The position numbers and the translations under genes are program-made. The notes under the pieces were generated by a model that saw nothing but the letters and a program-made list of their open reading frames with translations, made no database searches and was not told the DNA's origin. A stretch of DNA of 64,000 nt from Actinomarinicola tropica. GTDB taxonomy: Bacteria; Actinomycetota; Acidimicrobiia; Acidimicrobiales; SKKL01. Below, piece by piece: positions 1-64,000 of the stretch; positions within the stretch are counted from its first letter, which is position 1; each line of letters begins with the position of its first letter. The DNA lies in the NCBI RefSeq assembly GCF_009650215.1, contig NZ_CP045851.1, forward strand, positions 3,499,001 to 3,563,000, read 5' to 3'.

Positions 1-1
1 A

Positions 2-463
2 CCGATCGCCGAGCTCGACGCCTGGGCCAGGGTCGCCGATGCCCTGGATCGCCACGACGTGATCTCGGCGGTGCTCGTGGCCATCGACGGCCCGACGGAC
101 GCGTCGAGCACCATGCTCGCCGACCTGTGGAAGGTGGCCGAGATGCAGGCGATCCGCGAGCCCTTCGACGTCGTCGGCATCGGCTGGTCGGCCGTCGACG
201 GGGAACCGGCGGTGCACGTCGCCTACCACTTCCTCGACCCCGCCGCGGCCGAGCGCCAGGTCCCGACCATCGCGGACTTCTTCCACAGCGGCGTGAGCCA
301 CATCACCCGGATCCCCTCCGAGGACCGCTGGGACGTCGTCGAGGTCTCGCTGGCCGGCCACATCGTCGAGGTCGAGCTGCGCCTCACCGGCGAGGACGCC
401 CACACCTTCGCCGACGCACTCATCCAGATGGGCGACCTGCCCTTCCTCTACATCGACGGCTGA
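2..463 (+). CDS. Hypothetical protein, 5' end outside the window
   Basis: The frame is open from base 2 to a TGA at 461-463, so the gene starts before the window. The visible part is about 153 residues, acidic, with no membrane segment, signal peptide or motif I recognise. The segment from about residue 20 (VISAVLVAIDGPT) to the end LPFLYIDG looks like a soluble alpha/beta protein. A GTG at 59 could be read as a start, but codon use and frame continue unchanged upstream of it. The following AraC-type gene starts 41 bases downstream on the same strand. No function is proposed. Confidence 0.6.
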   Translation, partial: PIAELDAWARVADALDRHDVISAVLVAIDGPTDASSTMLADLWKVAEMQAIREPFDVVGIGWSAVDGEPAVHVAYHFLDPAAAERQVPTIADFFHSGVSHITRIPSEDRWDVVEVSLAGHIVEVELRLTGEDAHTFADALIQMGDLPFLYIDG

Positions 464-504
464 GGCGGGCGCGACCCGGTCGCACGCGTGCTGGACTTGC
501 CGAC

Positions 505-933
505 GTGATACCGCCGGCACGACACCTCCTTCGGGCCAGGGATCTGGCCGACCGGCGCTACGCCGAGCCGTTGACGGTGCGCGACATGGCCGCCGTCGCC
601 GGCCTCTCGCTTGCGCACTTCAGCCGGGAGTTCCGGCAGGCGTTCGGCGAGCCGCCCCACCGCTACCTGCTGACCCGACGCCTGGAGCGGGCGGCGGCTC
701 TCCTGCGCGACACCGACCGCACGGTGACCGACATCTGCTTCATGGTGGGCCTGACCAGCGTCGGGTCGTTCACCACGAGCTTCCGCCGGGTGCACGGCCT
801 CACGCCGACCGCCTACCGGGCCAGCTTCCCGCCGGCCCGCCGCCACCTGCGCATCCCCGCCTGCGTGGCGCGGGCGTACGGCCGGCCGCAGAACCGCACG
901 TTTCGAGAAGCCGCGCCGGCGACCCGTCCGTAG
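505..933 (+). CDS. AraC-family transcriptional regulator (DNA-binding domain only)
   Basis: A 142-residue protein made almost entirely of the double helix-turn-helix DNA-binding domain of the AraC/XylS family. The first HTH is around LTVRDMAAVAGLSLAHFSREF and the second around VTDICFMVGLTSVGSFTTSF, followed by the family signature G-L-T-P-T-A-Y-R. No N-terminal sensor domain is present, so it belongs with the short, stand-alone AraC regulators. GTG at 505 is the start that gives a normal N terminus; the same frame upstream reads as out-of-frame, arginine-rich text. The VOC-family gene starts 42 bases downstream, and short AraC genes are often paired with VOC genes, so the VOC gene is its most likely target (inference). 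Confidence 0.85.
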   Translation: MIPPARHLLRARDLADRRYAEPLTVRDMAAVAGLSLAHFSREFRQAFGEPPHRYLLTRRLERAAALLRDTDRTVTDICFMVGLTSVGSFTTSFRRVHGLTPTAYRASFPPARRHLRIPACVARAYGRPQNRTFREAAPATRP

Positions 934-975
934 CGTCACGAGCGTCCACCGCACGACGATCGACCGGAGGCTCCG

Positions 976-1407
976 ATGATCAGGATCGCCAACGCCCAGT
1001 TCTGGGTCCACGACCAGGACCAGGCCCTCGACTGGTACACCCGCACGCTCGGCTGGGAGGTGCGCGCCGACGTCAGCATCCCGGAGTGGGACTTCCGCTG
1101 GCTCGTGGTCGGCCCGCCCGGCCAGGACGACGTCGGCCTGGTGCTGATGCCCGTCCCCCAGGAGCCGATGCTCGACGCCACGACCAGCGCCCAGCTCTCC
1201 GAGATCGTCGCCAAGGGCGCCGGCGGCACGCTCTTCCTCGAGACCGACGACTGCCAGGCGGCCTACGACGAGCTGTCCGCGCGCGGCGTGGTGTTCAACG
1301 ACCCACCCACCCCTCAGCCCTACGGGATCGACACGTCGTTCCGCGACCCGTTCGGCAACAACGTCCGTCTCACCCAGGTGCTCGAGTTCTCGCTCGACCG
1401 CGGCTGA
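976..1407 (+). CDS. VOC (glyoxalase/bleomycin-resistance/dioxygenase) superfamily protein
   Basis: A 143-residue protein of the vicinal oxygen chelate fold. It begins IRIANAQFWVHDQDQALDWY, the typical first beta-alpha element (residue pattern V-x-D-x-x-x-A-x-x-W/F-Y), and ends with FRDPFGNNVRLTQ, the usual last strand that carries a metal ligand in active members. The ATG follows a GGAGG at 966-970. Closely related proteins are usually found beside short AraC regulators. Substrate unknown; it could be a lyase, dioxygenase or binding protein. Confidence 0.85.
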   Translation: MIRIANAQFWVHDQDQALDWYTRTLGWEVRADVSIPEWDFRWLVVGPPGQDDVGLVLMPVPQEPMLDATTSAQLSEIVAKGAGGTLFLETDDCQAAYDELSARGVVFNDPPTPQPYGIDTSFRDPFGNNVRLTQVLEFSLDRG

Positions 1408-1501
1408 CGTCCCGGCGGCGCGGAGCCGTCGACACGACAGGGCGTCGGCGCAGCGACTAGTAAGAGAGGCGTCACCTGGACGCCGACCCGGAGACGACCA
1501 C

Positions 1502-2539
1502 ATGGGCCAACTCGCGACGATCGACCGTCGGGCGGCGGCATGGGGCGTCCTGGCCGTCGTGGTCACCCTGGCCATCGCCATCGTCGGCAGCGGCAACCTG
1601 CGGTGGTTCGATGCCGCACTCGTCGGCTACCTGTTCGGCACGCTGCTCATGGTGTTCGGCGTGGTGTACCGCTACCTCGTGTGGCTGCGCCGCCCGCCGA
1701 CCGCGATGCTCAACAAGCGGGGCTGGCAGGTGTTCCGCACCCGACGACCGGGCCGGAACCTGCTCACGCTGCCGGGCCTGATCGTCTCCCAGCTGCTGCT
1801 CCAGACGTTCATCCGCAGCCGATCGACCGCCCGCTGGCTCGCCCACCAGCTCGTCTTCTGGGGCTGCATCCTCGCCGCGCTCGTCACGTTCCCGCTCGTG
1901 CTCGGGCTGCTCCACTTCCAGTCGGTGGGGCAGAACGGCCGGCAGTACCAGGCGGTCGTCGCCGGCATCGAGACGTTCAGCTTCGACAGCCGCAGCCTGT
2001 TCGGCTGGATCACCTTCCACCTGCTCAACATCTCCGCCGTGCTCGTCCTCGGCGGCGTGTTCATCTTCCTCTCCCGCCGCCTGCGCGACCCGGGCGCCCT
2101 GGCCGTCGAGCGGTCGAACGACTTCCTCGCCCTCGCCGGCCTCTTCGCCGTGTCGGTCACCGGCCTCGCCCTCACCGCGTCCAACCTCTGGATGGAGGGG
2201 CGCTTCTACATCTTCCTCAACACGATCCACGCCCTCACCGTCATCCTCGGCCTGGCGTACATCCCGTTCGGCAAGTTCTTCCACATCTTCCAGCGGCCGG
2301 CCAACGTCGGCGTCGCCTACTACAAGCAGGCCGGCGCAGAGGGCGAGCAGCAGACGTGCCGGCGCTGCGGCGAACCGTGGGCCTCGAAGATGCAGGTCGA
2401 CGACCTCAAGGTCGTGCTCCCCCAGGTCGGGTTCGACTACCGCATCGGCGACGACGCTCACTACCAGGAGACATGTCCCCGCTGCCGCCGGGCGTCGGTC
2501 GCCCTGGCGCAGTCCCAGCGAGTCGGAGGTTTCGGCTGA
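1502..2539 (+). CDS. NarI-like cytochrome b membrane subunit with a C-terminal double-CxxC domain
   Basis: A 345-residue membrane protein with about six hydrophobic segments. Histidines lie in or beside membrane segments ([36 protein letters not shown]), as expected for b-heme ligands of a nitrate reductase gamma (NarI)-like quinol-oxidising subunit. The C-terminal 70 residues are soluble and contain two CxxC pairs (CRRC and CPRC), a zinc-ribbon or rubredoxin-like arrangement that classical NarI lacks. The gene is first in a run of six that overlap or nearly touch; its TGA shares one base with the ATG of the molybdoenzyme gene. Inferred role: membrane anchor passing electrons from quinol to the catalytic module. 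Heme binding is inferred from residues only. Confidence 0.7.
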
Positions 2540-4758
2540 TGGCACGACCACCCCTCACCGAAGAGGAGCTCGTCGACCGCTACGGGCCCCACCTCAACGT
2601 GCAACCCCCGGGCGGCTGGAACGCCGGCATCGAACCGGACCGGGAGGTGAAGACGCACTGCTGCTTCTGCGGCCAGCAGTGCGGGATCATCCTCAAGGTC
2701 AAGGACGACGAGGTCGTCGGCTTCGAGCCCTGGTACGAGTTCCCGTTCAACGAGGGGAAGCTCTGCCCGAAGGGCGTCAAGCGGTACCTCCAGAACGCCC
2801 ACCCCGACCGCCTGCTCCACCCGCTCGAGCGCGACGACCAGCACCCCGACGGCTTCCGCCAGGTGTCGTGGGAGCACGCCCTCGACCGCACCGTCGCCGA
2901 GATCCAGCGCATCCAGGCCGAGCACGGCCCCGACGCCGTCGCCATGCTCTCCGGCGTCTCGCTCGACAACGAGAAGTCGTACCTCGTCGGCAAGTTCGCC
3001 CGCCTCGCCCTCGGCACCGCGAACCTCGACTACAACGGCCGGCTCTGCATGGTGTCCGCGGGCGCCGCCAACAAGAAGGCGCTCGGCATGGACCGGGCCC
3101 CCAACCCGTGGAGCGACATCCCGCTCGCCGACGTGGTCTTCATCGCCGGCGCCAACGTGGCCGAGTGCGCCCCGATCACCACCAGCTACGTGTGGCGGGC
3201 CCGCGACCGCGGCGCCAAGCTCATCGTCGCCGACCCGCGCGTGACGCCCCTGGCCCGCACCGCCGACGTGTTCCTCGGACTGCGACCGGGCACCGACTCC
3301 GCGCTCATGGGCAGCATCCTCCACGTCCTCATCGAGCGCGACTGGCTCGACCACGACTTCATCGAGCAGCACACCCTCGGCTTCGAGGAGGCCGCCGCTG
3401 CGGTGCGCGAGTACACCCCGGCGTGGGGTGAGTCGATCACCGGGGTGCCCGCCGCCCGCATCGAGCAGGCCGCCGAGCTGTGGGGCACCTCGGCCACCGG
3501 CATGCTGCTGCACGCCCGCGGCATCGAGCACCACACGAAGGGCGTCGAGAACGTCCTGTCGTGCATCAACCTCGGCCTCGCCACCGGCAAGTACGGCAAG
3601 CCGGGGTGCGGCGTGTCGACCATCACCGGCCAGGGCAACGGCCAGGGCGGTCGGGAGCACGGGCACAAGTGCGACCAGCTGCCCGGCAACCGCGACATCA
3701 CCAACCCCGAGCACCGCGAGTACATCGCCTCGGTCTGGGGCTGCGACGTCGACGAGATCCCCGGCAAGGGCCTCACCGCCGAGGAGATCGTCGAGGCGAT
3801 CCACCGGGGTGAGATCAAGGGCCTGCTGTCGATCTGCTTCAACCCCGTCGTGTCCCTGCCGGACACCACCTTCACCAAGGAGGCGCTCGACAAGCTCGAG
3901 TTCTACGGGGTCATCGACTTCTTCCTCTCCGAGACCGCGTTCCACGCCGACGTCGTGCTCCCCGGTTCGCTCCACGAGGAGGACGAGGGCACCTCGACCA
4001 ACGTCGAGGGACGGGTCATCAAGCTCAACCCGTCGAAGGTCCCGCCGGGCGAGGCCCGCCTCGACTGGGAGATCCTGCTCGACATCGCCCAGCGGCTCGG
4101 CAAGGGGCACTACTTCCCGTACACGAGCGCGAAGGACATGTTCGAGGAGCTGCGCGTCGCGTCGAGCGGCGGCACCGCCGACTACGGCGGCATCACCTGG
4201 GAGCGCGTCGAGGAGGAGCTCGGCGTGTTCTGGCCCTGCCCCACCGAGGACCACCCCGGCACCAAGCGCCTCTACGAGGGCGGCGTCTTCGCCCACCCCG
4301 ACGGCAAGGCCCGCTTCCACGGCGTGGCGTTCCGCGAGTCGGCCGAGGTCGTCGACGACGAGTACCCCGTGTGGCTCACGACCGGGCGGGTCGTCAGCCA
4401 GTACCTCTCCGGCACCCAGACCCGGCGCATCGGGCCGCTGGTCGCCCAGTACCCCGAGCCCCTGTGCGAGATCCACCCCCGACTGGCCGAGCAGCACGGC
4501 ATCGCCGACGGCGACCTCGTGCGTGTCACCTCCCGCCGGGGCGCGATGGAGGTGCCGGCCAAGGTCGTGTCCACGATCCGGCCCGACACCGTGTTCATCC
4601 CGTACCACTGGGCGGGCCGGCAGGCCGCCAACCAGCTGACCAACCGGGCGCTCGACCCGGTGTCGAAGATCCCCGAGTACAAGGTCTCCGCCGTGCGCCT
4701 GGAGCGCGTCGGACCGAGCCAGCACGTCGTCGACCAGCGGGAGATGGACCTCCAGTGA
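2539..4758 (+). CDS. Molybdopterin (bis-MGD) oxidoreductase, cytoplasmic nitrate-reductase-like catalytic subunit
   Basis: A 739-residue protein of the DMSO-reductase superfamily, closest by motif to Nas/Nap nitrate reductases. The N-terminal [4Fe-4S] ligands are C-x2-C-x3-C in CCFCGQQCG (about residues 37-45) and the distal Cys in GKLCPKG. The segment [18 protein letters not shown] carries the Cys expected to bind molybdenum in nitrate reductases of this group. The C-terminal dinucleotide-binding domain ([19 protein letters not shown]) is complete. There is no Tat signal, so it should stay in the cytoplasm. Its start overlaps the stop of the cytochrome b gene and its stop overlaps the GTG of the ferredoxin gene. 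Nitrate is the likely substrate given the HPP gene downstream, but other oxyanions or formate cannot be excluded. Confidence 0.85.
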
Positions 4759-5432
4759 CCACCGTCCCGGTCAGCATCGGACCCCGACGCCACCCCGCCC
4801 CGCACCCGGCCGCGGCGGCGTTCGGCGACAACATCTTCGTCATCGACCAGAGCCGCTGCATCGGCTGCGAGGCGTGCGTGCAGGCGTGCGGCGAGTGCGG
4901 CACCCACCGCGGCACGTCCCTCATCCACCTCGACGTGATCGACCGGGCCGCCACCACCCAGACGGCACCGATGGTGTGCATGCACTGCGAGGACCCGACC
5001 TGCGCCGAGGTGTGCCCGGCCGATGCCATCAAGCAGAACGAGGACGGCGTCGTGCAGTCCTCGCTCAAGCCCCGCTGCATCGGCTGCTCCAACTGCGTCT
5101 ACGGCTGCCCCTTCGGCGTGCCCAAGTACATGTCGGCGCTGGACCAGATGATGAAGTGCGACATGTGCTACGACCGCACGTCGGTCGGACTCGCCCCCAT
5201 GTGCGCCTCAGTGTGCCCGAGCCAGGCGCTGTGGTTCGGCACCCGGGAGCGCTTCGAGGCCACCCGCACCGGCACGCTCGTGAACGACTGGTGGTTCGGC
5301 AACCAGCAGGTCACCACCAAGGTGCACACCGTCGCCGCCGAACCCGGCGCGGTCGACGTCACCGGCACGCCGACCACCGCGCACTGGCTGGACGACCCGT
5401 TCGGCCTCGAGCCCTCGGAGGCACGGTCGTGA
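4755..5432 (+). CDS. 4Fe-4S ferredoxin-type electron transfer subunit (four clusters, DmsB/NrfC-like)
   Basis: A 225-residue iron-sulfur subunit with four cysteine groups: [35 protein letters not shown], and CDMCYD with CASVC further on. This is the four-cluster layout of the beta subunits of DMSO-reductase-family complexes. The GTG at 4755 overlaps the preceding TGA by four bases (GTGA), which decides the start. It has no export signal, consistent with a cytoplasmic partner of the molybdoenzyme. It probably wires the Mo subunit to the membrane cytochrome b and/or the Rieske protein (inference from gene order). Confidence 0.9.
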
Positions 5433-5956
5433 GCTACCGCGAGACCGACACCGACCCGCCGGCCGACCCCGTCTGGCGGCAGGACTTCCCCGTCACCGCC
5501 GCCGGCGAGGACGAGGTCACCCGCCGCGAGTTCGTGCGCTACCTGGTGCTGGCGTCGGGCGGGTTTGCCCTCGGCAACGTCGGCGTCGCGATCTGGTCGT
5601 CGATGCGGGAGGTCGCCCCCGGGGAGCCCCGCCCGATCGTGGCCCTCGACCAGCTGCCCGAGAACTCGGCGCACATCTTCGAGTTCCCGACGAGCGCCGA
5701 CCCCGCGATCCTCCTCCACCTGCCCGGCGGCGAGCTGCGGGCGTTCAGCCAGAAGTGCACCCACCTCGGCTGCGTCGTCTACTACGAGCCCGAGGCGGTC
5801 GAGCTGGAGTGCCCGTGCCACGAGGGGTTCTTCGAGGCCACCACGGGCGAGGTCATCTCCGGTCCGCCCCAGCGACCGCTCGGCCAGATCGAGATCGAGG
5901 TGCGCGACGGCGTCGTGTGGGCCGTGCGCAACCTCGGCGAGGCGGGCCACGCATGA
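5429..5956 (+). CDS. Rieske [2Fe-2S] protein with Tat-type N-terminal anchor
   Basis: A 175-residue Rieske protein. The cluster box is CTHLGC followed by CPCHEG, giving the two Cys and two His ligands plus the extra pair of Cys that forms a disulfide in high-potential Rieske proteins. Near residue 32 there is a twin-arginine motif TRREFVRY followed by a hydrophobic stretch ending in GNVGVAIW, so the protein is probably exported by Tat and kept as a membrane anchor, with the cluster outside. The GTG at 5429 overlaps the preceding TGA (GTGA). A Rieske subunit inside a nitrate-reductase-type operon is unusual and suggests electron entry by a bc-complex-like quinol oxidation route (inference). 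Confidence 0.9.
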
Positions 5957-6186
5957 CCGCGCCGCTCCCCCCGCACCGCACCGGCCCCCGGCGGCGGCAC
6001 ACCCAGCGGGAGGTTCCGGTCGCCATCGGGGTGTTCGTCGTCGTGCTCCTCAGCCTCCAGGTCTTCCTCCTCACCGTGGGGCTCGACGCCTTCCACGCCG
6101 ACGACGACGCCCTGGCGTGGGTCACCGCCGGGTTCTCCGTCCTGCTCGCCGCGGGCAGCGCGGCGTTCTACCGGTACCTGCGATGA
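5953..6186 (+). CDS. Small membrane protein with two predicted transmembrane segments
   Basis: A 77-residue protein: a basic N terminus (PHRTGPRRRHTQRE), then two hydrophobic helices (VAIGVFVVVLLSLQVFLLTVGL and WVTAGFSVLLAAGSAAFYRYL) separated by an acidic loop. The ATG overlaps the stop of the Rieske gene and its stop overlaps the next ATG, so it is translated as part of the operon. No family is recognised. It is likely a structural or assembly subunit of the same membrane complex (inference). Confidence 0.65.
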   Translation: MTAPLPPHRTGPRRRHTQREVPVAIGVFVVVLLSLQVFLLTVGLDAFHADDDALAWVTAGFSVLLAAGSAAFYRYLR

Positions 6187-6818
6187 CCGAGCGCGACGTC
6201 CCCTCGGGGCGTCGCCCCGAGCAGCCGGGCCCGATCGGCGGCGACATGGCCGCCATCGTCTTCGGCCTCGCCGGTCGCTTCCGCCTCGACGCCCTCAACG
6301 CCCGCCACGACTCCACCACCGTGATGGGCCTGTTCGCGTTCGTGAACGGCATCATCGCCATCGGCGCCATGGCCGCGGTCGCCCTCGCCACCGGCGAGCC
6401 GTTCGTGTTCCCCTCGCTCGGGCCGACGGCGTTCCTGCTCTTCTACACGCCGATGCTGCCGGCCTCGTCCCCCCGCAACACGATCGTCGGCCACGCCATC
6501 GGCGCCGCCGCCGGCTACCTGTCGCTCGTCGTGTTCGGGCTCACCGACGCCGCGCCAGCGCTCGCCACCGAGGTGACCGGCGGGCGCGTCGGTGCGGCGG
6601 CGCTGTCGCTCGGGCTCACCAGCGGGGCGATGGTGTGGGCCAAGGTGCCGCACCCGCCGGCGGGGGCCACGACGCTCATCGTCTCGCTCGGCATCCTGCG
6701 CGAACCGTCGCAGCTCGCCGTGCTGATGGTGGCGGTGCTCCTGCTCGTCCTCCAGGGCTTCGTCATCAACCGGCTGGCCGGCATCCGCTACCCCGCCTGG
6801 AGCCCGGCTCCGGCCTGA
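6183..6818 (+). CDS. HPP-family integral membrane protein, putative nitrite transporter
   Basis: A 211-residue membrane protein with the family signature HPPAGATT around residue 158 and a preceding FPSLGPTAFLLFYTP segment, both characteristic of the HPP family. Members in cyanobacteria and chloroplasts have been shown to carry nitrite. Four to five hydrophobic segments are visible. The ATG at 6183 overlaps the preceding TGA. Being last in a nitrate-reductase-like operon, it most likely exports or moves nitrite, the product of the enzyme; no nitrite reductase gene is in the window. Substrate is inferred from family and context. Confidence 0.85.
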   Translation: MTERDVPSGRRPEQPGPIGGDMAAIVFGLAGRFRLDALNARHDSTTVMGLFAFVNGIIAIGAMAAVALATGEPFVFPSLGPTAFLLFYTPMLPASSPRNTIVGHAIGAAAGYLSLVVFGLTDAAPALATEVTGGRVGAAALSLGLTSGAMVWAKVPHPPAGATTLIVSLGILREPSQLAVLMVAVLLLVLQGFVINRLAGIRYPAWSPAPA

Positions 6819-6874
6819 GCGACACCGCGCCAATACCGATCGCTCGGTGGCGTGGGAGGGGCGAGACTCGCGCC

Positions 6875-7777
6875 GTGGAGTTGGCCGAACCGCACCGGAC
6901 CCGTGTCGTGGAGGTGAACCGCACCACGCTGCGCGTCTGGGAGTGGGGCACCCCAGGCGACCCGCCGGTGATCTGCGCGCACGGCGCCCACGACCACGGA
7001 CGCATGTGGGACGAGGTGGCGCCGGCGGTCGCCGCACACGGGTACCACGTCGTCGCCCCCGACCTGCGGGGCCACGGCGGCAGCGGGCGGATCTCGAGCG
7101 GCCACCTCTGGGAGGCCTGCTCGCTCGACCTCGCCCTACTCGCCCGCGAGGTCGGCGACCCCGTCGGGTTGCTCGGCCACTCCTTCGGCGGCGGGCTCAG
7201 CCTCTACGTCGCCGCCGTGTGGCCCGAGCTGGTCCGGTGGGTCGTCGACATCGACGGGCTCGGCCCGCCGGCCGACGCGTTCGAGGAGGACGACGACCTG
7301 GTGGGTGCGGCGACGACCGCGCTCGACGCCCTGGAGAAGCTGAGGGCCCGGCCGCCGCGCGTCTATGCGTCGCTCGAGGAGATGGCGTCGCGACGGGGGC
7401 AGGTCAACGTCCGCCTGCCACCCGAGTGGCTCCTGCACCTGGCCCGACACGGGGCCCACCCGGTCGAGGGCGGCTGGACGTGGGCCACCGACCCGGTGTT
7501 CAACATCGGCTTCCCCGGCGACTTCGGGCCCGAGGTGCTGCTCGCCCAGTACGCGCTCGTCGACCGTCCCGTCCTCGTGCTCACCGGGACCGAGGAGGAC
7601 GCCTGGACCGGCCTCCCGGAGGACGAGCTGGCGGAGCGGGTCGCCGCGCTCGGCGCCGAGCACCAGGCCGTCCCCGGCGCCGGCCACTACGTGCACATCG
7701 AGCAGCCCGGCGTCGTCATCGATGCCGTGCTGCGGTTCGCCACCGAGGTCGACGGACTCGAGACGGGAGCGACGTGA
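6875..7777 (+). CDS. Alpha/beta hydrolase
   Basis: A 300-residue alpha/beta-hydrolase fold protein. The oxyanion region is ICAHGAHDHGRMWDEV, the nucleophile elbow is GHSFGG (about residue 103), and the catalytic His lies in GAGHYVHIEQP near the C terminus. GTG at 6875 is chosen because it gives an N terminus of normal length; no ATG lies between the preceding stop and the conserved region. The next gene starts inside its stop codon (GTGA overlap), so the two hydrolase-like genes are translationally coupled. Substrate unknown. Confidence 0.85.
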   Translation: MELAEPHRTRVVEVNRTTLRVWEWGTPGDPPVICAHGAHDHGRMWDEVAPAVAAHGYHVVAPDLRGHGGSGRISSGHLWEACSLDLALLAREVGDPVGLLGHSFGGGLSLYVAAVWPELVRWVVDIDGLGPPADAFEEDDDLVGAATTALDALEKLRARPPRVYASLEEMASRRGQVNVRLPPEWLLHLARHGAHPVEGGWTWATDPVFNIGFPGDFGPEVLLAQYALVDRPVLVLTGTEEDAWTGLPEDELAERVAALGAEHQAVPGAGHYVHIEQPGVVIDAVLRFATEVDGLETGAT

Positions 7778-8439
7778 CCGCCCCCATCCTCGTCCTCCAC
7801 GCTCCGGGCGACCCCGCCGCCGGTGCACCGTGGCGCGGCGCCCTCGAGGGCGCCGGATGGGACGGGCCGGTCGTCGCCCCGGACCTCCCCGGCCACGGCG
7901 ATGCGCCCCCGCCGACCGGCGGGCACCACGAGCTCGCCGATGCGGCCTTCGCCGCCGTCGGGTACCTCGCCGACGCCGGGCTCGACGGCGAGCCGCCCGT
8001 CGTCGTCGGCATCGGTGCCAACGGGTGGCCGGCCCAGCTGCTCGCCCTCGGCGGACGCGCTCGCGCCCTGGTGCTCGTCGACGGGTTGGGCGGGCCGTGG
8101 CGCACCGCGCCGGAGGCGGTCGCCGCGCGACGTGACCAGCTGCGGGCGCTGGCCGCCGATCCTGCCGCGGTCGCGCCTCACGCGGGGCCCGGCACCGACC
8201 CGCGTCTGGCCCATGGTCCGCGTCCCCACGACTCGCGCGACCTCGCCTGGCGCGCCGCCCGGGCGGCGACGGTGCCCACGCTGCTGATCGAGTCCCCCGC
8301 ATCCCCCACGCCGCGCGACGACCTGCCCGACCTCGTCGATGCGTGGGCCTCCCCGGTCGACCTGCGACGCGTGCCCGGCGCCGACCCCACCACCGTCGCC
8401 GCCCACGTCACGGGGTGGCAGCGAGCCGACGGGATGTGA
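7774..8439 (+). CDS. Alpha/beta hydrolase-like protein lacking the serine nucleophile
   Basis: A 221-residue protein with the strands of an alpha/beta hydrolase (ILVLHAPGD, VVAPDLPGHGD) but an abnormal nucleophile elbow: where active members read G-x-S-x-G, it reads VVGIGANGWP, with Gly in the Ser position. A normal C-terminal His region is also missing. It overlaps the preceding active hydrolase gene by four bases (GTGA). It may be a pseudoenzyme partner of that hydrolase or a binding protein. The fold is clear; catalysis is doubtful. Confidence 0.65.
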   Translation: MTAPILVLHAPGDPAAGAPWRGALEGAGWDGPVVAPDLPGHGDAPPPTGGHHELADAAFAAVGYLADAGLDGEPPVVVGIGANGWPAQLLALGGRARALVLVDGLGGPWRTAPEAVAARRDQLRALAADPAAVAPHAGPGTDPRLAHGPRPHDSRDLAWRAARAATVPTLLIESPASPTPRDDLPDLVDAWASPVDLRRVPGADPTTVAAHVTGWQRADGM

Positions 8440-8515
8440 CCTTGCGCCCTGGCGCGCTGGCCCCTGCGGCGCGCTCCTGGGAGGTGGTCCGGGTGGCCGA
8501 CGACGGGAGCACGTC

Positions 8516-9655
8516 ATGGTCCTCGCAGAGCGACTCCCCAGAGAGGACGACGAGACATCGCCGACCCGCGAGCGGCCGGCACGGCCGCTGGCGCCAACCG
8601 TCCTCGCACTGCTCCTCGCGCTGATCGCCGTGCCGCTCGGGGTCGGCATCGGCCTGCCGCACGTGACGAAGAACGGGTTCACCCTCGTCGCCGTCCTCGG
8701 CATCCTGAGCCTCGTCGGTGGCATGGCCGCGTTCGCCACGTTCGTCGCCGTCGTCGTGCGCTCGACCCGCCGACTCGTCGGCTGGCCGGCGGTCCTGGGC
8801 GCTCTCCTCGCCGTCGCGCTCATGGTCTGGACGCTCGGCCAGGCGGTCGCCGCCACCAACGTGCCCCGCACCGAGCTCGGCGAGCGCACCCCGGCCGACC
8901 TCGGGCTCGCCTACGAGGACGTCGAGCTCCGGGCCACCGACGGCGTGCAGCTCTCGGCCTGGTACGTCCCCTCCGCGAACGGCGCCGCGGTGGTGCTCCT
9001 GCACGGCGCGGGCTCGAACCGGTCGAACGTGCTCGACCACGCTGCCGTCCTCGCGCGGCACGGCTACGGGGTGCTGCTGCTCGACACCAGGGGGCACGGG
9101 CGCAGCGAGGGGCGGGCGATGGACTTCGGCTGGTGGGGCGACGAGGACATCGGTGGAGCGGTCGCCTTCCTGCTCGACCGGCCGGACGTCGAGCCCGACC
9201 GCATCGGCGCCGTCGGCATGTCGATGGGAGGCGAGCAGGCGATCGGTGCCAGCGCGTCGGTCGAGCAGCTGCGTGCGGTCGTCGCCGAAGGGGCGACCAG
9301 CCGGGTCCGCGGCGACGCCGCCTGGCTCTCCGACGAGTACGGGGCGCGTGGCGCCCTGACCGAGTGGATCAGCGCAGCGACCTACGGGTTCGCCGACCTG
9401 TTGACCGATGCCGACCCGCCGATCACCCTGCACGACGCGGTCCGACAGGGCAGGGTGTCGACGTTGCTGATCGCCGCTGGTGACGTGCCCGACGAGGGCG
9501 ACGCCGGCCGCTACATCCGGTCCGGCTCGCCCGACACGGTCGAGCTGTGGGTGGTCCCCGACACCGGCCACACCGACGCGTTGCGGACGCACCCCGACGA
9601 GTGGGAGTCCCGGGTGATCGCCTTCCTCGACGCCGCGCTCGACCCGCGAGGCTGA
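8516..9655 (+). CDS. Membrane-anchored alpha/beta hydrolase (S9/DLH-like)
   Basis: A 379-residue protein. About residues 27-110 form three hydrophobic helices, then a serine-hydrolase domain follows: VVLLHGAGSNRSN (oxyanion region), LDTRGHGRS, the nucleophile elbow GMSMGGEQ and a catalytic His in PDTGHTDAL near the C terminus. ATG 8516 has a GGGAG seven bases upstream. The layout resembles actinobacterial membrane-bound hydrolases annotated as prolyl-oligopeptidase-like or dienelactone-hydrolase-like. Substrate unknown. A 76-base gap separates it from the hydrolase pair upstream. Confidence 0.8.
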   Translation: MVLAERLPREDDETSPTRERPARPLAPTVLALLLALIAVPLGVGIGLPHVTKNGFTLVAVLGILSLVGGMAAFATFVAVVVRSTRRLVGWPAVLGALLAVALMVWTLGQAVAATNVPRTELGERTPADLGLAYEDVELRATDGVQLSAWYVPSANGAAVVLLHGAGSNRSNVLDHAAVLARHGYGVLLLDTRGHGRSEGRAMDFGWWGDEDIGGAVAFLLDRPDVEPDRIGAVGMSMGGEQAIGASASVEQLRAVVAEGATSRVRGDAAWLSDEYGARGALTEWISAATYGFADLLTDADPPITLHDAVRQGRVSTLLIAAGDVPDEGDAGRYIRSGSPDTVELWVVPDTGHTDALRTHPDEWESRVIAFLDAALDPRG

Positions 9656-9668
9656 GCCGACCGGCCTC

Positions 9669-10154
9669 TCACGACGCGGGCGACCCAGGCGTCCCGAACC
9701 GGCGGCGGAGGCGCCGGTGGCGATGAGCGAACACGGCGGCGACGATCCGTCGGACGAGTGGTGCCGCCGGTCCGACGCGGGGCACCACGACGAGCCGATC
9801 GGTCACCACGCACCCGCCGCCCGGCCGATCTTCCACGCGACGCTCGTGCCGCCACCGGCGCTGGAGCCACGACGTCGAGTCCTCGTCAAAGCCCCGAGCG
9901 AGGACGCGGTCGAGCACCAACCGGTGGCGGTCGATCGGCACGATCCCGAGAAGGAGCAGCCAGCTCGAGAAGAGCGGCGCCCCCGGGACGACCTCGACCT
10001 CGTCGATCCGACCGAGCCCGCGTGGGTGCGTCATCCTCACCCACGGACCCAGCTCGGCGTTGACGCCCGGCATGGTCGCGACGACCGACCAGACCGCCTC
10101 GGCGGAGCTGTCGAGGTCGGTGGTGAACGTCAGGTCGATCGGTGCGCGGCTCAC
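9669..10154 (-). CDS. SRPBCC (START-like) family protein
   Basis: A 161-residue protein that reads from GTG at 10154 as VSRAPIDLTFTTDLDSSAEAVWSVV, the typical first strand and helix of the SRPBCC/START-like ligand-binding fold (strand, then a helix with xxExVW). The rest alternates short strands with an Arg-rich C-terminal helix. It converges with the hydrolase gene 13 bases away. Possible roles are lipid, polyketide or aromatic binding; nothing in the sequence narrows this. Confidence 0.65.
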   Translation of the reverse strand: MSRAPIDLTFTTDLDSSAEAVWSVVATMPGVNAELGPWVRMTHPRGLGRIDEVEVVPGAPLFSSWLLLLGIVPIDRHRLVLDRVLARGFDEDSTSWLQRRWRHERRVEDRPGGGCVVTDRLVVVPRVGPAAPLVRRIVAAVFAHRHRRLRRRFGTPGSPAS

Positions 10155-10176
10155 GCCATGCAAGTGTGGCGCTCGT

Positions 10177-10329
10177 CTAGCCCGGCTCGCCCGGCTCGGG
10201 CGGATCCTCGGCGTCAGGATCGATGACGCCACGCGCCGGCGACTCGGATCCGGGTTCGGGGGCGCCCTCGTCGCCGAGGTCGTCGGCGTCGTCCTTGTCG
10301 GCGGCGTGGTCGCGCGGGTCGTCGCTCAT
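10177..10329 (-). CDS. Small acidic protein, 50 residues
   Basis: A 50-residue protein beginning MSDDPRDHAADKDDADDLGD; nearly a third of residues are Asp or Glu and the rest mainly Pro, Gly and Ala, so it is probably unstructured. An AGGAGG lies six bases before the ATG, which supports real translation. It lies 22 bases upstream of the SRPBCC gene on the same strand. No family is recognised. Confidence 0.5.
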   Translation of the reverse strand: MSDDPRDHAADKDDADDLGDEGAPEPGSESPARGVIDPDAEDPPEPGEPG

Positions 10330-10426
10330 GGAGATCCTCCTGGCGCGCTCGGACAGGCCGACGATCTGCCCTGCTCCGACGGCCCCGAAACGGCGACGCC
10401 CGCCCCGACGGGGGCACACTGGCCGG

Positions 10427-11041
10427 ATGGGGCTGTACGCCGAGCACGTCGTGCCGCGGATCGTCGACCTGACCCTGCGCGGACCGGACGTCGAGCGGAT
10501 CCGGGAGCGCGTGTGCTTCGGGCTCTCGGGCGAGGTCCTCGAGGTGGGGTTCGGCAGCGGTCGCAACCTGCCGCACATGCCGGTGGCCGTCACCAAGGTG
10601 CTGGCCGTCGATCCGTCGTCGGTCGGCCGTGACATGGCGGCCGAGCGGGTCGACGCCAGCCCCGTGGCCGTCGAGTGGGTCGGGCTCGACGGCGAGCACC
10701 TGCCGCTGCCCGACGGCTCGGCCGACCACGCCCTCAGCACCTGGACGCTGTGCACCATCCCCGACGTCGACCTCGCGCTGCGGGAGGTGCGCCGCGTCCT
10801 CCGGCCGGGCGGCACGCTGCACTTCGTCGAGCACGGCCTGGCGCCCGACCCCCGCACCGCCCGACGCCAGCACCGGTTCACGCCGGTGCAGCGCCGGATC
10901 GCCGGTGGCTGCCACCTCGACCGGCCGATCGACGAGCTGATCGGTGCGGCCGGGTTCCGCATCGACCGCCTCGACACGTACCTCGGTGCCCGACCTGCGG
11001 CGTTCGGCTGGTTCTACGAGGGCGTGGCGACGCCGGTCTGA
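10427..11041 (+). CDS. Class I SAM-dependent methyltransferase
   Basis: A 204-residue methyltransferase. The SAM-binding motif I is VLEVGFGSGRNLPH (about residues 37-50), motif II region is VLAVDPSS, and the post-motif is HALSTWTLCTIPDVDLALREV, followed by VLRPGGTLHFVEHG (motif III), as in the Methyltransf_11/UbiE-like group. The ATG at 10427 is preceded by CACACTGGCCGG, which fits a leaderless promoter (hexamer CACACT six bases before the ATG). The substrate is not evident; phospholipid or quinone methyltransferases have similar sequences. Confidence 0.85.
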   Translation: MGLYAEHVVPRIVDLTLRGPDVERIRERVCFGLSGEVLEVGFGSGRNLPHMPVAVTKVLAVDPSSVGRDMAAERVDASPVAVEWVGLDGEHLPLPDGSADHALSTWTLCTIPDVDLALREVRRVLRPGGTLHFVEHGLAPDPRTARRQHRFTPVQRRIAGGCHLDRPIDELIGAAGFRIDRLDTYLGARPAAFGWFYEGVATPV

Positions 11042-11053
11042 CGCCGCGTCCGC

Positions 11054-13024
11054 TCAGTCCAACCCACGGCGGGCGAGCAGCGGTTCGATGCGCGGGTCGC
11101 GGCCCCGGAAGGCGCGGAACGCGTCCATCGGGTCGCCGCTGCCGCCTCTCGACAGCAACGTGCGGCGGAAGTGCTCGCCGTTCTCGCGTGTGAGTCCGCC
11201 GTTCTCCTCGAACCACTCGACGGTGTCGGCGTCGAGCACCTCGCTCCAGATGTAGGAGTAGTAGCCGGCGCTGTATCCCCCTCCGAAGATGTGCGCGAAG
11301 TAGCTCGTGCGGTAGCGGGAGCCCACGAGTGCGAAGTCGACCCCGGCGTCCTCGAACGCCGCCGCCTCGAACGCCTCGGCATCGTCCACCACCGTGCCCT
11401 CGGGGATCGTGTGCCACGTCCAGTCGAGCAGCGCGGCCTTCAGGTACTCCAGGGTGGCGAAGCCCTGCCCGAACCGCTCGGCCTCGGCCATCTTGTCGAC
11501 CAGCTCCCGCGGCATGGGCTCGCCGGTCTCGTGGTGGCGGGCGTAGTGCGGGAGCACCTCGGGGTGGGTGGCCCACATCTCGTTGACCTGGGACGGGAAC
11601 TCGACGAAGTCCCGGGGCACCGACGTGCCCGAGACCCGGGGGAAGCGCACGTCCGACAGCAGGCCGTGCAGGGCGTGGCCGAACTCGTGGAACGCGGTGC
11701 GCACCTCGTCGTAGGTGAGCAGCGTCGGTCCGCTCGCCGGCTTCGTGACGTTGAGGTTGTTGACCACGACGGGCTGCTCGCCGAGCAGGTGGGACTGGTC
11801 GACGAGGCTGTTCATCCACGCGCCGCCCCGCTTGGTGGGCCGGGCGTAGGGGTCGAGGAGGAAGAGGCCGAGGGGCGTGCCGTCCTCCTCGAGGACCTCC
11901 CACGTGCGCACGTCGTGGTGGTAGCCGGCCAGGTCGTCGCGCCGCGCGAACGTCAGCCCGTAGAGGCCATGGGCCGCGCGGAACACGCCCTCCTCGTACA
12001 CCCGGTCCAGCTCGAAGTACGGCCGCATCGCGCCCTCGTCGATCGAGTAGCGGGCGGCTCGCACCTCCTCGGCGTAGAACGACCAGTCCCACGGCTCGAT
12101 CGGGAACCCCGCCTGCTCGCTCAGCGCCTCGGCCTCACGGCGGGCGTTCGCCACCGCCGGCCCGCTCAACCGCCCGAGCATGTCCTCGACCGCGTCGAGC
12201 GTCCTCGCCGTCTGATCGGCCACCGCGTACGCGGCGTGGCTCGGGTACCCGAGCAGCGCGGCGCGCTCCGCCCGCAGCGCCGCCATCCGGATGGCGAGTT
12301 CGCGGTTGGCGGCCGCCCGCCCGATCGACAGCTCGTACAGCCGTCGGCGCACGTCCCGATCGGTCAGCTCGGCCAGCGCCGGCTGGTTCGTGAAGTTGAG
12401 CAGCGGCAGGCGGTACGTCCCGTCGTCCTGGCGGAGCCCCTCGATCGCCGCGGGGTCGAGGCCGTCGAGCTGCGCCGGGTCGTCGACGACCAGGGCCTCG
12501 GCGGTCGATGCCTCGAGCAGCGCCTGGCGGAACGTCGTCGACAGGCGGGACAGCTCCTGGTTCAGCTCCCGCAGGCGGGCCTGGTCCTCGTCGGACAGGT
12601 CGGCGCCGGCGCGAGCGAAGTCGAGCCGGTAGCGCTCGAGGATCCAGGCCTCCTCCGGATCGGTCGCCTCCACGCGGCGGAGCCGGTCGTAGAGCCCGCG
12701 GTGCATGTGGATGGCGTCCGAGTGCGCGGTGAGGCGGGGCGAGATCTCGGTCTCGAGCGCCCGGATCCCGTCGGTCGAGTCGGAGGCGACGAGGCTGAAG
12801 AACGCCACCGACGTGCGGTGCAGCACCCGGCCGGCCCGCTCGAGGGCGCCGATCACGTTGTCGATCGTCGGCTCGGCGGGATCGGCGGCGATGCGCTCGA
12901 CCTCCGCCAGGTGCTCGGCCATGCCCTGCTCGAACGCCGGGAGGAAGTGCTCCTCCGCGATGTCGGCGAACGGCGGCAGCTGGTAGGGCAGGTCGCTCGG
13001 CACGACGAGCGGGTTCTCGGCCAC
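11054..13024 (-). CDS. M3-family zinc metallopeptidase (oligopeptidase A / Dcp type)
   Basis: A 656-residue cytoplasmic peptidase. The zinc-binding motif HEFGH lies at about residue 443 inside FHEFGHALHGLLSD, with the downstream Glu ligand expected in FVEFPSQVNEMW. N-terminal YQLPPFADIAEEHFLPAFEQGM is typical of the M3A subfamily, and the length matches. GTG at 13024 was chosen because a GAGGAG sits six bases upstream; an open reading frame extends further but only as out-of-frame text of the neighbouring gene. The enzyme degrades short peptides such as those left by ATP-dependent proteases (family knowledge). Confidence 0.9.
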   Translation of the reverse strand: MAENPLVVPSDLPYQLPPFADIAEEHFLPAFEQGMAEHLAEVERIAADPAEPTIDNVIGALERAGRVLHRTSVAFFSLVASDSTDGIRALETEISPRLTAHSDAIHMHRGLYDRLRRVEATDPEEAWILERYRLDFARAGADLSDEDQARLRELNQELSRLSTTFRQALLEASTAEALVVDDPAQLDGLDPAAIEGLRQDDGTYRLPLLNFTNQPALAELTDRDVRRRLYELSIGRAAANRELAIRMAALRAERAALLGYPSHAAYAVADQTARTLDAVEDMLGRLSGPAVANARREAEALSEQAGFPIEPWDWSFYAEEVRAARYSIDEGAMRPYFELDRVYEEGVFRAAHGLYGLTFARRDDLAGYHHDVRTWEVLEEDGTPLGLFLLDPYARPTKRGGAWMNSLVDQSHLLGEQPVVVNNLNVTKPASGPTLLTYDEVRTAFHEFGHALHGLLSDVRFPRVSGTSVPRDFVEFPSQVNEMWATHPEVLPHYARHHETGEPMPRELVDKMAEAERFGQGFATLEYLKAALLDWTWHTIPEGTVVDDAEAFEAAAFEDAGVDFALVGSRYRTSYFAHIFGGGYSAGYYSYIWSEVLDADTVEWFEENGGLTRENGEHFRRTLLSRGGSGDPMDAFRAFRGRDPRIEPLLARRGLD

Positions 13025-13108
13025 GGCGGGCTCCTCGGGTGGGCGGAGACGGCGGGACCGCGAGTTGACCACACGCACGCCGGGCCGCGCAGGGGGTAGA
13101 CAGGGACG

Positions 13109-13975
13109 ATGCAGCTCGGAGCGGTGTTCCCCCAGCTCGAGTCGGGCGGCGACGTCGGCGCCGTGCGCGCCTACGCCCTCGGCGTCGAGGAGGTGGGCTT
13201 CCGGCACCTGGCGATCTACGACCACGTCGTCGGCGCCGACCCCGCGGTCCACCAGGGGTGGTCCGGCCCGTACGACGTCGACTCGACCTTCCACGAGCCG
13301 TTCGTGTTCCTCGGCTACCTGGCGGCCATCACCCGGCTGGAGCTGGTGACGAGCATCGTCATCCTCCCCCAGCGCCAGACCGCCCTCGTCGCCAAGCAGG
13401 CGGCCGAGCTCGACCTGCTCAGCGAGGGTCGGTTCCGCTTCGGCGTGGGCGTCGGCTGGAACGCCGTCGAGTACGAGGCGCTCGGCGAGGACTTCTCCAC
13501 CCGCGGACGTCGGGAGGAGGAGCAGATCGGCCTCCTGCGCCGCCTGTGGACCGAGCGGACCGTCACGTTCACGGGCGAGTTCGACCGCATCACCGGCGCC
13601 GGCATCGCCCCGCTGCCGGTGCAGCGACCGATCCCGGTGTGGCTCGGCGGCGCGTCCGACGCGGCGTACCGGCGGATCGGGCGGCTGGGCGACGGGTGGT
13701 TCCCCCAGGTCCCGCCGGGCGAGCGCCTCGACGCCGCGCTCGCCACCATCGCCGCTGCGGCGCGCGAGGCGGGGCGGGACCCGTCGGCGATCGGCATGGA
13801 GGGCCGGGTCAGCTGGGGAGCAGGGGGTCTCGACACTCTGCTCGACCATGCCGAGCGCTGGCGGAACGCCGGGGCGACGCACCTGTCGGTCAACACGATG
13901 GGGGCCGGCTTCGATGACATCGACGACCACCTCGAGGCCCTCTCGGCGGTCGCTGACGCCCTCGCCGGCGGCTAG
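13109..13975 (+). CDS. LLM-class (luciferase-like) probable F420-dependent oxidoreductase
   Basis: A 288-residue TIM-barrel protein of the luciferase-like monooxygenase family. Recognisable segments are GVEEVGFRHLAIYDHVV, LELVTSIVILPQRQTALVAKQ, LLSEGRFRFGVGVGWNAVEYE and PIPVWLGGASDAAYRRIGRLGDGW, the pattern of the TIGR03619-type F420-dependent group in actinobacteria. It is divergent from the M3 peptidase gene, 84 bases apart, and ends four bases into the convergent ClC gene. Cofactor F420 rather than FMN is inferred from the subfamily; substrate unknown. Confidence 0.85.
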   Translation: MQLGAVFPQLESGGDVGAVRAYALGVEEVGFRHLAIYDHVVGADPAVHQGWSGPYDVDSTFHEPFVFLGYLAAITRLELVTSIVILPQRQTALVAKQAAELDLLSEGRFRFGVGVGWNAVEYEALGEDFSTRGRREEEQIGLLRRLWTERTVTFTGEFDRITGAGIAPLPVQRPIPVWLGGASDAAYRRIGRLGDGWFPQVPPGERLDAALATIAAAAREAGRDPSAIGMEGRVSWGAGGLDTLLDHAERWRNAGATHLSVNTMGAGFDDIDDHLEALSAVADALAGG

Positions 13976-15732
13976 CGGGTCGCGGCGTCCCCGCGGTCGC
14001 GGCGACGGAACCGCTCCACCACGCTGCCGTCCTGGCGGCGCTCGAGCTCCATCTGGCGGCGACGCACCTTCAGCAGGTCGGTGCGGGTGCACATCCCGAC
14101 CAGACGGCCGTCGCCGTCGACGACCGGGAGGTGCTCGACGTGCTCCTCGACCATCACCTGGAGCGCGTGCTGGGCGGTCGACTCGGGCCTGGTCGACACC
14201 ACGTCGCGCGCCGCGCTGTCGGCCAACGGCGCGTCGTCGGGTGCGTCGTCGCGCAGGATGTCGCCCCGGGCGACGATCCCGACGAGCGCGTCGCCGTCGA
14301 CGAGCGGATAGGCGCCGTGACCTCCGGCGGTGAAGCGCGTGCGGGCGTCGCCGACCGACGAGGAGGCCGGCAACGTCTCGACGTCACTCGTCATGATCTC
14401 GCCGACCGCGACCCCGGCGAAGGGGTCGACGCCGTAGTGGCGTCCGATCCGCAGACCTCGGCGTCGCAGCTTCTCGGTCATCAGGCTGTCGGAGCAGACC
14501 GCCGAGTAGACGACGTCGGCGATCACCGTGGCGAGCATGAGCGGCAGGATCACGTCGTAGTCGCGGGTCAGCTCGAAGACGAACACGATCGAGGTGAACG
14601 TCGCCTGGGTCGCAGCGCCGAACGTCGCCGCCATCGCGACGACGGCGAACGCCCCGAGCGCCACGTCCGGCCCGGGCAGCGCGTCGTTGATGACCGAGCC
14701 CGCCACGGTGCCGAACGCCGAGCTGATGAGCAGGATCGGGGCGAGGGTGCCACCGGACGTGCCCGATCCGAGGGCCAGCCACCACGCGATGAGCTTGCCC
14801 AGGGCCAGGCCGCCCGCCGTGGCCACGGCGACCTCACCCGCGAGGACGTCGCCGATCGCGTCGTAGCCGACGCCGAGCGCCCGGGGCACGAACAGGCCGA
14901 CCGTGGCGAAGCCGACCGCGCCGATGGCGGGGTGCCAGAAGTCCCCGACGGGCAGCCGTCGGTACAGGCCCTCGATGGCGAACAGGCCCTTGCTGACGAC
15001 GATCGCCAGCACGCCGCACGCCAGGCCGAGCAGGGCGAACGCCGGGAGGACCTCGAGGCCGGCGACGTCGTGGGCCGGCACCTCGAACAGCGGCCCGTGC
15101 CCGAACAGCGCGGAGTGCATCCCGCCGGCGATCGAGGTGGCGACGACCAGGGGGACGAAGGCGCGGGCCGAGAACTCGAACAGGAGCAGCTCGATGGCGA
15201 GGACCACGGCGGCGAGCGGTGCGCCGAACGTGGCGGCCATCCCCGCAGCGGCACCCACCGCCAGCAGGATCTTGCGCTCGGACGGCGTGACGGGGATCGC
15301 CTGGCCGAGCAGCGACCCGATCGATCCGCCGGTGACGATGATGGGACCCTCGGCGCCGAACGGCGCGCCGGTGCCGATCGCGATGGCCGCCGACACCGGC
15401 TTGGCCAGCGCGGTCCGCGGTGCGATGCGGCTCTGCTTGGTGAGGACCGCCTCCATCGTCTCGGGGATGCCGTGGCCCCGGATGACCGGCGCCCACCTCG
15501 CCAGGGCGCTGATGAGCAGCCCGCCGGCGACGGCGACGAGGAACAGCGTCGGCCCCGGCTCGAAGTCCTCGAACGAACGGGCGTGGGCGGACAGCTCACC
15601 GAACAGCGCCAGGTTGGTGATGAGGTCGATCAGGTGGACGAGCACCCACGCCGCGCCGCCGCCGACGAGGCCGAGGACGGCGGCGAGGGAGGCGAGCAGG
15701 AGCAGGCGACGGGTGGAGGTGGTGGGATGCAT
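13972..15732 (-). CDS. ClC-family chloride channel/antiporter with C-terminal CBS pair
   Basis: A 586-residue membrane protein. Residues 1 to about 430 form the ClC channel: gating-glutamate loop GAPFGAEGPI, the filter GSGTSGGTLAP and the final FGAATQATFTSIVFVFELT helix are all present. The soluble C-terminal part contains two CBS motifs (VGEIMTSDVETLP... and ARDVVSTRPES...HLPVVDGDGRLVGM). It starts at ATG 15732, only 25 bases from the divergent MarR gene, so the two share one control region. The gating Glu suggests it can work as a Cl-/H+ exchanger, but channel activity cannot be excluded from sequence. Confidence 0.9.
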   Translation of the reverse strand: MHPTTSTRRLLLLASLAAVLGLVGGGAAWVLVHLIDLITNLALFGELSAHARSFEDFEPGPTLFLVAVAGGLLISALARWAPVIRGHGIPETMEAVLTKQSRIAPRTALAKPVSAAIAIGTGAPFGAEGPIIVTGGSIGSLLGQAIPVTPSERKILLAVGAAAGMAATFGAPLAAVVLAIELLLFEFSARAFVPLVVATSIAGGMHSALFGHGPLFEVPAHDVAGLEVLPAFALLGLACGVLAIVVSKGLFAIEGLYRRLPVGDFWHPAIGAVGFATVGLFVPRALGVGYDAIGDVLAGEVAVATAGGLALGKLIAWWLALGSGTSGGTLAPILLISSAFGTVAGSVINDALPGPDVALGAFAVVAMAATFGAATQATFTSIVFVFELTRDYDVILPLMLATVIADVVYSAVCSDSLMTEKLRRRGLRIGRHYGVDPFAGVAVGEIMTSDVETLPASSSVGDARTRFTAGGHGAYPLVDGDALVGIVARGDILRDDAPDDAPLADSAARDVVSTRPESTAQHALQVMVEEHVEHLPVVDGDGRLVGMCTRTDLLKVRRRQMELERRQDGSVVERFRRRDRGDAATR

Positions 15733-15745
15733 CGTGACACGAGAG

Positions 15746-15751
15746 TATCGT
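15746..15751 (+). promoter_or_regulatory. Probable leaderless -10 element (TATCGT) of the MarR gene
   Basis: TATCGT lies six bases before the ATG at 15758, the spacing expected for a leaderless actinobacterial transcript. It sits inside the 25-base divergent space between the ClC and MarR genes, so MarR binding here could control both. Confidence 0.45.
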
Positions 15752-15757
15752 GAGGCG

Positions 15758-16183
15758 ATGGGTCCTCCACAGGCGACGCTGACCGATGCCGACTTCGAGC
15801 GCCTGCTCGACTTCCGGGACGGGCTCCGCCGGTTCCTCCGCTGGAGCGAGGACGAAGCCAAGGGCGTCGGGCTCACCGCCGCGCAGCACCAGCTCCTGCT
15901 CGTCGTGCGCGGGCACGGGTCGGCGCCGTCGATCAGCGACGTGGCCGACCACCTCCTGCTGCGGCACCACAGCGCCGTCGAGCTCGTCGATCGTGCCGAG
16001 GCCGCCGGCCTCGTCGAGCGGCTCCACGACGACGACGACCAGCGCATCGTTCGACTGCAGCTGACACCGGACGGCGCCGCCAAGGTCGAGTCGCTCGCCG
16101 CCGCCCACCTCGAGGAGCTCTCCCGGCTCCGGCCGAGGTTCACGACCCTGTGGAGCGACCTCCCCGATCCGCACGACCGCTGA
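15758..16183 (+). CDS. MarR-family transcriptional regulator
   Basis: A 141-residue winged-helix regulator. The recognition helix region is PSISDVADHLLLRHHSAVELVDRAEAAGLVER, followed by the wing DDDDQRIVRLQLTPDG, the standard MarR order (the usual DRR wing is here DQR). ATG 15758 follows a leaderless-type hexamer; a GTG at 15734 is a less likely alternative start. It diverges from the ClC gene and its 3' end overlaps the convergent B12-domain gene by 44 bases. Target and effector are unknown; the adjacent channel gene is the best candidate. Confidence 0.85.
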   Translation: MGPPQATLTDADFERLLDFRDGLRRFLRWSEDEAKGVGLTAAQHQLLLVVRGHGSAPSISDVADHLLLRHHSAVELVDRAEAAGLVERLHDDDDQRIVRLQLTPDGAAKVESLAAAHLEELSRLRPRFTTLWSDLPDPHDR

Positions 16184-16571
16184 CCGCTCCCCGCACGGCC
16201 GCGGCGACGTCGCCGGCCGACGTGCCGGGACCGAGGATGGCCGCGACGCCCGCGTCCCGCAGCGGCTCGACGTCGACCTCGGGGATGATCCCCCCGACGA
16301 TCACCGGGATGTCGAGCCCCGCGCCACGCAGCGCCTCGACCATCCGCGGGGCGATCGTCATGTGGCTCGCGTTGTGGAGCGACAGGCCCACCGCGTCGGC
16401 ATCCTCGTCGAGAGCGGCGGCGACGACCGTCTCCACCGTCTGGCGGAGGCCCAGGTAGATCACCTCGATGCCGGCGTCGCGCAGCATGCGCGTCACCACC
16501 CGCAGCCCCCGGTCGTGGCCGTCGAGCCCGACCTTGGCCAGCACCACCCGCGGCCGCTCGACGACGCTCAC
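16140..16571 (-). CDS. Cobalamin-binding subunit of a B12-dependent acyl-CoA mutase
   Basis: A 143-residue stand-alone B12-binding domain. It has DGHDRG (the DxHxxG motif with the cobalt-binding His) at about residues 18-23, SLHNASH (the second base-off motif) and GGIIP. GTG 16571 overlaps the stop of the large-subunit gene by four bases, so the two are translated together. Separate large and small chains are the arrangement of isobutyryl-CoA mutase, 2-hydroxyisobutyryl-CoA mutase and archaeal methylmalonyl-CoA mutases; see the large subunit for substrate. Confidence 0.9.
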
Positions 16572-18205
16572 GCCACCGCCGACTCCTCGTAGCGACCGAA
16601 CACCGACGCCAGGGCGTCCACGACCTCCTCGAGCGTGGCGTACGTGCGCACGGCGTCGATGAGGGCGGGCAGGAGGTTCGTCGACGGGTCGGCGGCGTCG
16701 GCACGCACCCGCCCGAGGGCGGCCGCCACGACGGCGTCGTCGCGCTCCTGCTTCACGGCGGCCAGCCGGGCGAGCTGCTCCTCCTCCACCCGGGGATCGA
16801 TGCGGAGGATCTCGGCCTCGCCCTCCTCGTTCCCCTCGCGGAAGGCGTTGACGCCGACGATGATCCGCTCGCCGGCGTCGACCTCGCGCTGGAACCGGTA
16901 CGACGCCTCGGCGATCTCGCCCACGAACCACCCGTCCTCGATGCCGGCGTAGACGCCCTCGAGCATCGACCCGGCACCGGCCTCGTCGATGTGGTCGAAG
17001 ATCTCCTCGGCCCGGCGCTCGACCTCGTCGGTCATCCACTCGACGAACGGCGCCCCACCGAGCGGGTCGACCACGTTCGCCACGCCGGTCTCGTGGGCGA
17101 TGATCTGCTGGGTGCGCAGCGCGATCCGCGCCGCGGCCTCGGTGGGCAGCGCCAGCGCCTCGTCGTAGGCGTCGGTGTGCAGCGACTGCACGCCCCCGAG
17201 CACCGCCGAGAGCGCCTGGAGCGACACCCGGGCGATGTTGTTGCGGGGCTGCTGGGCGGTGAGCGACACGCCGGCGGTCTGGGCGTGCATGCGCAGCATG
17301 TGCGAGCGGGGGTCGGTGGCGCCGTAGCGGTCGCGCATCCAGCGGGCCCAGATGCGACGGGCCGCCCGGAACTTGCCGACCTCCTCGAACAGGTCCGAGT
17401 GGGCGTTGAAGAAGAACGACAGCCGCGGGGCGAAGTCGTCGACGGCCAGGCCCGCGGCCACCGCCGCCTCGACGTAGGCGAAGCCGTTGGCGAGGGTGAA
17501 CGCGAGCTCCTGCACCGCCGTCGAGCCGGCCTCGCGGATGTGGTAGCCGGACACCGAAACCGGGTGCCAACGGGGCATCTCCGCCGCCGTGAACGCCACC
17601 AGGTCGCTGACGAGGCGCACGGACGGGCGCGGCGGGAAGATGTACTCCTTCTGGGCCTGGTACTCCTTCAGGATGTCGTTCTGGATCGTGCCCGACAGCC
17701 GGGCCCGCTCCACGCCGGCGGCCTCGGCCGCCGCGACGAACATCGCCATGACGACGGCGGCGGGGCCGTTGATCGTCATCGACGTCGAGACCGCGCCCAG
17801 GTCGATGCCGGCGAAGAGGTCCTCGACGTCGGCAAGCGTGTCGACGGCGACACCGGCGCGCCCGACCTCGCCGAGGGCCCACGGGCTGTCGGAGTCGCGC
17901 CCCATGAGCGTCGGCATGTCGAACGCCGTGGACAGGCCGGTCCCCCCGCTGCGGAGCAGCTCGCGGAACCGGGCGTTGGTGTCGGCCGCGGTCCCGAAGC
18001 CGGCGAACATCCGCATCGTCCACAGGCGGGAGCGGTACATCGAGGCGTGGATGCCCCGGGTGTAGGGGAACTGGCCCGGGTACGGGCCATCGCCGTGCAG
18101 GGGCGGCAGGTCGACCCCCGACATGGTGGAGAAGGGCACGTCACGCTGCGGGGCCGCGCCGTAGGCGGCCTCCCACGCCGCCCGTGCCTGGTCGTCAGCG
18201 TCCAT
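16568..18205 (-). CDS. Acyl-CoA mutase large subunit (isobutyryl-CoA-mutase-like; usually annotated methylmalonyl-CoA mutase)
   Basis: A 545-residue TIM-barrel substrate-binding chain. The active-site His is H222 (SGYHIREAG). An ungapped alignment to my recollection of the Propionibacterium enzyme places F67 at Tyr89, L100 at His122, Q185 at Arg207 and H222 at His244; the spacings (33, 118 and 155) agree exactly. Phe plus Gln at positions 89 and 207 is the isobutyryl-CoA mutase pair; Arg207 binds the free carboxylate of methylmalonyl-CoA, so that substrate is unlikely. Leu at 122 differs from both. ATG 18205 has a GGAGGG six bases upstream. It is coupled to the B12 subunit by a four-base overlap. 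Confidence 0.85.
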
Positions 18206-18294
18206 CGCCGCCCTCCATCCCGGACGGTCGTCGGTCCCTGCCCGCACCCTACGACCCGCCTCTCGCCGCTTCCACCGATCGCGTCGACCCCGCC

Positions 18295-18405
18295 GGCCAC
18301 CCGGTCGCGGGGTCGATCCCGCCAGCGGGTTGGCGCGATCACCCCCGCGATCCGGTCGCGGGGTCGATCCCGCCAGCGGGTTGGCGCGATCGCCCCCGCG
18401 GGGTG
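18295..18405. repeat. Palindrome family A, locus 1 (two tandem units)
   Basis: Two units with a 51-base period, each beginning CCGGTCGCGGGGTCGATCC. Within a unit the arm GCGGGGTCGATCCCGCCA faces TGGCGCGATCACCCCCGC, an imperfect inverted repeat with a short loop. The same element, in diverged form, occurs at 56999-57093 and 58157-58255. Here it fills the space between the mutase gene and the divergent PGPGW gene, so it is not simply a terminator. Confidence 0.75.
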
Positions 18406-18450
18406 GTGGGTGTGGCACCGTGTCGGCACGACGAGCAGGAGGACGAGGGC

Positions 18451-18768
18451 GTGGCGGGTATCCGTGAGCGGTTGGCTTCACTCGGGCGGCTGTGGCAGCT
18501 CGCGCCCCGGCGGCTGCGCCAGACGATCGTGCTCGTGCTCGGCACGACGATCGTCCTGCTCGGCCTGGCACTGATCGTCCTGCCCGGACCCTTCACCCTC
18601 CCGCTGCTGCTGCTCGGCTTCGCCATCCTCGGCACCGAGTTCGCCTGGGCCGCGGCGGCGCTCGAGCGCACGAAGGCCGGGATGGCCGCCGGTGCACGGG
18701 TCGCGAAGCGGGCCGCCGGTGCCGCCGCCGACCGAGGCAGCCGCATCGTGCGCCGACGTCGGGACTGA
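18451..18768 (+). CDS. PGPGW-type (TIGR02611-like) small membrane protein
   Basis: A 105-residue protein with two membrane helices ([20 protein letters not shown] and [20 protein letters not shown]) joined by the PGPF turn that marks the PGPGW family of actinobacterial small membrane proteins. Both ends are basic. GTG 18451 follows a GCAGGAGG eight bases upstream. Function of the family is unknown. Confidence 0.75.
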
Positions 18769-18771
18769 GGC

Positions 18772-21207
18772 TCAGCCGGGGACGTCGATGGCGACCCGCT
18801 GGTGCTCGGCGCCGGGCGCCGACGACGAGGCGACGACCAGCTCGTAGCGTCCGGGGTCGACCACCCACCCGCCACGCGCGCCGTCCCACCGCCTGAACGC
18901 CTCGACCCCGAGTCGCAGCCGCGCCACCGACGCACCGCCGGGCTCGACGACGAGCTTGTCCCACGCCACCAGCCACCGGGCGGGCCGCTCGACCGGGGCG
19001 TCCGGCGCGGTCAGGTAGCCCTGCACGACGACCGTCGCCGCCCGATCGCCGACGGACCGCACCGGCACCTCGACCACGACCTCGACATCGCCGTCCGTCG
19101 ACCCGTGGCCGAACGACGACGCGACCGATGCGTCGCCCCACTCGGCCGTGCCGTACGACAGCCCGTGGCCGAACGGCACGAGCGGATCGGTCCCTGAGGC
19201 CGCGAACCCCCGGTAGCCCATCCGCAGTCCCTCGCCGTAGCGCTGGATGCCGTCGACCGGCTGGTAGTGCGGCCACGCCGGCGTGTCCTCGAGCCGGCGG
19301 GGGAACGTGATCGGCGACCGACCGCCGGGGTCGACGTCGCCCGACAGCACGTCCGCGACCGCGTCGGCCATGCCCTGGCCGCCGAACCACCCGATGACGA
19401 CCGCGGCGACGTCGTCGATCCACGGCATGGCGACCGGCGCGCCGGCGTTGACGACGACGACCGTCCGGGGGTTGGCCGCCGCGACCCGCTGCACCAGCTC
19501 GTCCTGACGGCCGGGGAGGGCGATCGTCGTGCGGTCCTCCCCCTCGGTCTCCCACTCGTCGTTGGTGCCGACGACGACCACCGCCACGTCGGCGTCGGCG
19601 GCTGCGGCCACCGCTCGTTCGAGGGCGTCGGCCGGCTCCGGCGGGCGCAGGCCGATGCGCAGCGCGTTGAAGCCGCCCCGGCCGGTCGACGTCGCCCGCA
19701 CCCGCACCGGCACGCCGGCGCGGAGGTCGACCACAGCACGCTGCTCGACCGCGCCCTGCCCGAAGAACATCTCGCCACGAGGGAGCGACCGCGTCGGATC
19801 GTCGAGCACGACCGTGTCGCCGACGACCACCTCGCCGGCGCCGGTCAGCGTCGCGCTGATCTCGTGCGGTCCGTCCACCTCCGGCACCAGCTCGCCCTCG
19901 AGCGCGACGTGGAAGCGCTCGGGGTCCACGCCGACCGGTGCCGACCCGAAGAAGCGGAGCATCGACGAGGCGGCGACCTCGGTGGTGACCGGCTCGGTCG
20001 ACTCGTCCTGGCCGTTGCGGAAGGTGACGAGCAGCCCTGGCCGGCCGTCGGGGGTGCGCAGCACGCGGTCGGTCATCGGCGGCGGCATCCGGTCGATGCG
20101 CACGCCGGTCTCGTGCACGACGTGGCGGAAGCGCTCGGTGACCGCGTCGAGGATCGAGCGTCGCACCAGCGGCTGGAGGCTGGCGGACCCGCCACCCATG
20201 ATGCGGGTGTCGGCGGCGTTCGGACCGACGACGGCGACCCGGGCGTCGTCGTCGAGCGGCAGCGTGCCGTCGTTGCGGACGAGCACCATCGCCGCGGCGG
20301 CGGCTCGGCGGCACAGCGCGCGCTCGGCCGGTTCGTCGACCGTCCGCTCCTCGCGCTCCGAGGACAGCTCCCGAGCGTGCACCCGGTCGGCGAGGTGCAG
20401 GACGTCGGCCGCCAGGTCGAGCACGCGCTCGGCCGGCACGTCGCCCGCCTCGACCGCGGCCTGCAGCCGCTCGCCGAAGATCGTCTGGGGCCCCGGCATG
20501 GCGACGTTCAGCCCGGCGAGGGCGGACGGCACGGTGTCGTGCGATCCGAACCAGTCCGAGACGACGAACCCGTCGAAGCCCCACTCCTCCCGCAGCACCT
20601 CGGTGAGCAGCCAGCGGTTCGCGGCGCAGTGCTCGCCGTGGAGCTGGTTGTAGGCGCTCATGACGCCCCACGCCCCGGCCTCCCGCACCGCAGACTCGAA
20701 CGGCCGCAGGTAGAGCTCGCGCAGCACCCGTTCGTCGGCGTCGACGTCGACGGTCATGCGGTCGACCTCGGTGTCGTTGACCACGAAGTGCTTCACGGTG
20801 ACGGCCACGTCGTGGGCCTGCACACCCCGGATGTAGGGGACGCAGAGGCGGGCGGTGAGCTCCGGATCCTCCGACATGCACTCGAAGACCCGGCCGCCGA
20901 TCGGCGTGCGCTGGAGGTTCACGGTGGGCGCGAGCAGCACGTGGGCGCCTTTGCGGATCGACTCCGTGCCGAGCAGGTCGCCGAGCTCCCCGACCAGGTC
21001 CGGGTCCCACGTCGCCCCCACCGCGATGCCGGCGGGGATGACCACGCCGGGCGTCTGGCGGGTGCCGAGACCGTCACCCCGCACGCCGTTCGGCCCGTCG
21101 GACATCTTGATGGCCGGCAGACCGATCCGCTCGACGGGGTGGGTGCGCCAGGTGGAGGCGCCGCCGAGCAGCCGGCACGCCTCGGGAACGGTGAGCTGGT
21201 CCTCCAT
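18772..21207 (-). CDS. Glycoside hydrolase family 3 (beta-glucosidase type) with inserted PA14-like domain
   Basis: An 811-residue cytoplasmic glycosidase. The N-terminal barrel contains the substrate-binding KHF (VTVKHFVVNDTE) and the catalytic nucleophile Asp at about residue 216 in GFDGFVVSDWFGS. The C-terminal sandwich (AMVLVRNDGTLPLD, VAVVGPNAADTR) is interrupted by a region resembling a PA14 domain (FHVALEGELVPEVDGPHEISATL to VRVRATSTG), and a fibronectin-III-like domain closes the protein. This order is that of PA14-containing beta-glucosidases. No signal peptide is seen. Its ATG lies 58 bases from the divergent ABC gene. Exact sugar specificity cannot be read. Confidence 0.9.
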   Translation of the reverse strand: MEDQLTVPEACRLLGGASTWRTHPVERIGLPAIKMSDGPNGVRGDGLGTRQTPGVVIPAGIAVGATWDPDLVGELGDLLGTESIRKGAHVLLAPTVNLQRTPIGGRVFECMSEDPELTARLCVPYIRGVQAHDVAVTVKHFVVNDTEVDRMTVDVDADERVLRELYLRPFESAVREAGAWGVMSAYNQLHGEHCAANRWLLTEVLREEWGFDGFVVSDWFGSHDTVPSALAGLNVAMPGPQTIFGERLQAAVEAGDVPAERVLDLAADVLHLADRVHARELSSEREERTVDEPAERALCRRAAAAAMVLVRNDGTLPLDDDARVAVVGPNAADTRIMGGGSASLQPLVRRSILDAVTERFRHVVHETGVRIDRMPPPMTDRVLRTPDGRPGLLVTFRNGQDESTEPVTTEVAASSMLRFFGSAPVGVDPERFHVALEGELVPEVDGPHEISATLTGAGEVVVGDTVVLDDPTRSLPRGEMFFGQGAVEQRAVVDLRAGVPVRVRATSTGRGGFNALRIGLRPPEPADALERAVAAAADADVAVVVVGTNDEWETEGEDRTTIALPGRQDELVQRVAAANPRTVVVVNAGAPVAMPWIDDVAAVVIGWFGGQGMADAVADVLSGDVDPGGRSPITFPRRLEDTPAWPHYQPVDGIQRYGEGLRMGYRGFAASGTDPLVPFGHGLSYGTAEWGDASVASSFGHGSTDGDVEVVVEVPVRSVGDRAATVVVQGYLTAPDAPVERPARWLVAWDKLVVEPGGASVARLRLGVEAFRRWDGARGGWVVDPGRYELVVASSSAPGAEHQRVAIDVPG

Positions 21208-21265
21208 GGCCCGATCATGGCCGCTCGCGGACCTCCTGCGCCGCCTGCGGTACGGTCGCCGGCGC

Positions 21266-22198
21266 ATGGCCGATCCTCCCGCCGCCGTCGAGGTCGACGA
21301 GCTCGTCGTGCGCTACGGCGAGCTGACGGCGGTCGACCACCTCTCGTTCCGCGCCGACGCGGGGCAGGTGACCGCGCTCCTCGGCCCCAACGGGGCGGGC
21401 AAGACATCGACGATCGAGACGGCCGAGGGGTACCGACGACCGGCCGCCGGACGGGTGCGGGTCCTCGGCCTGGACCCCGTCGCCGACCACGCCGAGGTCG
21501 TCCGCTCGCTCGGGATCATGCTGCAGCGCGGCGGCGTCTACCCCGGCATCCGGCCGCTCGAGGCGATCGAGCTGTTCGCCGCCTACTACGACGAGCCCCT
21601 CGACCCGCGGGCGCTGCTGGAGCGGGTCGGCCTCGGGGACCGGCAGAGCACGACGTGGCGCCGGTTGTCGGGTGGGGAGCAGCAACGCCTGTCGCTCGCC
21701 CTCGCGCTCGTCGGACGCCCCCGCGTCGTGGTGCTCGACGAGCCCACCGCCGGGCTCGACGTGACCGGCCGCCAGCTCGTCCACCGCATCGTCGGGGAGC
21801 TGCGGGACGACGGGGTCGCGGTGCTCCTCGCCACCCACGACCTCGCCGACGCCGAGGCCCTGGCCGACCACGTCGTCATCATCGACCACGGCGTCGCCGT
21901 CGCCGACGGGCCGCTCGACCGGATCCTGTCCGGGGAGGGTGACGAGATCCGCTTCACCTCGACGCCGGGCCTCGACGTCGACGCGCTGGGCGGCCACCTC
22001 GGAGCACCGGTGGAGGAGGTGCGGCCGGGGACGTACCTCGCCCGGCGCGCTCCCGACCCGGCGGCCGTCGCCGCGCTCACCGCCTGGCTGGCCGAGCGGG
22101 GCGCGGCCCTCGGGGAGCTGCGCGCCGGGCGGCAGCGCCTGGAGGACGTCTTCGTCCGGCTCACCGCGGAGCCCACGGCCGGCGAGGACCGTCGATGA
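21266..22198 (+). CDS. ABC transporter ATP-binding protein (ABC-2 type exporter)
   Basis: A 310-residue ATPase with Walker A GPNGAGKTS (about residues 41-49), signature LSGGEQQRL, Walker B VVVLDEPTAGLD and the switch His in ATHDLADAEAL. The C-terminal 90 residues are the extra domain of drug/lipid exporter ATPases (DrrA/CcmA type). ATG 21266 is ten bases after TACGGT, a possible -10. Its stop overlaps the ATG of the permease gene. Substrate unknown. Confidence 0.9.
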   Translation: MADPPAAVEVDELVVRYGELTAVDHLSFRADAGQVTALLGPNGAGKTSTIETAEGYRRPAAGRVRVLGLDPVADHAEVVRSLGIMLQRGGVYPGIRPLEAIELFAAYYDEPLDPRALLERVGLGDRQSTTWRRLSGGEQQRLSLALALVGRPRVVVLDEPTAGLDVTGRQLVHRIVGELRDDGVAVLLATHDLADAEALADHVVIIDHGVAVADGPLDRILSGEGDEIRFTSTPGLDVDALGGHLGAPVEEVRPGTYLARRAPDPAAVAALTAWLAERGAALGELRAGRQRLEDVFVRLTAEPTAGEDRR

Positions 22199-22920
22199 GC
22201 GCCCTGCTGGCCCAGACGCGCACCGAGCTGCGGCTCAACCTGCGCAACGGCGAGCAGCTGCTCCTCACGCTCGGCATCCCCGTGCTGCTCCTCGTCTTCT
22301 TCAGCCTGGTCGAGGTCCTCCCCCTCCCCGACGACGTCGCCGAGCCCATCGACTTCCTCGCCCCCGGCGTGCTCGCGCTCGCCGTCCTCTCCACCGCCTT
22401 CACCGGCCTGGCCATCGCCACCGGGTTCGACCGCCAGTACGGCGTGCTGAAGCGGCTCGGCGCGACGCCGCTCGGGAGGGGTCGGCTCCTCGCCGCCAAG
22501 ACCGCGACCGTCGTCGTCATCGAGCTCGTCCAGGTCGCGGTTCTCGTGCCCGTCGCGCTCCTGCTCGGCTGGGAGCCGTCGATCGACCCGCTGACCGTCC
22601 TCGCCGCCGTCGTCCTGGCGACGATCGCGTTCGCCGGCGTGGCCATGCTCATGGCCGGCACGCTGCCCGGGCTGGTCGTGCTCGCCGCCGCCAACGGGAT
22701 CTACGTGCTGCTCCTGCTCGTCGGGGACCTGGTCATCCCCCTCGACGAGCTGCCGGGCGCGCTGCGGTCGGCCGCCCAGCTCCTTCCCACAGCGGCCTTC
22801 GCCGAGCTCCTCCGCGCCGGGCTCGGCGACGGGGAGGCCACCGCACCGGCGTGGATCGTGCTCGGCGCCTGGGCCGTGGCAGCACCCGTGGTGGCCGCGC
22901 GCGCCTTCCGCTGGGAGTGA
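22195..22920 (+). CDS. ABC-2 type permease
   Basis: A 241-residue membrane protein with six hydrophobic segments, preceded by the cytoplasmic helix LAQTRTELRLNLRNGEQLLLTL typical of ABC-2 permeases and containing the usual YGVLKRLGATPL loop. It overlaps the ATPase gene by four bases. Together they form a drug-, lipid- or osmolyte-type exporter; the sequence does not say which. Confidence 0.88.
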   Translation: MSALLAQTRTELRLNLRNGEQLLLTLGIPVLLLVFFSLVEVLPLPDDVAEPIDFLAPGVLALAVLSTAFTGLAIATGFDRQYGVLKRLGATPLGRGRLLAAKTATVVVIELVQVAVLVPVALLLGWEPSIDPLTVLAAVVLATIAFAGVAMLMAGTLPGLVVLAAANGIYVLLLLVGDLVIPLDELPGALRSAAQLLPTAAFAELLRAGLGDGEATAPAWIVLGAWAVAAPVVAARAFRWE

Positions 22921-22942
22921 GCCGCCGCCGGCCGACGGGCCG

Positions 22943-23281
22943 TCAGCCGAAGAACTCGAAGGTGGCGAGCACCGCGAGGTAGCACGCCGCGCCGGTGACG
23001 ATGCCGGCGATGAACACCCAGCTGAACATGCGCGAGTCGAACTTCAGGTGCATGAAGAACGCCGCGACGTACCAGAACTTGATCACCATCAGCACGAGCA
23101 GGATGGGGATCACCGCGCTGCCGAGGGCGTCCTCGGCCGGGTAGGTGGCGACCTCCAGCGCGGTGAGCACCGCGAGGATGACCGCGATCTTCAGGTACGT
23201 CTTCTCGCCCGGGTGCTCGTGGGCGTGCTCGTCGGCGACGGGGAGCTCGGCGGAGGAATCGGGCGTGGCAACGCTGCTCAT
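22943..23281 (-). CDS. ctaF: Cytochrome c oxidase subunit IV (prokaryotic, CtaF-like)
   Basis: A 112-residue protein with a hydrophilic His-rich N terminus (EHAHEHPGEKTY) and three membrane helices; the segment VMIKFWYVAAFFMHLKFDSRMF matches prokaryotic COX IV. It is last in the oxidase operon, 13 bases after the subunit III gene. It is a small structural subunit of the caa3-type oxidase. Confidence 0.85.
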   Translation of the reverse strand: MSSVATPDSSAELPVADEHAHEHPGEKTYLKIAVILAVLTALEVATYPAEDALGSAVIPILLVLMVIKFWYVAAFFMHLKFDSRMFSWVFIAGIVTGAACYLAVLATFEFFG

Positions 23282-23294
23282 CGAAGCTCGGCTC

Positions 23295-23921
23295 CTAGGG
23301 GATCAGGTAGATGATCGTGAAGATGAGGATCCACACGATGTCGACGAAGTGCCAGTACAGGCCCACGATCTCGACGGCCTCGGAGCGCTCCTCCGACAGG
23401 CGGCCACGGATCGAGAGCACGAGCAGCGACAGCAGCATGATGATGCCGATCGTGACGTGCACGCCGTGGAACCCGGTGAGCGTGTAGAAGGCCGATCCGA
23501 AGATGTTCGTCGTGAAGCCGAGGCCCTCGCGGTAGAACGCGGTGAACTCGTAGATCTGGCCGGCGATGAAGGTCGAGCCGAGCAGCGCAGTGGTGAGGAT
23601 CCAGAGCCGGAAGCGCCGGTGGTCGGCCTTCTGGATGGCGGCGAGGGCCAGCACCATCGTGAGCGAGCTCATCAGCAGCACGAACGACGAGGCCGACGTG
23701 AACGGGATGTCGAACACGTCGCGGGGGCTGATGCCGCCCTCGGGGACCCGGTCCTTGTACAGCAGGTAGGTGGAGATCAGGCCGCCGAAGAGCATGCACT
23801 CCGAGCCCAGGAACACCCACATCGCCATCTTGTTGTTGGAGATGCCGGTGGAGGTGGGGTGCCCCCCGACGTGGGTGGCGGGGTCGTAGCCGACGGCCGC
23901 GGCGGTGGTCGTCTCAGCCAA
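23295..23921 (-). CDS. ctaE: Cytochrome c oxidase subunit III
   Basis: A 208-residue protein with five membrane segments. Conserved pieces are MWVFLGSECMLFGGL near residue 33, GFHGVHVTIGIIML and the closing VGLYWHFVDIVWILIF. The start is TTG at 23921, supported by an AGGAGG six bases upstream; the first eight bases overlap the end of ctaD. It stabilises subunit I and its proton uptake (family knowledge). Confidence 0.92.
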   Translation of the reverse strand: MAETTTAAAVGYDPATHVGGHPTSTGISNNKMAMWVFLGSECMLFGGLISTYLLYKDRVPEGGISPRDVFDIPFTSASSFVLLMSSLTMVLALAAIQKADHRRFRLWILTTALLGSTFIAGQIYEFTAFYREGLGFTTNIFGSAFYTLTGFHGVHVTIGIIMLLSLLVLSIRGRLSEERSEAVEIVGLYWHFVDIVWILIFTIIYLIP

Positions 23922-25941
23922 CGGGGGCCTCCTCGGGCTGCTCGGCGGTCTCCGCCGTGGCGGTCTCGTCGGCGGTGTCGTCGGTGACCTCGCCGGTCGG
24001 GGCGTCGTCGTGGTGGTCGTCACCGTGGGCGTGGTCGACGTCGTCGGGCGGCTCGATGGCCCAGCCCCAGAGGCCGATCACGGTGATGATGCCGCCGACG
24101 ATCGCGAGGATCTCGGTGTAGATGAGGCCCCAGCCGATGAGCGGCAGGCCGAAGGCGGTGACGAGGGGCCAGTACGACGGCGACGGCAGGTGCACGCCGG
24201 TGCCGTCGCCCGGCTGGGCGATCTCGTCACCGGTGGCGACCCGACGGACGCGGCCGTCCTCGTCCTCGGCGTACTTGCGGTGCCAGAACTCGTCGAGGTG
24301 GGTGACGGTGACGGTCTCGTCGAAGTTGTGCGTAGGGGTCGGCGACTGGACCATCCACTCGAGGCTGCGGGCGTCCCACGGGTCGGGGCCCGGGGCGGCC
24401 ACGGACTGGGCCTGCTTCTTGCTGACGAAGATGTTGATGATGAACAGGAGCACCGAGAGGGCGATGATGAACGCACCGACGGTGGCGACCATGTTCCAGA
24501 GCTCGAAGCCGTAGTTCTCGTCGTAGGTGAACACGCGGCGGCTCATGCCCTGGAGGCCGAGGATTTGCATCGGGCCGAACGTCAGGTTGAAGCCGATGAG
24601 CAGGGTCCAGAAGTTCACCTTGCCCCAGCGTTCGTTCAGCATGTAGCCGAACGCCTTCGGCCACCAGAAGTAGAAGCCCGACATGAAGCCGAAGAAGGCG
24701 CCGCCGAACAGCACGTAGTGGAAGTGGGCGACGATGTAGTAGGTGTCGGTCTGCTGGGTGTCGGCCGGGGCCACGGCGTGGGTGACGCCGGAGAGGCCGC
24801 CGATGGTGAACATCGTGATGAGGCCGATCGCGAACAGCATCGAGGCCGTGAAGCGCAGGTGACCGCCCCACATCGTGGCGATCCAGTTGAGGATCTTCAC
24901 GCCGGTGGGCACGGCGATGAACATCGTCGCGAGCGAGAACGCCGCCACCGACAGCGGGCCGATGCCGGAGGCGAACATGTGGTGCGCCCACACGCCGAAG
25001 CCCATGAAGGCGATGGCGATGCCGGAGAACACCATGAACGGGTAGCCGAAGATCGGCTTGCGGGAGAACACCGGCACGGTCTCGGACACGATGCCGAACG
25101 CCGGGAGGATCATCAGGTACACCTCGGGGTGACCGAAGATCCAGAAGAGGTGCTGCCACAGGAGCGGATCGCCACCGGCCTCGACGTTGAAGAAGTTGGC
25201 GCCGTAGAGGCGGTCCATGGCGAGCAGGACCTGGGCGACGGTGAGGACCGGGATCGCGAACAGCAGCAGGAACTGGGTGACCAGGGCCATCCAGGTGAAC
25301 ACCGGCATCTTCATCATCGTCATGCCCGGCGCCCGCATGTTGATGACGGTGGTGATGAGGTTCACCGCACCGGACAGCGAGGAGATGCCGGTGATGATGA
25401 GGCCCATGTTCCAGAAGTCGATGCCGTTGTTCGGCGAGAAGACGACGCCGGAGTTCGGGGCGTAGTTGAACCAGCCGCCGTCGGGGGCGTGGCCGAGGAG
25501 CCAGGCCGAGTTCAGCAGGATGCCGCCGCCGAGCAGGCACCAGAAGCTGAAGGCGTTGATCCGCGGGAACGCGACGTCACGGGCACCGATCTGCAACGGG
25601 ATCAGGTAGTTCGCGAACGCCGAGCCGAGCGGCATGACGACGAGGAAGATCATCGTCGTGCCGTGCATCGTGAAGACCTGGTTGTACAGGTCGGCGGACA
25701 GCAGGTCGTTGTTCGGCACGGCCAGCTGGAGGCGGATGAGCAGCGCCTCGATGCCGCCGATGATCAGCCAGAAGATGGCCGATGCGCCGTACATGATGCC
25801 GATCTTCTTGTGGTCGACCGTGGTCAGCCACGAGCGCCAACCGGTCTCCGCCGTCGGACGTCGGAAGACGCCGAGGACCGGCGCGGGGCGCGACGTCTCG
25901 CCGGAGGGGAGTGCCAGTGGGCGATCCTCGGGGATGGTCAT
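23914..25941 (-). CDS. ctaD: Cytochrome c oxidase subunit I (A-type heme-copper oxidase)
   Basis: A 675-residue catalytic subunit. All metal ligands are visible: low-spin heme His93 and His408, high-spin heme His406, and CuB ligands His271 (in HPEVY, with Tyr275), His320 and His321 (WAHHMF). Glu273 and Tyr275 are the canonical neighbours. The C-terminal part carries two further hydrophobic segments and a long acidic/His-rich tail (HAHGDDHHDD), an extension common in actinobacterial caa3 enzymes. It lies 44 bases after ctaC. It reduces O2 to water and pumps protons in the cytoplasmic membrane. Confidence 0.96.
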   Translation of the reverse strand: MTIPEDRPLALPSGETSRPAPVLGVFRRPTAETGWRSWLTTVDHKKIGIMYGASAIFWLIIGGIEALLIRLQLAVPNNDLLSADLYNQVFTMHGTTMIFLVVMPLGSAFANYLIPLQIGARDVAFPRINAFSFWCLLGGGILLNSAWLLGHAPDGGWFNYAPNSGVVFSPNNGIDFWNMGLIITGISSLSGAVNLITTVINMRAPGMTMMKMPVFTWMALVTQFLLLFAIPVLTVAQVLLAMDRLYGANFFNVEAGGDPLLWQHLFWIFGHPEVYLMILPAFGIVSETVPVFSRKPIFGYPFMVFSGIAIAFMGFGVWAHHMFASGIGPLSVAAFSLATMFIAVPTGVKILNWIATMWGGHLRFTASMLFAIGLITMFTIGGLSGVTHAVAPADTQQTDTYYIVAHFHYVLFGGAFFGFMSGFYFWWPKAFGYMLNERWGKVNFWTLLIGFNLTFGPMQILGLQGMSRRVFTYDENYGFELWNMVATVGAFIIALSVLLFIINIFVSKKQAQSVAAPGPDPWDARSLEWMVQSPTPTHNFDETVTVTHLDEFWHRKYAEDEDGRVRRVATGDEIAQPGDGTGVHLPSPSYWPLVTAFGLPLIGWGLIYTEILAIVGGIITVIGLWGWAIEPPDDVDHAHGDDHHDDAPTGEVTDDTADETATAETAEQPEEAPVG

Positions 25942-25985
25942 GACGCAGAAGCTCCGAAGGGGTCAGGTGACAGGGCCCGGAGGGC

Positions 25986-27131
25986 TCAGTCGTTGCGGGG
26001 ACCGGTCCACACCGGTCGGTCGGCGGTGGAGAGCAGGTACTCGACGAGGTCGTCGATCTGGTTCTCGGTCAGGTTGAGGTTGGGCATGCCGCGCTGGTCC
26101 TCGGGGGCCATCGGCTTCTCCGCCGGGGGGTTCCGCAGCCAGGCCTCGAGCTGGCCGCGGTTGACGTCGCCGTTCTCGTCGTAGAGCTCGAAGATGCCGC
26201 CGGCGTAGCTGCGCCGGGAGGCGAAGTGCGTGAGGTCCGGCGCGACGCCCGCCACGAGCGGCACCGGGTTGACGTCACCCGGCTGGGTCTCGAGGCCGCG
26301 GATGGAGTGGCAGCTCGCGCAGTTCGCCTCGAACGCCTCGCGGCCACGGGCCTGCGACGCGGTCTCCGGCTCGCCGACGTCCTGGGCCTGCTCCTCGAGC
26401 CAGGCGTCGTACTCGTCCTGCGGCAGGGCGATGACCCGCATGCGCATCACGCCGTGGCTGAGGCCGCAGAACTCGGTGCACTGGCCGAAGAAGTAGCCGG
26501 GCTCGTCGCTCTCCATGCTCAGCGTGTGGGTGCGACCGGGGACGGCGTCGCGCTTGCCGTTGAGGCGGGGGATCCAGAAGCTGTGGATCACGTCGTTCGA
26601 CTCGATCGACAGGTTCACCTGGCGACCGGCGGGGATGACCATCTCGGTGGCGGTGGAGAAGTCGAACTCGCCGTCGTCGTCGACGTCGTAGTTGAACTGC
26701 CACCACCACTGGTTGCCGACCACGTTGATGTCGACCGCGTCGTCGTCGCGCTTCTCGAGCTCGAAGATCGTGACGAGGGTGAACACGGCGACGAAGGCGA
26801 GGATGACGGCGGGGAGGATCGTCCAGCCGAGCTCGAGCGGCGTGTTGCCGTGGGTCTGCGTCGGCACGACGCTGTCGTCGTCGCCCTTGCGCTGGCGGAA
26901 GCGCCACGCGATGACCAGCACGCCGACCTCGACGAGCACGAACACCACACCGGCGATCAGGAAGACCGGCCCGACGAGGTCCTGGATGGTGCGAGCGGCG
27001 GGGCCCTCGGGCTCGAGCGTGTCGAGCGGCGCGTCCTCGGCGCAGCCGCTGAGGACCAGCACCAGGCCGGCCAGGCCGGCGAGGAGCCAGGACCGCCGTG
27101 AGCGGTGGGAGGTCGTCTTCACGGAGGTCAT
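25986..27131 (-). CDS. ctaC: Cytochrome c oxidase subunit II fused to cytochrome c (caa3 type)
   Basis: A 381-residue lipoprotein. The lipobox is LSGC with Cys30; two membrane helices follow. The CuA site is complete: His183, Cys218, Glu220, Cys222, His226 and Met229 (in GQCTEFCGLSHGVM). A C-terminal cytochrome c domain has CASCH at 271-275 and a candidate axial Met in RGMPNL. This fusion defines a caa3-type oxidase that takes electrons without a separate soluble cytochrome. Its start overlaps the stop of the upstream acid-tailed membrane protein gene by four bases. Confidence 0.95.
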   Translation of the reverse strand: MTSVKTTSHRSRRSWLLAGLAGLVLVLSGCAEDAPLDTLEPEGPAARTIQDLVGPVFLIAGVVFVLVEVGVLVIAWRFRQRKGDDDSVVPTQTHGNTPLELGWTILPAVILAFVAVFTLVTIFELEKRDDDAVDINVVGNQWWWQFNYDVDDDGEFDFSTATEMVIPAGRQVNLSIESNDVIHSFWIPRLNGKRDAVPGRTHTLSMESDEPGYFFGQCTEFCGLSHGVMRMRVIALPQDEYDAWLEEQAQDVGEPETASQARGREAFEANCASCHSIRGLETQPGDVNPVPLVAGVAPDLTHFASRRSYAGGIFELYDENGDVNRGQLEAWLRNPPAEKPMAPEDQRGMPNLNLTENQIDDLVEYLLSTADRPVWTGPRND

Positions 27132-28027
27132 TCCTCGGTGTCTCCAGCGTCGGTGTCAGCGTCGGAGTCGTCCGACTGGTCCTCGTCGGTGTCCACGGAG
27201 GACTCGCCCTCGTCCTGGGCATCGTCCTCGTCCAGCGCGTCGTCGGCGCCGCCGTGGTCCTCCACATCTTCGCCGTGCCCACCCACGTAGTGGAAATCGC
27301 GCTCGCCGGCACCGATGCCGACGATGCCGCCGACCACCAGGGACACACCGCCGAGGAGCAGCACGGCCGTGATCACGCCCCGGCTCACGGCCGGTCGGGA
27401 GGCGATCAAGGCGGCGACGCCCATGATGAGGATGGCCGTCACCGAGAAGACCGCGATCGAGCCCCACTTCGAGAGGGCGAGCAGCATCCGGGAGGCGAAG
27501 AAGACGAAGGTGGCGATGCCGATGATCGCGACGGCCGGGATCTCGACCGGCTGCATCACCCGGTTGCGGATCGCACGGTTCGCCGCCGGATCGCCGGTGG
27601 CCCGGTCGGCCCAGGCGGTGGCGGTCCACTCGACGGCGGCGATGACGAGCAGGGCGATGCCCACGCCGGTGAGCAGCGGCTCGACCACGAGGCCGATGAC
27701 GACGGCGACCACGCCGAAGGCGGTGACGACCGGCCAGAGCGAGAGGTCGGTGTGCGGGCGGGCGGCGGGCAGGGCCTCGGTGCCGGCGACCTGGGCGACG
27801 GCCTCGGCCTCGGCGTCGCGGAACGCCGTGGTGACCACGCCGTACGTGATCGAGGTGGCCGCGGTGGACACGAGGACCACGTAGCCGAGCTGGTCGCCGA
27901 CCGCGCCGCTCCAGCCGAACGACAAGACCCCCACCGGCGAACCGCCCGAGGCCAGGCCGAGCACGGCGGCGGCCACGAGGGCGAAGGCGGCGAGTCCGAA
28001 GTAGACCTTTGCTCCGACAGTGATCAT
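27128..28027 (-). CDS. Membrane protein with long acidic C-terminal tail, in the oxidase operon
   Basis: A 299-residue protein with about seven hydrophobic helices up to residue 235, then a roughly 60-residue tail made largely of Asp, Glu and Ser (DALDEDDAQDEGESSVDTDE). The first helix region KVYFGLAAFALVAAAVLGLASG and the whole layout do not match any oxidase subunit I can name. It is co-transcribed between the COX III paralog and ctaC (9-base gap and 4-base overlap). Likely a lineage-specific accessory subunit of the oxidase (inference). Confidence 0.7.
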   Translation of the reverse strand: MITVGAKVYFGLAAFALVAAAVLGLASGGSPVGVLSFGWSGAVGDQLGYVVLVSTAATSITYGVVTTAFRDAEAEAVAQVAGTEALPAARPHTDLSLWPVVTAFGVVAVVIGLVVEPLLTGVGIALLVIAAVEWTATAWADRATGDPAANRAIRNRVMQPVEIPAVAIIGIATFVFFASRMLLALSKWGSIAVFSVTAILIMGVAALIASRPAVSRGVITAVLLLGGVSLVVGGIVGIGAGERDFHYVGGHGEDVEDHGGADDALDEDDAQDEGESSVDTDEDQSDDSDADTDAGDTEE

Positions 28028-28036
28028 TCCCGTGCC

Positions 28037-28654
28037 TTACTTGATGTTGTAGATGGCCGCCCAGATCATGGCGTAGGCGAGGACGCTGGCGTGCCAGAAC
28101 AGGGCGGCGGCGGTCAGTCCCTCGTGGTCCTTGGCGGAGTACTGGCCGCCGAGGGCCCGGAAGGACATGAGGGCGAGGAAGATCATGGCCACGACGAGCA
28201 TGACGATCTGGGTGCCGGTGATGGCGTAGATCAGCACCGCCTGCACCGCGTGCTCGCCGGCGACCTCCCAGCCCATCCAGCCGTAGAGGAAGGAGGCCTG
28301 GTTGAGGAAGGCGGCGGACAGCACGAGCGTGATGCCCGCGGCGAGGTAGGTGTTCATCCGGTCGTCGTGGGCGATCGCCCACTTGACCCACTGCACGGTG
28401 ACCGACGACATCAGCAGCGTGACGAGCATGACCGACGCCGGGGTGAGGGGGATGGTGCCGGCGCCGTCGGGGATCCACCCCTCGCCGAACTCCTGGCGGT
28501 TGACGGCGTAGAGGGCGAACATGCCGGCGAACGCCATGGCGATGGCGCCGACGGTGAGGGCGGTGCCGATCAGCAGCAGCCGGGGCCGGGCCGGCTCGGC
28601 CGGCGGGGCCTCGGGGATGAGGTCGGTGACGACGGCGGGGGTGGCGGCGCTCAT
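28037..28654 (-). CDS. Cytochrome c oxidase subunit III paralog
   Basis: A 205-residue membrane protein with five to six helices. It ends GLTAAALFWHASVLAYAMIWAAIYNIK, matching the last helix of subunit III (YWHFVDIVWILIF), and contains MLVTLLMSSVTVQWVKWAI comparable to the COX III second or third helix. It is a second, diverged subunit III next to a diverged subunit I; its ATG overlaps that gene's stop by four bases. It presumably forms a I-III sub-complex with that paralog. Confidence 0.75.
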   Translation of the reverse strand: MSAATPAVVTDLIPEAPPAEPARPRLLLIGTALTVGAIAMAFAGMFALYAVNRQEFGEGWIPDGAGTIPLTPASVMLVTLLMSSVTVQWVKWAIAHDDRMNTYLAAGITLVLSAAFLNQASFLYGWMGWEVAGEHAVQAVLIYAITGTQIVMLVVAMIFLALMSFRALGGQYSAKDHEGLTAAALFWHASVLAYAMIWAAIYNIK

Positions 28655-30252
28655 GCCGACGCGTCCTCCTGGGCGGTCTCGGTGAACAGCGGCCGCTCGT
28701 CGGTCACGACGGGCGCCTCGGGGAAGTTGCCGCGGACGGGGGGCGAGGCGGTGGCCCACTCCAGGGTGTGACCGCCCCACGGGTCGTTCGGGACGTCCTC
28801 GCTCGAGCGCCGGCCCTGGAAGAGGGCGGCGACGCCGGCGAGCACGCCGAGCAGGACGAGGGCGACGCCGGCCGCACCAGCGAGGTTCAGCGCCTCGACG
28901 CCGTCGCGAGCGGTGGCGACCTCGGGGGCGTCAGGCTGGTCGAGCGCACCCGCGGCCAGCATGGCGGCGCCGGCGAGCAGGGAGCCGAGGGCGACGACGG
29001 CGGGGACGAGCTTGCCCGGGCCGTCGACGAGGAGGCGGCCGTAGACCTTCGGGGCCCAGAACCACGTGCCGGCGAACACCGCGACGATCACCGAGCCGAC
29101 GACCAGGTGGAGGTGGCCGAGCGCCCAGGTGGTGCCCATGAGGTCGAGGGGTTCGACGACGTGGACGGCCCCGGCGGCGGTGGCCGCGACGAGCACGAGG
29201 CCGGCGGTGAGGGCGCCGATGACCGGGGCGGCCGGGCGGAGGCCGCCGCGCATGGTCTCGCCGGAGAGGGCGAGCACCATCAGGACCGGGAGGATGGCGA
29301 GCACGCCCATGGCGACGAACAGCGGATCGTCGGCGATCGCCATCGGGTCGTCGCGCAGCGCACCGAGCTGGGCCCACGAGCCGATGGCCAGGGCGCCGAA
29401 GAGGCCGATGGCGACCTGGACCGCACCCTGCATCCGCTGCCGGGCACCGGCGAACACGGGGATGACGTCGGCGATGATGCCGAGCACGGGGATGGCGATC
29501 ACGTAGATCTGCGGCTGGGAGACGAGCCAGGAGAGCTGCGGGAGGATCGCCTCGTTGGCGCCGAAGAGCGCCTGGCCGTACCGGTGGTCGATGTAGATGA
29601 CGAGCAGGCTGCCGATGGCGACGGGGAAGGTCAGCAGCCACACCGACCCGGCGACGAGCATCGAGAAGCTGAAGAGCGGGGTGCGGCGCAGGGTCATGCC
29701 CGTGGTGCGCAGGCCGAGGACGGTGGTGACGACGCACACGGTGGCGAGCAGCAGGGCGGCGATCACGACGATCGTGGCGAGCAGCCACAGGTCGGTGCCC
29801 TTCAGGTCGCTGCCGCCGGGGCCGCCGCCGACGAGGTAGCCGGCGATCCACAGGGCGCCGCCGAGGGCCCAGGTCCAGAAGGCGAGGTTGGCCGCCCGCC
29901 CGAAGGCCAGCGTGGTGGCGCCGACCTGGAGGGGCACGACCACCATCGCCAGGCCGAGCAGCGCGGGGATGGCGAACAGGACGACGAGCCCGATGCGGTG
30001 GGCGCTCACCATCTGGGTGAGCACGTCGGCGTCGAGCAGCGAGATGCTGTCGACCGTCGTGCGCTCGATGTCGAGCAGCAGGCCGACGGCCAGGGCGGCG
30101 ACGAGCCCGATGAAGGAGCCGCCGAGGAACATCCGGCCGACGCGGGCACCGTCGCCGGTGCCGACGACGTTGGCGAGATCGCCGAACTCGCCCTCGGCGG
30201 GGGCCTCGGTGCCGGTGGTGCCGGTCGCCGGTGCGGTCTCGGTGATCGTCAT
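28651..30252 (-). CDS. Heme-copper oxidase subunit I paralog lacking all CuB ligands
   Basis: A 533-residue homolog of COX I with about 12 helices. Aligned to the canonical subunit encoded at 23914-25941, the heme ligands are kept: His85 (MVSAHRIGLV), His380 and His382 (WALGHLHLVV). The copper site is gone: the HPEVY His is Gln246 in SQPQIY, Glu is Gln248, and the WAHH pair is Gln295-Leu296 in SWAQLG. Tyr250 is retained. Neighbouring landmarks such as VVPLQVG, PVLGIIADVIPVF and TWFWAPKVYGRLL align well, so this is a true paralog. It should bind two hemes but not reduce O2 by the known mechanism. It is first in the ctaC-F operon. Confidence 0.88.
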   Translation of the reverse strand: MTITETAPATGTTGTEAPAEGEFGDLANVVGTGDGARVGRMFLGGSFIGLVAALAVGLLLDIERTTVDSISLLDADVLTQMVSAHRIGLVVLFAIPALLGLAMVVVPLQVGATTLAFGRAANLAFWTWALGGALWIAGYLVGGGPGGSDLKGTDLWLLATIVVIAALLLATVCVVTTVLGLRTTGMTLRRTPLFSFSMLVAGSVWLLTFPVAIGSLLVIYIDHRYGQALFGANEAILPQLSWLVSQPQIYVIAIPVLGIIADVIPVFAGARQRMQGAVQVAIGLFGALAIGSWAQLGALRDDPMAIADDPLFVAMGVLAILPVLMVLALSGETMRGGLRPAAPVIGALTAGLVLVAATAAGAVHVVEPLDLMGTTWALGHLHLVVGSVIVAVFAGTWFWAPKVYGRLLVDGPGKLVPAVVALGSLLAGAAMLAAGALDQPDAPEVATARDGVEALNLAGAAGVALVLLGVLAGVAALFQGRRSSEDVPNDPWGGHTLEWATASPPVRGNFPEAPVVTDERPLFTETAQEDASA

Positions 30253-30457
30253 GGGTGTGGATGCCTCGACGTGTTCGACGGTGCTCGAGATGAGGTCATG
30301 GCGGACCGTCCCCGGGCCGCGCGCACCCCTCCGAACACCTCGTCGGAGTGGGTTTCACTACGGGCGGGGACACTACACAGTCCGGCTCGGCGGCTTCGAA
30401 CTCGCCCCCCGGCGTCGGGCCGGGTGACCGCGTTCACAAGCGGCCCCGCGGTGGGGC
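30253..30457. other. Intergenic region between ctaB and the oxidase operon
   Basis: 205 bases with no gene. The promoter of the leftward oxidase operon must lie here; TAGTGT and TAGTGA hexamers are present on the minus strand near 30355-30375, but no clear -35 box can be assigned. Nothing else recognised. Confidence 0.35.
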
Positions 30458-31354
30458 TCACAGCGGCACCTCGACGAACTGGTCGAGGGCCATCGCACCG
30501 AACAGCAGGGTGACGTAGGTGATCGACCATCCGAAGAGCCGCATCGCCGCGCGCGTGGTGCCGGAGCGGTGCAGGGCCACCGCGAACCAGAGGAACAGGC
30601 CGCCGAGGACGACGGCGGCGGCGCCGTAGACCCAGCCCATCTCGGCCACGGGCCAGAAGACGATCGTCAGGGCCCACAGGAGCAGGGTGTAGCCGATGAT
30701 GCGGGTGGTCGTCGTCTTGAGCGAGGCCACCGAGGGCAGCATCGGCACGTCGACCGCGGCGTAGTCGTCCTTGTACTTCACGGCCAGCGCCCAGAAGTGG
30801 GGCGGCGTCCAGTAGAAGATGACGGCGAAGAGGACGACCGGCGCCCAGTCCAGGGTGCCGGTGACCGCCGACCAGCCGATGAGGACCGGGGCGGCACCCG
30901 CAGCGCCGCCGATGACGATGTTGCGCTCCGACGTGCGCTTCAGCCACAGCGTGTAGACGAAGACGTAGAAGAGGCAGGCGGCGACGGCGAGGACGGCGCT
31001 CAGCAGGTTCACGAACGCCCAGAGCCAGGCGAAGGCGAGGACCTCGATCGTCACGGCGAAGATCAGCGCGTTCCGCGGGGTCACGACGCCGGTGACGAGC
31101 GGGCGGTTCTTCGTGCGCTCCATCACGGCGTCGATGTCGCGGTCGACGTACATGTTGATGGCGTTGGCGCCGCCCGCGGCCAGGGTCCCGCCGACGACGG
31201 TCGCCACCATGAGCCAGATCGAGGGGAGGCCGCGCTCCGCCACGATCATCGTGGGGACCGTGGTGACGAGCAGGAGCTCGATGATCCTCGGCTTGGTGAG
31301 CGCCACGTAGCCCGCGATCTGCGCGCGGAGCGTCGGTGACCCGGTCGTGAGCAC
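30458..31354 (-). CDS. ctaB: Protoheme IX farnesyltransferase (heme O synthase)
   Basis: A 298-residue membrane prenyltransferase of the UbiA superfamily. The first Asp-rich motif is [15 protein letters not shown] (about residues 66-80), and the second conserved loop [26 protein letters not shown] is nearly invariant in CtaB. GTG 31354 is the start; upstream sequence is the divergent ctaA control region. It farnesylates heme B to heme O for the caa3 oxidase next door. Confidence 0.95.
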
Positions 31355-31449
31355 GGGTCGAGAGTAGGACCGAGTCGATCCGGAAGGCCAAAGCAGGTCG
31401 GTTCCGTGCCGTCCGTCATGCCGACTTCGTGGTGGCCGCCGCCCGGTCC

Positions 31450-31455
31450 TACCAT
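31450..31455 (+). promoter_or_regulatory. Probable leaderless -10 element (TACCAT) of ctaA
   Basis: TACCAT is followed after seven bases by the GTG at 31463. This is the classic actinobacterial leaderless arrangement and is the reason for preferring 31463 over a longer in-frame start at 31406. Confidence 0.55.
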
Positions 31456-31462
31456 CGACCCC

Positions 31463-32428
31463 GTGGCTCGCCGCACCTCCCCTGCCGAGCGGACGGTCTC
31501 GCCGGCGACGTTCCGGCGCATCACGCTGGCGGTCCTCGTCACCCAGGTCGTCATCGTGCTCACCGGTGCCGCGGTGCGGCTCACCGGCTCCGGCCTCGGC
31601 TGCTCCAACTGGCCGAACTGCACCGAGGAGCGGCTCGTCGCCCCGATGGAGTACAACGCGCTCATCGAGTTCGTGAACCGGCTGGTGTCCTTCCCCGTGC
31701 TCGCCGCGGTGCTGGTGGCCCTCTGGGCCGCCCGACGGCGCACCCCCTACCGGTCGGACCTGTTCACGCTCTCCGCCGTGATCCTCGGCGGCGTCGTCGC
31801 CCAGGTGCTGATCGGCGCCGTCGTCGTGTGGCTGCACCTCCTGCCCTCGACGGTGATCGTCCACTTCCTCATCTCGATGGTCCTCATCGGCACGTCGGTC
31901 GCGCTCCACCACCGAGCCAGGGCCGACCTCGACGCCGACGGCCGGCCGGGCGGGGGGCGTCGGGCGTGGGTCGCGAGCCGGTCGCACGGCCTGGCCAACC
32001 TGCTCGTCGTCGGCGCGGGCGCCGTCCTCGTGACCGGCACGCTCGTCACCGGGTCGGGCCCGCACGGCGGCGACGAGGAGGCCGAGCGGCTCGGCCTCTT
32101 CCTCCCGACGATCACCCGCGTGCACGCCGTCACCGTGTGGATCTTCCTCGCGGTGCTCGTCGTCACCCTGCTCGTCCTGCGTCGCGAAGGTGCGCCGCGC
32201 ACGGTGCTGCAGGCCGGCACGACGATCCTCGCCGTCGGCGTCGCCCAGGGCTCGATCGGCTACCTCCAGTACTGGAACGGCGTGCCCGAGCTGCTCGTGT
32301 TCCTGCACATCATCGGCGCCATGGCCGTGTGGGGCACCGCCGTCTGGTTCCGCCTGGAGCACGCGGCCAGCGCGCGCGCCGGCGTCGACGCGGGTCCGGT
32401 GCCCGTCCCCGCGGGAGGTGCGACGTGA
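31463..32428 (+). CDS. ctaA: Heme A synthase
   Basis: A 321-residue membrane protein with eight helices arranged as two four-helix halves. The first extracytoplasmic loop has [14 protein letters not shown] with the Cys pair typical of CtaA, followed by EFVNRLVSF (ENxHR-like His replaced by Asn), and later [19 protein letters not shown] and [10 protein letters not shown] supply candidate heme-ligand His. It converts heme O to heme A for the caa3 oxidase. It diverges from ctaB across 108 bases and its stop overlaps the GTG of clpS. Confidence 0.93.
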
Positions 32429-32715
32429 GCTCGCCCTCGCCCACCGAGCTCGACCTCCCGATCGGCGACCTCGACGCCGAGATCGAGGGACCGTGGGTCG
32501 TGATCGTGTGGAACGACCCCGTCAACCTCATGTCCTACGTGACCTTCGTCCTCCAGAAGCTGTTCGGGTACAGCGAGGAGAAGGCCACCCAGCTGATGCT
32601 CGACGTGCACCACAAGGGTCGGGCCGTCGTCTCGAGCGGCAGCCGCGAGAAGGCCGAGCTCGACGTGTTCCGGCTCCACGAGCACGGCCTCTGGGCCACC
32701 ATGCAGCAGGACTGA
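32425..32715 (+). CDS. clpS: ATP-dependent Clp protease adaptor ClpS
   Basis: A 96-residue protein with the ClpS core [20 protein letters not shown] followed by [20 protein letters not shown]. It delivers N-degron substrates to ClpA/ClpC. The GTG overlaps the ctaA stop (GTGA). The DUF2017 gene starts two bases after its stop, the usual actinobacterial pairing. Confidence 0.95.
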
Positions 32716-32716
32716 C

Positions 32717-33208
32717 GTGGGGCGCGACGGGGGGTTCGGGTTCTTCGACGAGCGGTGGGTGCGCCCCGCCGCCGACGACCGCTACGAGCTCGCGATCCCG
32801 AGCGGCGTGCAGGCGATGGTCCTCGACCTCATCGCCCGCCTCGACGAGCTGCTCCACAGCGACGCCGACGTGATCCGCCGCGTGTTCCCCACCGCCTACC
32901 CCGACGACCCCGAGCGGGAGGCCGGCTTCCAGGCCCTCGTGCGCGGCGAGCTGATCGACCGCCACCTCGCCGCCGCGCAGGTCATCGCCGACACGATCCG
33001 CGAGCCCACCCTCGACGAGGCGCAGCTCACGTCGTGGATGACCGCGCTCAACGCCGTGCGACTCATCCTCGGCACCGCGCTCGACGTGCAGGACGACGAG
33101 CCGATGCAGGTCGACCTCGACAGCGAGGAGGGTCCGGCGCAGATGGCGTACCAGGTGCTCAGCGAGCTGGTCGACGACATCGTGACCGCGCTGCGGACCC
33201 GCCTCTGA
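32717..33208 (+). CDS. DUF2017 family protein
   Basis: A 163-residue mainly helical soluble protein. It matches the DUF2017 family through FPTAYPDDPEREAGFQALVRGEL and WMTALNAVRLILGTALDV. Members stand next to clpS in actinobacteria, hinting at a role in Clp-dependent proteolysis, but no function is established. GTG 32717 lies one base after the clpS stop. Confidence 0.88.
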   Translation: MGRDGGFGFFDERWVRPAADDRYELAIPSGVQAMVLDLIARLDELLHSDADVIRRVFPTAYPDDPEREAGFQALVRGELIDRHLAAAQVIADTIREPTLDEAQLTSWMTALNAVRLILGTALDVQDDEPMQVDLDSEEGPAQMAYQVLSELVDDIVTALRTRL

Positions 33209-33215
33209 GCCGACC

Positions 33216-34723
33216 TCAGCCCACGTCGCGCCGGCAGGAGAGCAGCGCGTCCATCAGCGTGTCCTGCACCTGGCCGACCACCCGAGGCGGCGGAGCCGGT
33301 GCCACCAGCGCCTTCACCGGGACCGCCACCAGCAGCTCGTCCCAGACGCACACGCCCACCTCGGGCTCGAACCCCTGGTCGACGACCCCGTAGATCACGA
33401 ACGACCGCGTGGCCGGTAGGGCGAGCGCCTCCATCGGATCGACGACGATGCCCATGTCGCTGCCCGGACCGGGGTCGCACGACGTGACGTCGAACCGCTC
33501 GCCGCGGCGCACCGCCTCGGCGAGGCTCCGCTCCGGCGCGGCGGCCACCCAGTCCGACAGCGCGGCATCGAGGACGTCGGCACTGGTGGCGTCCCGCGTC
33601 GCCGCGACGATGCGGGTGCAGAGGTCGCCCTCGAGGTCACGGCTGGTGACGAAGGCGTCGCCGGCCCAGGCGTCGGTGGCGTGGAGAGCGGCGACGGGGT
33701 CGATGCGCGCCGCGAGCATCAGGTAGAGCGAGATGGCGCCGAGCTCGCCTTCGTCGATCACGACCGCGCCGTCGGCGACCGCCGGCGGCTCGACATCGAC
33801 CCGCTCGAACCGGTCGAGGTGGGCGACGACGTCGAACAGCGCCAGCTCGCTCGTGGGCGGTCACGCAGCAGGTCGTCGACCGCCGCCCAGCCGCCCTCGG
33901 CCTGGACGATGCCGACCAGCGGCTCGCCGAGGACGTAGGACGCCCCCATCGACGCCACCAGCACCCCGGGGATCTCCTCGGCGAACGCCGCGTCGGCCTG
34001 CGCCATCGCCGTCTCCTCGTAGGCGGTGAGGTCGCCCTCGGAGAGCTGGGCGACGTAGCGGGACTCGACGAGGCTGGCATCGCCCTCGACCACGGCTCGG
34101 AACGCCGCCGCCTCACCGCTGTCCTCCATGTCGCCGAGCCGGCCGAGGTCGACGTGCTGGTCCTGCAGCGCGTGGACGAGCTCGTGCACGAGGGTCGCCT
34201 CGAGGTTGACGTCCACCTCCGTGCCCCGGACGACGACCCGGTCGGTCAGCGGGTCGTAGAACGCCAGCGTCCCCGTGTCGTTGAGGTCGTCGAACGCACC
34301 GCCCAGGTCGACGTCGCCCTCGAGGAGCCCGAGGCTGCGCAGCATGCTCGCGGCCTCGTACATCTCGTCCATGCCCTCCTCGCCCTCGACCTCCATGCCT
34401 CCGCCGGCACGGGTGACCTCGCTGTACTCCTCGGGCGTCAGGAAGTCGATGTGGACCGGGTGGTCGAACCGCAGCTCCCGCTCCTCCTCCACGAACGCCA
34501 CCAGGTCGACCACGCGCGGGTCCCACTCGTCGGGGTGGTCGGGACCGCCGTCGGACACGAACGAGTAGGCGGCGACTCCACCGACGAGCACGACCGCGAC
34601 GACCGCAGCGATGCGCGCCACCCGGCGGCGGAGCAGGTCCTCCGCCGACGGTCCCCCCGCGGGGGTCGCCGACACCACCGGCGGGGGCGGCGGCGGGGCG
34701 GACGTCGGCATCACGCCGGGCAC
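33216..34723 (-). pseudogene. Frameshifted membrane-anchored zinc peptidase (HELVHALQ type)
   Basis: Two leftward frames (34723-33758 and 33761-33216) read as one protein interrupted by a one-base shift near 33855. The first frame has an N-terminal membrane helix and the zinc motif HELVHALQDQH (about residue 184). It runs correctly to DDLLRDRP, then turns to nonsense (RASWRCSTSS). The other frame continues from the same point as PTSELALFDVVAHLDRFERV and on into MIDEGELGAISLYLML. Related peptidases have P-P-T-S-x-E at this position. Adding one C to the CCC run would restore it. It is either a recent pseudogene or a base-calling error; the intact product would be about 500 residues. Confidence 0.75.
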
Positions 34724-34782
34724 CGTAGACGGCGGCCCGACGGCCCCCGTGACCGGCTGGCGGCGGGCCCCGCGCGCACTGC

Positions 34783-34788
34783 TACAGT
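34783..34788 (+). promoter_or_regulatory. Probable -10 box (TACAGT) of the tRNA cluster
   Basis: TACAGT lies 24 bases before the mature 5' end of tRNA-Glu in the gap after the peptidase gene. No convincing -35 box is seen at normal spacing. Confidence 0.4.
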
Positions 34789-34812
34789 GACGGCGCCCTC
34801 ACACGAGAGCGA

Positions 34813-34885
34813 GCCCCCATCGTCCAGCGGCCTAGGACGCCTCCCTTTCAAGGAGGTAACACGGGTTCGAATCCCGTTGGGGGTG
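34813..34885 (+). tRNA. tRNA-Glu (anticodon TTC)
   Basis: A 73-base cloverleaf. The acceptor arm GCCCCCA pairs with TGGGGGT (with a terminal G-U), the anticodon loop CTTTCAA presents TTC, and the T arm is ACGGG TTCGAAT CCCGT. CCA is not encoded. Confidence 0.95.
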
Positions 34886-34918
34886 CGGCCCAGCCACCCC
34901 TCGGGGACGCTGGTTCGA

Positions 34919-34993
34919 GGTCCCGTGGTGCAGTTTGGAGTGCACGCCGGCCTGTCAAGCCGGAGGTCGCGGGTTCAAATCCCGTCGGGACCG
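34919..34993 (+). tRNA. tRNA-Asp (anticodon GTC)
   Basis: A 75-base cloverleaf with acceptor GGTCCCG pairing with CGGGACC, anticodon loop CTGTCAA presenting GTC between GCCGG and CCGG(A) arms, and T arm GCGGG TTCAAAT CCCGT. The discriminator base is G, as expected for tRNA-Asp. Confidence 0.95.
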
Positions 34994-35059
34994 CCACAGA
35001 CCTCGCCGCCCTCCGGGGCGGCGAGGGACGTTTCCCGCCCTCTACGGTGGGTGGGGCAC

Positions 35060-35135
35060 GGTCGAGTAGCTCAGTTGGCAGAGCGTCCGCCTGAAAAGCG
35101 GAAGGTCACCGGATCGACGCCGGTCTCGACCACCA
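35060..35135 (+). tRNA. tRNA-Phe (anticodon GAA), integration site of the mobile element
   Basis: A 76-base cloverleaf including the encoded CCA. Acceptor GGTCGAG pairs with CTCGACC, anticodon loop CTGAAAA presents GAA, and the T arm is ACCGG ATCGACG CCGGT. From the anticodon loop to just past the CCA the sequence is repeated exactly at 45479-45527, so the 3' half of this gene was supplied by the integrated element. Confidence 0.96.
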
Positions 35136-35139
35136 GACA
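35091..35139 (+). repeat. attL: 49-bp direct repeat overlapping the 3' part of tRNA-Phe
   Basis: The 49 bases from CTGAAAAGCGGAAGG to CACCAGACA are identical to 45479-45527. Flanking bases differ on both sides (CGTCCGC before and AGAGCCC after here; CACGAA and GCGAGGC at the other copy), which sets the borders. This is the typical product of integrase-mediated insertion into a tRNA gene. Confidence 0.93.
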
Positions 35140-35144
35140 AGAGC

Positions 35145-35184
35145 CCAGGTCAGAGCCCTACCGGCTCTGACCTGGTGTCGTTTT
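35145..35184 (+). terminator. Rho-independent-type hairpin after tRNA-Phe
   Basis: CCAGGTCAGAGCC (35145-35157) pairs perfectly with GGCTCTGACCTGG (35163-35175) across a five-base loop, followed by TGTCGTTTT. It lies just inside the element and would stop read-through from the tRNA operon. Confidence 0.75.
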
Positions 35185-35206
35185 CCGTGGCGGTTCCGGC
35201 CCAGCC

Positions 35207-35228
35207 GTGCGACATACGTGCAACATCG
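35207..35228 (+). repeat. Left copy of a 22-bp repeat near the element end (possible integrase arm site)
   Basis: The sequence starts GTGCGACATACGTGCAACAT and ends CG. The right end of the element carries the same 22 bases with one change at 45354-45375, in the same orientation. Position near both att sites suggests arm-type integrase or excisionase binding sites. Confidence 0.6.
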
Positions 35229-35391
35229 AGCTGCGCTGTCGCGATGAGCCGGGTCAGCGCTCGAGTGCAGCTAGATCTCACGTCCTCGCACATAGGCACA
35301 CTTGGGTCGGCTTTCCGACCAAAGCTGTGGCTTGGGCGTATTGATGCACCCCGGGATTGCTGCAGGTTCGGTTGACGGTGGTTGAGACAGG

Positions 35392-36267
35392 TCATGCTGC
35401 GACGTGAGCCTCGGCGGGTGTGAAGGCGAGCTCGAACTCGACGGGGGTGAGTTTGCCGAGAGCACGTTGTCGGCGTCGACGGTTGTAGCGATGCTCGATC
35501 CAGAACGAGATGGCGTAGGCGAGCTCGCCGCGGGTCCGCCAGCGGCGCTGATCGAAAACGTTGCGCTGCAAGAGCGCGAAGAACGACTCCATGGCCGCGT
35601 TGTCCCCGGCCGAGGCGACGCGACCCATCGACCCGGTGAGCCCCGTCGCGTTGAGCACGGCGCGGAATGCTCGAGATCGGAACTGACCGCCGCGGTCGGA
35701 GTGAACCACGACGGTCTGGGTGGGTTCGCGTCGGGCGATCGCGGTCTTCAACGCGCCGGTCGCGAGCTGGGCGGTCATGCGGTCGCCGATGGCGTAGCCG
35801 ACGATCCGGTTGGAGAACACGTCTTTGATCGCGCAGCAGTAGAGCTTGCCCTCGACGGTGGGGTGCTCGGTGATGTCGGTCAACCAGACCTGGTCGGGTC
35901 GCTCAGCGGTGAAGTTCCGCTGCACGAGATCGTCGTGCACGGCCGGGCCGGGGCGCTTGGCGGACCGGCCCTTGCGCACGGTGGTCGACCACAGGCGCTG
36001 CTCACGGCACAGCCGCCACACCCGCCGCTCACCGACCCGATGTCCGGCGTGTTCGAGCTCATCGGCGAGGAACCGATACCCGAACGTCGGGTCCTCGGCG
36101 TGGAGATCGACAAGCGCGTTGATGAGGTGGGCGTCGTCGAGGTCGCGGTCCGAGCACGGCCGGGAACGCCACTTGTAGAACGCCTGGGCCGAAAAGCCGA
36201 GCACCCCGCAGGTCAACCGCACCGGGATCCCCTCGGCGGCCAGTTCTTGGACCAGCGGGTAGCTCAT
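35392..36267 (-). CDS. IS3-family transposase OrfB (DDE integrase)
   Basis: A 291-residue transposase. It has an HTH_21-like region (NALVDLHAEDPTFGYRFLADEL) and the catalytic triad in VWLTDITEH (D), VVHSDRGGQF (D) and DNAAMESFFALL (E). The closing HRYNRRRRQRALGKLTPVEFE is the usual IS3 end. Its start overlaps the stop of orfA by four bases. All catalytic residues are present, so it appears functional, although the element's right end is interrupted. Confidence 0.95.
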   Translation of the reverse strand: MSYPLVQELAAEGIPVRLTCGVLGFSAQAFYKWRSRPCSDRDLDDAHLINALVDLHAEDPTFGYRFLADELEHAGHRVGERRVWRLCREQRLWSTTVRKGRSAKRPGPAVHDDLVQRNFTAERPDQVWLTDITEHPTVEGKLYCCAIKDVFSNRIVGYAIGDRMTAQLATGALKTAIARREPTQTVVVHSDRGGQFRSRAFRAVLNATGLTGSMGRVASAGDNAAMESFFALLQRNVFDQRRWRTRGELAYAISFWIEHRYNRRRRQRALGKLTPVEFELAFTPAEAHVAA

Positions 36268-36548
36268 TTTGGGAGCTGGTCCTTGGCGAAGTACGCCGCC
36301 GCACGGCGCAGGATCTCGTTCTCCATCTCCAGCCGGCGTTTCTCGCGGCGCAGCTGCACCAGCTCGGACTGCTCCGCGGTCGTGAGACCGTCGCGGACGC
36401 CGTCGTCGACGTCGGCCTGGCGCATCCAGCGCCGCACCGACTCGACCGAGATGTCGAAATCGGCCGCGACCTCGTTCAGGGTCAGATCACCCCGGCGCGC
36501 GACGCGCACCACGTCACGCTTGAACTCGGGAGGGAACTTCTTGGGCAT
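36264..36548 (-). CDS. IS3-family transposase OrfA
   Basis: A 94-residue protein with a helix-turn-helix (LTLNEVAADFDISVESVRRWM) and a C-terminal leucine-zipper-like helix (LVQLRREKRRLEMENEILRR), ending AAAYFAKDQLPK, the standard OrfA end. It directs OrfAB binding to the IS ends. Confidence 0.95.
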   Translation of the reverse strand: MPKKFPPEFKRDVVRVARRGDLTLNEVAADFDISVESVRRWMRQADVDDGVRDGLTTAEQSELVQLRREKRRLEMENEILRRAAAYFAKDQLPK

Positions 36549-36601
36549 CGGAACATCCTTCCCGCCCGACCACGCCGGGCGAAAGAGATGTCAACCAAAC
36601 C

Positions 36602-38008
36602 GGCGCTTCGCGTTTCAGCGGGGAGTGACGGTGGCGAGTAGCGCCCAGTTGGGGCGGCCGGCGTAGAGCAGGGCGCGGACGCGGTAGTGGGCGAAGCGGC
36701 GGAACCCGAAGGCCACCCGCTTGACCCTCTTGATGAGGTTGTTGATCGCCTCGGTCGGCCCGTTGGACACGCGAGCCCGGTGCCAGGCGGCGATCTGGTG
36801 GCGCCACTTGGTGATGGTGCGGCCGAGCTGGCGGACCTCGGGCGGGCAGGACTCGTCTTGGAGGTCGTGGCCGAGCCGATCGATGAACTCGGCAGCGACG
36901 GTGGGGTCGTCGATGTCGTAGATGCCGCGCACGGTCTCCTTGGCGTGCCACGCGGTGCGGACCTCGCCTCGGGGGTCACCGGCGTCGAGCAGTCCCAACA
37001 GCTTCTCTCTGCCCTTGTCGTCGAGGCGTTCGTCGGCTCGGGTCAACAGCCGCCTGGATCGGTAGAGCGGGTCGTCCTTGCGGCCCCGATGCCCCAGGGT
37101 GTCCTGCTGGACGCGGCGGCGGACCTCGTCGAGGCGCTGGTTGGCGAGCTTGATGAGATGGAACGGGTCGGCGACCTGGCCGGCGTCGGGCAGCATCGTG
37201 TCGAACGCGAGGCGCCACGGCCCCGACAGGTCCAGCACCGCCCAGGCGATCGCGTCACGCCATGTGACGGGCATGGCCGCCAACCACGCGCACAGCCCCG
37301 CCGAGGAGCGCCCTTCGATCACGTCGAGCAGCTGGCCCGAGGTGACATCGGTGATCGAGGTCGACCACGCCTGGGTCCGCCATCGACCCAGCCGGGCGAA
37401 CAGCACCTCATCGACCCCGAGCGCCGCCACCGCGCCGACCCGTGTCTGGTCGGCGTCGAGCAGCGCGGTCCCGTAGGCGATCACGGCGTCGTTGATCGCG
37501 TGCCAGTCCGCGCCGAGCTCAGCCGCGACATCGGACACGGCCCGGCCGTTGCGGCCGACCTGGCGGGTCGCCCACCGCCCAGCCCGGTCGGTCACCGACA
37601 ACCGCGGCGCGGCGATCCGCGGGTCCTCATGGGTCCACGACCCCTGCCGGCACCACCGCCTCGGACAGCAGAACCGGTGCTTGCGCCACCGCAACGTCAC
37701 CGGGCGGCCGAAGCAGGTGAGATCGACCAGCTCGACCACCGGCCGGTCCTTGACCCACGCCCGCTCCCCGCAGTTCGGACAGACCGGCGCGTCCACGATC
37801 GACTCGACGGTGATCTCGAGCCGGCCGACCAGCGGCTCGACCACCTCGAGGACCTTCACAGCGCCAAGACCGACAAGAAGCTCGCACGCGCGCGTAGCGT
37901 TGAACACAGCAGGGGCACCTCGGACTCGACGACGTCAGACATCGCCAAGTTCGCAGGGCCCCTGCTACGCGTCAGGGACCCTCACACCCCGCTCATCCGC
38001 GAAGCGCC
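36602..38008 (-). mobile_element. ISL3-family insertion sequence
   Basis: Inverted ends of 27 bases: left begins GGCGCTTCGCG and runs to GGGGAGTGA (36602-36628); the right end read inward begins GGCGCTTCGCG and runs to GGGGTGTGA (38008-37982). It is flanked by ACCAAACC (36594-36601) and CCCAAACC (38009-38016), a 7/8 match consistent with the 8-bp duplication made by ISL3 elements. Length 1407 bp, one transposase gene. Confidence 0.9.
36615..37907 (-). CDS. ISL3-family transposase
   Basis: A 430-residue transposase starting at GTG 37907. The N-terminal zinc ribbon has CPNCG and a CCPRRWC pair, followed by the HTH and the DDE domain: LGVDEVLFAR (D), VLDLSGPWRLAFDTMLPDAGQVADPFHLIKLAN (D) and SNGPTEAINNLIKRVKRVAFGFRRF (E). 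Complete and probably active. Confidence 0.93.
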   Translation of the reverse strand: MFNATRACELLVGLGAVKVLEVVEPLVGRLEITVESIVDAPVCPNCGERAWVKDRPVVELVDLTCFGRPVTLRWRKHRFCCPRRWCRQGSWTHEDPRIAAPRLSVTDRAGRWATRQVGRNGRAVSDVAAELGADWHAINDAVIAYGTALLDADQTRVGAVAALGVDEVLFARLGRWRTQAWSTSITDVTSGQLLDVIEGRSSAGLCAWLAAMPVTWRDAIAWAVLDLSGPWRLAFDTMLPDAGQVADPFHLIKLANQRLDEVRRRVQQDTLGHRGRKDDPLYRSRRLLTRADERLDDKGREKLLGLLDAGDPRGEVRTAWHAKETVRGIYDIDDPTVAAEFIDRLGHDLQDESCPPEVRQLGRTITKWRHQIAAWHRARVSNGPTEAINNLIKRVKRVAFGFRRFAHYRVRALLYAGRPNWALLATVTPR

Positions 38009-38053
38009 CCCAAACCTGCAGCAATCCCCACCGGACTCATCGCATGGAGCGAG

Positions 38054-38284
38054 TTGCCGGTCGTTGGTCGATGGGTCCGAGCCGGTCAGGACCTCCTCGA
38101 CGACAATGCGACGCCAGGGGACGGGCTAGTCGGCGCTACCCTCTACGCGACAGGGAAGTTCTTCGGCGTGACAACTTGTATCGTTGCGTGGATTGGCTTC
38201 ACGGGGGGCATCGGGACGCCGGGGGCGGCGGCTTGTTGGGTAGCCGGGTCGGCCACCGGTAGGGCATTCGAGTCGGTTCTGTAG
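38054..38284 (+). CDS. Small hydrophobic Gly/Ala-rich protein, possibly the end of a gene cut by the IS3
   Basis: A 76-residue frame from TTG 38054. The C-terminal half (GKFFGVTTCIVAWIGFTGGI, then AAACWVAGSATGRAF) is hydrophobic, glycine-rich and has two Cys, somewhat like class II bacteriocins or small pore-forming peptides. The frame is open upstream to the IS end at 38028, so this may be the 3' remnant of an interrupted gene. No family match recognised; weak start. Confidence 0.35.
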   Translation: MPVVGRWVRAGQDLLDDNATPGDGLVGATLYATGKFFGVTTCIVAWIGFTGGIGTPGAAACWVAGSATGRAFESVL

Positions 38285-38300
38285 CGCAGCGGAGGTAGCT

Positions 38301-38426
38301 GTGAAGCGCGACAACGAGAAGGAAGTAATGACAAAAGCGGCGGAGCGAATCCTGCGCTGGAGCTTTCTCACGCCTTTGCTCATCTTCGCAGTAGTCATAG
38401 TCGTCCTCATCGTCGCCAGTCTCTGA
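38301..38426 (+). CDS. Small single-pass membrane protein, 41 residues
   Basis: GTG 38301 is preceded by GGAGG (38291-38295). The product begins VKRDNEKEVMTKAAERILRW, then a single helix SFLTPLLIFAVVIVVLIVASL. It follows the hydrophobic small gene by 16 bases. The charged head plus one helix suggests a membrane peptide; an immunity or toxin role is possible but unproven. Confidence 0.45.
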   Translation: MKRDNEKEVMTKAAERILRWSFLTPLLIFAVVIVVLIVASL

Positions 38427-38463
38427 TGGCGCTCTGCCCTTGACCTGCGGTTGACCCCTGAGC

Positions 38464-38900
38464 GTGGACACCCGATTCTGGCGTGAGGCCAGAGGAAGGA
38501 GTGCCCTGGATGGGGCGTCCGTCGAAGTACCCGCCGGAGTTCCGGCGCGAAGCGGTCGAGTTGGTGAGGACCAGTGATCGGCCGAGGGTGGAGATCGCCC
38601 GGTCGGTTGGGGATCAGCGACTCGACCCTGGCGAACTGGATGGCCGCGGAGCGCGATCGCGAGCGTCGCGGGGCGGATCCTGATGCGTTGTCGGAGTCCG
38701 AGCGCGAGGAGCCGGCCCGGCTGCGCAAGGAGAACATCGAGCTGCGCACCGATCGAGAGATCCTGCGCAAGGCAGCCGCCTATTTCGCCAAGGAGACGAC
38801 ACGGTGAGCCGCTTCCGTTTCGTCGATGACCACCGGGACCTCTATGAGGTGAAGCGGCTCTGTGCTCTGGTCGAAGTGTCGCGGTCGGTGGAGTTCGGTC
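38464..38900 (+). pseudogene. IS3-family remnant: frameshifted orfA and truncated orfB
   Basis: OrfA starts at ATG 38510 (MGRPSKYPPEFRREAVELV) and shifts frame in the GGGG run at 38609-38612; the correct text resumes as GISDSTLANWMAAERDRERRG and ends FAKETTR at 38807. OrfB begins at GTG 38804 (VSRFRFVDDHRDLYEVKRLC) and breaks off after about 30 residues near 38895. The left end CCTGAGCGTGGACACCC resembles IS3 termini. A dead copy, different from the intact IS3 at 35.4 kb. Confidence 0.85.
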
Positions 38901-39034
38901 AACGGGAACGCGAGCGCTCGTGGCTGCTAAGGCTGCCGGGGTGGGAACCGCCGCGACGGTCGCCGCCGCACCGCTAATCGTGCTGGGCTTTGGTGTTGCG
39001 GCGTACCGAGTTTACCCGCCTACGATTCGTGCTC

Positions 39035-39229
39035 ATGAAGATCACGCCCAATCGGAGCTTCCTAATGGCCTTTCTGGGAAGCCTGCTCCTTTTCGTCGTG
39101 GTCAGTGCGGTCGCTATCGAAGCAAGCGCTCCTGCGTGGGTCGCTTCGGTCGCGTTCTTCTTGCTGTGCCTCGTTCTTGTAGCGGCAATCGTGAGGCGTG
39201 TTCCGGGTCCTGAGCCTCCCAATGAGTGA
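39035..39229 (+). CDS. Small membrane protein, 64 residues, two helices
   Basis: ATG 39035 lies eight bases after TACGAT (39021-39026), a leaderless arrangement. The product has helices FLMAFLGSLLLFVVVSAVAI and WVASVAFFLLCLVLVAAIV, ending RRVPGPEPPNE. No family recognised. Confidence 0.55.
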   Translation: MKITPNRSFLMAFLGSLLLFVVVSAVAIEASAPAWVASVAFFLLCLVLVAAIVRRVPGPEPPNE

Positions 39230-39440
39230 ACTGTAGGCGGTCAGCCGCTGATTGGATGTCCGAAGGTTGGGTGTATCGGTAAGCCGCACTGGCGGCATGT
39301 GCATTGCGAGAGCGGCAGCGATCTCTGGCGGATGGCTAACCCTGGTTGGCGGTAGGGTCTGTCAGGGAGTGGCCATGTTTGCATCAGCAGGGACGACCGC
39401 GCTTCTCCAGTCGACGCTCTGATCGAAAGGACCAAGCTCG
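39230..39440. other. Gene-free stretch of the element
   Basis: 211 bases of lower GC content without a supported gene or hairpin. Nothing recognised. Confidence 0.3.
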
Positions 39441-39560
39441 ATGTGGGCGTTCCTATCGCAATTGTTGCTAGAGGGCGTCGCTCGGCTGCGATTTCGATGG
39501 GCGGTACTCGGATTCCTCGTGATCGCGGCGTTGGTGGCACTGCTCTACGCTGCGGCGTAG
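39441..39560 (+). CDS. Possible small membrane protein, 39 residues
   Basis: ATG 39441 to TAG 39560. The product MWAFLSQLLLEGVARLRFRW is followed by one helix AVLGFLVIAALVALLYAAA. An AAAGGA lies about ten bases upstream. Third tiny membrane protein in this part of the element; coding status uncertain. Confidence 0.4.
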   Translation: MWAFLSQLLLEGVARLRFRWAVLGFLVIAALVALLYAAA

Positions 39561-40071
39561 CCGACCTTTCCCGGGTGGCGGGGCGGGACAGTAGCGGGCG
39601 TGGCGGAACGCTAGCCATGATGCCTGCCAGACGGGGAGAGGATCAGCGACGGCGGAGGACCGGGCCGACGAGCGGGTCAGCCTGAGGTCGTGGCGTCCGC
39701 ACACTCCGAGCTGGACGAGGCCAGGGCCGCGGCGTTCGAGGTGTCCACCGAAGCGGGCCACGGTCACTGCGCGGCAGCAGCTGAGTTCGTCAGGTGATTC
39801 AGCGACGGTGATCGTGGCGGTTGGGCTTTCGGCTGCGCGCCGCTCTGCTGCGTGGAACACATACGGAACCAACCGCCCGGCGACGGCGTCAACGCCGTTC
39901 TCCTGTCGCTCACAACCCAACCCTTGAGACGGCACACCGAAATCGCGGCCTCCGGATTCATCTTCGGAAGATCTGGCCCGCTCGTCGGCCTAGTGAAGGC
40001 ATGGAGCGACAGACGAGTGCATTGGGGCGACCACGACCCATTGCACGACGCGGACGGCGGTGGGTGGGGTG
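39561..40071. other. 511-bp stretch upstream of the relaxase, no supported gene
   Basis: No frame here shows convincing coding character. Being directly 5' of a MobF relaxase gene it is the natural place for oriT, but I see no clear inverted-repeat pair that would identify a nick site. Confidence 0.3.
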
Positions 40072-42816
40072 ATGCGGGTGACGACGTTGAAGGCGTCGAC
40101 CGCAGCTGGACTGGGCGGACTGCTCGCGTACTACGCGGGTCTCGCCGAGGACCGCCAACGACCGGGGCTGGGTCGCGGCCCGGTGGACTACTACCTCGAC
40201 CCGAACGAACCGCCGGGGCGGTGGGGAGGCGGAGGACTCGCCGGGCTGGGTGTGTCGGGTGAGGTGACCGGCGAGCAGCTCCGGGCGATCCTCGAGGGCT
40301 ACCACCCTGTGACGAACGAGCAGCTGGGTCGGGCCTTCGGTGACTCGTCGGCACGTGGGTTCGATGCGACGTTCTCGGCGCCGAAGTCGGTGTCCGCGCT
40401 GTGGGCGTTGTCGCCGGACCCGTGGATCCGCGCCGAGGTCCTCGCCGCCCACGACGCCGCAGTCGACGCCGCGCTCGGCTGGTTCGAACGACACGGCGCG
40501 GTGACCCGCCGCGGCCGCGACGGTGTCCTCCAGGTCGATACCCGAGGGATCGCGGTGGCGACCTTCCGCCAACACACGTCCCGCGCGATGGATCCCCAGC
40601 TGCACACCCACGCCGTGATCGTCGCCAAGGTGCAGGACCCCGCCGGGAAGTGGTTGTCGCTCGATGCGCGGTTCTTGAAGTACCAGCAGCGCACCATCGG
40701 CTGGATCTACGACGCCGCCCTGCGCGCCGAGCTCACCCGCCGGCTCGCCATCGGATGGGAACCCACCGCCGACGGCCCGTCGGACATGACCTGTGTCCCC
40801 GCGTCGGTGCGCGACCTGTTGTCGCAACGTTCCGGGCAGGTCGCCGACAAGCTCGACGAGCTGATCCGCCGCTGGTCAACCGAACACGACGGCGCCGATC
40901 CCGACCCGCGGACCATCGCGACCCTCGAGCGAACAGCTGCCGTGGCCTCTCGGCCGGCCAAGGCAAACGGCACGGACGCCGCAGCACTGCACGACACCTG
41001 GCGGCACCAGGCCCGCACGGTCGGGTTCGACCCCGACCAGCTCAGGTTCGATCTGCTTCCCGGACCCGAACCCGCCCGCCGGCTCTCCGACGACCAGCTC
41101 GTGGACGAGGCGCTGCGGCGAGTCGTCGACGAACAATCGACCTGGCTCGGAGCTGACGTCGCCCGCCATCTCTCCCTAATCATCCCGCCGGACGGTGGGC
41201 GCGCCGCCGATGTGACAGGACGCATCGACGCCCTCGCCGCACGAGCCATGGACCGCTGTGTCGAGCTCGGACCGGACCGCACGCGAGGTCCTCGAAGGAA
41301 GGATGGTCGCGCGGTCCGGGAGCACGTCACGGATCGCCGGCTCACCACCACCGACGTGCTCGACCAGGAAACCCGTCTCCAGCAGTGGGCCACCCACGGC
41401 ACCGGCCACGTCCCATCAGCTCCGGGCCTTGACGCTCAGGAACGCGCTGCTGCTGCGATCGCCGGCGACGACCGCCTGGTCCTCGTCGTCGGCCCGGCCG
41501 GGGCAGGCAAGACAAGCGCCACCGCCTACGCCGTCCGGCGACTTCGAGCAGAGGGTCGACCGGTGGTCGGCCTCGCTCCATCGGGCAAGGCCGCCGACGT
41601 TCTCCGCACGGAGGCCGGCTGCCCGACCGACACCCTCGCCGGGTTCCACACCCGCCACTCGCACGGTCAGCCATCGGTGTGGCCGACGGGCACGACGGTG
41701 ATCGTCGACGAAGCCGGCATGGCCCGCACCGACGACCTCGCACAACTCGTCGACCTCGCCGAGCGCCACCGCTGGCGGCTCGTTGCCGTCGGCGATCCCG
41801 CCCAACTGCCTGCGGTGGGTCGCGGTGGCGTGTTCGCCCACTGGTGCAACACCCTCCCGCACCACAGTCTCGACACACCACGCCGGTTCACCGAGGAGTG
41901 GGAGGCCGACGCCAGCCTCGCCCTCCGCGACGGCGACCCCAGGGCCGCCGAGGCCTACGCCGCCCACCGGCGGCTCGACACGATCCATCCCGCCCTGGTG
42001 GCAGCGGCCGTGGCGGACGTCCACCAGGCACAGGTGAATCGAGGCCGGACCGTCGCCGTCACGACCAACACCGCCGACATGGCCCGCGCCCTCAACACCG
42101 AGATCCAGCGGCGACTCGACCGCCACGACCCCCATCGACACCGCAGCGCCCGGCGGACACTCGCGGACGGCACCTGCGTCGTCGTCGGCGACACCGTCGC
42201 GACAAGGCGCAACGACCCGGCACTGCTGACCGACCGCGGCGAGCAGGTCCGGAACCGCCACACCTGGACCGTCACAGCCCTCACTGCCGACGGGGCGCTC
42301 ACCGTCGCGCATCCGGACCGCGGCACGGTCACCCTTCCCGCCGGCTACGTCGAAGGTCACGTCGAGCTCGGATGGGCCGTCACCGGCTACGGCAACCAAG
42401 GCGACACCGTCGACATCGGCCTCGCCGTCCTCGAACCCGGCACCACCCGCAACCACGCCTACGTCGCTCTCACCCGCGGCCGACACGACAACAGCGCCTG
42501 GATCACCGACCCCACCGGAACCCTCGACCCCGCCGATGCCCTCACCACCATGATCGAACGCACACCCCACGGCGACTCAGCCCTCGCCCTCCGTCGACAG
42601 CTCCACCGAGCCGCCAGACGAGAAGCACCCGAGCTCGAGGACGTTCTCCTCGAGCGGACGCCGAGCCGTCAAGACCAACGGACTCCGACGGCCGCGGCTC
42701 CGGACGTCACAGGGCAGCTCGACGAGCGCGTCGCCGCGATGCGGGCTCGACTCGACCAGCTGCAGGGCGAAGCTCAGCGAGAAACACCGGGCCTCGACCG
42801 CGGGCTCAGGAGGTGA
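40072..42816 (+). CDS. MobF-type conjugative relaxase with RecD-like helicase (TrwC/TraA family)
   Basis: A 914-residue protein. The N-terminal relaxase domain has a GYHP region, FDATFSAPKSVSALWAL and the metal-binding His motif QLHTHAVIVAKV (about residues 175-187). The helicase part has Walker A VVGPAGAGKTSAT (about residue 474), Walker B TVIVDEAGM, GDPAQLPAVG and the late motif GYGNQGDTVD with YVALTRGR. It nicks oriT and unwinds DNA for transfer. ATG 40072 is chosen over a GTG 12 bases upstream because it starts RVTTLKAST, as in the family. Its end overlaps the convergent integrase gene by 11 bases. Confidence 0.93.
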   Translation: MRVTTLKASTAAGLGGLLAYYAGLAEDRQRPGLGRGPVDYYLDPNEPPGRWGGGGLAGLGVSGEVTGEQLRAILEGYHPVTNEQLGRAFGDSSARGFDATFSAPKSVSALWALSPDPWIRAEVLAAHDAAVDAALGWFERHGAVTRRGRDGVLQVDTRGIAVATFRQHTSRAMDPQLHTHAVIVAKVQDPAGKWLSLDARFLKYQQRTIGWIYDAALRAELTRRLAIGWEPTADGPSDMTCVPASVRDLLSQRSGQVADKLDELIRRWSTEHDGADPDPRTIATLERTAAVASRPAKANGTDAAALHDTWRHQARTVGFDPDQLRFDLLPGPEPARRLSDDQLVDEALRRVVDEQSTWLGADVARHLSLIIPPDGGRAADVTGRIDALAARAMDRCVELGPDRTRGPRRKDGRAVREHVTDRRLTTTDVLDQETRLQQWATHGTGHVPSAPGLDAQERAAAAIAGDDRLVLVVGPAGAGKTSATAYAVRRLRAEGRPVVGLAPSGKAADVLRTEAGCPTDTLAGFHTRHSHGQPSVWPTGTTVIVDEAGMARTDDLAQLVDLAERHRWRLVAVGDPAQLPAVGRGGVFAHWCNTLPHHSLDTPRRFTEEWEADASLALRDGDPRAAEAYAAHRRLDTIHPALVAAAVADVHQAQVNRGRTVAVTTNTADMARALNTEIQRRLDRHDPHRHRSARRTLADGTCVVVGDTVATRRNDPALLTDRGEQVRNRHTWTVTALTADGALTVAHPDRGTVTLPAGYVEGHVELGWAVTGYGNQGDTVDIGLAVLEPGTTRNHAYVALTRGRHDNSAWITDPTGTLDPADALTTMIERTPHGDSALALRRQLHRAARREAPELEDVLLERTPSRQDQRTPTAAAPDVTGQLDERVAAMRARLDQLQGEAQRETPGLDRGLRR

Positions 42817-43957
42817 GCCCGTCACGACCGCCTTCGTAGACGGCGTCGAGCTGATTCGTCAGGCGTGCCGAGAGCGACGGGTACAGATGGCCGTAGCGAT
42901 CGGCTGTCACCGCGATCGTCGAGTGGCCGAGACGCTCCTTGACGACGAGGAGGTGCGCTCCCTGGGCGATCATCAGCGCCGCCGCCGTGTGGCGGAGGTC
43001 GTGGAAGCGGGTCCGCTGCTCGAGCCCGGCCCGTCCGACGGCCGGCTTGAAGAAGCGACGGTAGAAGTTCGTGTGTCGCAACGAGCCGCCGGATGGGGAC
43101 GTGAAGAACGGCGCAGCCGGGTCCGATGGACGACTCGCTCGATGGGCGGCCATCTCGTCGGCGAGCGCCGCCGGCAGATCGACACGGCGACGGCTGTAGG
43201 TCTTCGGCGGCCCGTAGACCAACTGTCCATGGACCTCCTCCACCGACTCGGCCACCTCCACCCATGAGCCGTCGGACGCGACTCGGCCGACTCGCAGTGC
43301 CGCGACCTCACCCGCGCGCAGTCCGCTGAAGGCAGCGAAGCGGACGAGCAAGCCGTATGAGGGCCAGTGCTGGAGCGGGTGGCTCGCGGGCCGCGGTGGA
43401 TTCGCGACTGCGTCGGCGAGAGCGAAGACCTGCTCGACGGTGAGGAACACCATCTCCGTCCGCGAGCCTCGTGGCACCCTCAGTCCGTCGGCGGGGTTGC
43501 GATGGATCGCGTCCTCCCGCAACGCCTCCTGCAACACGAGACGCAAGATCTTGCGGGCCTCGCCGATCGTGCCCGCCGCGAGTCCCTTGGACCTCAGGTC
43601 ATCGACGAACGACCTGCAGTCCCGGTAGGTGATCGATCCGATGGGCCGATCCTCGAACACCGGCATCACGTGGTTGCGCAGGCACGACTCGTAGCTGACC
43701 TCGGTCTTGGGCTTCACGTGGAGCCCGGTGAGCCACCCTGCCGCCCATTCGCCGAACGGTCGTTGGCTCAGCTCGCGATCCAGGAGGACTCCACGCGAGC
43801 GGTCCGTCTCGACCTTGGCGAGCCAGAGTCCGGCGTCGGCCTTCGTCGTGAACGTCGACGGCCCGTTCACGCGCCGACCCGTGAACTCGTCGATGTAGGA
43901 GGCGTGCCACCTCCCCGACGGAAGCTTGCGAATGCTTCCGAACCCTCTGCGCGCCAC
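42806..43957 (-). CDS. int: Tyrosine site-specific integrase
   Basis: A 383-residue phage-type integrase. N-terminal arm-binding region begins GFGSIRKLPSGRWHASYID, a SAM-like core-binding domain follows, and the catalytic residues are Arg in FSGLRAGEVAALR, His-x-x-Arg in FHDLRHTAAALMI, His in GHSTIAVTADRYGH and Tyr in that last segment. It recombines the element with the tRNA-Phe attB (inference from the att repeats). ATG 43957. Confidence 0.95.
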   Translation of the reverse strand: MARRGFGSIRKLPSGRWHASYIDEFTGRRVNGPSTFTTKADAGLWLAKVETDRSRGVLLDRELSQRPFGEWAAGWLTGLHVKPKTEVSYESCLRNHVMPVFEDRPIGSITYRDCRSFVDDLRSKGLAAGTIGEARKILRLVLQEALREDAIHRNPADGLRVPRGSRTEMVFLTVEQVFALADAVANPPRPASHPLQHWPSYGLLVRFAAFSGLRAGEVAALRVGRVASDGSWVEVAESVEEVHGQLVYGPPKTYSRRRVDLPAALADEMAAHRASRPSDPAAPFFTSPSGGSLRHTNFYRRFFKPAVGRAGLEQRTRFHDLRHTAAALMIAQGAHLLVVKERLGHSTIAVTADRYGHLYPSLSARLTNQLDAVYEGGRDGLTS

Positions 43958-44041
43958 GACCAGACCTCCGACTCGGCGGATGAATGGCCGGCCAGGGCGC
44001 GGGCCGGCGACGCAGACCCTCAGGCTACGACGGGCGAGGGT

Positions 44042-44245
44042 TCAGGCCGACCAACTTCCTCGGCGCGCCGACTCGAGCCACCGGTCGATCTCGTCGGGAT
44101 CGAAGCGAAGGAGGTGGCCCCACTTCAGGAAGGGGATCCGCCGCTCCGCGACGAGCCGGCGGATGTGCCGCTCGTTCACGCCGAGTCGCTCGGCGACAGC
44201 GGGAAGGTCGATCAGTGCATGGTGGGGTTCGGGTCGGGTCGTCAC
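44042..44245 (-). CDS. xis: Excisionase-like helix-turn-helix protein
   Basis: A 67-residue MerR-like HTH_17 protein: LIDLPAVAERLGVNERHIRRLVAERRIPFLKWGHLLRFDPDEIDRWL in sequence order. GTG 44245 has a GGAGG six bases upstream, which decides the start among several. It stands 84 bases upstream of int on the same strand, the usual xis-int order. Confidence 0.88.
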   Translation of the reverse strand: MTTRPEPHHALIDLPAVAERLGVNERHIRRLVAERRIPFLKWGHLLRFDPDEIDRWLESARRGSWSA

Positions 44246-44356
44246 GATGGTCCTCCAGTCGCCAGCGTTCACCCCACTAGGCCGCCGACGACCGCAGAAC
44301 TTCCCCACAAACAGCGGAGAAGCGCGCCTCAGTCCCACATCGGCCACGATGAGAGC

Positions 44357-45061
44357 GTGGCGGAACCCTCGAAGTCCCAAGTGAACAAGGCCGGACGGGT
44401 ACTACGCCGATGGGCCAGGGGAGAGCTCATGAGCGTCTCCCCGGAAGAGCACGAGCGCGCTCTTGCTGTCCTACTCGCCCACCGTGCCGCCCATCGGCTG
44501 CCCCTAACCAAGGCAACAATGGGCTTGCGCTCAGTCGTGAAGACCGAGCATTGCGTGGTGGAGGTCTCCCAGAGATTGAAGCGCGTACCCACGATCATCG
44601 AGAAGCTCACCGTCCGAGAGCCGACGATGCAGCTCGCCAACATGCAGGACATTGGTGGGTGCCGCGCCGTCCTCGACTCCATCGACGAGGTACGCCGCGT
44701 CCAGCGCCGCCTCTCGAAGAACCGCCCGCCGCTGCGAGTGTCCGACTACATCTCTGAGTCCCGGCGGTCCGGTTACCGAGGGGTCCACGTCGTCGTTCAG
44801 TACGACGGCCGCCCCATCGAGGTGCAGCTCCGCACCCAGGTCATGCACGAATGGGCCATCACCGTCGAGCGGTTGGGGGGACGGCTCGGGGAGGACCTCA
44901 AGAGCGGGTACGGGCCTCCCGAGGTTCTAGACCTTCTCGGGGGCATCTCCGAGGTCATGGCCATCGAGGAGCAAGGGGGAGTCGTCCCCACCGAAGCGCT
45001 CACTAGACTGAGTTCCTTGCGCGAGGCAGCACTACCGTTCCTGGGAGGAGGCCACCGATGA
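44357..45061 (+). CDS. RelA/SpoT-domain protein (small alarmone synthetase-like)
   Basis: A 234-residue single-domain nucleotide pyrophosphokinase homolog. Synthetase residues match Rel: R and K in SQRLKRVPTIIEKL, Asp in DIGGCRAV, Tyr in SRRSGYRGVH and Glu in IEVQLRT. No HD hydrolase domain, TGS or ACT is present. GTG 44357 is preceded by CACGATGAGAGC, a possible leaderless start. It overlaps the next gene by four bases (ATGA). Such small synthetases in mobile elements include toxic ones that attack tRNA CCA ends or make (pp)pApp; whether this one makes an alarmone or modifies tRNA is open. Confidence 0.88.
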   Translation: MAEPSKSQVNKAGRVLRRWARGELMSVSPEEHERALAVLLAHRAAHRLPLTKATMGLRSVVKTEHCVVEVSQRLKRVPTIIEKLTVREPTMQLANMQDIGGCRAVLDSIDEVRRVQRRLSKNRPPLRVSDYISESRRSGYRGVHVVVQYDGRPIEVQLRTQVMHEWAITVERLGGRLGEDLKSGYGPPEVLDLLGGISEVMAIEEQGGVVPTEALTRLSSLREAALPFLGGGHR

Positions 45062-45309
45062 CCGATCGAATCCAGCATTTCCTGCTCGTGTTCGACCACC
45101 AGGCGGGCAGTCTGATCCAGACCCGGGAGTACGGCGAGGACGCCGACGCTGCCATTGCTGCGTACGCCGCGACCGAAGCCGAGTTCGGCGACCGCAAGGA
45201 CATCGAGGTTGTCCTCATCGGCTCGGACTCCTTCGAGACTGTCAAGCGGACCCACGCGAACTACTTCGACGGCTCCGTGTCGGTGTCGAAGTACCTCGCC
45301 GGCATCTGA
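45058..45309 (+). CDS. Small partner protein of the RelA/SpoT-domain gene
   Basis: An 83-residue soluble alpha/beta protein: IQHFLLVFDHQAGSLIQTRE, AAIAAYAATEAEFGDRKDIE, then VVLIGSDSFETVKRTHANYF. ATG 45058 overlaps the upstream stop, so the two are translationally coupled. I recall similar small proteins beside RelA/SpoT-domain genes in other actinobacteria but no assigned function. As the second gene of a coupled pair it may be an antitoxin or a cofactor (inference). Confidence 0.7.
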   Translation: MTDRIQHFLLVFDHQAGSLIQTREYGEDADAAIAAYAATEAEFGDRKDIEVVLIGSDSFETVKRTHANYFDGSVSVSKYLAGI

Positions 45310-45353
45310 TCCCACAGCGTCGACACCGTCGGCCCGGGCCTCCCGCCACGTGC

Positions 45354-45375
45354 GTGCAACATACGTGCAACATCG
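45354..45375 (+). repeat. Right copy of the 22-bp end repeat (possible integrase arm site)
   Basis: The sequence starts GTGCAACATACGTGCAACAT and ends CG; it differs at one base from 35207-35228 and is itself built of two GTGCAACAT-like units 11 bases apart. Confidence 0.6.
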
Positions 45376-45426
45376 GGCGGAGAACTGCGGTCGATCGCGG
45401 TCACTAGCGGTAAACGAAAACGACCG

Positions 45427-45460
45427 CTGACCTGCGACGACGCGAATCTCGCCAGGTCAG
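45427..45460 (+). other. Inverted repeat near the right end of the element
   Basis: CTGACCTGCGA (45427-45437) faces TCGCCAGGTCAG (45449-45460). The same CAGGTCAG core forms the hairpin at 35145-35175 at the other end. It could end the alarmone-synthetase transcript (no U-tract) or bind recombination proteins. Confidence 0.45.
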
Positions 45461-45478
45461 AGAATCGCCCGACACGAA

Positions 45479-45527
45479 CTGAAAAGCGGAAGGTCACCGG
45501 ATCGACGCCGGTCTCGACCACCAGACA
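45479..45527 (+). repeat. attR: 49-bp copy of the tRNA-Phe 3' part
   Basis: Identical to 35091-35139. No tRNA 5' half precedes it, so this is the displaced original 3' end and not a second tRNA gene. Confidence 0.93.
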
Positions 45528-45629
45528 GCGAGGCCGGGCCCCGGGTCCGGCCTCCTGCGCGTCCCGACCCGCATACGCGCTCGGCCCGGCCGCTCTCGGC
45601 CGCTCTGCCCGGCCCGACCGCTCGGACGC

Positions 45630-45676
45630 TTCTGGGTACCGATCGCGACGCATTGCGCACCGATCCGTACCCAGAA
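45630..45676. repeat. Palindrome family B, copy 1 (47 bp)
   Basis: TTCTGGGTACCGATC faces GATCCGTACCCAGAA; 14 of 15 arm positions pair. It lies 57 bases past the 3' end of the kelch-like gene. Confidence 0.85.
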
Positions 45677-45733
45677 CGGCGCCGGTCCGCCCGCTTGCGA
45701 CATCACTGCGGCGGCGCGAACGGTGAGGTCCGG

Positions 45734-47392
45734 TCAGGGGCGGCGAGGTGGTCCGTCGCTCGTCGACGCGTGCACGATCTCGCCGTCGACGTGGACCGTC
45801 ATCGCGTCCGTCATCGCCGCGGGTTCCTCCAGCGCTCCCAGGAACTCGGCATCCTCGTACCAGCAGACGACCGCGGGGACATCGCTCCCCTCAGTGCGCT
45901 CCCCGAGCAGGTGCGCCACCTCCCCGACCGTGGTGTCGAAGCCGGCGACGAGGGTGCCACCGACGACGCGCATCCCTGTGGCCACCGCGGGACACACCTG
46001 CTGCGCGAGCGGATCCACCGAGGACGACGCGATGGCCAGCCGGTAGATGGCGCCGTCGGCGAGCGGGACGGTGGGGACGTTCCCCGACCCCCCAGCAGTG
46101 GCGCCACCCCAGACGATGACCTCGTCGCCGGTCCACACGGCGACGTGGCCAACGCGATCGAGGTCGATCGGCGCGCCGGGGAGGGACTGCCAGCGGTGTG
46201 CCCCCTCATCGGTGGCCTGCGCCGCCGGCACGGAGCGCAGACCGCCCTCCGTCCCGTCGAGCTCGAGTCCGCCCAGCACCAACGTGCCGTCCCGGACGGC
46301 CACGACCATGGCCTGGTGGTCCCCGTCCGTCGGACCGGCGCTCGGGCTCGCCACCGCAGACCAACGACCGTTCGTGGGATCGAGGCGGTAGGCCACGCGC
46401 GCCAGCTGCCCGTCGTCGGAGCTGGCGACGCCGACCAGGGTGCCGTCCGAGGCGAGCTCTCCCCAGATCCCTGCCGTCGCTGCGCCGAACGGCAGCTCCG
46501 TCGGCATCTCGAGGAGGGTCACCTCGCCGGTGCCCGGCTCGAGGAGGAAGCCCATCGGAGCCTGCCGGTCGATCGGCCCGCCGCGGAGCACCGCGGCTCG
46601 GCCGTCGACGTCGTCGGCGCCTCCGATCGGCGGGAAGCCAGCGAGCGCACCGCTGTTCGGCACGTCCAGTGGCTCGGACCAGTCGCCGCTGGCGGGGTCG
46701 ACCGTGGCCCACCCGACGGCGTCCGTCTCGGGGCGCCATCCGACGACGGCGAGGACGTTCCCCGTCGTGGTGACCGTCTCGACCCCTTGGAACGGCGTCC
46801 GTCCGACCATCCGCCACGCGTCGACCAGGGGGTCGTAGGCGACGAGGTCGACCAGCGGGGCCGACTCGTCGGTCGCGACGGCGAAGTACGCCACCCCGTC
46901 CACGACGGCGCCGTCCACGTCGTACGACATCGATGTGCCTGGCTGCCCCACGGGAACACCGGTGCGACGAACGGGCTCGAACGGGACGTCGGCGATCGTG
47001 CGCCACTCGTCGGTCGAAGGGTCGTAGGCCGCTCCATCGACCAGCTCCACGTTGTCGACGTCGTAGCCACCCCAGACGAGCAGCTCGTCGCCGGTCCAGA
47101 GTGTGACCGGCTCGAACCTCGGGGCGAGTGGGGCGTCGGCCATCCCCCTCCACTCGCCGCGCGCGGCGGCGACCGGGGCCGCGGCCCCTCCCGTCCACAA
47201 GATCGCGGCAGCACCGACGATCAGGAGGAGCACCGCCACGGCCGCCAGCACGTAGGCGCTGCGTGGGGCCTGCGGCTCCGGCCGCTCGGCGGCGTACGGA
47301 ACCGTCGCGTCCTGGATGGGAGCCGGAGCGGGCCACGACGCGATCTCCTTCAGCGCCTCGCGCACCCCGTCGTCGGTCGAGAGGTCGATCAC
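45734..47392 (-). CDS. Membrane-anchored kelch-like beta-propeller protein, partner of an ECF sigma factor
   Basis: A 552-residue protein. About 45 cytoplasmic residues (VIDLSTDDGVREALKEIASW...) precede one membrane helix (YVLAAVAVLLLIVGAAAILW). The extracytoplasmic part repeats kelch-like blades, for example LWTGDELLVWGGYD and VWTGDEVIVWGGAT, with Y-D-P-x-x-D/N-x-W strands. GTG 47392 overlaps the sigma factor stop (GTGA). The layout fits a membrane anti-sigma or sensor protein whose outer propeller senses a signal; the short cytoplasmic part is not a recognised anti-sigma domain. Confidence 0.75.
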   Translation of the reverse strand: MIDLSTDDGVREALKEIASWPAPAPIQDATVPYAAERPEPQAPRSAYVLAAVAVLLLIVGAAAILWTGGAAAPVAAARGEWRGMADAPLAPRFEPVTLWTGDELLVWGGYDVDNVELVDGAAYDPSTDEWRTIADVPFEPVRRTGVPVGQPGTSMSYDVDGAVVDGVAYFAVATDESAPLVDLVAYDPLVDAWRMVGRTPFQGVETVTTTGNVLAVVGWRPETDAVGWATVDPASGDWSEPLDVPNSGALAGFPPIGGADDVDGRAAVLRGGPIDRQAPMGFLLEPGTGEVTLLEMPTELPFGAATAGIWGELASDGTLVGVASSDDGQLARVAYRLDPTNGRWSAVASPSAGPTDGDHQAMVVAVRDGTLVLGGLELDGTEGGLRSVPAAQATDEGAHRWQSLPGAPIDLDRVGHVAVWTGDEVIVWGGATAGGSGNVPTVPLADGAIYRLAIASSSVDPLAQQVCPAVATGMRVVGGTLVAGFDTTVGEVAHLLGERTEGSDVPAVVCWYEDAEFLGALEEPAAMTDAMTVHVDGEIVHASTSDGPPRRP

Positions 47393-47886
47393 GTCATCTC
47401 CTTCCTGATCGCGGCCAGCCCTCTCGCGGCGAGCGACCGCACCGTGGCGGGACGACAACCCAGGGTTGCTGCGATCTCGTCGTCAGCGAGGTCCTCGACG
47501 TAGCGCAGGACGAGGACGGTGCGCTGTCGCTCGGGGAGGTCCAACAGCAGGTCCCGCAGCTCGACGAGCTGGACGGGTGCGTCGGGCGGCGCAGGGTCGG
47601 GCCGACGCCTGGCGGCCGTCTGTCGCCGGCGATGGACGCCGAGCGTCCCGTTCACGACTGCTCGTCGCACGTACGGCCCGGGGTTCCGGACCGACGCCCC
47701 GCGCCGCGCCGTGGCCATGAACGCCTCCTGCACGATCTCCTCCGCCTCGGCGGAGCTGCCGAGGAGCATCGTGGCCAACCGACACAGCGCATCGAAGCGA
47801 TGGCGGTACTCGTCCACGAGGGCGACCGGCCAGGCGCCGGTGCCGGCGGCCGGCGCCGAGATCGATCGTGGGCTCCCGCTGTCCAT
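47389..47886 (-). CDS. ECF-family RNA polymerase sigma factor (SigE-like subgroup)
   Basis: A 165-residue sigma factor with region 2 (FDALCRLATMLLGSSAEAEEIVQEAF) and region 4 (LPERQRTVLVLRYVEDLADD, then EIAATLGCRPATVRSLAARGL). The short linker and SigE-like region 4 are typical of actinobacterial ECF factors. ATG 47886 with AAAGGG upstream. It is coupled to the kelch-like membrane gene by a four-base overlap, suggesting that protein controls it. Confidence 0.88.
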   Translation of the reverse strand: MDSGSPRSISAPAAGTGAWPVALVDEYRHRFDALCRLATMLLGSSAEAEEIVQEAFMATARRGASVRNPGPYVRRAVVNGTLGVHRRRQTAARRRPDPAPPDAPVQLVELRDLLLDLPERQRTVLVLRYVEDLADDEIAATLGCRPATVRSLAARGLAAIRKEMT

Positions 47887-48004
47887 CAGCCCTTTGACGC
47901 GCCAGGTGCCCGTCCCGTTGCATGCGCCACCCGAACCGCGTCGTACATCACAGGTGTGCATCGGCCTCGCTGCGCGTCCCGGCGCTCGAACGCTCCTAGG
48001 ACGC

Positions 48005-48051
48005 TTCTGGGTACCGATCCCGTCGCACAGCGCGCCGATCCGTACCCAGAA
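48005..48051. repeat. Palindrome family B, copy 2 (47 bp)
   Basis: TTCTGGGTACCGATC faces GATCCGTACCCAGAA. It lies between the sigma factor start (47886) and the end of the next leftward gene (48174). Confidence 0.85.
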
Positions 48052-48173
48052 CGACCGCACCCCCTGGCGGCGAGCCGCCTCCCTCGCTCGCGTCACTCGC
48101 GGTTCGGGGGAAGGTCGGTCGGTGCAGGGGTTGGTCGTCGTCCTAGCTCATCGAGATCTGTGTCTCTCCGGCA

Positions 48174-48668
48174 TCAGCAGCTGATCGTGACCACGTTGCT
48201 GATCGCCGCGTACTTTTCGCCGTCCCAGGCCTCGAGCACGACCGTGTAGGTGCCCGGTCGGAAGTAGCGGTAGCGCGTGTCGCTCAGAGCGTTTCGTCCG
48301 AGGACCCTGAAGCCGTCGAGATCGCGGACGCTCCAGGTGAGGCCGTGGGGCGGATCGGCGATCTCGGGCCGGATGACGCCGCAGCCGTCGGTGTGGACGA
48401 CCAACTTCACCTCGGGCAGCTCGTCGGGCTGCATGGGCGAGTCGAAGAGGTCGACGACGTCGTGACCCGGCGCGAGCGACACGCTGCCCTCAGGGAGAGT
48501 GAGGTCGAGATCCGGCGCGGGGTCCCACGAGCCGCTCGGGTCACCGTCGAGCGACCGAGCCGTGAGGAACCCGAGCCCGAATGCGATGACAGCGACTCCG
48601 CCGAGCCACAAGGATCGGAGCCGCAGCCCGTCGCCGCTCGCCGATGCGTCGCCGTGATCGTGCGCCAT
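48174..48668 (-). CDS. Hypothetical single-pass membrane protein with an extracytoplasmic beta domain
   Basis: A 164-residue protein. A short charged N terminus is followed by one helix (SLWLGGVAVIAFGLGFLTA), and the rest is predicted beta-rich: VVLEAWDGEKYAAISNVVTISC at the C terminus resembles the last strands of an immunoglobulin-like fold. Two Cys (GCGVI and the final residue) could form a disulfide. No family recognised. Confidence 0.6.
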   Translation of the reverse strand: MAHDHGDASASGDGLRLRSLWLGGVAVIAFGLGFLTARSLDGDPSGSWDPAPDLDLTLPEGSVSLAPGHDVVDLFDSPMQPDELPEVKLVVHTDGCGVIRPEIADPPHGLTWSVRDLDGFRVLGRNALSDTRYRYFRPGTYTVVLEAWDGEKYAAISNVVTISC

Positions 48669-48798
48669 CTGATTCCTCGCGGTTCCGCCGGGGGTGGAGT
48701 CACGTTCGCGACCAACCCATCGGCGGACGCAGCCGTGTCATGAGTCGCGCCATGGCCGGTCTCAGCGCGGGCCGATGGACGACTCGTCACCCGGACGC

Positions 48799-48845
48799 TT
48801 CTGGGTACCGACCGCGTCGCTCAGCGCGCCGATCCGTACCCAGAA
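48799..48845. repeat. Palindrome family B, copy 3 (47 bp)
   Basis: TTCTGGGTACCGACC faces GATCCGTACCCAGAA, between the leftward genes at 48174-48668 and 48937-49086. Confidence 0.85.
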
Positions 48846-48936
48846 CGGCGCCGGCGCCCGGGCAGCACCGCGCACGGGCGCGACGGTGCCCGGACCTCGC
48901 GGCCCGGGCACCGTGGCGACAGAAGGTGTGGCCCCG

Positions 48937-49086
48937 CTAGAGCGTGCGGCGACCTCGCATGCCGAGCACGGCGCTCACGACGAGCAGCACGAGCCCGATG
49001 ATGAGGACCCACATGAGGCCCTCGACGAAGAGGCCGACGCCACCGAAGATCAGGGCGAGGATGAGCAGAAGGACCACGAGTCCCAT
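48937..49086 (-). CDS. Small hydrophobic membrane protein, 49 residues
   Basis: Almost entirely hydrophobic: MGLVVLLLILALIFGGVGLF and LMWVLIIGLVLLVVSAVLG, ending MRGRRTL. An AAGGAGG precedes the ATG at normal spacing. It resembles the tiny hydrophobic proteins widespread in actinobacteria whose role is unknown. Confidence 0.7.
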   Translation of the reverse strand: MGLVVLLLILALIFGGVGLFVEGLMWVLIIGLVLLVVSAVLGMRGRRTL

Positions 49087-49177
49087 CAGGAACCCTCCTT
49101 GGCTAGCGGACCTCGCTCCCCTACCCCCCACGGTGTCATCACCACACCTGCACACGGATGTCCGGCAGGATGGGCGC

Positions 49178-49654
49178 ATGGGGCGGAGCGCAGCATCGAG
49201 GGTCCTCGCGGTCGTGGCGCTGGTGGCACTCGCGCTCGGGCCGTCGGCCGCGTGCGGGTCGTGCGATGTGGCGTGCGGCGAGCCTCGGCCCGCCGAGGAG
49301 GTGCGGGTCCTCACCGCCGAGGTGCTCGAGGTCGACGACGGCAACGGCCTGGTGCGCGTGCGGTCCGAGGACGGGGCCGAGCGCGAGTTCCGGGTCCGCG
49401 GCCGTCTGGCGGTGCTCGACGAGGGCACGTCGTACCGCTTCCCGGTCGACGACGGCTGGACGGCGCTCCCCGACCCGTGCGACTGCGGCGGCCCCTACGT
49501 GACCGACCTCGACGGCGACGTCGTCGACACCGCCTACCTCGCCTCGTGGCGCGACCTCGACGTCGTGCGCATCGCCCTCGTCGTCAGCGCGGTCGCGATC
49601 GCCGCCATCGCCTCCTGGGGCTTGGCCCGACGTCGACGTGGCCTGCCCCTCTGA
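49178..49654 (+). CDS. Exported protein with C-terminal membrane helix
   Basis: A 158-residue protein. A signal peptide (RVLAVVALVALALGPSAACG) is followed by a Cys-rich stretch (CGSCDVACG), a small beta domain with DPCDCGGPY, and a C-terminal helix (IALVVSAVAIAAIASWGL) ended by RRRRG, so the domain is held outside. The Cys spacing could bind a metal or make disulfides. No family recognised. Confidence 0.6.
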   Translation: MGRSAASRVLAVVALVALALGPSAACGSCDVACGEPRPAEEVRVLTAEVLEVDDGNGLVRVRSEDGAEREFRVRGRLAVLDEGTSYRFPVDDGWTALPDPCDCGGPYVTDLDGDVVDTAYLASWRDLDVVRIALVVSAVAIAAIASWGLARRRRGLPL

Positions 49655-49663
49655 CCGACGACG

Positions 49664-50419
49664 TCAGCCGTCGGCGCTGCACGCGTCGATCGCGACCTCG
49701 TCGCCGGCGGCGGCCGCATCGGACCGGTCCCGACCGGGCACGCGCAGGGCCACCGCCTCGACGGCGCGGCGGTGCGCGAAGCCGAGCGCCTCGTAGAGGC
49801 GGATCGCCCCGACGTTGTCGGCCGAGGCGTGCAGGAACACCCCGTCGCCCGCCTCCTCCGCGCGGGCCACGACGTGGCGCACCAGCCGGGTGCCGAGCCC
49901 CTGGCCCCGCACCTCCGGGGCGGTGCACACGGCGCTGATCTCGACCTGACCCGGCAGCCGCATGCGGTGGCCGGCCACCGCCACCAGCCGCCCGGCGCCG
50001 TCCCGGAGGCCGACGTAGCCACCGAGCTCCATCGTCCTCGCGCCGAACGGCCCCGGCCGGGTGGCGGCGACCAGGTCGAGCACCTCCTCCAGGTCGGCGC
50101 CACCCATCTCGACGGCATCGGCGTCGAGCGACGGCACGACGCGGACGGCCACCATCTGGCGGACGGGGATCGTGCGGATGCGCTCCCATCCGAGCGGCTC
50201 ACGGACGGCGTCACGGAAGAGCGTCGCCGTGCCGCCGGCGCCGACGAGGAGGGCGAGCGCCGCCCAGTCGTCCGGCGTGGGTTCGTCGGGCAGGCCCGCG
50301 AAGATCGACACGTCCGGGAGGTAGCGGCGGGCACGGCCGGACACCTCGGCCAACGTCGCGTGCGCCCCGCCGAGCGCGTGCCACACCGGGTTGTCGAGCG
50401 GGTCGCGCGGCCCGCTCAC
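49664..50419 (-). CDS. GNAT-family N-acetyltransferase (FR47-like)
   Basis: A 251-residue protein. The acetyl-CoA motif is VCTAPEVRGQGLGTRLVRHVV (about residues 175-195), followed by ADNVGAIRLYEALGF. The N-terminal 120 residues are the less conserved half seen in FR47-type members. GTG 50419 overlaps the stop of the DUF2142 gene by four bases. Substrate unknown. Confidence 0.85.
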   Translation of the reverse strand: MSGPRDPLDNPVWHALGGAHATLAEVSGRARRYLPDVSIFAGLPDEPTPDDWAALALLVGAGGTATLFRDAVREPLGWERIRTIPVRQMVAVRVVPSLDADAVEMGGADLEEVLDLVAATRPGPFGARTMELGGYVGLRDGAGRLVAVAGHRMRLPGQVEISAVCTAPEVRGQGLGTRLVRHVVARAEEAGDGVFLHASADNVGAIRLYEALGFAHRRAVEAVALRVPGRDRSDAAAAGDEVAIDACSADG

Positions 50420-52002
50420 CGTCGCCGCCAACGGGGAACGGCCAACGACGCGCCCCATCCGGCGACGGCGAGCAGCGGCGTCGACAGCAGCAGCAGGCTC
50501 CCGAGGTGGGGCAGCGGGCTCCAGGCGAGCAGGGAGTCGAGCCGGGCGCCGACCGAGTCCCCGCCCCAGTACCCGACGAGCATCGACCACGAGAGCACGA
50601 CGTGGAACACCACGCCCACGCCGGCGAGAGCGGCGAGGACCCACGCGTGCCAGCGCTCCCCCACCCACCCCCACACCGCGACCGCGGCCAACGCCGCGAG
50701 CGGGACGAGCAGCGAGTAGAGGTACCGGCCCTGGAGGGCGGCCAGCTCGCCGCTGCGCAGGTACTGAGCGAGGTTCGTCCGCAGCATGAGGGCCACCTGC
50801 GCCACGCACAGCAGGGTGAGGAGCAGCACGCCCGCCCGGCGACGACCCTTCCACAGCGCCGCGAGGACGACGAGCGCCATCACGACCGTCAGGCCGTTGG
50901 TGATCCAGGGGTCGAGCATCACCCCGGTCCGCGTCGCCGGACGCCCCCAGAACGTGCCGCTCACCCGGTCGAACCAGTTCTCGGCGAACCGCCACAGCGG
51001 CTTCTCCACGTCGGGGAACACCCGGCGCACGACGCCGCTCGGCTGCGGATCGCCGAAGCGCACGAGGTTGGTGATGTGCCACGCCGCGCCGATCACCGAG
51101 ACCGAGCCTGCGAGGACGACGTTCCGCACCGCCTCCCGCCGCCGGCCCTGGCGCCACGCGCGCAGCGCCACGACGGCCACGACGACGCCGACCCACGGGA
51201 TCAGCGTGACCCCGGTCGACTTCGACAGGGCGGCGATCGCGCCGCCGGCGGCGGCAACCACCGCCGACCGCGCGGTGCCGTCGCGCAGGTGGGCGAGCGC
51301 GCCGACGACGGCGATGGCGCTGCCGAGCATCATCGTCGTGTCGTTGTTCACGACCGATCCGATGAAGGTGTGCATCGGCGACAGCAGCATCACCGCCGCG
51401 GCCGACGCGGCGGCGGTCCGCCCGACCCCGAGCACCAACGCCGCGCTCGACGCGAGCAGCGGCAGCGCGGCGACGAGCGCGACCGAGTGCATCCGGTACA
51501 GCCACACCTCGCGATCCCAGGACCAGGCCTCGGCCGGGGTCAGCAGGGTGACGACGCGTGCGGAGGCTCCGACGGCCGCGTAGTGCAGCGGGGGGTGCTG
51601 GGACAGCTGGTTCGTCGCCCGTGGCACCTCGTCGGTGCGCACGACGACCTCCTGCGCCAGCTCGCCGAAGGTCGGTCGGTCCGGTCGGGGCACCGCGTCG
51701 GCGAAGGGCATGGGCGGCCGGTAGCGCAGGTCGGGGTCGACGGAGGGTCCGGCGAGCGAGCCCACGCCCCGGATCTCGTCGGTCGGCACCACGCGCTCCG
51801 ACGGGTCGACGTACCCGAGGTCGGAGCGCAGGACCATGTCCACCTGGTAGCGCTCGTCCGGACCCCGGAACGGCGGCACGAGGATCGTGAAGACCAGGCC
51901 GAAGGTGAGGTTGACCAGCGTGATCCACCACACCGCCGAGTGGTGGCGGGCGGCCCACCGGCGGGCGCGCAGCACGCGTCCGCCCTCGTCCGTCGGGGTC
52001 AC
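50416..52002 (-). CDS. DUF2142-type polytopic membrane protein (GT-C glycosyltransferase-like)
   Basis: A 528-residue protein with about 11 helices. The first outer loop has FRGPDERYQVD, a P-D-E motif like the catalytic acidic loop of GT-C transferases, followed by QHPPLHYAAVG; later come NDTTMMLGSA and ALQGRYLYSLL, all typical of DUF2142. Probably transfers a sugar from a lipid carrier on the outer face of the membrane (family inference). Confidence 0.8.
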   Translation of the reverse strand: MTPTDEGGRVLRARRWAARHHSAVWWITLVNLTFGLVFTILVPPFRGPDERYQVDMVLRSDLGYVDPSERVVPTDEIRGVGSLAGPSVDPDLRYRPPMPFADAVPRPDRPTFGELAQEVVVRTDEVPRATNQLSQHPPLHYAAVGASARVVTLLTPAEAWSWDREVWLYRMHSVALVAALPLLASSAALVLGVGRTAAASAAAVMLLSPMHTFIGSVVNNDTTMMLGSAIAVVGALAHLRDGTARSAVVAAAGGAIAALSKSTGVTLIPWVGVVVAVVALRAWRQGRRREAVRNVVLAGSVSVIGAAWHITNLVRFGDPQPSGVVRRVFPDVEKPLWRFAENWFDRVSGTFWGRPATRTGVMLDPWITNGLTVVMALVVLAALWKGRRRAGVLLLTLLCVAQVALMLRTNLAQYLRSGELAALQGRYLYSLLVPLAALAAVAVWGWVGERWHAWVLAALAGVGVVFHVVLSWSMLVGYWGGDSVGARLDSLLAWSPLPHLGSLLLLSTPLLAVAGWGASLAVPRWRRR

Positions 52003-52051
52003 GTCGTCGATGCCGAGGACCCTACCTGCCGTCCCGCGGGGCCTCGTCAGG

Positions 52052-54331
52052 TCATGCGCCGGTGACCGCGCGCCAGACGCGCTCGGGGGTGAGCGGCATG
52101 TCGACGTGGCGGACGCCGAGGTGGGAGAGCGCGTCGATGACGGCGTTCTGGACCGCCGGCGGGCCGCCGATCGTGCCAGACTCGGCGATGCCCTTGAAGC
52201 CGAGCGGGTTGTTCGGCGACGGGGTCTCCATGAGCTCCGACTCGAAGGTCGGGAGGTCTGCCGCGCTCGGCAGCATGTAGTCGCCGAAGCTCGACGTCAG
52301 CGGCGTGCCGTGCTCGTCGTAGACGAACTCCTCCTGGAGCGCCTGCGCGATGCCCTGGGCCAGTCCGCCGTGCACCTGCCCCTCGGCGAGCATCGGGTTG
52401 AGGATGGTCCCGGCGTCGTCGACGGTGACGATGCGGGCCAGCTCGACGGCCCCGGTCGCCACGTCCACCTCGACCACGGCCACGTAGGCGCCGAAGGGGA
52501 ACGTCGGCCCCTCCCCGGCGAAGTCGGACTCGCAGCGCAGCGCGCTCGACCCGTCCGCCGGGCCCTCGGCGGCGACGCGCTCGGCCACCGCCCGCCAGTC
52601 GACGGTGGCCGCCGACGGGGAGCCGGCGACGTGGAACGCCCCGCGGTCGAGGTCGAGCACGACGTCGGCGGGCGCCGCCTCGAGGAGGTCGGCGGCCAGC
52701 TGGCGGGCTCGGTCGACGAGCTCCTCGGTCGCCTGGACGACGGCGGTGCCGGCCTTCTGCGCCGAGCGCGACCCGCCGGTGATGCCGCCGCGGGGCACGA
52801 CGTCGGTGTCGCCGTGCACCACCTGGATGCGGTCGAGCGGCAGGCCCGTGCGGTCGGCGACCAACGTGGCCCAGGCCGTGTGGTGGCCCTGCCCGTAGGG
52901 CGACGACCCCGTCAGGACGAGCACGCCGCCGTCGGGACGCAGCTCGACAGAGCCGTACTCCGAGCCCGGCACACCGGCCGTCCGGTCGATGAAGACCGAG
53001 CAGCCGACGCCGAGCAGGCGCTCCTCCCCCGCCTCGATGCGCCGCCGTTGCTCGACCCGCAGGTCGTCGATCGCCACCGCTGCGAGCGCCCGGTCGAGCG
53101 CCGTGACGTAGTCGCCGCTGTCGTAGGACAGGCCGGTGGGGCTCGACCACGGGAACTCGTCGGGGCCGATCAGGTTCCGGCGCCGCACCTCGATCGGGTC
53201 CATCCCCACCTCGGCCGCGAACACGTCGACCGCGCGGTCGACCAGCGCCGCGGCCTCCGGCCGTCCCGCGCCCCGGTAGGCCGTGGTCGGCGTCGTGTTC
53301 GTGACCACGCTGCGGAACCGAGCCCGCACGTGCTCGACCCGGTAGGGGCCGGGCAGCAGCGTCGAGGCGTTGACGACGAGGTTGGGGCCGACGAGCGGGT
53401 AGGCACCGGCGTCGCCCACGATGTCGGCCTCGAGGCAGCGGATCGTGCCGTCGCGGTCGCCACCGATGCGCACGGACTGGCGCTGCGCACGGGAGTGGCC
53501 GAGCCCCACCATGTCCTGGGAGCGGTCCGGGGTGAAGCGCACCGGTCGGCCGGCCCGCCGGGCGAGGAACGGCAGCAGCAGCTCCTCGGGGTAGGCCCGG
53601 CCCTTGGCCCCGAAGCTGCCACCGACGTCCCGGGTGACCACCCGCACCTGTGAGCGGTCGAGCCCGTACACGGCGGCCAGCTGGTTCCGCACCGGGTGCG
53701 CGCCCTGGCAGCTGGCGTAGAAGGTGAACCGGTCGTCGGCCGTCCACTCCGCCGCCGCGACCCGGGTCTCGATCGGGCAGGGGGCGAGGCGCTGGTTCAC
53801 GAACGTCGCCTCGGCGACGACCTCGCACTCGTCGAAGGGGAGCGGCCCCTCGGCGCCCTTCGTGCCGTCGTTGACCTGGTTGGTGCCGGCATCGGGGAAC
53901 AGCAGCACCTCGCCCCCGAGCGCGGCCTCGACGCCGACCACCTCGGGCAGCGGATCGAGGTCGACGACGACGAGCTCGGCCGCGTCCTCGAGGGCCGCCG
54001 CGGACTCGGCGACGATCGCCACGATCGGCTCGCCGACGAAGCGCACGACGCCGGTGGCGAGCAGCGGGCGGGCCATCGCCTCCGGGTAGTCGGGGCTGAC
54101 CGGCGGCGCGGGGCCGAGGTCGACGTCGGCGGCCGTCACCACGTCCACGACGCCGGGCGCCCGGCGCGCCTCGTCGACGTCGACCGACACGATCCGGCCG
54201 TGGGCCAGGGTCGACGTGACGTAGCCGACGTGCAGGGCACCGGGGAGGTCGACGTTCGCGACGTAGGTCGACTCGCCGCGGAGCAGGTGGGGGTCCTCGA
54301 CGCGGAGGACCTTCGTGCCGAAGAGCGCCAT
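52052..54331 (-). CDS. Xanthine dehydrogenase/CO dehydrogenase-family molybdenum hydroxylase large subunit (form II CoxL-like)
   Basis: A 759-residue Mo-binding subunit. It has GGSFGAKG, RFTPDRSQDM, the active-site loop TAYRGAGRPEA and VRRRNLI. The loop AYRGAGR marks the form II CoxL group; true aerobic CO dehydrogenases have AYxCSFR, so CO oxidation is not expected. The FAD (M) and iron-sulfur (S) subunits usually adjacent are absent here, so partners must be encoded elsewhere. ATG 54331. Substrate unknown. Confidence 0.88.
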   Translation of the reverse strand: MALFGTKVLRVEDPHLLRGESTYVANVDLPGALHVGYVTSTLAHGRIVSVDVDEARRAPGVVDVVTAADVDLGPAPPVSPDYPEAMARPLLATGVVRFVGEPIVAIVAESAAALEDAAELVVVDLDPLPEVVGVEAALGGEVLLFPDAGTNQVNDGTKGAEGPLPFDECEVVAEATFVNQRLAPCPIETRVAAAEWTADDRFTFYASCQGAHPVRNQLAAVYGLDRSQVRVVTRDVGGSFGAKGRAYPEELLLPFLARRAGRPVRFTPDRSQDMVGLGHSRAQRQSVRIGGDRDGTIRCLEADIVGDAGAYPLVGPNLVVNASTLLPGPYRVEHVRARFRSVVTNTTPTTAYRGAGRPEAAALVDRAVDVFAAEVGMDPIEVRRRNLIGPDEFPWSSPTGLSYDSGDYVTALDRALAAVAIDDLRVEQRRRIEAGEERLLGVGCSVFIDRTAGVPGSEYGSVELRPDGGVLVLTGSSPYGQGHHTAWATLVADRTGLPLDRIQVVHGDTDVVPRGGITGGSRSAQKAGTAVVQATEELVDRARQLAADLLEAAPADVVLDLDRGAFHVAGSPSAATVDWRAVAERVAAEGPADGSSALRCESDFAGEGPTFPFGAYVAVVEVDVATGAVELARIVTVDDAGTILNPMLAEGQVHGGLAQGIAQALQEEFVYDEHGTPLTSSFGDYMLPSAADLPTFESELMETPSPNNPLGFKGIAESGTIGGPPAVQNAVIDALSHLGVRHVDMPLTPERVWRAVTGA

Positions 54332-54380
54332 GGTCGGGACGGTACCGCCCCGCCGGCCCGTCGCCCCCGGGGACCGGGCC

Positions 54381-55478
54381 TCAGGCCTCCGCGAGCGCCT
54401 CGCGGTAGGAGAGCCAGTGGCCGGCCTCGAAGTCGTAGAGCTTGCACACCCGGGTGTTGGCGATGAAGTCCCGGAAGCGCAGCTTCTCGTCGTGCACCGT
54501 GTCGGGAAACGCCTCCTTGATGGCCTCGGCGGCGAGCTCGAGCCGGTACATCGGGATGCGCACGTCCACGTGGTGGGGGATGTGGACCATGATCCAGTGG
54601 AAGAACAGGTTCAGCCCCGGCGCGGCGCGCAGGATCGTGGTGCCCTCCATCTGGCCCTTGAACTTCGTCCACTCGCGGCGCGGCCACCAGCGGATGTCCG
54701 GCGCGATGTGGTGGACGTGGACGACCGACCCGATGATGAACTGGAACGCCAGGAACGGGACGACGACGACCTTCACCGGCGTCCACACGGCGGCGAGCAG
54801 CGATCCCCCGTCGACCCAACCGAACGCCGCCGTGGCGGCGACCACCACCACGAACCAGGACCAGACCAGCCTGCGGTCGCGGTGGATCGGCTCGACGAAG
54901 CGCTTGGGCACCTCGCCCACCATCATCCGGTTCCACCAGACCTCGCGGGTGTAGTAGGCGCCGGCGCCGAGCCACGACCACTCGAACCGGTGGCGCAGGC
55001 GCTGGAACCGGCTCATCGCCCGGTACTGCTCGGCGGTGTACGGGTGCCAGACGAAGTCGAAGCCCTGCCGCACCGTGTACTGGTGGTGCACGCGGTTGTG
55101 GCCGAGGATCCACCCCTCGTAGACGTGGAACGACGGCAGCATCGCGAGGCGCCCGACGACGCCGTTCAGCCGCTTGCTGGCGAACAGCGCGCCGTGGGCG
55201 GCGTCGTGGCCGACGACGAACAGGCCGGAGATCGCCAGGCCGGCGAGGACCCACAGCGGGACGACGACGAGCGGGTGGTTCGTGAGCAGCAGGCCGGCGA
55301 CGGCCGCGGCGTACACGGCGAGGTCGCGGAGGACGTAGGCGAGGCCTCGCCACGTCGGGTTGTCGTAGGCCTCGGGCGGGATGGCGCGGATCACCGGCAG
55401 GAGGGAGCCGGCGCCCTCCCGACCCTCCCTGGTGGTCGAGCCGTCGTCGGTCTCGGGGGCAGCAGCGGCGAGCGTCAA
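54381..55478 (-). CDS. Membrane fatty acid desaturase/hydroxylase
   Basis: A 365-residue di-iron membrane enzyme with three His boxes: HDAAHG, HNRVHHQY and HIPHHVD, with VHVHHIAPD as an extra His cluster. Four to six helices. The start is uncertain; TTG 55478 is preceded by GAGAGGA and gives a normal length, and no ATG or GTG is nearby. A 22-bp perfect palindrome lies 48 bases upstream and is the likely operator. It introduces a double bond or hydroxyl into acyl chains; regiochemistry unknown. Confidence 0.88.
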   Translation of the reverse strand: MTLAAAAPETDDGSTTREGREGAGSLLPVIRAIPPEAYDNPTWRGLAYVLRDLAVYAAAVAGLLLTNHPLVVVPLWVLAGLAISGLFVVGHDAAHGALFASKRLNGVVGRLAMLPSFHVYEGWILGHNRVHHQYTVRQGFDFVWHPYTAEQYRAMSRFQRLRHRFEWSWLGAGAYYTREVWWNRMMVGEVPKRFVEPIHRDRRLVWSWFVVVVAATAAFGWVDGGSLLAAVWTPVKVVVVPFLAFQFIIGSVVHVHHIAPDIRWWPRREWTKFKGQMEGTTILRAAPGLNLFFHWIMVHIPHHVDVRIPMYRLELAAEAIKEAFPDTVHDEKLRFRDFIANTRVCKLYDFEAGHWLSYREALAEA

Positions 55479-55525
55479 CTCGTCGTCCTCTCGTCGTGCG
55501 GACGGTGGGGAGGGGTTCGGACACA

Positions 55526-55547
55526 GCCTACCTACCGGTAGGTAGGC
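55526..55547. promoter_or_regulatory. 22-bp perfect palindrome, probable TetR-type operator
   Basis: Half-site GCCTACCTACC is followed at once by its exact complement GGTAGGTAGGC. Size and symmetry fit a TetR-family operator. It lies between the desaturase gene (leftward) and mgtE (rightward, 109 bases away), closer to the desaturase. No regulator gene is adjacent. Confidence 0.6.
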
Positions 55548-55655
55548 ACCGTCAAGAGTGCCCTGCGGCCGTGCGGGGCAGGCGTCGTCTGATAGACGGA
55601 GCAGTCGACGGGGACGTCCACCCGTCGGCACGGACGACGGAGAGGAGGGAGCAGC

Positions 55656-56987
55656 GTGAGCGACCTGCGCATCGACGAGCTCGTCCGCGACGGCGACACC
55701 GCCCCCCTCGTCGCGTGGCTCCGCGACTCCACCGTGCTCGAGATCGTCGACGAGCTCACCCGCCTCGACCCCGAGGACACCGCCGTCGCCTTCCGCCTCC
55801 TCCCCCGCGACCGGGCGCTCGACGTGTTCGAGGCGCTCGAGCCCGTCGACCAGCAGCAGGTCCTCGACGGCCTCCGGGCCGACCGGGTCCGCAGCCTCAT
55901 CGAAGCGCTCGACCCCGACGACCGGGCCCGCCTGTTCGACGAGATGCCGGCCAAGGTCGTCAACCGCCTCCTCGCCCAGCTGAGCCCGGACGAGCGGGCG
56001 CTCACCACCGTCCTCCTCGGGTACCCGGAGCAGTCGGCCGGGCGCCTGATGAGCCCCGAGTTCGTCTCGTTGCGGGCGTCGATGACCGCAGCGGAGGCCA
56101 TCGACAAGATCCGCCACGAGGGCCTCGACGCCGAGACCGTCTACGCCCTGCCGGTGCTCGACGACCACCGGCACCTCATCGGCATCCTCGGCCTGCGCGC
56201 CCTCGTGCTCGCCCCGCCGTCGGCCCGGGTCGGCGAGCTGATGACCACCGACATCCACCAGGTCACGACCGACGTCGACCAGGAGGTCGCCGCCCGGCTC
56301 GTGCGCGAAGCCGGACTCATCGCCCTGCCCGTCGTCGACTCCGAGGCCCGATTGGTCGGCGTCATCACCGTCGACGACGCCCTCCGGGTGCTCGAGGACG
56401 AGGAGACCGAGGACTTCGCCCTCGCCGGTGGCGCCAGCCCGCTGCGGACCACCTACCTCGCTGCGAGCGCGCTCGGCGTCGCCCGGGTGCGGGCGCTGTG
56501 GCTCCTCCTCCTCATCGTGGCCGCCGCCCTCACCGTCAACGTCCTGCAGATCTTCGAGTCCACCCTCGACGAGGTCGTGACGTTGGCACTGTTCATCCCG
56601 CTCGTCACCGGCACCGGCGGCAACTCGGGCGCCCAGGCGTCAACCGCCGTCATCCGCGCCATGGCGATCGGCGAGGTCCGACTGGGCGACCTGCCGCGCA
56701 TCGTCTGGAGGGAGGCTCGCGTCGGTCTGCTCCTCGGGCTGATGCTCTCGGCCGCGGCGGCGGTGCCCGTGTCGCTCCTCTACGGCGGCGACATCGGCCT
56801 GGTCATCATGTTCACGCTGATCCTCGTGTGCACCTGGGCCACGACGGCCGGATCGGCCCTGCCGCTGTTCGCCCGCCGGGCCGGCGTCGACCCCGCCGTG
56901 GTGTCGGCCCCGCTCATCACGACGCTCGTCGACGCGTCCGGCCTGGTCATCTACTTCGTCGTCGCCAAGCTGGTCCTCAGCCTCTGA
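55656..56987 (+). CDS. mgtE: Magnesium transporter MgtE
   Basis: A 443-residue protein with the full MgtE order: acidic helical N domain (LTRLDPEDTAVAFRLLPRDR), two CBS domains (RLMSPEFVSLRAS... and LMTTDIHQVTTDVD...), and five membrane helices with the selectivity segment TGTGGNSGAQ and closing LVDASGLVIYF. GTG 55656 follows GAGGAGGGA. A Mg2+-gated channel of the cytoplasmic membrane. Confidence 0.95.
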   Translation: MSDLRIDELVRDGDTAPLVAWLRDSTVLEIVDELTRLDPEDTAVAFRLLPRDRALDVFEALEPVDQQQVLDGLRADRVRSLIEALDPDDRARLFDEMPAKVVNRLLAQLSPDERALTTVLLGYPEQSAGRLMSPEFVSLRASMTAAEAIDKIRHEGLDAETVYALPVLDDHRHLIGILGLRALVLAPPSARVGELMTTDIHQVTTDVDQEVAARLVREAGLIALPVVDSEARLVGVITVDDALRVLEDEETEDFALAGGASPLRTTYLAASALGVARVRALWLLLLIVAAALTVNVLQIFESTLDEVVTLALFIPLVTGTGGNSGAQASTAVIRAMAIGEVRLGDLPRIVWREARVGLLLGLMLSAAAAVPVSLLYGGDIGLVIMFTLILVCTWATTAGSALPLFARRAGVDPAVVSAPLITTLVDASGLVIYFVVAKLVLSL

Positions 56988-56998
56988 CGTCGGCCCCT

Positions 56999-57093
56999 CG
57001 CGGGGGCGATCGCGCCCACCCGCTGGCGACATCGCCCCCACGCCGCCCTCGCGGGGGCGATCGCGACCACCCGCTGGCGAGATCACCCCCGCG
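56999..57093. repeat. Palindrome family A, locus 2 (two tandem units)
   Basis: CGCGGGGGCGATCGCGCCC...GCTGGCGACATCGCCCCC, then a second unit CGCGGGGGCGATCGCGACC...GCTGGCGAGATCACCCCC. It fills the space between the convergent ends of mgtE and the AbiEi/DUF559-like gene. Confidence 0.8.
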
Positions 57094-57108
57094 GCGCCGC
57101 CCGCACGG

Positions 57109-58062
57109 TCACGCCGTACGGGGCGACCAGCCACGCAGCACGAGCACCTCGCCGACGTCGGCCACCGCCTCCGCCAGGCGGGTCTCCACGTCGATCTTCG
57201 GGATGCGCAACGAGATCCATCCCATCGCCGCCAGCTTCCGGTCGCGTCGCTTGTCGCGCGCCGCCTCTCGCTCCCCGTCGTGCCAGAACGGGTGGTCGAC
57301 CTCGACGGCGACGCGGTGGTCGGGCCACGCCAGATCGATGACGATGGGCGACCCGTCCGCCAGGCGGAACGGCATGTTGAGGATGGGCTGAGGCAGCCCC
57401 GCCGCGGCGACGCCGGTGCGCACCTCCATCTCGAGCACCGACCGCGCGACGCCCCGCAGGTCTCTGCGCGATGCCAGGACCGCTTCGAACCGGAGCGCGC
57501 CCGGCCTGTCCGGATGACGGAGCCGACTGAGGGTCGACATGATCGTCGGCATCGTGCAGAGCCCCATCGACAGGGCGTGTTCGACCGAGCTCGCCGACGC
57601 GTCGACGGGCAGCAGCGCCGCGCTGTCGAAGAGCGTCCTCGGAGGGCTGGTGAGGCGCACGCCGTCGGATCGGCGCCCGGCGAGGTCGACCGGATCGATC
57701 CGACGGCACCGGTGCACACGGACGCGCGGATCGCGAGCCACCGCTGGCGTCATGGCGTGGGGAACCAGGACGTGGACGACCGGGTCGGACATGCCGCGCA
57801 GACCCCACTGCGCGCCAGCGGTGGTGAACCCGATGGCGGCCCAGGGATGGAGCTGGCAGATCGCCGACATCAGCTGGGGACGAGCGACCTCGACGTCGGC
57901 GGACACGAACGCCCCCGGCCAGAGGCGCCTCAGCCGACCGGACCGAACGAGGTGCCCGACCGAGCTCGAGGCGAAGCCGAGCTCCAGCAACCGGAACCGG
58001 GTGACGACGCCGTGATGCGTGCGCAACCACGATCCGAGCTCCGGCGGCCGCGGATCTCCCAT
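57109..58062 (-). CDS. AbiEi/DUF559-like protein (winged helix plus endonuclease-like domain)
   Basis: A 317-residue protein. The N-terminal part (VVTRFRLLELGFASSSVGHLVRSGRLRRLWPGAF) resembles the AbiEi winged-helix domain; the C-terminal part (VIDLAWPDHRVAVEVDHPFWHD) has the D...E-x-D strand pair of the DUF559/PD-(D/E)xK nuclease-like fold. ATG 58062 has a GGAGG four bases upstream. Such orphans are common in actinobacteria; a defence role is only suggested. It is flanked on both sides by palindrome family A. Confidence 0.75.
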   Translation of the reverse strand: MGDPRPPELGSWLRTHHGVVTRFRLLELGFASSSVGHLVRSGRLRRLWPGAFVSADVEVARPQLMSAICQLHPWAAIGFTTAGAQWGLRGMSDPVVHVLVPHAMTPAVARDPRVRVHRCRRIDPVDLAGRRSDGVRLTSPPRTLFDSAALLPVDASASSVEHALSMGLCTMPTIMSTLSRLRHPDRPGALRFEAVLASRRDLRGVARSVLEMEVRTGVAAAGLPQPILNMPFRLADGSPIVIDLAWPDHRVAVEVDHPFWHDGEREAARDKRRDRKLAAMGWISLRIPKIDVETRLAEAVADVGEVLVLRGWSPRTA

Positions 58063-58156
58063 GGGACCTCCCTCCATCGCACATCGACACGGAGGAAGGT
58101 GGCCGCACCGTAGCGATGGCATCGACCCGCGTCGAGGGTCCCACGCCTCGTGGCGT

Positions 58157-58255
58157 CCGCGGGGGCGATCGCGCCAGCCCGTGGGCGACATCGCCCCCGC
58201 GACCCGGTGCTGGGGGCGATCGCGCCAGGACGTTGGCGACATCGCCCCCGCGACC
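58157..58255. repeat. Palindrome family A, locus 3 (two tandem units)
   Basis: GCGGGGGCGATCGCGCCA faces TGGGCGACATCGCCCCCGC, then GGGGGCGATCGCGCCA faces TTGGCGACATCGCCCCCGC. It lies between the AbiEi/DUF559-like gene start and the end of the TMEM165/GDT1 gene. Confidence 0.85.
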
Positions 58256-58291
58256 CGTGGGGCCGGGGGACGGGCGAGCGGCAGGCGCGGG

Positions 58292-58906
58292 TCAGGCGAG
58301 GGTCTCGACGAGGAGGACGACGCCGAACAGGGCGAAGAACGCCGCCGACAACAGGCCCGTCACCCTGGGGTCGAGGCGGGTGCCGAGCCAGCGGCCCACC
58401 AGCACCGCCAGGCCGCCGGACGCGGTGATGCCGAGGGTGGCGCCGATCCACGCGCCGAGGGCTCCCCGCTCGGCGGCGATCGTCGCCGTGGCGAGCATCG
58501 ACTTGTCGCCGATCTCGGCCACGACCATCGCCCCGACGATGCCGCCGACGACCGCGAGCGACGAGCGAGCCCGGCCCGACCGGGACAGGGCGGCCTCGAC
58601 GTCGGCCAGCTCCTCCTCCACCTCCTCCGACGGGTCCTCGCCCCGCAGCGCCTCGACCGCTGTCCACACGGCGAAGGCGAGGAACACGACCGCGCCGCCG
58701 ATCCCGAGGGCGGTGGTGGGCAGTGCCGCGCCGAGCGCCCCGCCGAGGAGCGCGGCCAGGCCCTGGGTGATGGCGTAGGCGGCGCCGATGCCGACGACGA
58801 CCACGCCGAGCGGGTACCTGGCGGCCAGCCCGAGCGCGACGAGCTGGGTCTTGTCGCCGAGCTCGGCGAGGAAGACGACGGCGAAGGCGAGGAGAACGGC
58901 GTCCAT
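58292..58906 (-). CDS. TMEM165/GDT1-family cation exporter (probable Mn2+)
   Basis: A 204-residue membrane protein with six helices in two halves, each with the family motif E-x-G-D-K-(T/S): AELGDKTQ near residue 15 and AEIGDKSM near residue 129, separated by an acidic loop (GEDPSEEVEEELADVE). Prokaryotic members export manganese. The yybP-ykoY riboswitch in its leader supports Mn2+ as the ion. ATG 58906 with GGGAGG upstream. Confidence 0.92.
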   Translation of the reverse strand: MDAVLLAFAVVFLAELGDKTQLVALGLAARYPLGVVVVGIGAAYAITQGLAALLGGALGAALPTTALGIGGAVVFLAFAVWTAVEALRGEDPSEEVEEELADVEAALSRSGRARSSLAVVGGIVGAMVVAEIGDKSMLATATIAAERGALGAWIGATLGITASGGLAVLVGRWLGTRLDPRVTGLLSAAFFALFGVVLLVETLA

Positions 58907-58985
58907 GTGGTGGGGAACCTCCCGGATGGGGTGCCACCGGGTGGAGGGACGGACCTCGACCCCGGCAGCGGCGAGCTGTCGGTGT

Positions 58986-59089
58986 CGAAGGTCTCGCCCG
59001 CTCGAGTCACCTCGAGCCCGGCCGACCGGGCCGTGATCCGTTGCCGGGGCCAGTGTGTCGATCGACCGATCGGGGGCTACTCCCCTTCG
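58986..59089 (-). promoter_or_regulatory. yybP-ykoY manganese riboswitch
   Basis: On the minus strand the leader begins CGAAGGGGAGTAGC and ends GGGCGAGACCTTCG, the two conserved loop sequences of the yybP-ykoY aptamer. The outer helix P1 forms perfectly between CGAAGG and CCTTCG. The aptamer lies 79 bases before the TMEM165/GDT1 start. Its first bases are also the last codons and the stop of the upstream CDF gene. Confidence 0.85.
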
Positions 59090-60012
59090 TCGGCGCCCAC
59101 CCTAGCCACACCGTGCTCGGCGTCCTCGCACGGGTGGCACTCCACCTCGAAGGTGGCGTGGGCGATCCCGTGCACGTCGTGGAGCCGGTCCCGCACGAGG
59201 TCGAGGAGGGCCTGGGACTCGTGCACGACCATGTCGCCGTCGACCACGACGTGGGCCGAGACCGACGGATCGTCCGGGGCGGGCTCCCACAGGTGGAGGT
59301 GGTGGACGGCCACGACCCCGTCGACCTCGAGGATCGTGTCGGCGACGGCGTCGGCGGAGAGCCCGACCGGGACGACGTCGAGGAGGAGCCTGGCGGACGA
59401 GCGCAGGAGGGACCAACCCGTCCACCCCACCCACGCGGCGATCGCCAGCGCCACGAGCGGGTCGACCCACGCGGCGTCGGCGGCGATCACGGCGACGGCG
59501 CTGACGAGGACGCCCGCCGACCCCGCGGCGTCGCCGACCAGGTGCACGACCGCGGCGCGGGTCGCCATCGACCCCTCGGCCCGGGCGAGGGCGACCGCGG
59601 AGCCGGCGTTGACGAACAGGCCGACCAGTGCGACGACGAGGACCGGCCAGCCCTCGATGCCGTGGGGGTCGGTCAGCCGACGGATCGCCTCGTAGGTGAT
59701 CCACGCCGTGGAGACGAGGAGGAGCGTGGAGGACGCCAGCGCGCCCAGCACGTCGGCGCGCGCCCAGCCGAAGGTGTTGCGCTCGGTGACGCCGCGCGAG
59801 GCGAGTCGCACGCCCACGAGCGCGATGCCGAGCCCGAGCACGTCGACCACCTGGTGGGCGCTGTCGGCGATGAGGGCGATCGAGCCGAACAGGGCGCCGG
59901 CGACCACCTGCCCGACGGCCAGGACCGTGTTGAGCACCAGCGCGACGGTGATGACCGACGCCGTCGACGACGGCGTGCCGTGGGCGTGCTGGTGAGCGTG
60001 ACCGGTGGACAT
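59077..60012 (-). CDS. Cation diffusion facilitator (CDF/ZnT) transporter
   Basis: A 311-residue protein with a His-rich N terminus (HAHQHAH), six helices, metal-site motifs DSAHQVVD and HLVGDAAGS, and a C-terminal ferredoxin-like cytoplasmic domain ending in a HPCED region. It exports divalent ions such as Zn2+, and possibly Mn2+ in view of the neighbour. ATG 60012. Its final codons overlap the riboswitch of the next gene. Confidence 0.92.
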   Translation of the reverse strand: MSTGHAHQHAHGTPSSTASVITVALVLNTVLAVGQVVAGALFGSIALIADSAHQVVDVLGLGIALVGVRLASRGVTERNTFGWARADVLGALASSTLLLVSTAWITYEAIRRLTDPHGIEGWPVLVVALVGLFVNAGSAVALARAEGSMATRAAVVHLVGDAAGSAGVLVSAVAVIAADAAWVDPLVALAIAAWVGWTGWSLLRSSARLLLDVVPVGLSADAVADTILEVDGVVAVHHLHLWEPAPDDPSVSAHVVVDGDMVVHESQALLDLVRDRLHDVHGIAHATFEVECHPCEDAEHGVARVGADEGE

Positions 60013-60104
60013 CGGCGCCAGCGTGCACGTCGGAGCGACGAGCGCGCAACGGGGGAGCGAGAGTGACTCCCGCTCCCCCGTCGACGGTCGGTTGAACCGG
60101 TGCG

Positions 60105-61505
60105 CTACTGGCGGATGACGCCCTCGGCGATGGCGGCCTCGGCCACGGCGCGGGCGACCTCGATGCCCACGGTGCGGTCGAAGACCGACGGGACGATGTG
60201 GTCCGGCGCCAGGTCGGCGTCGGACACCGCGTCGGCGATGGCCGTGGCCGCGGCGACCTTCATGCCCTCGGTGATCGAGTGGGCGTGGGCGTCGAGCGCC
60301 CCCCGGAAGATGCCGGGGAAGGCGAGCACGTTGTTGATCTGGTTCGGGTAGTCGCTGCGCCCGGTGGCGATGATGCTCGCCAGGCCGTCGGCGACCTCGG
60401 GGCGGATCTCCGGCTCGGGGTTCGCGAGCGCGAACACCATCGGGTCCTTGCCCATGCGCCGGAGGTCGGAGGCGTCGATGAGGCCGGGGCCGCTCACGCC
60501 GACGAACACGTCGGCACCCTCCATGACCTCCTTCAGCGTGCCGGCCTTCCGCTCGCGGTTGGTGTTCTCCGCGAACCACTGCTTGGCGACGTTGAGGTCC
60601 TCGCGACCTTCCCAGATCGCACCCTGGCGATCGGTGCCGATCACCTCGGCCACGCCGGCGGTGAGGAGGATCTTGCCGATGGCGACGCCCGCCGCGCCGA
60701 CGCCGGCGATGACGACCTTGAGGTCCTCCATCTTCCGGCCGGTGAGGCGCAGCGCGTTCTGGAGCGCGGCGAGCACGACGACGGCGGTGCCGTGCTGGTC
60801 GTCGTGGAAGACGGGGATGTCGAGGCTGGCCTTGAGGCGCTCCTCGACCTCGAAGCACCGCGGGGCGGAGATGTCCTCGAGGTTGATGCCACCGAAGGTG
60901 GGGGCGAGGCGCTCGACCGTCTCGACGAGCTCGTCGGCGCTGTCGACGTCGAGGCAGATCGGGAAGCCGTCGACCCCCGCGAACGCCTTGAACAGCAGGG
61001 CCTTGCCCTCCATGACCGGCATCGCGGCCTCGGGGCCGATGTCGCCGAGGCCGAGCACTGCGGTGCCGTCGGTGACGATGGCGACGGTGTTGCGACGGAT
61101 CGTCAGGTCGTGCGACTTGGCCGGCTCGTCGTGGATGGCCATGCAGACGCGGGCGACGCCCGGCGTGTAGGCCATCGAGAGGTCCTCGCGGTCCATCACC
61201 GGCGCGAGAGGCAGGACCTCGATCTTGCCGCCGTCGTGCATCTGGAAGGTGCGGTCCTCCCAGGACAGCAGCTCGATGCCGTCGAGGCCCTCGACCGCCG
61301 CGATCACCTTCTGCTGGTGCTCCTCGTCGCGGCAGTTGACGATGAGGTCCTCGTCGAGGTGCTTGCCCTTGGCCTCGAAGCCCTCGAGCCCGACGATGTT
61401 CGCCCCTGTCGCGCCTACTGCCGTCGCCAGATCCCCCAGTGCGCCCGGACGGTTGTCGAGCCGGACGCGGATCTTGAGCGAGTAGGCGGCAGTGGTGGAT
61501 GACAT
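60105..61505 (-). CDS. Malic enzyme with N-terminal ACT domain
   Basis: A 466-residue enzyme. Residues 8-85 form an ACT domain (IRVRLDNRPGALGDLATAVGATGANIVGLEG). The malic enzyme part has AYTPGVARVC, a lysine in MEGKALLFKAF, the metal site FGGINLEDISAPRCFEVE and DIPVFHDDQHGTAVV, and the dinucleotide site VIAGVGAAGVAIGKIL. It converts malate to pyruvate and CO2 with NAD(P)+. The ACT domain suggests control by a small ligand, probably an amino acid. ATG 61505. Confidence 0.94.
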   Translation of the reverse strand: MSSTTAAYSLKIRVRLDNRPGALGDLATAVGATGANIVGLEGFEAKGKHLDEDLIVNCRDEEHQQKVIAAVEGLDGIELLSWEDRTFQMHDGGKIEVLPLAPVMDREDLSMAYTPGVARVCMAIHDEPAKSHDLTIRRNTVAIVTDGTAVLGLGDIGPEAAMPVMEGKALLFKAFAGVDGFPICLDVDSADELVETVERLAPTFGGINLEDISAPRCFEVEERLKASLDIPVFHDDQHGTAVVVLAALQNALRLTGRKMEDLKVVIAGVGAAGVAIGKILLTAGVAEVIGTDRQGAIWEGREDLNVAKQWFAENTNRERKAGTLKEVMEGADVFVGVSGPGLIDASDLRRMGKDPMVFALANPEPEIRPEVADGLASIIATGRSDYPNQINNVLAFPGIFRGALDAHAHSITEGMKVAAATAIADAVSDADLAPDHIVPSVFDRTVGIEVARAVAEAAIAEGVIRQ

Positions 61506-61524
61506 GGCCCGAACGGTACCGGCG

Positions 61525-62118
61525 CTACCCCTCGTAGGCGAAGCCGAGATCGGGGGCGGTGACGAGCGGGAGGAAGCGGATGCCCTCGGCCTCCGCGAGC
61601 GCGCCGCAGCTCCCGCCGCGGTCGACGATCGGCATGATGAGGACCGGCTCGGCCCCCAGCTCGCGGACCACCGCAGCGGCCTCCATCGGCGAGCTGCCGC
61701 GCGTGACGGTGTCCTCGACGATGGCCACCCGGTCGCCCTCCTGCAGCGCGCCGGCCAGGCGCCCGGTGACCCCGTGGTCCTTGGCCTCCTTGCGGATCGA
61801 GAAGCTGCGGAGCTCGCGACCGCGGGTGGCGGCCACGGCGGCGATGCCGAAGGCCACGGGGTCGGCGCCCGCGGTGAGGCCCCCGATGGCGGTGATGTCG
61901 TCGGGGAGGAGCGCCAGCGCGACGTCGGCCACGAGCAGGATGCCGTCGGGCCGGCACGCCGTCTGCTTGGAGTCGATGAACCACGTCGTCGGCTTGCCGG
62001 ACTTGAGGACGAAGTCACCGGTGCGGACGGAGTGCGCGAGCAGGTGCGCGACGAGATCGGCCCGGCGGGCCTCCAGGTCGGCGGCGGCGGTCGGGTCGGC
62101 GGGCGGCGCGGCGTTCAT
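61525..62118 (-). CDS. pyrE: Orotate phosphoribosyltransferase
   Basis: A 197-residue enzyme of pyrimidine synthesis. It has FVLKSGKPTTWFIDSKQ, GGLTAGADPVAFGIA and the PRPP-binding motif VAIVEDTVTRGSSPMEAA. It makes orotidine monophosphate from orotate and PRPP. ATG 62118; it lies 19 bases upstream of the malic enzyme gene on the same strand. Confidence 0.94.
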   Translation of the reverse strand: MNAAPPADPTAAADLEARRADLVAHLLAHSVRTGDFVLKSGKPTTWFIDSKQTACRPDGILLVADVALALLPDDITAIGGLTAGADPVAFGIAAVAATRGRELRSFSIRKEAKDHGVTGRLAGALQEGDRVAIVEDTVTRGSSPMEAAAVVRELGAEPVLIMPIVDRGGSCGALAEAEGIRFLPLVTAPDLGFAYEG

Positions 62119-62196
62119 GTCGCCGAACCTAGGCGGTCGACGCCCCGCGCCCGACCCGGTTCCGCGGCTCTCGGGACCCCCCCACCGATCTCACCG

Positions 62197-62243
62197 TTCT
62201 TGGTACGGACCGCGACCCATGGTGTCGCGATCCGTACCAAGAA
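62197..62243. repeat. Palindrome family B, copy 4 (47 bp)
   Basis: TTCTTGGTACGGACCGCGAC faces GTCGCGATCCGTACCAAGAA across a seven-base loop; 19 of 20 arm positions pair, the best stem of the family. Compared with copies 1-3, GGG is replaced by TGG in the left arm and CCC by CCA in the right, so both arms changed together. Confidence 0.88.
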
Positions 62244-62289
62244 CGGCATGCGGGCGGCACGCCACTGGTCGTCACGGGGCCCTCGACCG

Positions 62290-62335
62290 ATCTTGGTACG
62301 GACTCGACCGATGGTGTCGCGATCCGTACCAAGAA
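62290..62335. repeat. Palindrome family B, copy 5
   Basis: TCTTGGTACGGACTCGAC faces GTCGCGATCCGTACCAAGA, tandem with copy 4 and 15 bases from the end of the SDR gene. Confidence 0.85.
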
Positions 62336-62349
62336 CGGCACGGGGCGGG

Positions 62350-63114
62350 TCAGCGGGCGGTGCCGCCGCCGTCGACGTTGAGGATCGCGCCGGTCGTGTT
62401 GGCGGAGCGGTCGGAGGCCAGGAACGCCACGGCGTCGGCGATGTGCTGGGGCGTCCCCGGCGGGAACCGCGGGTCGAGCAGCTCGGTCCAGCGGTCGGGA
62501 TCGCCCCACCGCCGCTCGGCCGCGTCCCGCATCAGGCCCTCGAGCCGGGGCGTGTGGATGAGCCCCGGGTTGATCCCGACGACGCGCACGCCCTTGCGGG
62601 TGCTCGTCGAGCCGAGCGCCTGGGTGATCGCCATCAGCGCAGCGTTGCCGCCGACACCGGCGATGTACCCGGGCGTGGGCTTCACGCCCGCTCCGCCGAT
62701 CACGTTGACGATCACGCCGCTGCCTCGCTCCCCCATGTCGGCCATGGCGTGCCGGCACAGGTTGACGAACCCGAAGACCTTCAGGTCCCACGCCTCCCGC
62801 CAGGTCTCCTCGTCGACGGCGGCGATCGTGCCGCTCGGGATCGCGCCGGCGTTGTTGACGAGGATGTCGGGCAGCGGCACCTCGGCCCAGAGCCGGTCGA
62901 CCTCCTCGGAGCGCGACAGGTCGGCCGGGGCGACGTGCGCAGCGACGCCGTGCTCCTCGCGGATGCGGGCCGCGGCCTCCTCCAGCAGGTCCGCGCTGCG
63001 GGCGACGAGCCACACGTCGCAGCCCTCGGCGGCGAGGGTCTCCGCGGTGGTCAGGCCGATGCCCATCGAGGCGCCGGTGACGAGCGCGCGACGCCCGGTC
63101 AGTCCGAGATCCAT
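62350..63114 (-). CDS. Short-chain dehydrogenase/reductase, atypical active site
   Basis: A 254-residue Rossmann protein. It has the nucleotide site VTGASMGIGLTTAETL, NNAGAIPSG and the closing ANTTGAILNVDGGGTAR. The usual Y-x-x-x-K reads YIAGVGGNAALM, so the catalytic Lys is replaced by Val, and the preceding Ser is also not evident. SDRs with Y-I-A-G-x-x-G-N are known as a sub-group, so it may still be an enzyme. ATG 63114. Substrate unknown. Confidence 0.85.
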   Translation of the reverse strand: MDLGLTGRRALVTGASMGIGLTTAETLAAEGCDVWLVARSADLLEEAAARIREEHGVAAHVAPADLSRSEEVDRLWAEVPLPDILVNNAGAIPSGTIAAVDEETWREAWDLKVFGFVNLCRHAMADMGERGSGVIVNVIGGAGVKPTPGYIAGVGGNAALMAITQALGSTSTRKGVRVVGINPGLIHTPRLEGLMRDAAERRWGDPDRWTELLDPRFPPGTPQHIADAVAFLASDRSANTTGAILNVDGGGTAR

Positions 63115-63136
63115 CTGTCCCCCCTGTCGTGTCCGG

Positions 63137-64000
63137 TCAGACGTAGCGGACCGTGCCGTGGCCCTTCTCGACCTCGCCGATCTCGACGGCACGGTGGCCG
63201 GCGGTGCGCAAGACGTCGAGGGTCTTGTGGGCGTCCTCGGCCGGGACGATGACCGCCATGCCGATGCCCATGTTGAACACCCGGGCCATCTCGTCGTCGG
63301 CGACCCGCCCGAGGCGCTGGATCTCACCGAAGATCGGCGGCACCTCCCAGGTGCGCCGGTCGATGATGGCGTCGTGGTGGCGCCCGAGCGACCGGTTGAG
63401 GTTGCCGGGGATGCCGCCGCCGGTGATGTGGGCGACCCCCCGCACGTCGACGTGGCGCACCAGCTCGGCGATGGCCGGCGAGTAGATGACCGACGGCTGG
63501 AGCAGCTCCTCGCCGAGGCTGTGGCGGGCGCCGTCCCACGCCGGGTCGTCGAGCGACCGGCCGGCGACGTCGAGCAGCACCCGCCGGGCGAGCGAGTAGC
63601 CGTTCGAGCGCAGGTTCGGCGACGGGAGGCCGATGATGCGATCGCCGGTCCCCACGTGCTCGCCGGTGATGATCTGGTCCCGCTCGACGACCCCGGTGGC
63701 GAAGCCGACGAGGTCGAACTCGCCGGGCTCCATCGACCCGGGGTGCTCGGCCATCTCGCCGCCGATCAGCGCGCACCCCGCGGTGCGGCACCCCTCGGCG
63801 ACGCCCTCGACGAGCTGCTCGATGTGGTCGGGGTCGAGCGTGCCGACGGCGATGTAGTCGAGGAAGAAGAGCGGTTCGGCGCCCTGGCAGGCGAGGTCGT
63901 CGACGCACATGGCGACGAGGTCGACGCCGATCGTGTCGAAGCGCCCGACCTTCTGGGCGACGAGCGCCTTGGTGCCGACGCCGTCGGTGGACGAGACGAG
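63137..64000 (-). CDS. purM: Phosphoribosylformylglycinamidine cyclo-ligase (AIR synthetase), 5' end outside the window
   Basis: 288 codons of the C-terminal part are visible. The text opens LVSSTDGVGTKALVAQ, which is the ATP/FGAM-binding region of PurM, then DLVAMCVDDLACQGAEPLFFLDY, ALIGGEMAEHPG, GLPSPNLRSNGYSLARR and ITGGGIPGNLNRSL. It catalyses the fifth step of purine synthesis. The reading frame runs leftward and enters from beyond base 64000. Confidence 0.95.
   Translation of the reverse strand, partial: LVSSTDGVGTKALVAQKVGRFDTIGVDLVAMCVDDLACQGAEPLFFLDYIAVGTLDPDHIEQLVEGVAEGCRTAGCALIGGEMAEHPGSMEPGEFDLVGFATGVVERDQIITGEHVGTGDRIIGLPSPNLRSNGYSLARRVLLDVAGRSLDDPAWDGARHSLGEELLQPSVIYSPAIAELVRHVDVRGVAHITGGGIPGNLNRSLGRHHDAIIDRRTWEVPPIFGEIQRLGRVADDEMARVFNMGIGMAVIVPAEDAHKTLDVLRTAGHRAVEIGEVEKGHGTVRYV

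Follow-up and report, generated by a model that had tools for sequence, protein, structure and literature searches.

Three genes for paralogous oxidase subunits head the caa3 operon of Acidimicrobiales and may encode a non-catalytic partner of the enzyme

The caa3 oxidase operon of Actinomarinicola tropica is headed by three intact genes on the minus strand (30252-27128), which encode what we consider, with moderate confidence, to be a non-catalytic 'pseudo-oxidase' partner of caa3, acting either as a subunit block or as an assembly platform. The genes, here called I', III' and IV', lie in a 64,000-nucleotide stretch of contig NZ_CP045851.1 (positions 3,499,001 to 3,563,000), the whole of which we refer to as the window. 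In this reading, the I'-III'-IV' module is a paralog of the COX I-III-IV core of an A-type oxidase and, made together with caa3, would serve as its structural partner. It could do so as a supernumerary block permanently bound beside CtaCDE, or by providing the platform for assembly of CtaC and CtaD.

The module is flanked by the caa3 genes on one side and by haem synthesis genes on the other, with ctaB directly 5' of I' and ctaA divergent. An ATGA overlap joins I' to III' (28654-28651) and another joins IV' to ctaC (27131-27128), while a gap of 9 nt separates III' from IV'. This agrees with an earlier note on this DNA, made from the sequence alone, which described genes that overlap or nearly touch and run into ctaC. 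Its observation of a nearby canonical subunit I with every ligand in place is likewise correct, and CtaC has a cytochrome c domain. I' and this canonical ctaD are the only two COX1 genes of the genome. III' scores 47.2 bits against COX III (PF00510, cut-off 23.8), as expected from the claim that the paralog has its own COX III. Elsewhere in the window, an IS3-like element (35392-36548, minus strand; OrfA with HTH_Tnp_1, OrfB with an rve integrase core) adjoins an ISL3-family transposase gene (36615-37907, minus strand), and a gene near clpS and a DUF2017 gene (33758-34723, minus strand) weakly matches the putative metallopeptidase family PF20573 (E 1.9e-7).

Table 1. Features of the caa3 locus (window coordinates).
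Feature	Description	Coordinates	Strand	Evidence or remark
I'	COX I paralog (pseudo-oxidase), 533 aa	28651..30252	-	residues, PF00115, predicted structure
III'	COX III paralog, 205 aa	28037..28654	-	PF00510, E 3.3e-12
IV'	299 aa; COX IV/CtaF-like half, second membrane half, acidic tail	27128..28027	-	profile/structure match
ctaC	caa3 subunit II; CuA domain and cytochrome c domain	25986..27131	-	profile match
ctaD	canonical COX I; complete haem and CuB ligands, COX IV-like tail	23914..25941	-	
ctaE	canonical COX III	23295..24023	-	real start probably 3' of listed GTG
ctaB	UbiA family, haem O synthase	30458..31390	-	PF01040, E 1.3e-63; ORF span, precise start unfixed
ctaA	COX15-CtaA, haem A synthase	31406..32428	+	PF02628, E 7e-19

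I' matches PF00115 with an E of 8e-49 and 167 bits, compared with 527 bits for the canonical CtaD, and scores 209.4 bits against the CtaD_CoxA equivalog TIGR02891, below its curated cut-off of 670.75. An AF2 model of I' (pLDDT 89, pTM 0.92) is a confident COX I fold, superposing on mycobacterial CtaD (9gy6_F) with a TM of about 0.85, and the fold-bearing COX I motifs PLQxGAxxxAFPR and GxTLEWxxxSPP are retained. The frame is intact and carries H85, Q246, Q295, L296, H380 and H382, exactly as the earlier note had them when it proposed a COX I paralog devoid of a copper site. None of the CuB His (HPEVY, HH) is present in the window I', and the possibility that homologs mostly keep them does not hold, as the His set is absent from 117/117 I' homologs. 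Position 246 is never His and is Gln in 83/117, and position 295 is Gln in 91/117 and well conserved by entropy. The earlier expectation that Gln246, Gln295 and Leu296 would all be conserved is thus borne out for the two Gln, both common, but not for Leu296. The D-channel Asp/Asn and the K-channel Lys were lost in all or nearly all of 38 I' tested; together with the Glu, these residues are replaced in the window I' and nearly all I'. The propionate Arg pair is similarly missing from the window I' and from all of the same 38. None of the three haem His is found in 85 of 115 scorable I', all three occur in 8, and the corresponding columns are variable within the family (86th, 70th and 99th entropy percentile). 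With CuB, the channel residues and most haem His lost, the residue pattern excludes oxidase or proton-pump function for the I' family, as well as haem binding as a conserved property.

The window copy itself retains all three haem His and so may bind haem in this species. Nevertheless, the diheme module put forward earlier is not a property of the family: the same-genus homolog has GQFQ where the window has GHLH, with His380 and His382 both lost, and other members have GQMN or GQMQ at this site. A two-state model on the tree gives the ancestor common to the window copy and its same-genus homolog a probability of His of 0.08 at position 380 and 0.14 at position 382, compared with about 1.0 for His85. 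A single base change (CAG to CAC) suffices for each of His380 and His382, and a reversible model is favoured over an irreversible one by 5 log units for His380 and by 0.55 for His382. Both residues are probably secondary Gln-to-His changes on this reconstruction, although His382 may have been retained rather than regained, given the small model gain at this position. I' is monophyletic and stands apart from canonical CtaD (SH-aLRT 100), and between the window and its sister it has diverged about three times as much as CtaD. Across twelve close pairs, the dN/dS of I' is 0.04-0.27; in the 11 of these 12 pairs without any haem ligand it is 0.04-0.21, and haem-less I' lineages are under purifying selection.

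The third gene, previously described as encoding an unknown membrane protein, is recognisable as a fusion. Residues 6-137 of IV' are homologous to actinobacterial COX IV (PF12270; hhalign probability 97.1, E 5.6e-11). The window IV' does not match PF12270 at the curated cut-off of 26.9 bits, and the best IV' member reaches 24.6, which marks the protein as a divergent COX IV relative. Its best structural match, a weak one (E 0.12, probability 0.91), is 7q21_F from the C. glutamicum supercomplex, a chain that we take to be CtaF from its length of 143 aa. For the second half, the homolog is the membrane portion of a free-standing, caa3-associated 3-helix cupredoxin protein; in other classes of the phylum, the gene for that protein is located 3' of ctaG in the caa3 operon, frequently together with a TlpA-like gene. 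These matches point to a COX IV (CtaF)-like subunit fused to a cupredoxin-derived membrane half. In the other classes (loci L096-L115 and L130-L135), the layout is ctaC-ctaD-ctaE-ctaG-membrane cupredoxin, often with the TlpA-like gene and ctaB/ctaA; in the cupredoxin protein of L102 the domain is matched twice.

Where the window IV' ends in an acidic tail (25 Asp/Glu and no Lys/Arg in the last 55 residues), deep-branching relatives have a type-1-copper cupredoxin. The type-1 copper ligands (His...Cys-x-x-His-x(2,3)-Met) are found in 20/126 IV' and are absent in the window, and many of the deep-branching I' loci have a TlpA-like gene between IV' and ctaC. An Ilumatobacteraceae-type group (L048, L121-L129) has a longer IV' of 371-419 aa, with an extra C-terminal domain at the place of the cupredoxin that lacks type-1 copper ligands and gave no Pfam match in the three members scanned (L048, L121, L122). 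The bis-His pair of the low-spin haem is present in 16/18 cupredoxin-bearing members, compared with 9/104 without cupredoxin, while the a3-type His is kept in only 10/18 of the former. Counts like these are suggestive of a coupling between cupredoxin loss and haem loss; however, the association is not independent of phylogeny, with 4 independent changes that do not reach significance in an underpowered test, and we do not adopt it. With less certainty, the distribution of residues points to an ancestor that was a redox module, in which a low-spin haem site with two His ligands and a cupredoxin with type-1 copper were still present, both being lost later. Because the bis-His pair outlasts the a3-type His in cupredoxin-bearing members and is rare elsewhere, the order of loss suggested is CuB, then haem a3, then the cupredoxin and haem a.

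An I' paralog, of a single kind throughout, was detected in more than half of 41 order relatives searched. A scan of the genome collection yielded 80 named loci; almost all bear the label Acidimicrobiales or Acidimicrobiia, Microthrix, Ilumatobacteraceae and Aquihabitans among them, and a few MAG names look wrong. I'-III'-IV' is therefore conserved as a family within the window's order, identified as Acidimicrobiales from the names of relatives. In relatives with enough flanking sequence, the gene order is ctaB-I'-III'-IV'-ctaC-ctaD-ctaE with ctaA divergent, so that the gene set does adjoin caa3 in relatives, a point on which the earlier note had allowed for the opposite. Among 158 evenly sampled genomes of the order, a caa3-type CtaD occurs in 96, IV' in 103 and both in 95. 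The sole genome with a caa3-type CtaD and no IV' is a fragmented MAG (G028) in which I' fragments are present, and only 8 genomes have IV' without a caa3-type CtaD, several being incomplete MAGs. A 4-nt in-frame overlap of IV' and ctaC is seen at 36/68 loci and an overlap of I' and III' at 29/74, suggesting coupled translation. The only clear operon break seen was at L052 (genome G032), where about 5 kb, with an apparent metal ABC transporter set and other genes, separates the pseudo-oxidase genes from ctaC. Order members that lack the module (L060-L065, for example G035 at L061) carry another oxidase of the aa3 type, and several of them encode a small COX IV as a gene of its own; within the order, presence of the module goes with oxidase type.

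In the phylum sample, full-length IV' is confined to the window's order. Other classes of the phylum have caa3 operons without the module, which is hence not required for caa3 generally. CtaG was found in 40/42 genomes and Sco in many; with these copper factors present independently, the module is no substitute for them, and a replacement of CtaG was ruled out. A link to alternative complex III was also discarded: no NrfD match was obtained in the window genome, which has cytochrome b genes of the bc/b6f type at other sites. A mirror-tree analysis by partial correlation of evolutionary distances singled out no contacts for the module.

A module that persists without cofactors, nearly always with caa3 and often coupled to CtaC, is most simply explained by a structural role, although operon linkage and co-occurrence also fit a separate complex co-regulated with caa3. 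Contact of the module with CtaC, CtaD or CtaE is inferred, as are its place in the oxidase complex and the decision between a permanent subunit and an assembly platform. A less probable explanation is that I'-III'-IV' is an assembly factor only, which would bind nascent CtaC/CtaD transiently, while copper or haem is loaded, and would not form part of the mature oxidase. In favour of this, caa3 operons in other classes place the gene of the IV'-related membrane cupredoxin between ctaG and a TlpA-like gene, a TlpA-like gene separates IV' from ctaC in many deep members, and ctaB/ctaA adjoin the module; TlpA maintains the CuA cysteines in a reduced state (PMC9145763). Against this, CtaG and often Sco are already present in the genomes, the module persists in the window's clade despite the loss of both cupredoxin and TlpA, and the coupled translation with ctaC suggests that the module is made in nearly stoichiometric amounts, which would be uncommon in a chaperone.

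We regard as improbable an electron-entry module, in which a low-spin haem of I' (H85/H382), perhaps with a second haem, would relay electrons between caa3 and either the bc complex or a cupredoxin. The frequency of the bis-His pair in cupredoxin-bearing relatives and the three haem His of the window copy would fit such a role. However, most I' have no haem His, His380 and His382 are lost in the same-genus sister and were improbable in the shared ancestor, the propionate Arg pair is gone, and the association of His with cupredoxin is the phylogeny-dependent one described above. As the haem His are variable or mostly lost, a family-wide role in electron entry, as a haem-based quinol or cytochrome dehydrogenase or as a gas sensor, all proposed in the earlier note, is unlikely. 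Slightly less probable again is a separate function on the COX I fold, as a gas sensor, a haem-insertion chaperone for other proteins or a transporter: the fold without catalytic metals and the fast divergence of I' are compatible with it, yet no signalling or transport domain is present, and the genes are nearly always inside the caa3 operon, co-occurring with caa3. Progressive loss of cofactor ligands could also reflect a decaying duplicate without function, which we find barely credible. Consistent with the earlier view that the paralog is not decaying, this is refuted at the family level by the low dN/dS, by synteny across the order, by intact frames in more than 100 genomes and by retention in 95/96 caa3 genomes.

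A non-catalytic partner of caa3 could take a more specific form, which we put forward tentatively: the caa3 of Acidimicrobiales might be a hetero-oligomer of an active CtaD-CtaE core and a cofactor-free I'-III'-IV' pseudo-core. The chemistry would reside in one half; the other would have lost CuB, haem a3, the cupredoxin and haem a step by step and turned into a scaffold. If true, this would be the haem-copper counterpart of the CydA/CydB split, with intermediates of each step surviving. Metal centres define the haem-copper oxidases. Here, a COX I stripped of its metals, together with a III and a IV of its own, is a near-obligatory companion of the active enzyme across one bacterial order, found in soil, water and sludge. 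Should the module be a subunit, the composition of a core respiratory complex would change for bacteria that abound in fresh water, the sea and activated sludge (Microthrix and Ilumatobacter relatives), and the family would offer a natural series of intermediates from enzyme subunit to scaffold. For annotation, PF00115 matches of the I' type are not oxidases. No published description of such a paralog was found in the open-access papers searched, in itself weak evidence of absence; cupredoxins of the membrane are already known from COX clusters, and what is new here is a haem-copper oxidase core in a cofactor-free form.

Compared with A-type subunit I (CtaD/CoxA, TIGR02891; actinobacterial NF050116), I' shares the fold, the COX I motifs outside the pocket and the COX III and COX IV partners, but lacks the CuB ligands, the D/K channels, the propionate Arg pair, most haem His and a CuA subunit of its own. 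IV' resembles actinobacterial CtaF (PF12270) over residues 6-137 only, being fused to a second 3-helix membrane half with an acidic tail or cupredoxin. In cytochrome bd, the haem-less paralog CydB makes up half of the oxidase heterodimer and is paired directly with CydA. The likeness to a haem-less paralog beside an active one is an analogy of working only, as the families are unrelated and direct I'-CtaD pairing is putative. Membrane-bound cupredoxins of COX gene clusters were noted by Degli Esposti (PMC8239418). The caa3-associated protein of other Actinomycetota is homologous to the C-terminal half of IV', and deep IV' keep type-1 copper ligands; there it is a free-standing gene after ctaG, whereas IV' is fused to a COX IV paralog and has lost the copper ligands in the window's clade. 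Subunit I of the Aquifex haem-copper oxidase is able to form functional dimers (PMC8251803), although these are homodimers of active subunits, unlike the pairing of active and cofactor-free cores considered here.

What the first reader, a model, noticed from the sequence alone, without database searches (positions are those of the whole stretch)
44357..45309. Small-alarmone-synthetase gene coupled to a small partner gene at the end of a mobile element
A single-domain RelA/SpoT homolog with all synthetase residues overlaps an 83-residue gene by ATGA and sits 170 bases from attR, the usual place for accessory defence or addiction genes. Known toxic small alarmone synthetases are neutralised by a neighbour protein. 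The partner is not a family I recognise as a known toxSAS antitoxin.
Basis: partly seen in the sequence, partly recalled or inferred. Interest (0 to 1): 0.72.

Follow-up and report, generated by a model that had tools for sequence, protein, structure and literature searches.

The report
Split CapRel toxin–antitoxin pair in element
Two overlapping genes at the end of a mobile DNA element encode an enzyme that most likely shuts down protein synthesis and a small protein that keeps it off; this is a further example of the known CapRel toxin–antitoxin and anti-phage family in its two-gene form, so it is useful to annotate but mostly ordinary.

Summary
In detail: a single-domain RelA/SpoT synthetase (44357-45061) overlaps an 83-aa gene (45058-45309) by ATGA, 169 nt before a 49-nt exact att duplicate of tRNA-Phe. 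The partner is not an unknown family. The PADLOC PDC-S33 and PHROG 4773 models each match the synthetase with their N-terminal part and the partner with their C-terminal part. The toxin's nearest solved structure, by sequence and by fold, is CapRelSJ46. The partner's profile aligns with the C-terminal antitoxin/sensor domain of fused CapRels (hhalign 96%, E 3.7e-9), and its model superposes on ATfaRel2. This is therefore a split (two-gene) CapRel:ATcapRel module; published work says that the pair is usually unfused in Actinobacteria. In about two dozen related loci the antitoxin lies directly behind the toxin; three lone antitoxins and no lone intact toxin of this subfamily were seen. A sister element at the same tRNA-Phe in a same-genus genome has exactly this cassette replaced by a BrnT-like/RHH pair. 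One feature I found no report of: the first Tyr of the YXXY neutralisation motif is His throughout the split clade and Tyr (once Phe) in the fused clade. Toxicity, tRNA pyrophosphorylation and phage defence are inferred, not shown here.

The parts
44357..45061 (+). CapRel-type toxic small alarmone synthetase (toxSYNTH), 234 aa; catalytic R73, R103, G-loop Y140
   Evidence: Pfam RelA_SpoT; PDC-S33 E 8e-57; PDB CapRelSJ46 E 4e-17; fold match TM 0.82 to 7ztb; alignments
45058..45309 (+). ATcapRel-type pseudo-zinc-finger antitoxin, 83 aa; neutralisation motif H66-A-N-Y69 in place of YXXY
   Evidence: PDC-S33 C-terminal part E 4e-8; hhalign against fused CapRel C-termini prob 96, E 3.7e-9; VIA match to ATfaRel2 8pu2, Z 5.1, rmsd 1.9 over 57 residues
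44042..44380 (-). excisionase-like HTH_17 protein, divergent from the pair
   Evidence: Pfam HTH_17 E 2e-9
42806..43957 (-). tyrosine integrase of the element
   Evidence: Pfam Phage_integrase E 3e-15
40060..42816 (+). TrwC/MobF-type relaxase-helicase of the element
   Evidence: Pfam TrwC E 8.5e-74 and AAA_30
35091..35139 (+). attL: 49 nt inside and just past tRNA-Phe(GAA) 35060-35135
45479..45527 (+). attR: exact 49-nt duplicate
44305..45352 (.). cassette that carries the pair: no DNA alignment to the sister element in G001, which aligns on both sides

Best explanation
The pair is a split (bicistronic) CapRel:ATcapRel type II toxin-antitoxin module carried as exchangeable cargo of an integrative, probably mobilisable element in tRNA-Phe. 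The toxin is most likely an ATP:tRNA pyrophosphokinase that modifies the 3'-CCA end and stops translation. The 83-aa pseudo-zinc-finger protein binds it and pushes a short motif (here H66-x-x-Y69) into the ATP donor site between R73 and R103. Release of the antitoxin, plausibly by binding of a phage protein as in fused CapRel, would free the toxin, giving abortive anti-phage defence and perhaps element maintenance. Shown here: the gene pair, homology of both halves to the two halves of CapRel, conserved catalytic residues, conserved linkage, and cassette replacement. Inferred: toxicity, substrate, neutralisation, trigger and benefit.
For: PDC-S33, a 349-position model, matches the toxin at 7-225 (E 8e-57) and the partner at 264-333 (E 4e-8); 17 of 17 partner homologues hit it; PHROG 4773 shows the same split. 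The best PDB sequence matches are CapRelSJ46 7ztb and 9erv, and the toxin model fits 7ztb with TM 0.82 against about 0.5-0.59 for RelP/RelQ. A profile of partner homologues made without any fused sequence hits the C-termini of fused plasmid CapRels (L042 4e-11, L040 4e-8, L046 2e-7), and profile-profile comparison with fused C-termini gives 96%, E 3.7e-9. The partner model superposes on ATfaRel2. The toxin lies directly upstream of the antitoxin in 5 of 5 genome-contig loci, 2 of 2 relatives, 5 of 5 phylum-sample genomes of this subfamily, and all 12 viral-contig antitoxin loci. A lone antitoxin with a broken toxin remnant is seen in G420. The cassette is swapped for another TA-like pair in the sister element. 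Published: CapRel is unfused in most Actinobacteria and is a tRNA-targeting, phage-triggered TA system (PMC9712102; PMC11782079).
Against: No experiment was done. The first residue of the neutralisation motif is His, not Tyr, and Y352A in CapRelSJ46 abolishes inhibition, so the exact inhibitory contact may differ. Foldseek alone gave no significant match for the 83-aa model, and the VIA Z of about 5 is in the range that unrelated folds can reach. A partner profile does not find SJ46 in the PDB by sequence; the link runs through intermediate fused CapRels.
Confidence: 0.9

Rival explanations
1. The synthetase is an ordinary (p)ppGpp-making small alarmone synthetase acting as an accessory stringent-response enzyme, and the small gene is a regulator of it.
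For: All synthetase catalytic residues are present, and the fold resembles RelP/RelQ.
Against: It groups with CapRel and away from the chromosomal SAS of other Actinobacteria; both halves match the CapRel/PDC-S33 model; the TM-score to CapRel is much higher than to RelP/RelQ.
Confidence: 0.04
2. A (pp)pApp-making toxSAS of FaRel/Tas1 type that depletes ATP.
For: It is a toxSAS with an adjacent antitoxin.
Against: The partner is a pZFD-type antitoxin that blocks the ATP donor site; published ppApp-type toxSAS are neutralised through the acceptor site by Tis1-like domains (PMC11782079). The nearest relative is CapRel.
Confidence: 0.04
3. A decayed or inactive remnant carried passively at the element end.
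For: Toxin remnants of this family occur elsewhere (L030).
Against: Both frames are intact, catalytic residues are conserved, and the third codon positions have the high G+C expected of coding sequence.
Confidence: 0.02

Closest known systems
Unfused CapRel:ATcapRel of Actinobacteria (M. terramassiliense, M. tuberculosis; cited in PMC9712102 and PMC11782079)
   Same: Two adjacent genes in Actinobacteria; homologous toxSYNTH and pZFD antitoxin.
   Different: Different lineage and host element; the sequences of those examples were not on hand, so identity was not measured.
CapRelSJ46 (fused, phage SJ46; 7ztb, 9erv)
   Same: Toxin 31% identical over 248 aligned positions with the same catalytic residues; the partner aligns with its C-terminal domain.
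   Different: Two proteins instead of one; no anchor helices in the 83-aa protein; HANY instead of YPNY; the phage trigger is unknown.
PhRel:ATphRel, Mycobacterium phage Phrann gp29:gp30
   Same: Split pair in the same order; gp30 also carries THxxYF.
   Different: The toxin is more distant, on a long branch of the tree.
FaRel2:ATfaRel2 (8pu1-8pu4)
   Same: Two-gene pair; the antitoxin fold superposes.
   Different: Distant sequence; circularly permuted antitoxin with YXXY (PMC11782079).

Membership tests
CapRel toxSAS toxin-antitoxin family | toxSYNTH domain closest to CapRel with ATP-coordinating Arg pair and G-loop Tyr | tested here: met
   R73, R103, Y140 invariant; best PDB sequence and fold match is CapRel; outside the chromosomal SAS group in the tree
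CapRel toxSAS toxin-antitoxin family | pseudo-zinc-finger antitoxin, fused or as adjacent gene | tested here: met
   fold support
CapRel toxSAS toxin-antitoxin family | YXXY neutralisation motif | tested here: inconclusive
   Position present and aligned, but it reads HXXY in this and all split relatives; gp30 of Phrann has the same
CapRel toxSAS toxin-antitoxin family | Toxic alone, neutralised by the antitoxin | not testable with these tools
   needs expression
CapRel toxSAS toxin-antitoxin family | Pyrophosphorylates tRNA 3'-CCA | not testable with these tools
   needs biochemistry
CapRel toxSAS toxin-antitoxin family | Activated by a phage protein | not testable with these tools
   needs phage assays
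FaRel/Tas1-type ppApp toxSAS | Tis1-like or hydrolase antitoxin | tested here: not met
   The partner is of pZFD type (sequence); no other candidate gene between the excisionase gene and attR

The most novel reading that the evidence does not exclude
The split CapRel clade uses a His in place of the first Tyr of the neutralisation motif, as a clade-wide difference from the fused clade; this could alter how the separate antitoxin is held and released, for example a different dissociation threshold or sensing chemistry suited to an antitoxin acting in trans.
Probability: 0.15. Interest if true: 0.45.

Novelty: new member of a known kind. Interest (0 to 1): 0.27.

Why it matters
It places a probable CapRel module in a relatively unstudied actinobacterial lineage and shows it as swappable cargo at a tRNA-Phe element end, where a sister element carries another TA-like pair. 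It also points to a simple test: whether His at the first position of the motif marks antitoxins that act in trans.

Tried and rejected
An unknown antitoxin family was rejected: the partner has no Pfam hit, but PADLOC, PHROG and profile comparison place it. Foldseek of the 83-aa model alone was not significant, and the partner profile against PDB sequences gave only chance KRas matches. The VIA list also holds unrelated folds at similar Z (a designed protein at 5.2), so it is used only as support. A strict tie between the motif and gene fusion was considered and rejected: L042 is fused with HSHY, and L043 is a two-frame member of the fused clade with YPAF, so the motif follows the clade. Promoter and terminator scans gave nothing above chance. 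The papers by Jimmy 2020 and Kurata 2021, sought by DOI, are not held. The empty-site check in the same-genus genome gave an occupied site instead. A survey of more distant integrase relatives showed varied cargo, including TA-like and defence-like genes recognised by eye only; it was not tested further.

Full report
Observation. The reported genes are real. The synthetase frame is 44357-45061 (234 aa, GTG start), and the partner is 45058-45309 (83 aa); they overlap by ATGA. The synthetase matches Pfam RelA_SpoT well above its cut-off, and the residues equivalent to CapRelSJ46 R79, R116 and Y155 (here R73, R103, Y140) are invariant among 16 homologues. The element is bounded by a 49-nt exact duplicate, 35091-35139 within tRNA-Phe and 45479-45527. 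The partner ends 169 nt before attR.

What the partner is. Pfam has no family for it. PADLOC PDC-S33 (349 positions) matches the synthetase with its first two thirds (E 8e-57) and the partner with positions 264-333 (E 4e-8). PHROG 4773 does the same, though weakly for the partner. All 17 partner homologues hit PDC-S33. A profile made from split partners only hits the C-terminal ends of fused plasmid RelA/SpoT proteins (L042, L040, L046, L041), and a profile-profile comparison with eight fused CapRel C-termini gives 96% probability, E 3.7e-9, over 71 columns. The AlphaFold model (pLDDT 83.5, strand-strand-helix-strand-helix) gave no significant Foldseek match. On structural re-alignment the antitoxin ATfaRel2 (8pu2, Z 5.1, rmsd 1.9 A over 57 residues) and CapRel residues 281-362 (Z 4.3) rank near the top. 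These Z values are modest and serve as support only.

What the synthetase is. The nearest solved proteins are the CapRelSJ46 entries 7ztb and 9erv by sequence (E 4e-17) and by fold (TM 0.79-0.82 against about 0.5-0.59 for RelP/RelQ). In a 44-row tree it lies among split CapRel-like toxins, apart from the chromosomal SAS of other Actinobacteria. Deep forks are poorly resolved and the PhRel branch is long.

Linkage. The antitoxin lies directly downstream of the toxin in five genome-contig loci, two relatives, five further genomes of a 396-genome phylum sample and all twelve viral-contig antitoxin loci (two of these, L050 and L051, look the same). Spacing ranges from an overlap of 16 nt to a gap of 23 nt, and seven of 17 pairs overlap by 4 nt, the window's among them. 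Three lone antitoxins were found: in G420 a frame-broken toxin remnant precedes it, while G376 and G179 show no toxin in the flank held. No lone intact toxin of this subfamily was seen. The weaker toxin hits of the sample are fused CapRels, chromosomal SAS without an antitoxin, and one unplaced row (L020).

Setting. A same-genus genome (G001) carries a related element in the same tRNA-Phe with the same 49-nt att: integrase 86%, relaxase 70% and excisionase 71% identical. DNA aligns over window 39961-44304 and again over 45353-45527; the unaligned stretch 44305-45352 is the toxin-antitoxin cassette. In G001 that place holds another overlapping pair, an 86-aa protein weakly like BrnT (E 0.013, below the Pfam cut-off) and a ribbon-helix-helix protein (above cut-off). 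The slot is thus exchangeable, and both known occupants look like toxin-antitoxin pairs.

Mechanism. From PMC9712102 and PMC11782079: CapRel modifies tRNA, its pZFD blocks the ATP donor site through YXXY between two arginines, and in fused CapRel phage proteins bind the pZFD and release the toxin. PMC9712102 states that the pair is usually unfused in Actinobacteria. The window pair most likely works in this way with the antitoxin in trans; this is inferred.

Possible new point. At the place of CapRelSJ46 Y352 the split relatives all have His (THxxYF), including Phrann gp30. The ten members of the fused clade (support 96/95) have Tyr, or Phe once. Two exceptions to fusion state (L042 fused with His; L043 two-frame with Tyr) show that the motif follows the clade. 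Neither paper's held text mentions this, and one library search found nothing; the published alignment figure includes such sequences, so its authors may have seen it.

Verdict.

Noticed in passing
L069 (G001:C20:27500-37500): Sister element in the same tRNA-Phe with the same att and backbone but a BrnT-like/ribbon-helix-helix pair in the slot between excisionase and attR.
   Followed up: yes
window 35218, 45354, 45365; L069 653, 664, 8130, 8141: GTGCAACAT repeats just inside both element ends (3 found, 0.06 expected; four in the sister element), possibly integrase arm-type sites.
   Followed up: partly
window 35392-37907: IS3-type (rve) and ISL3-type transposase genes inside the element near attL; a further short IS3-like orfA remnant at 38483-38807 was recognised by eye.
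   Followed up: partly
L030 (G420) and L032 (G376): Lone ATcapRel-like genes: one behind a broken toxin remnant, one next to ParD/ParE-like frames.
   Followed up: partly
L086, L088, L089, L092: More distant integrase relatives seem to carry other TA-like or defence-like genes (DUF433/PIN-like, DUF4160/DUF2442-like, large helicase, type III R-M-like), judged by eye only.
   Followed up: no
L006 and L011: The toxin reading frame is interrupted by a frame change in both loci, either decay or a draft-assembly error.
   Followed up: no
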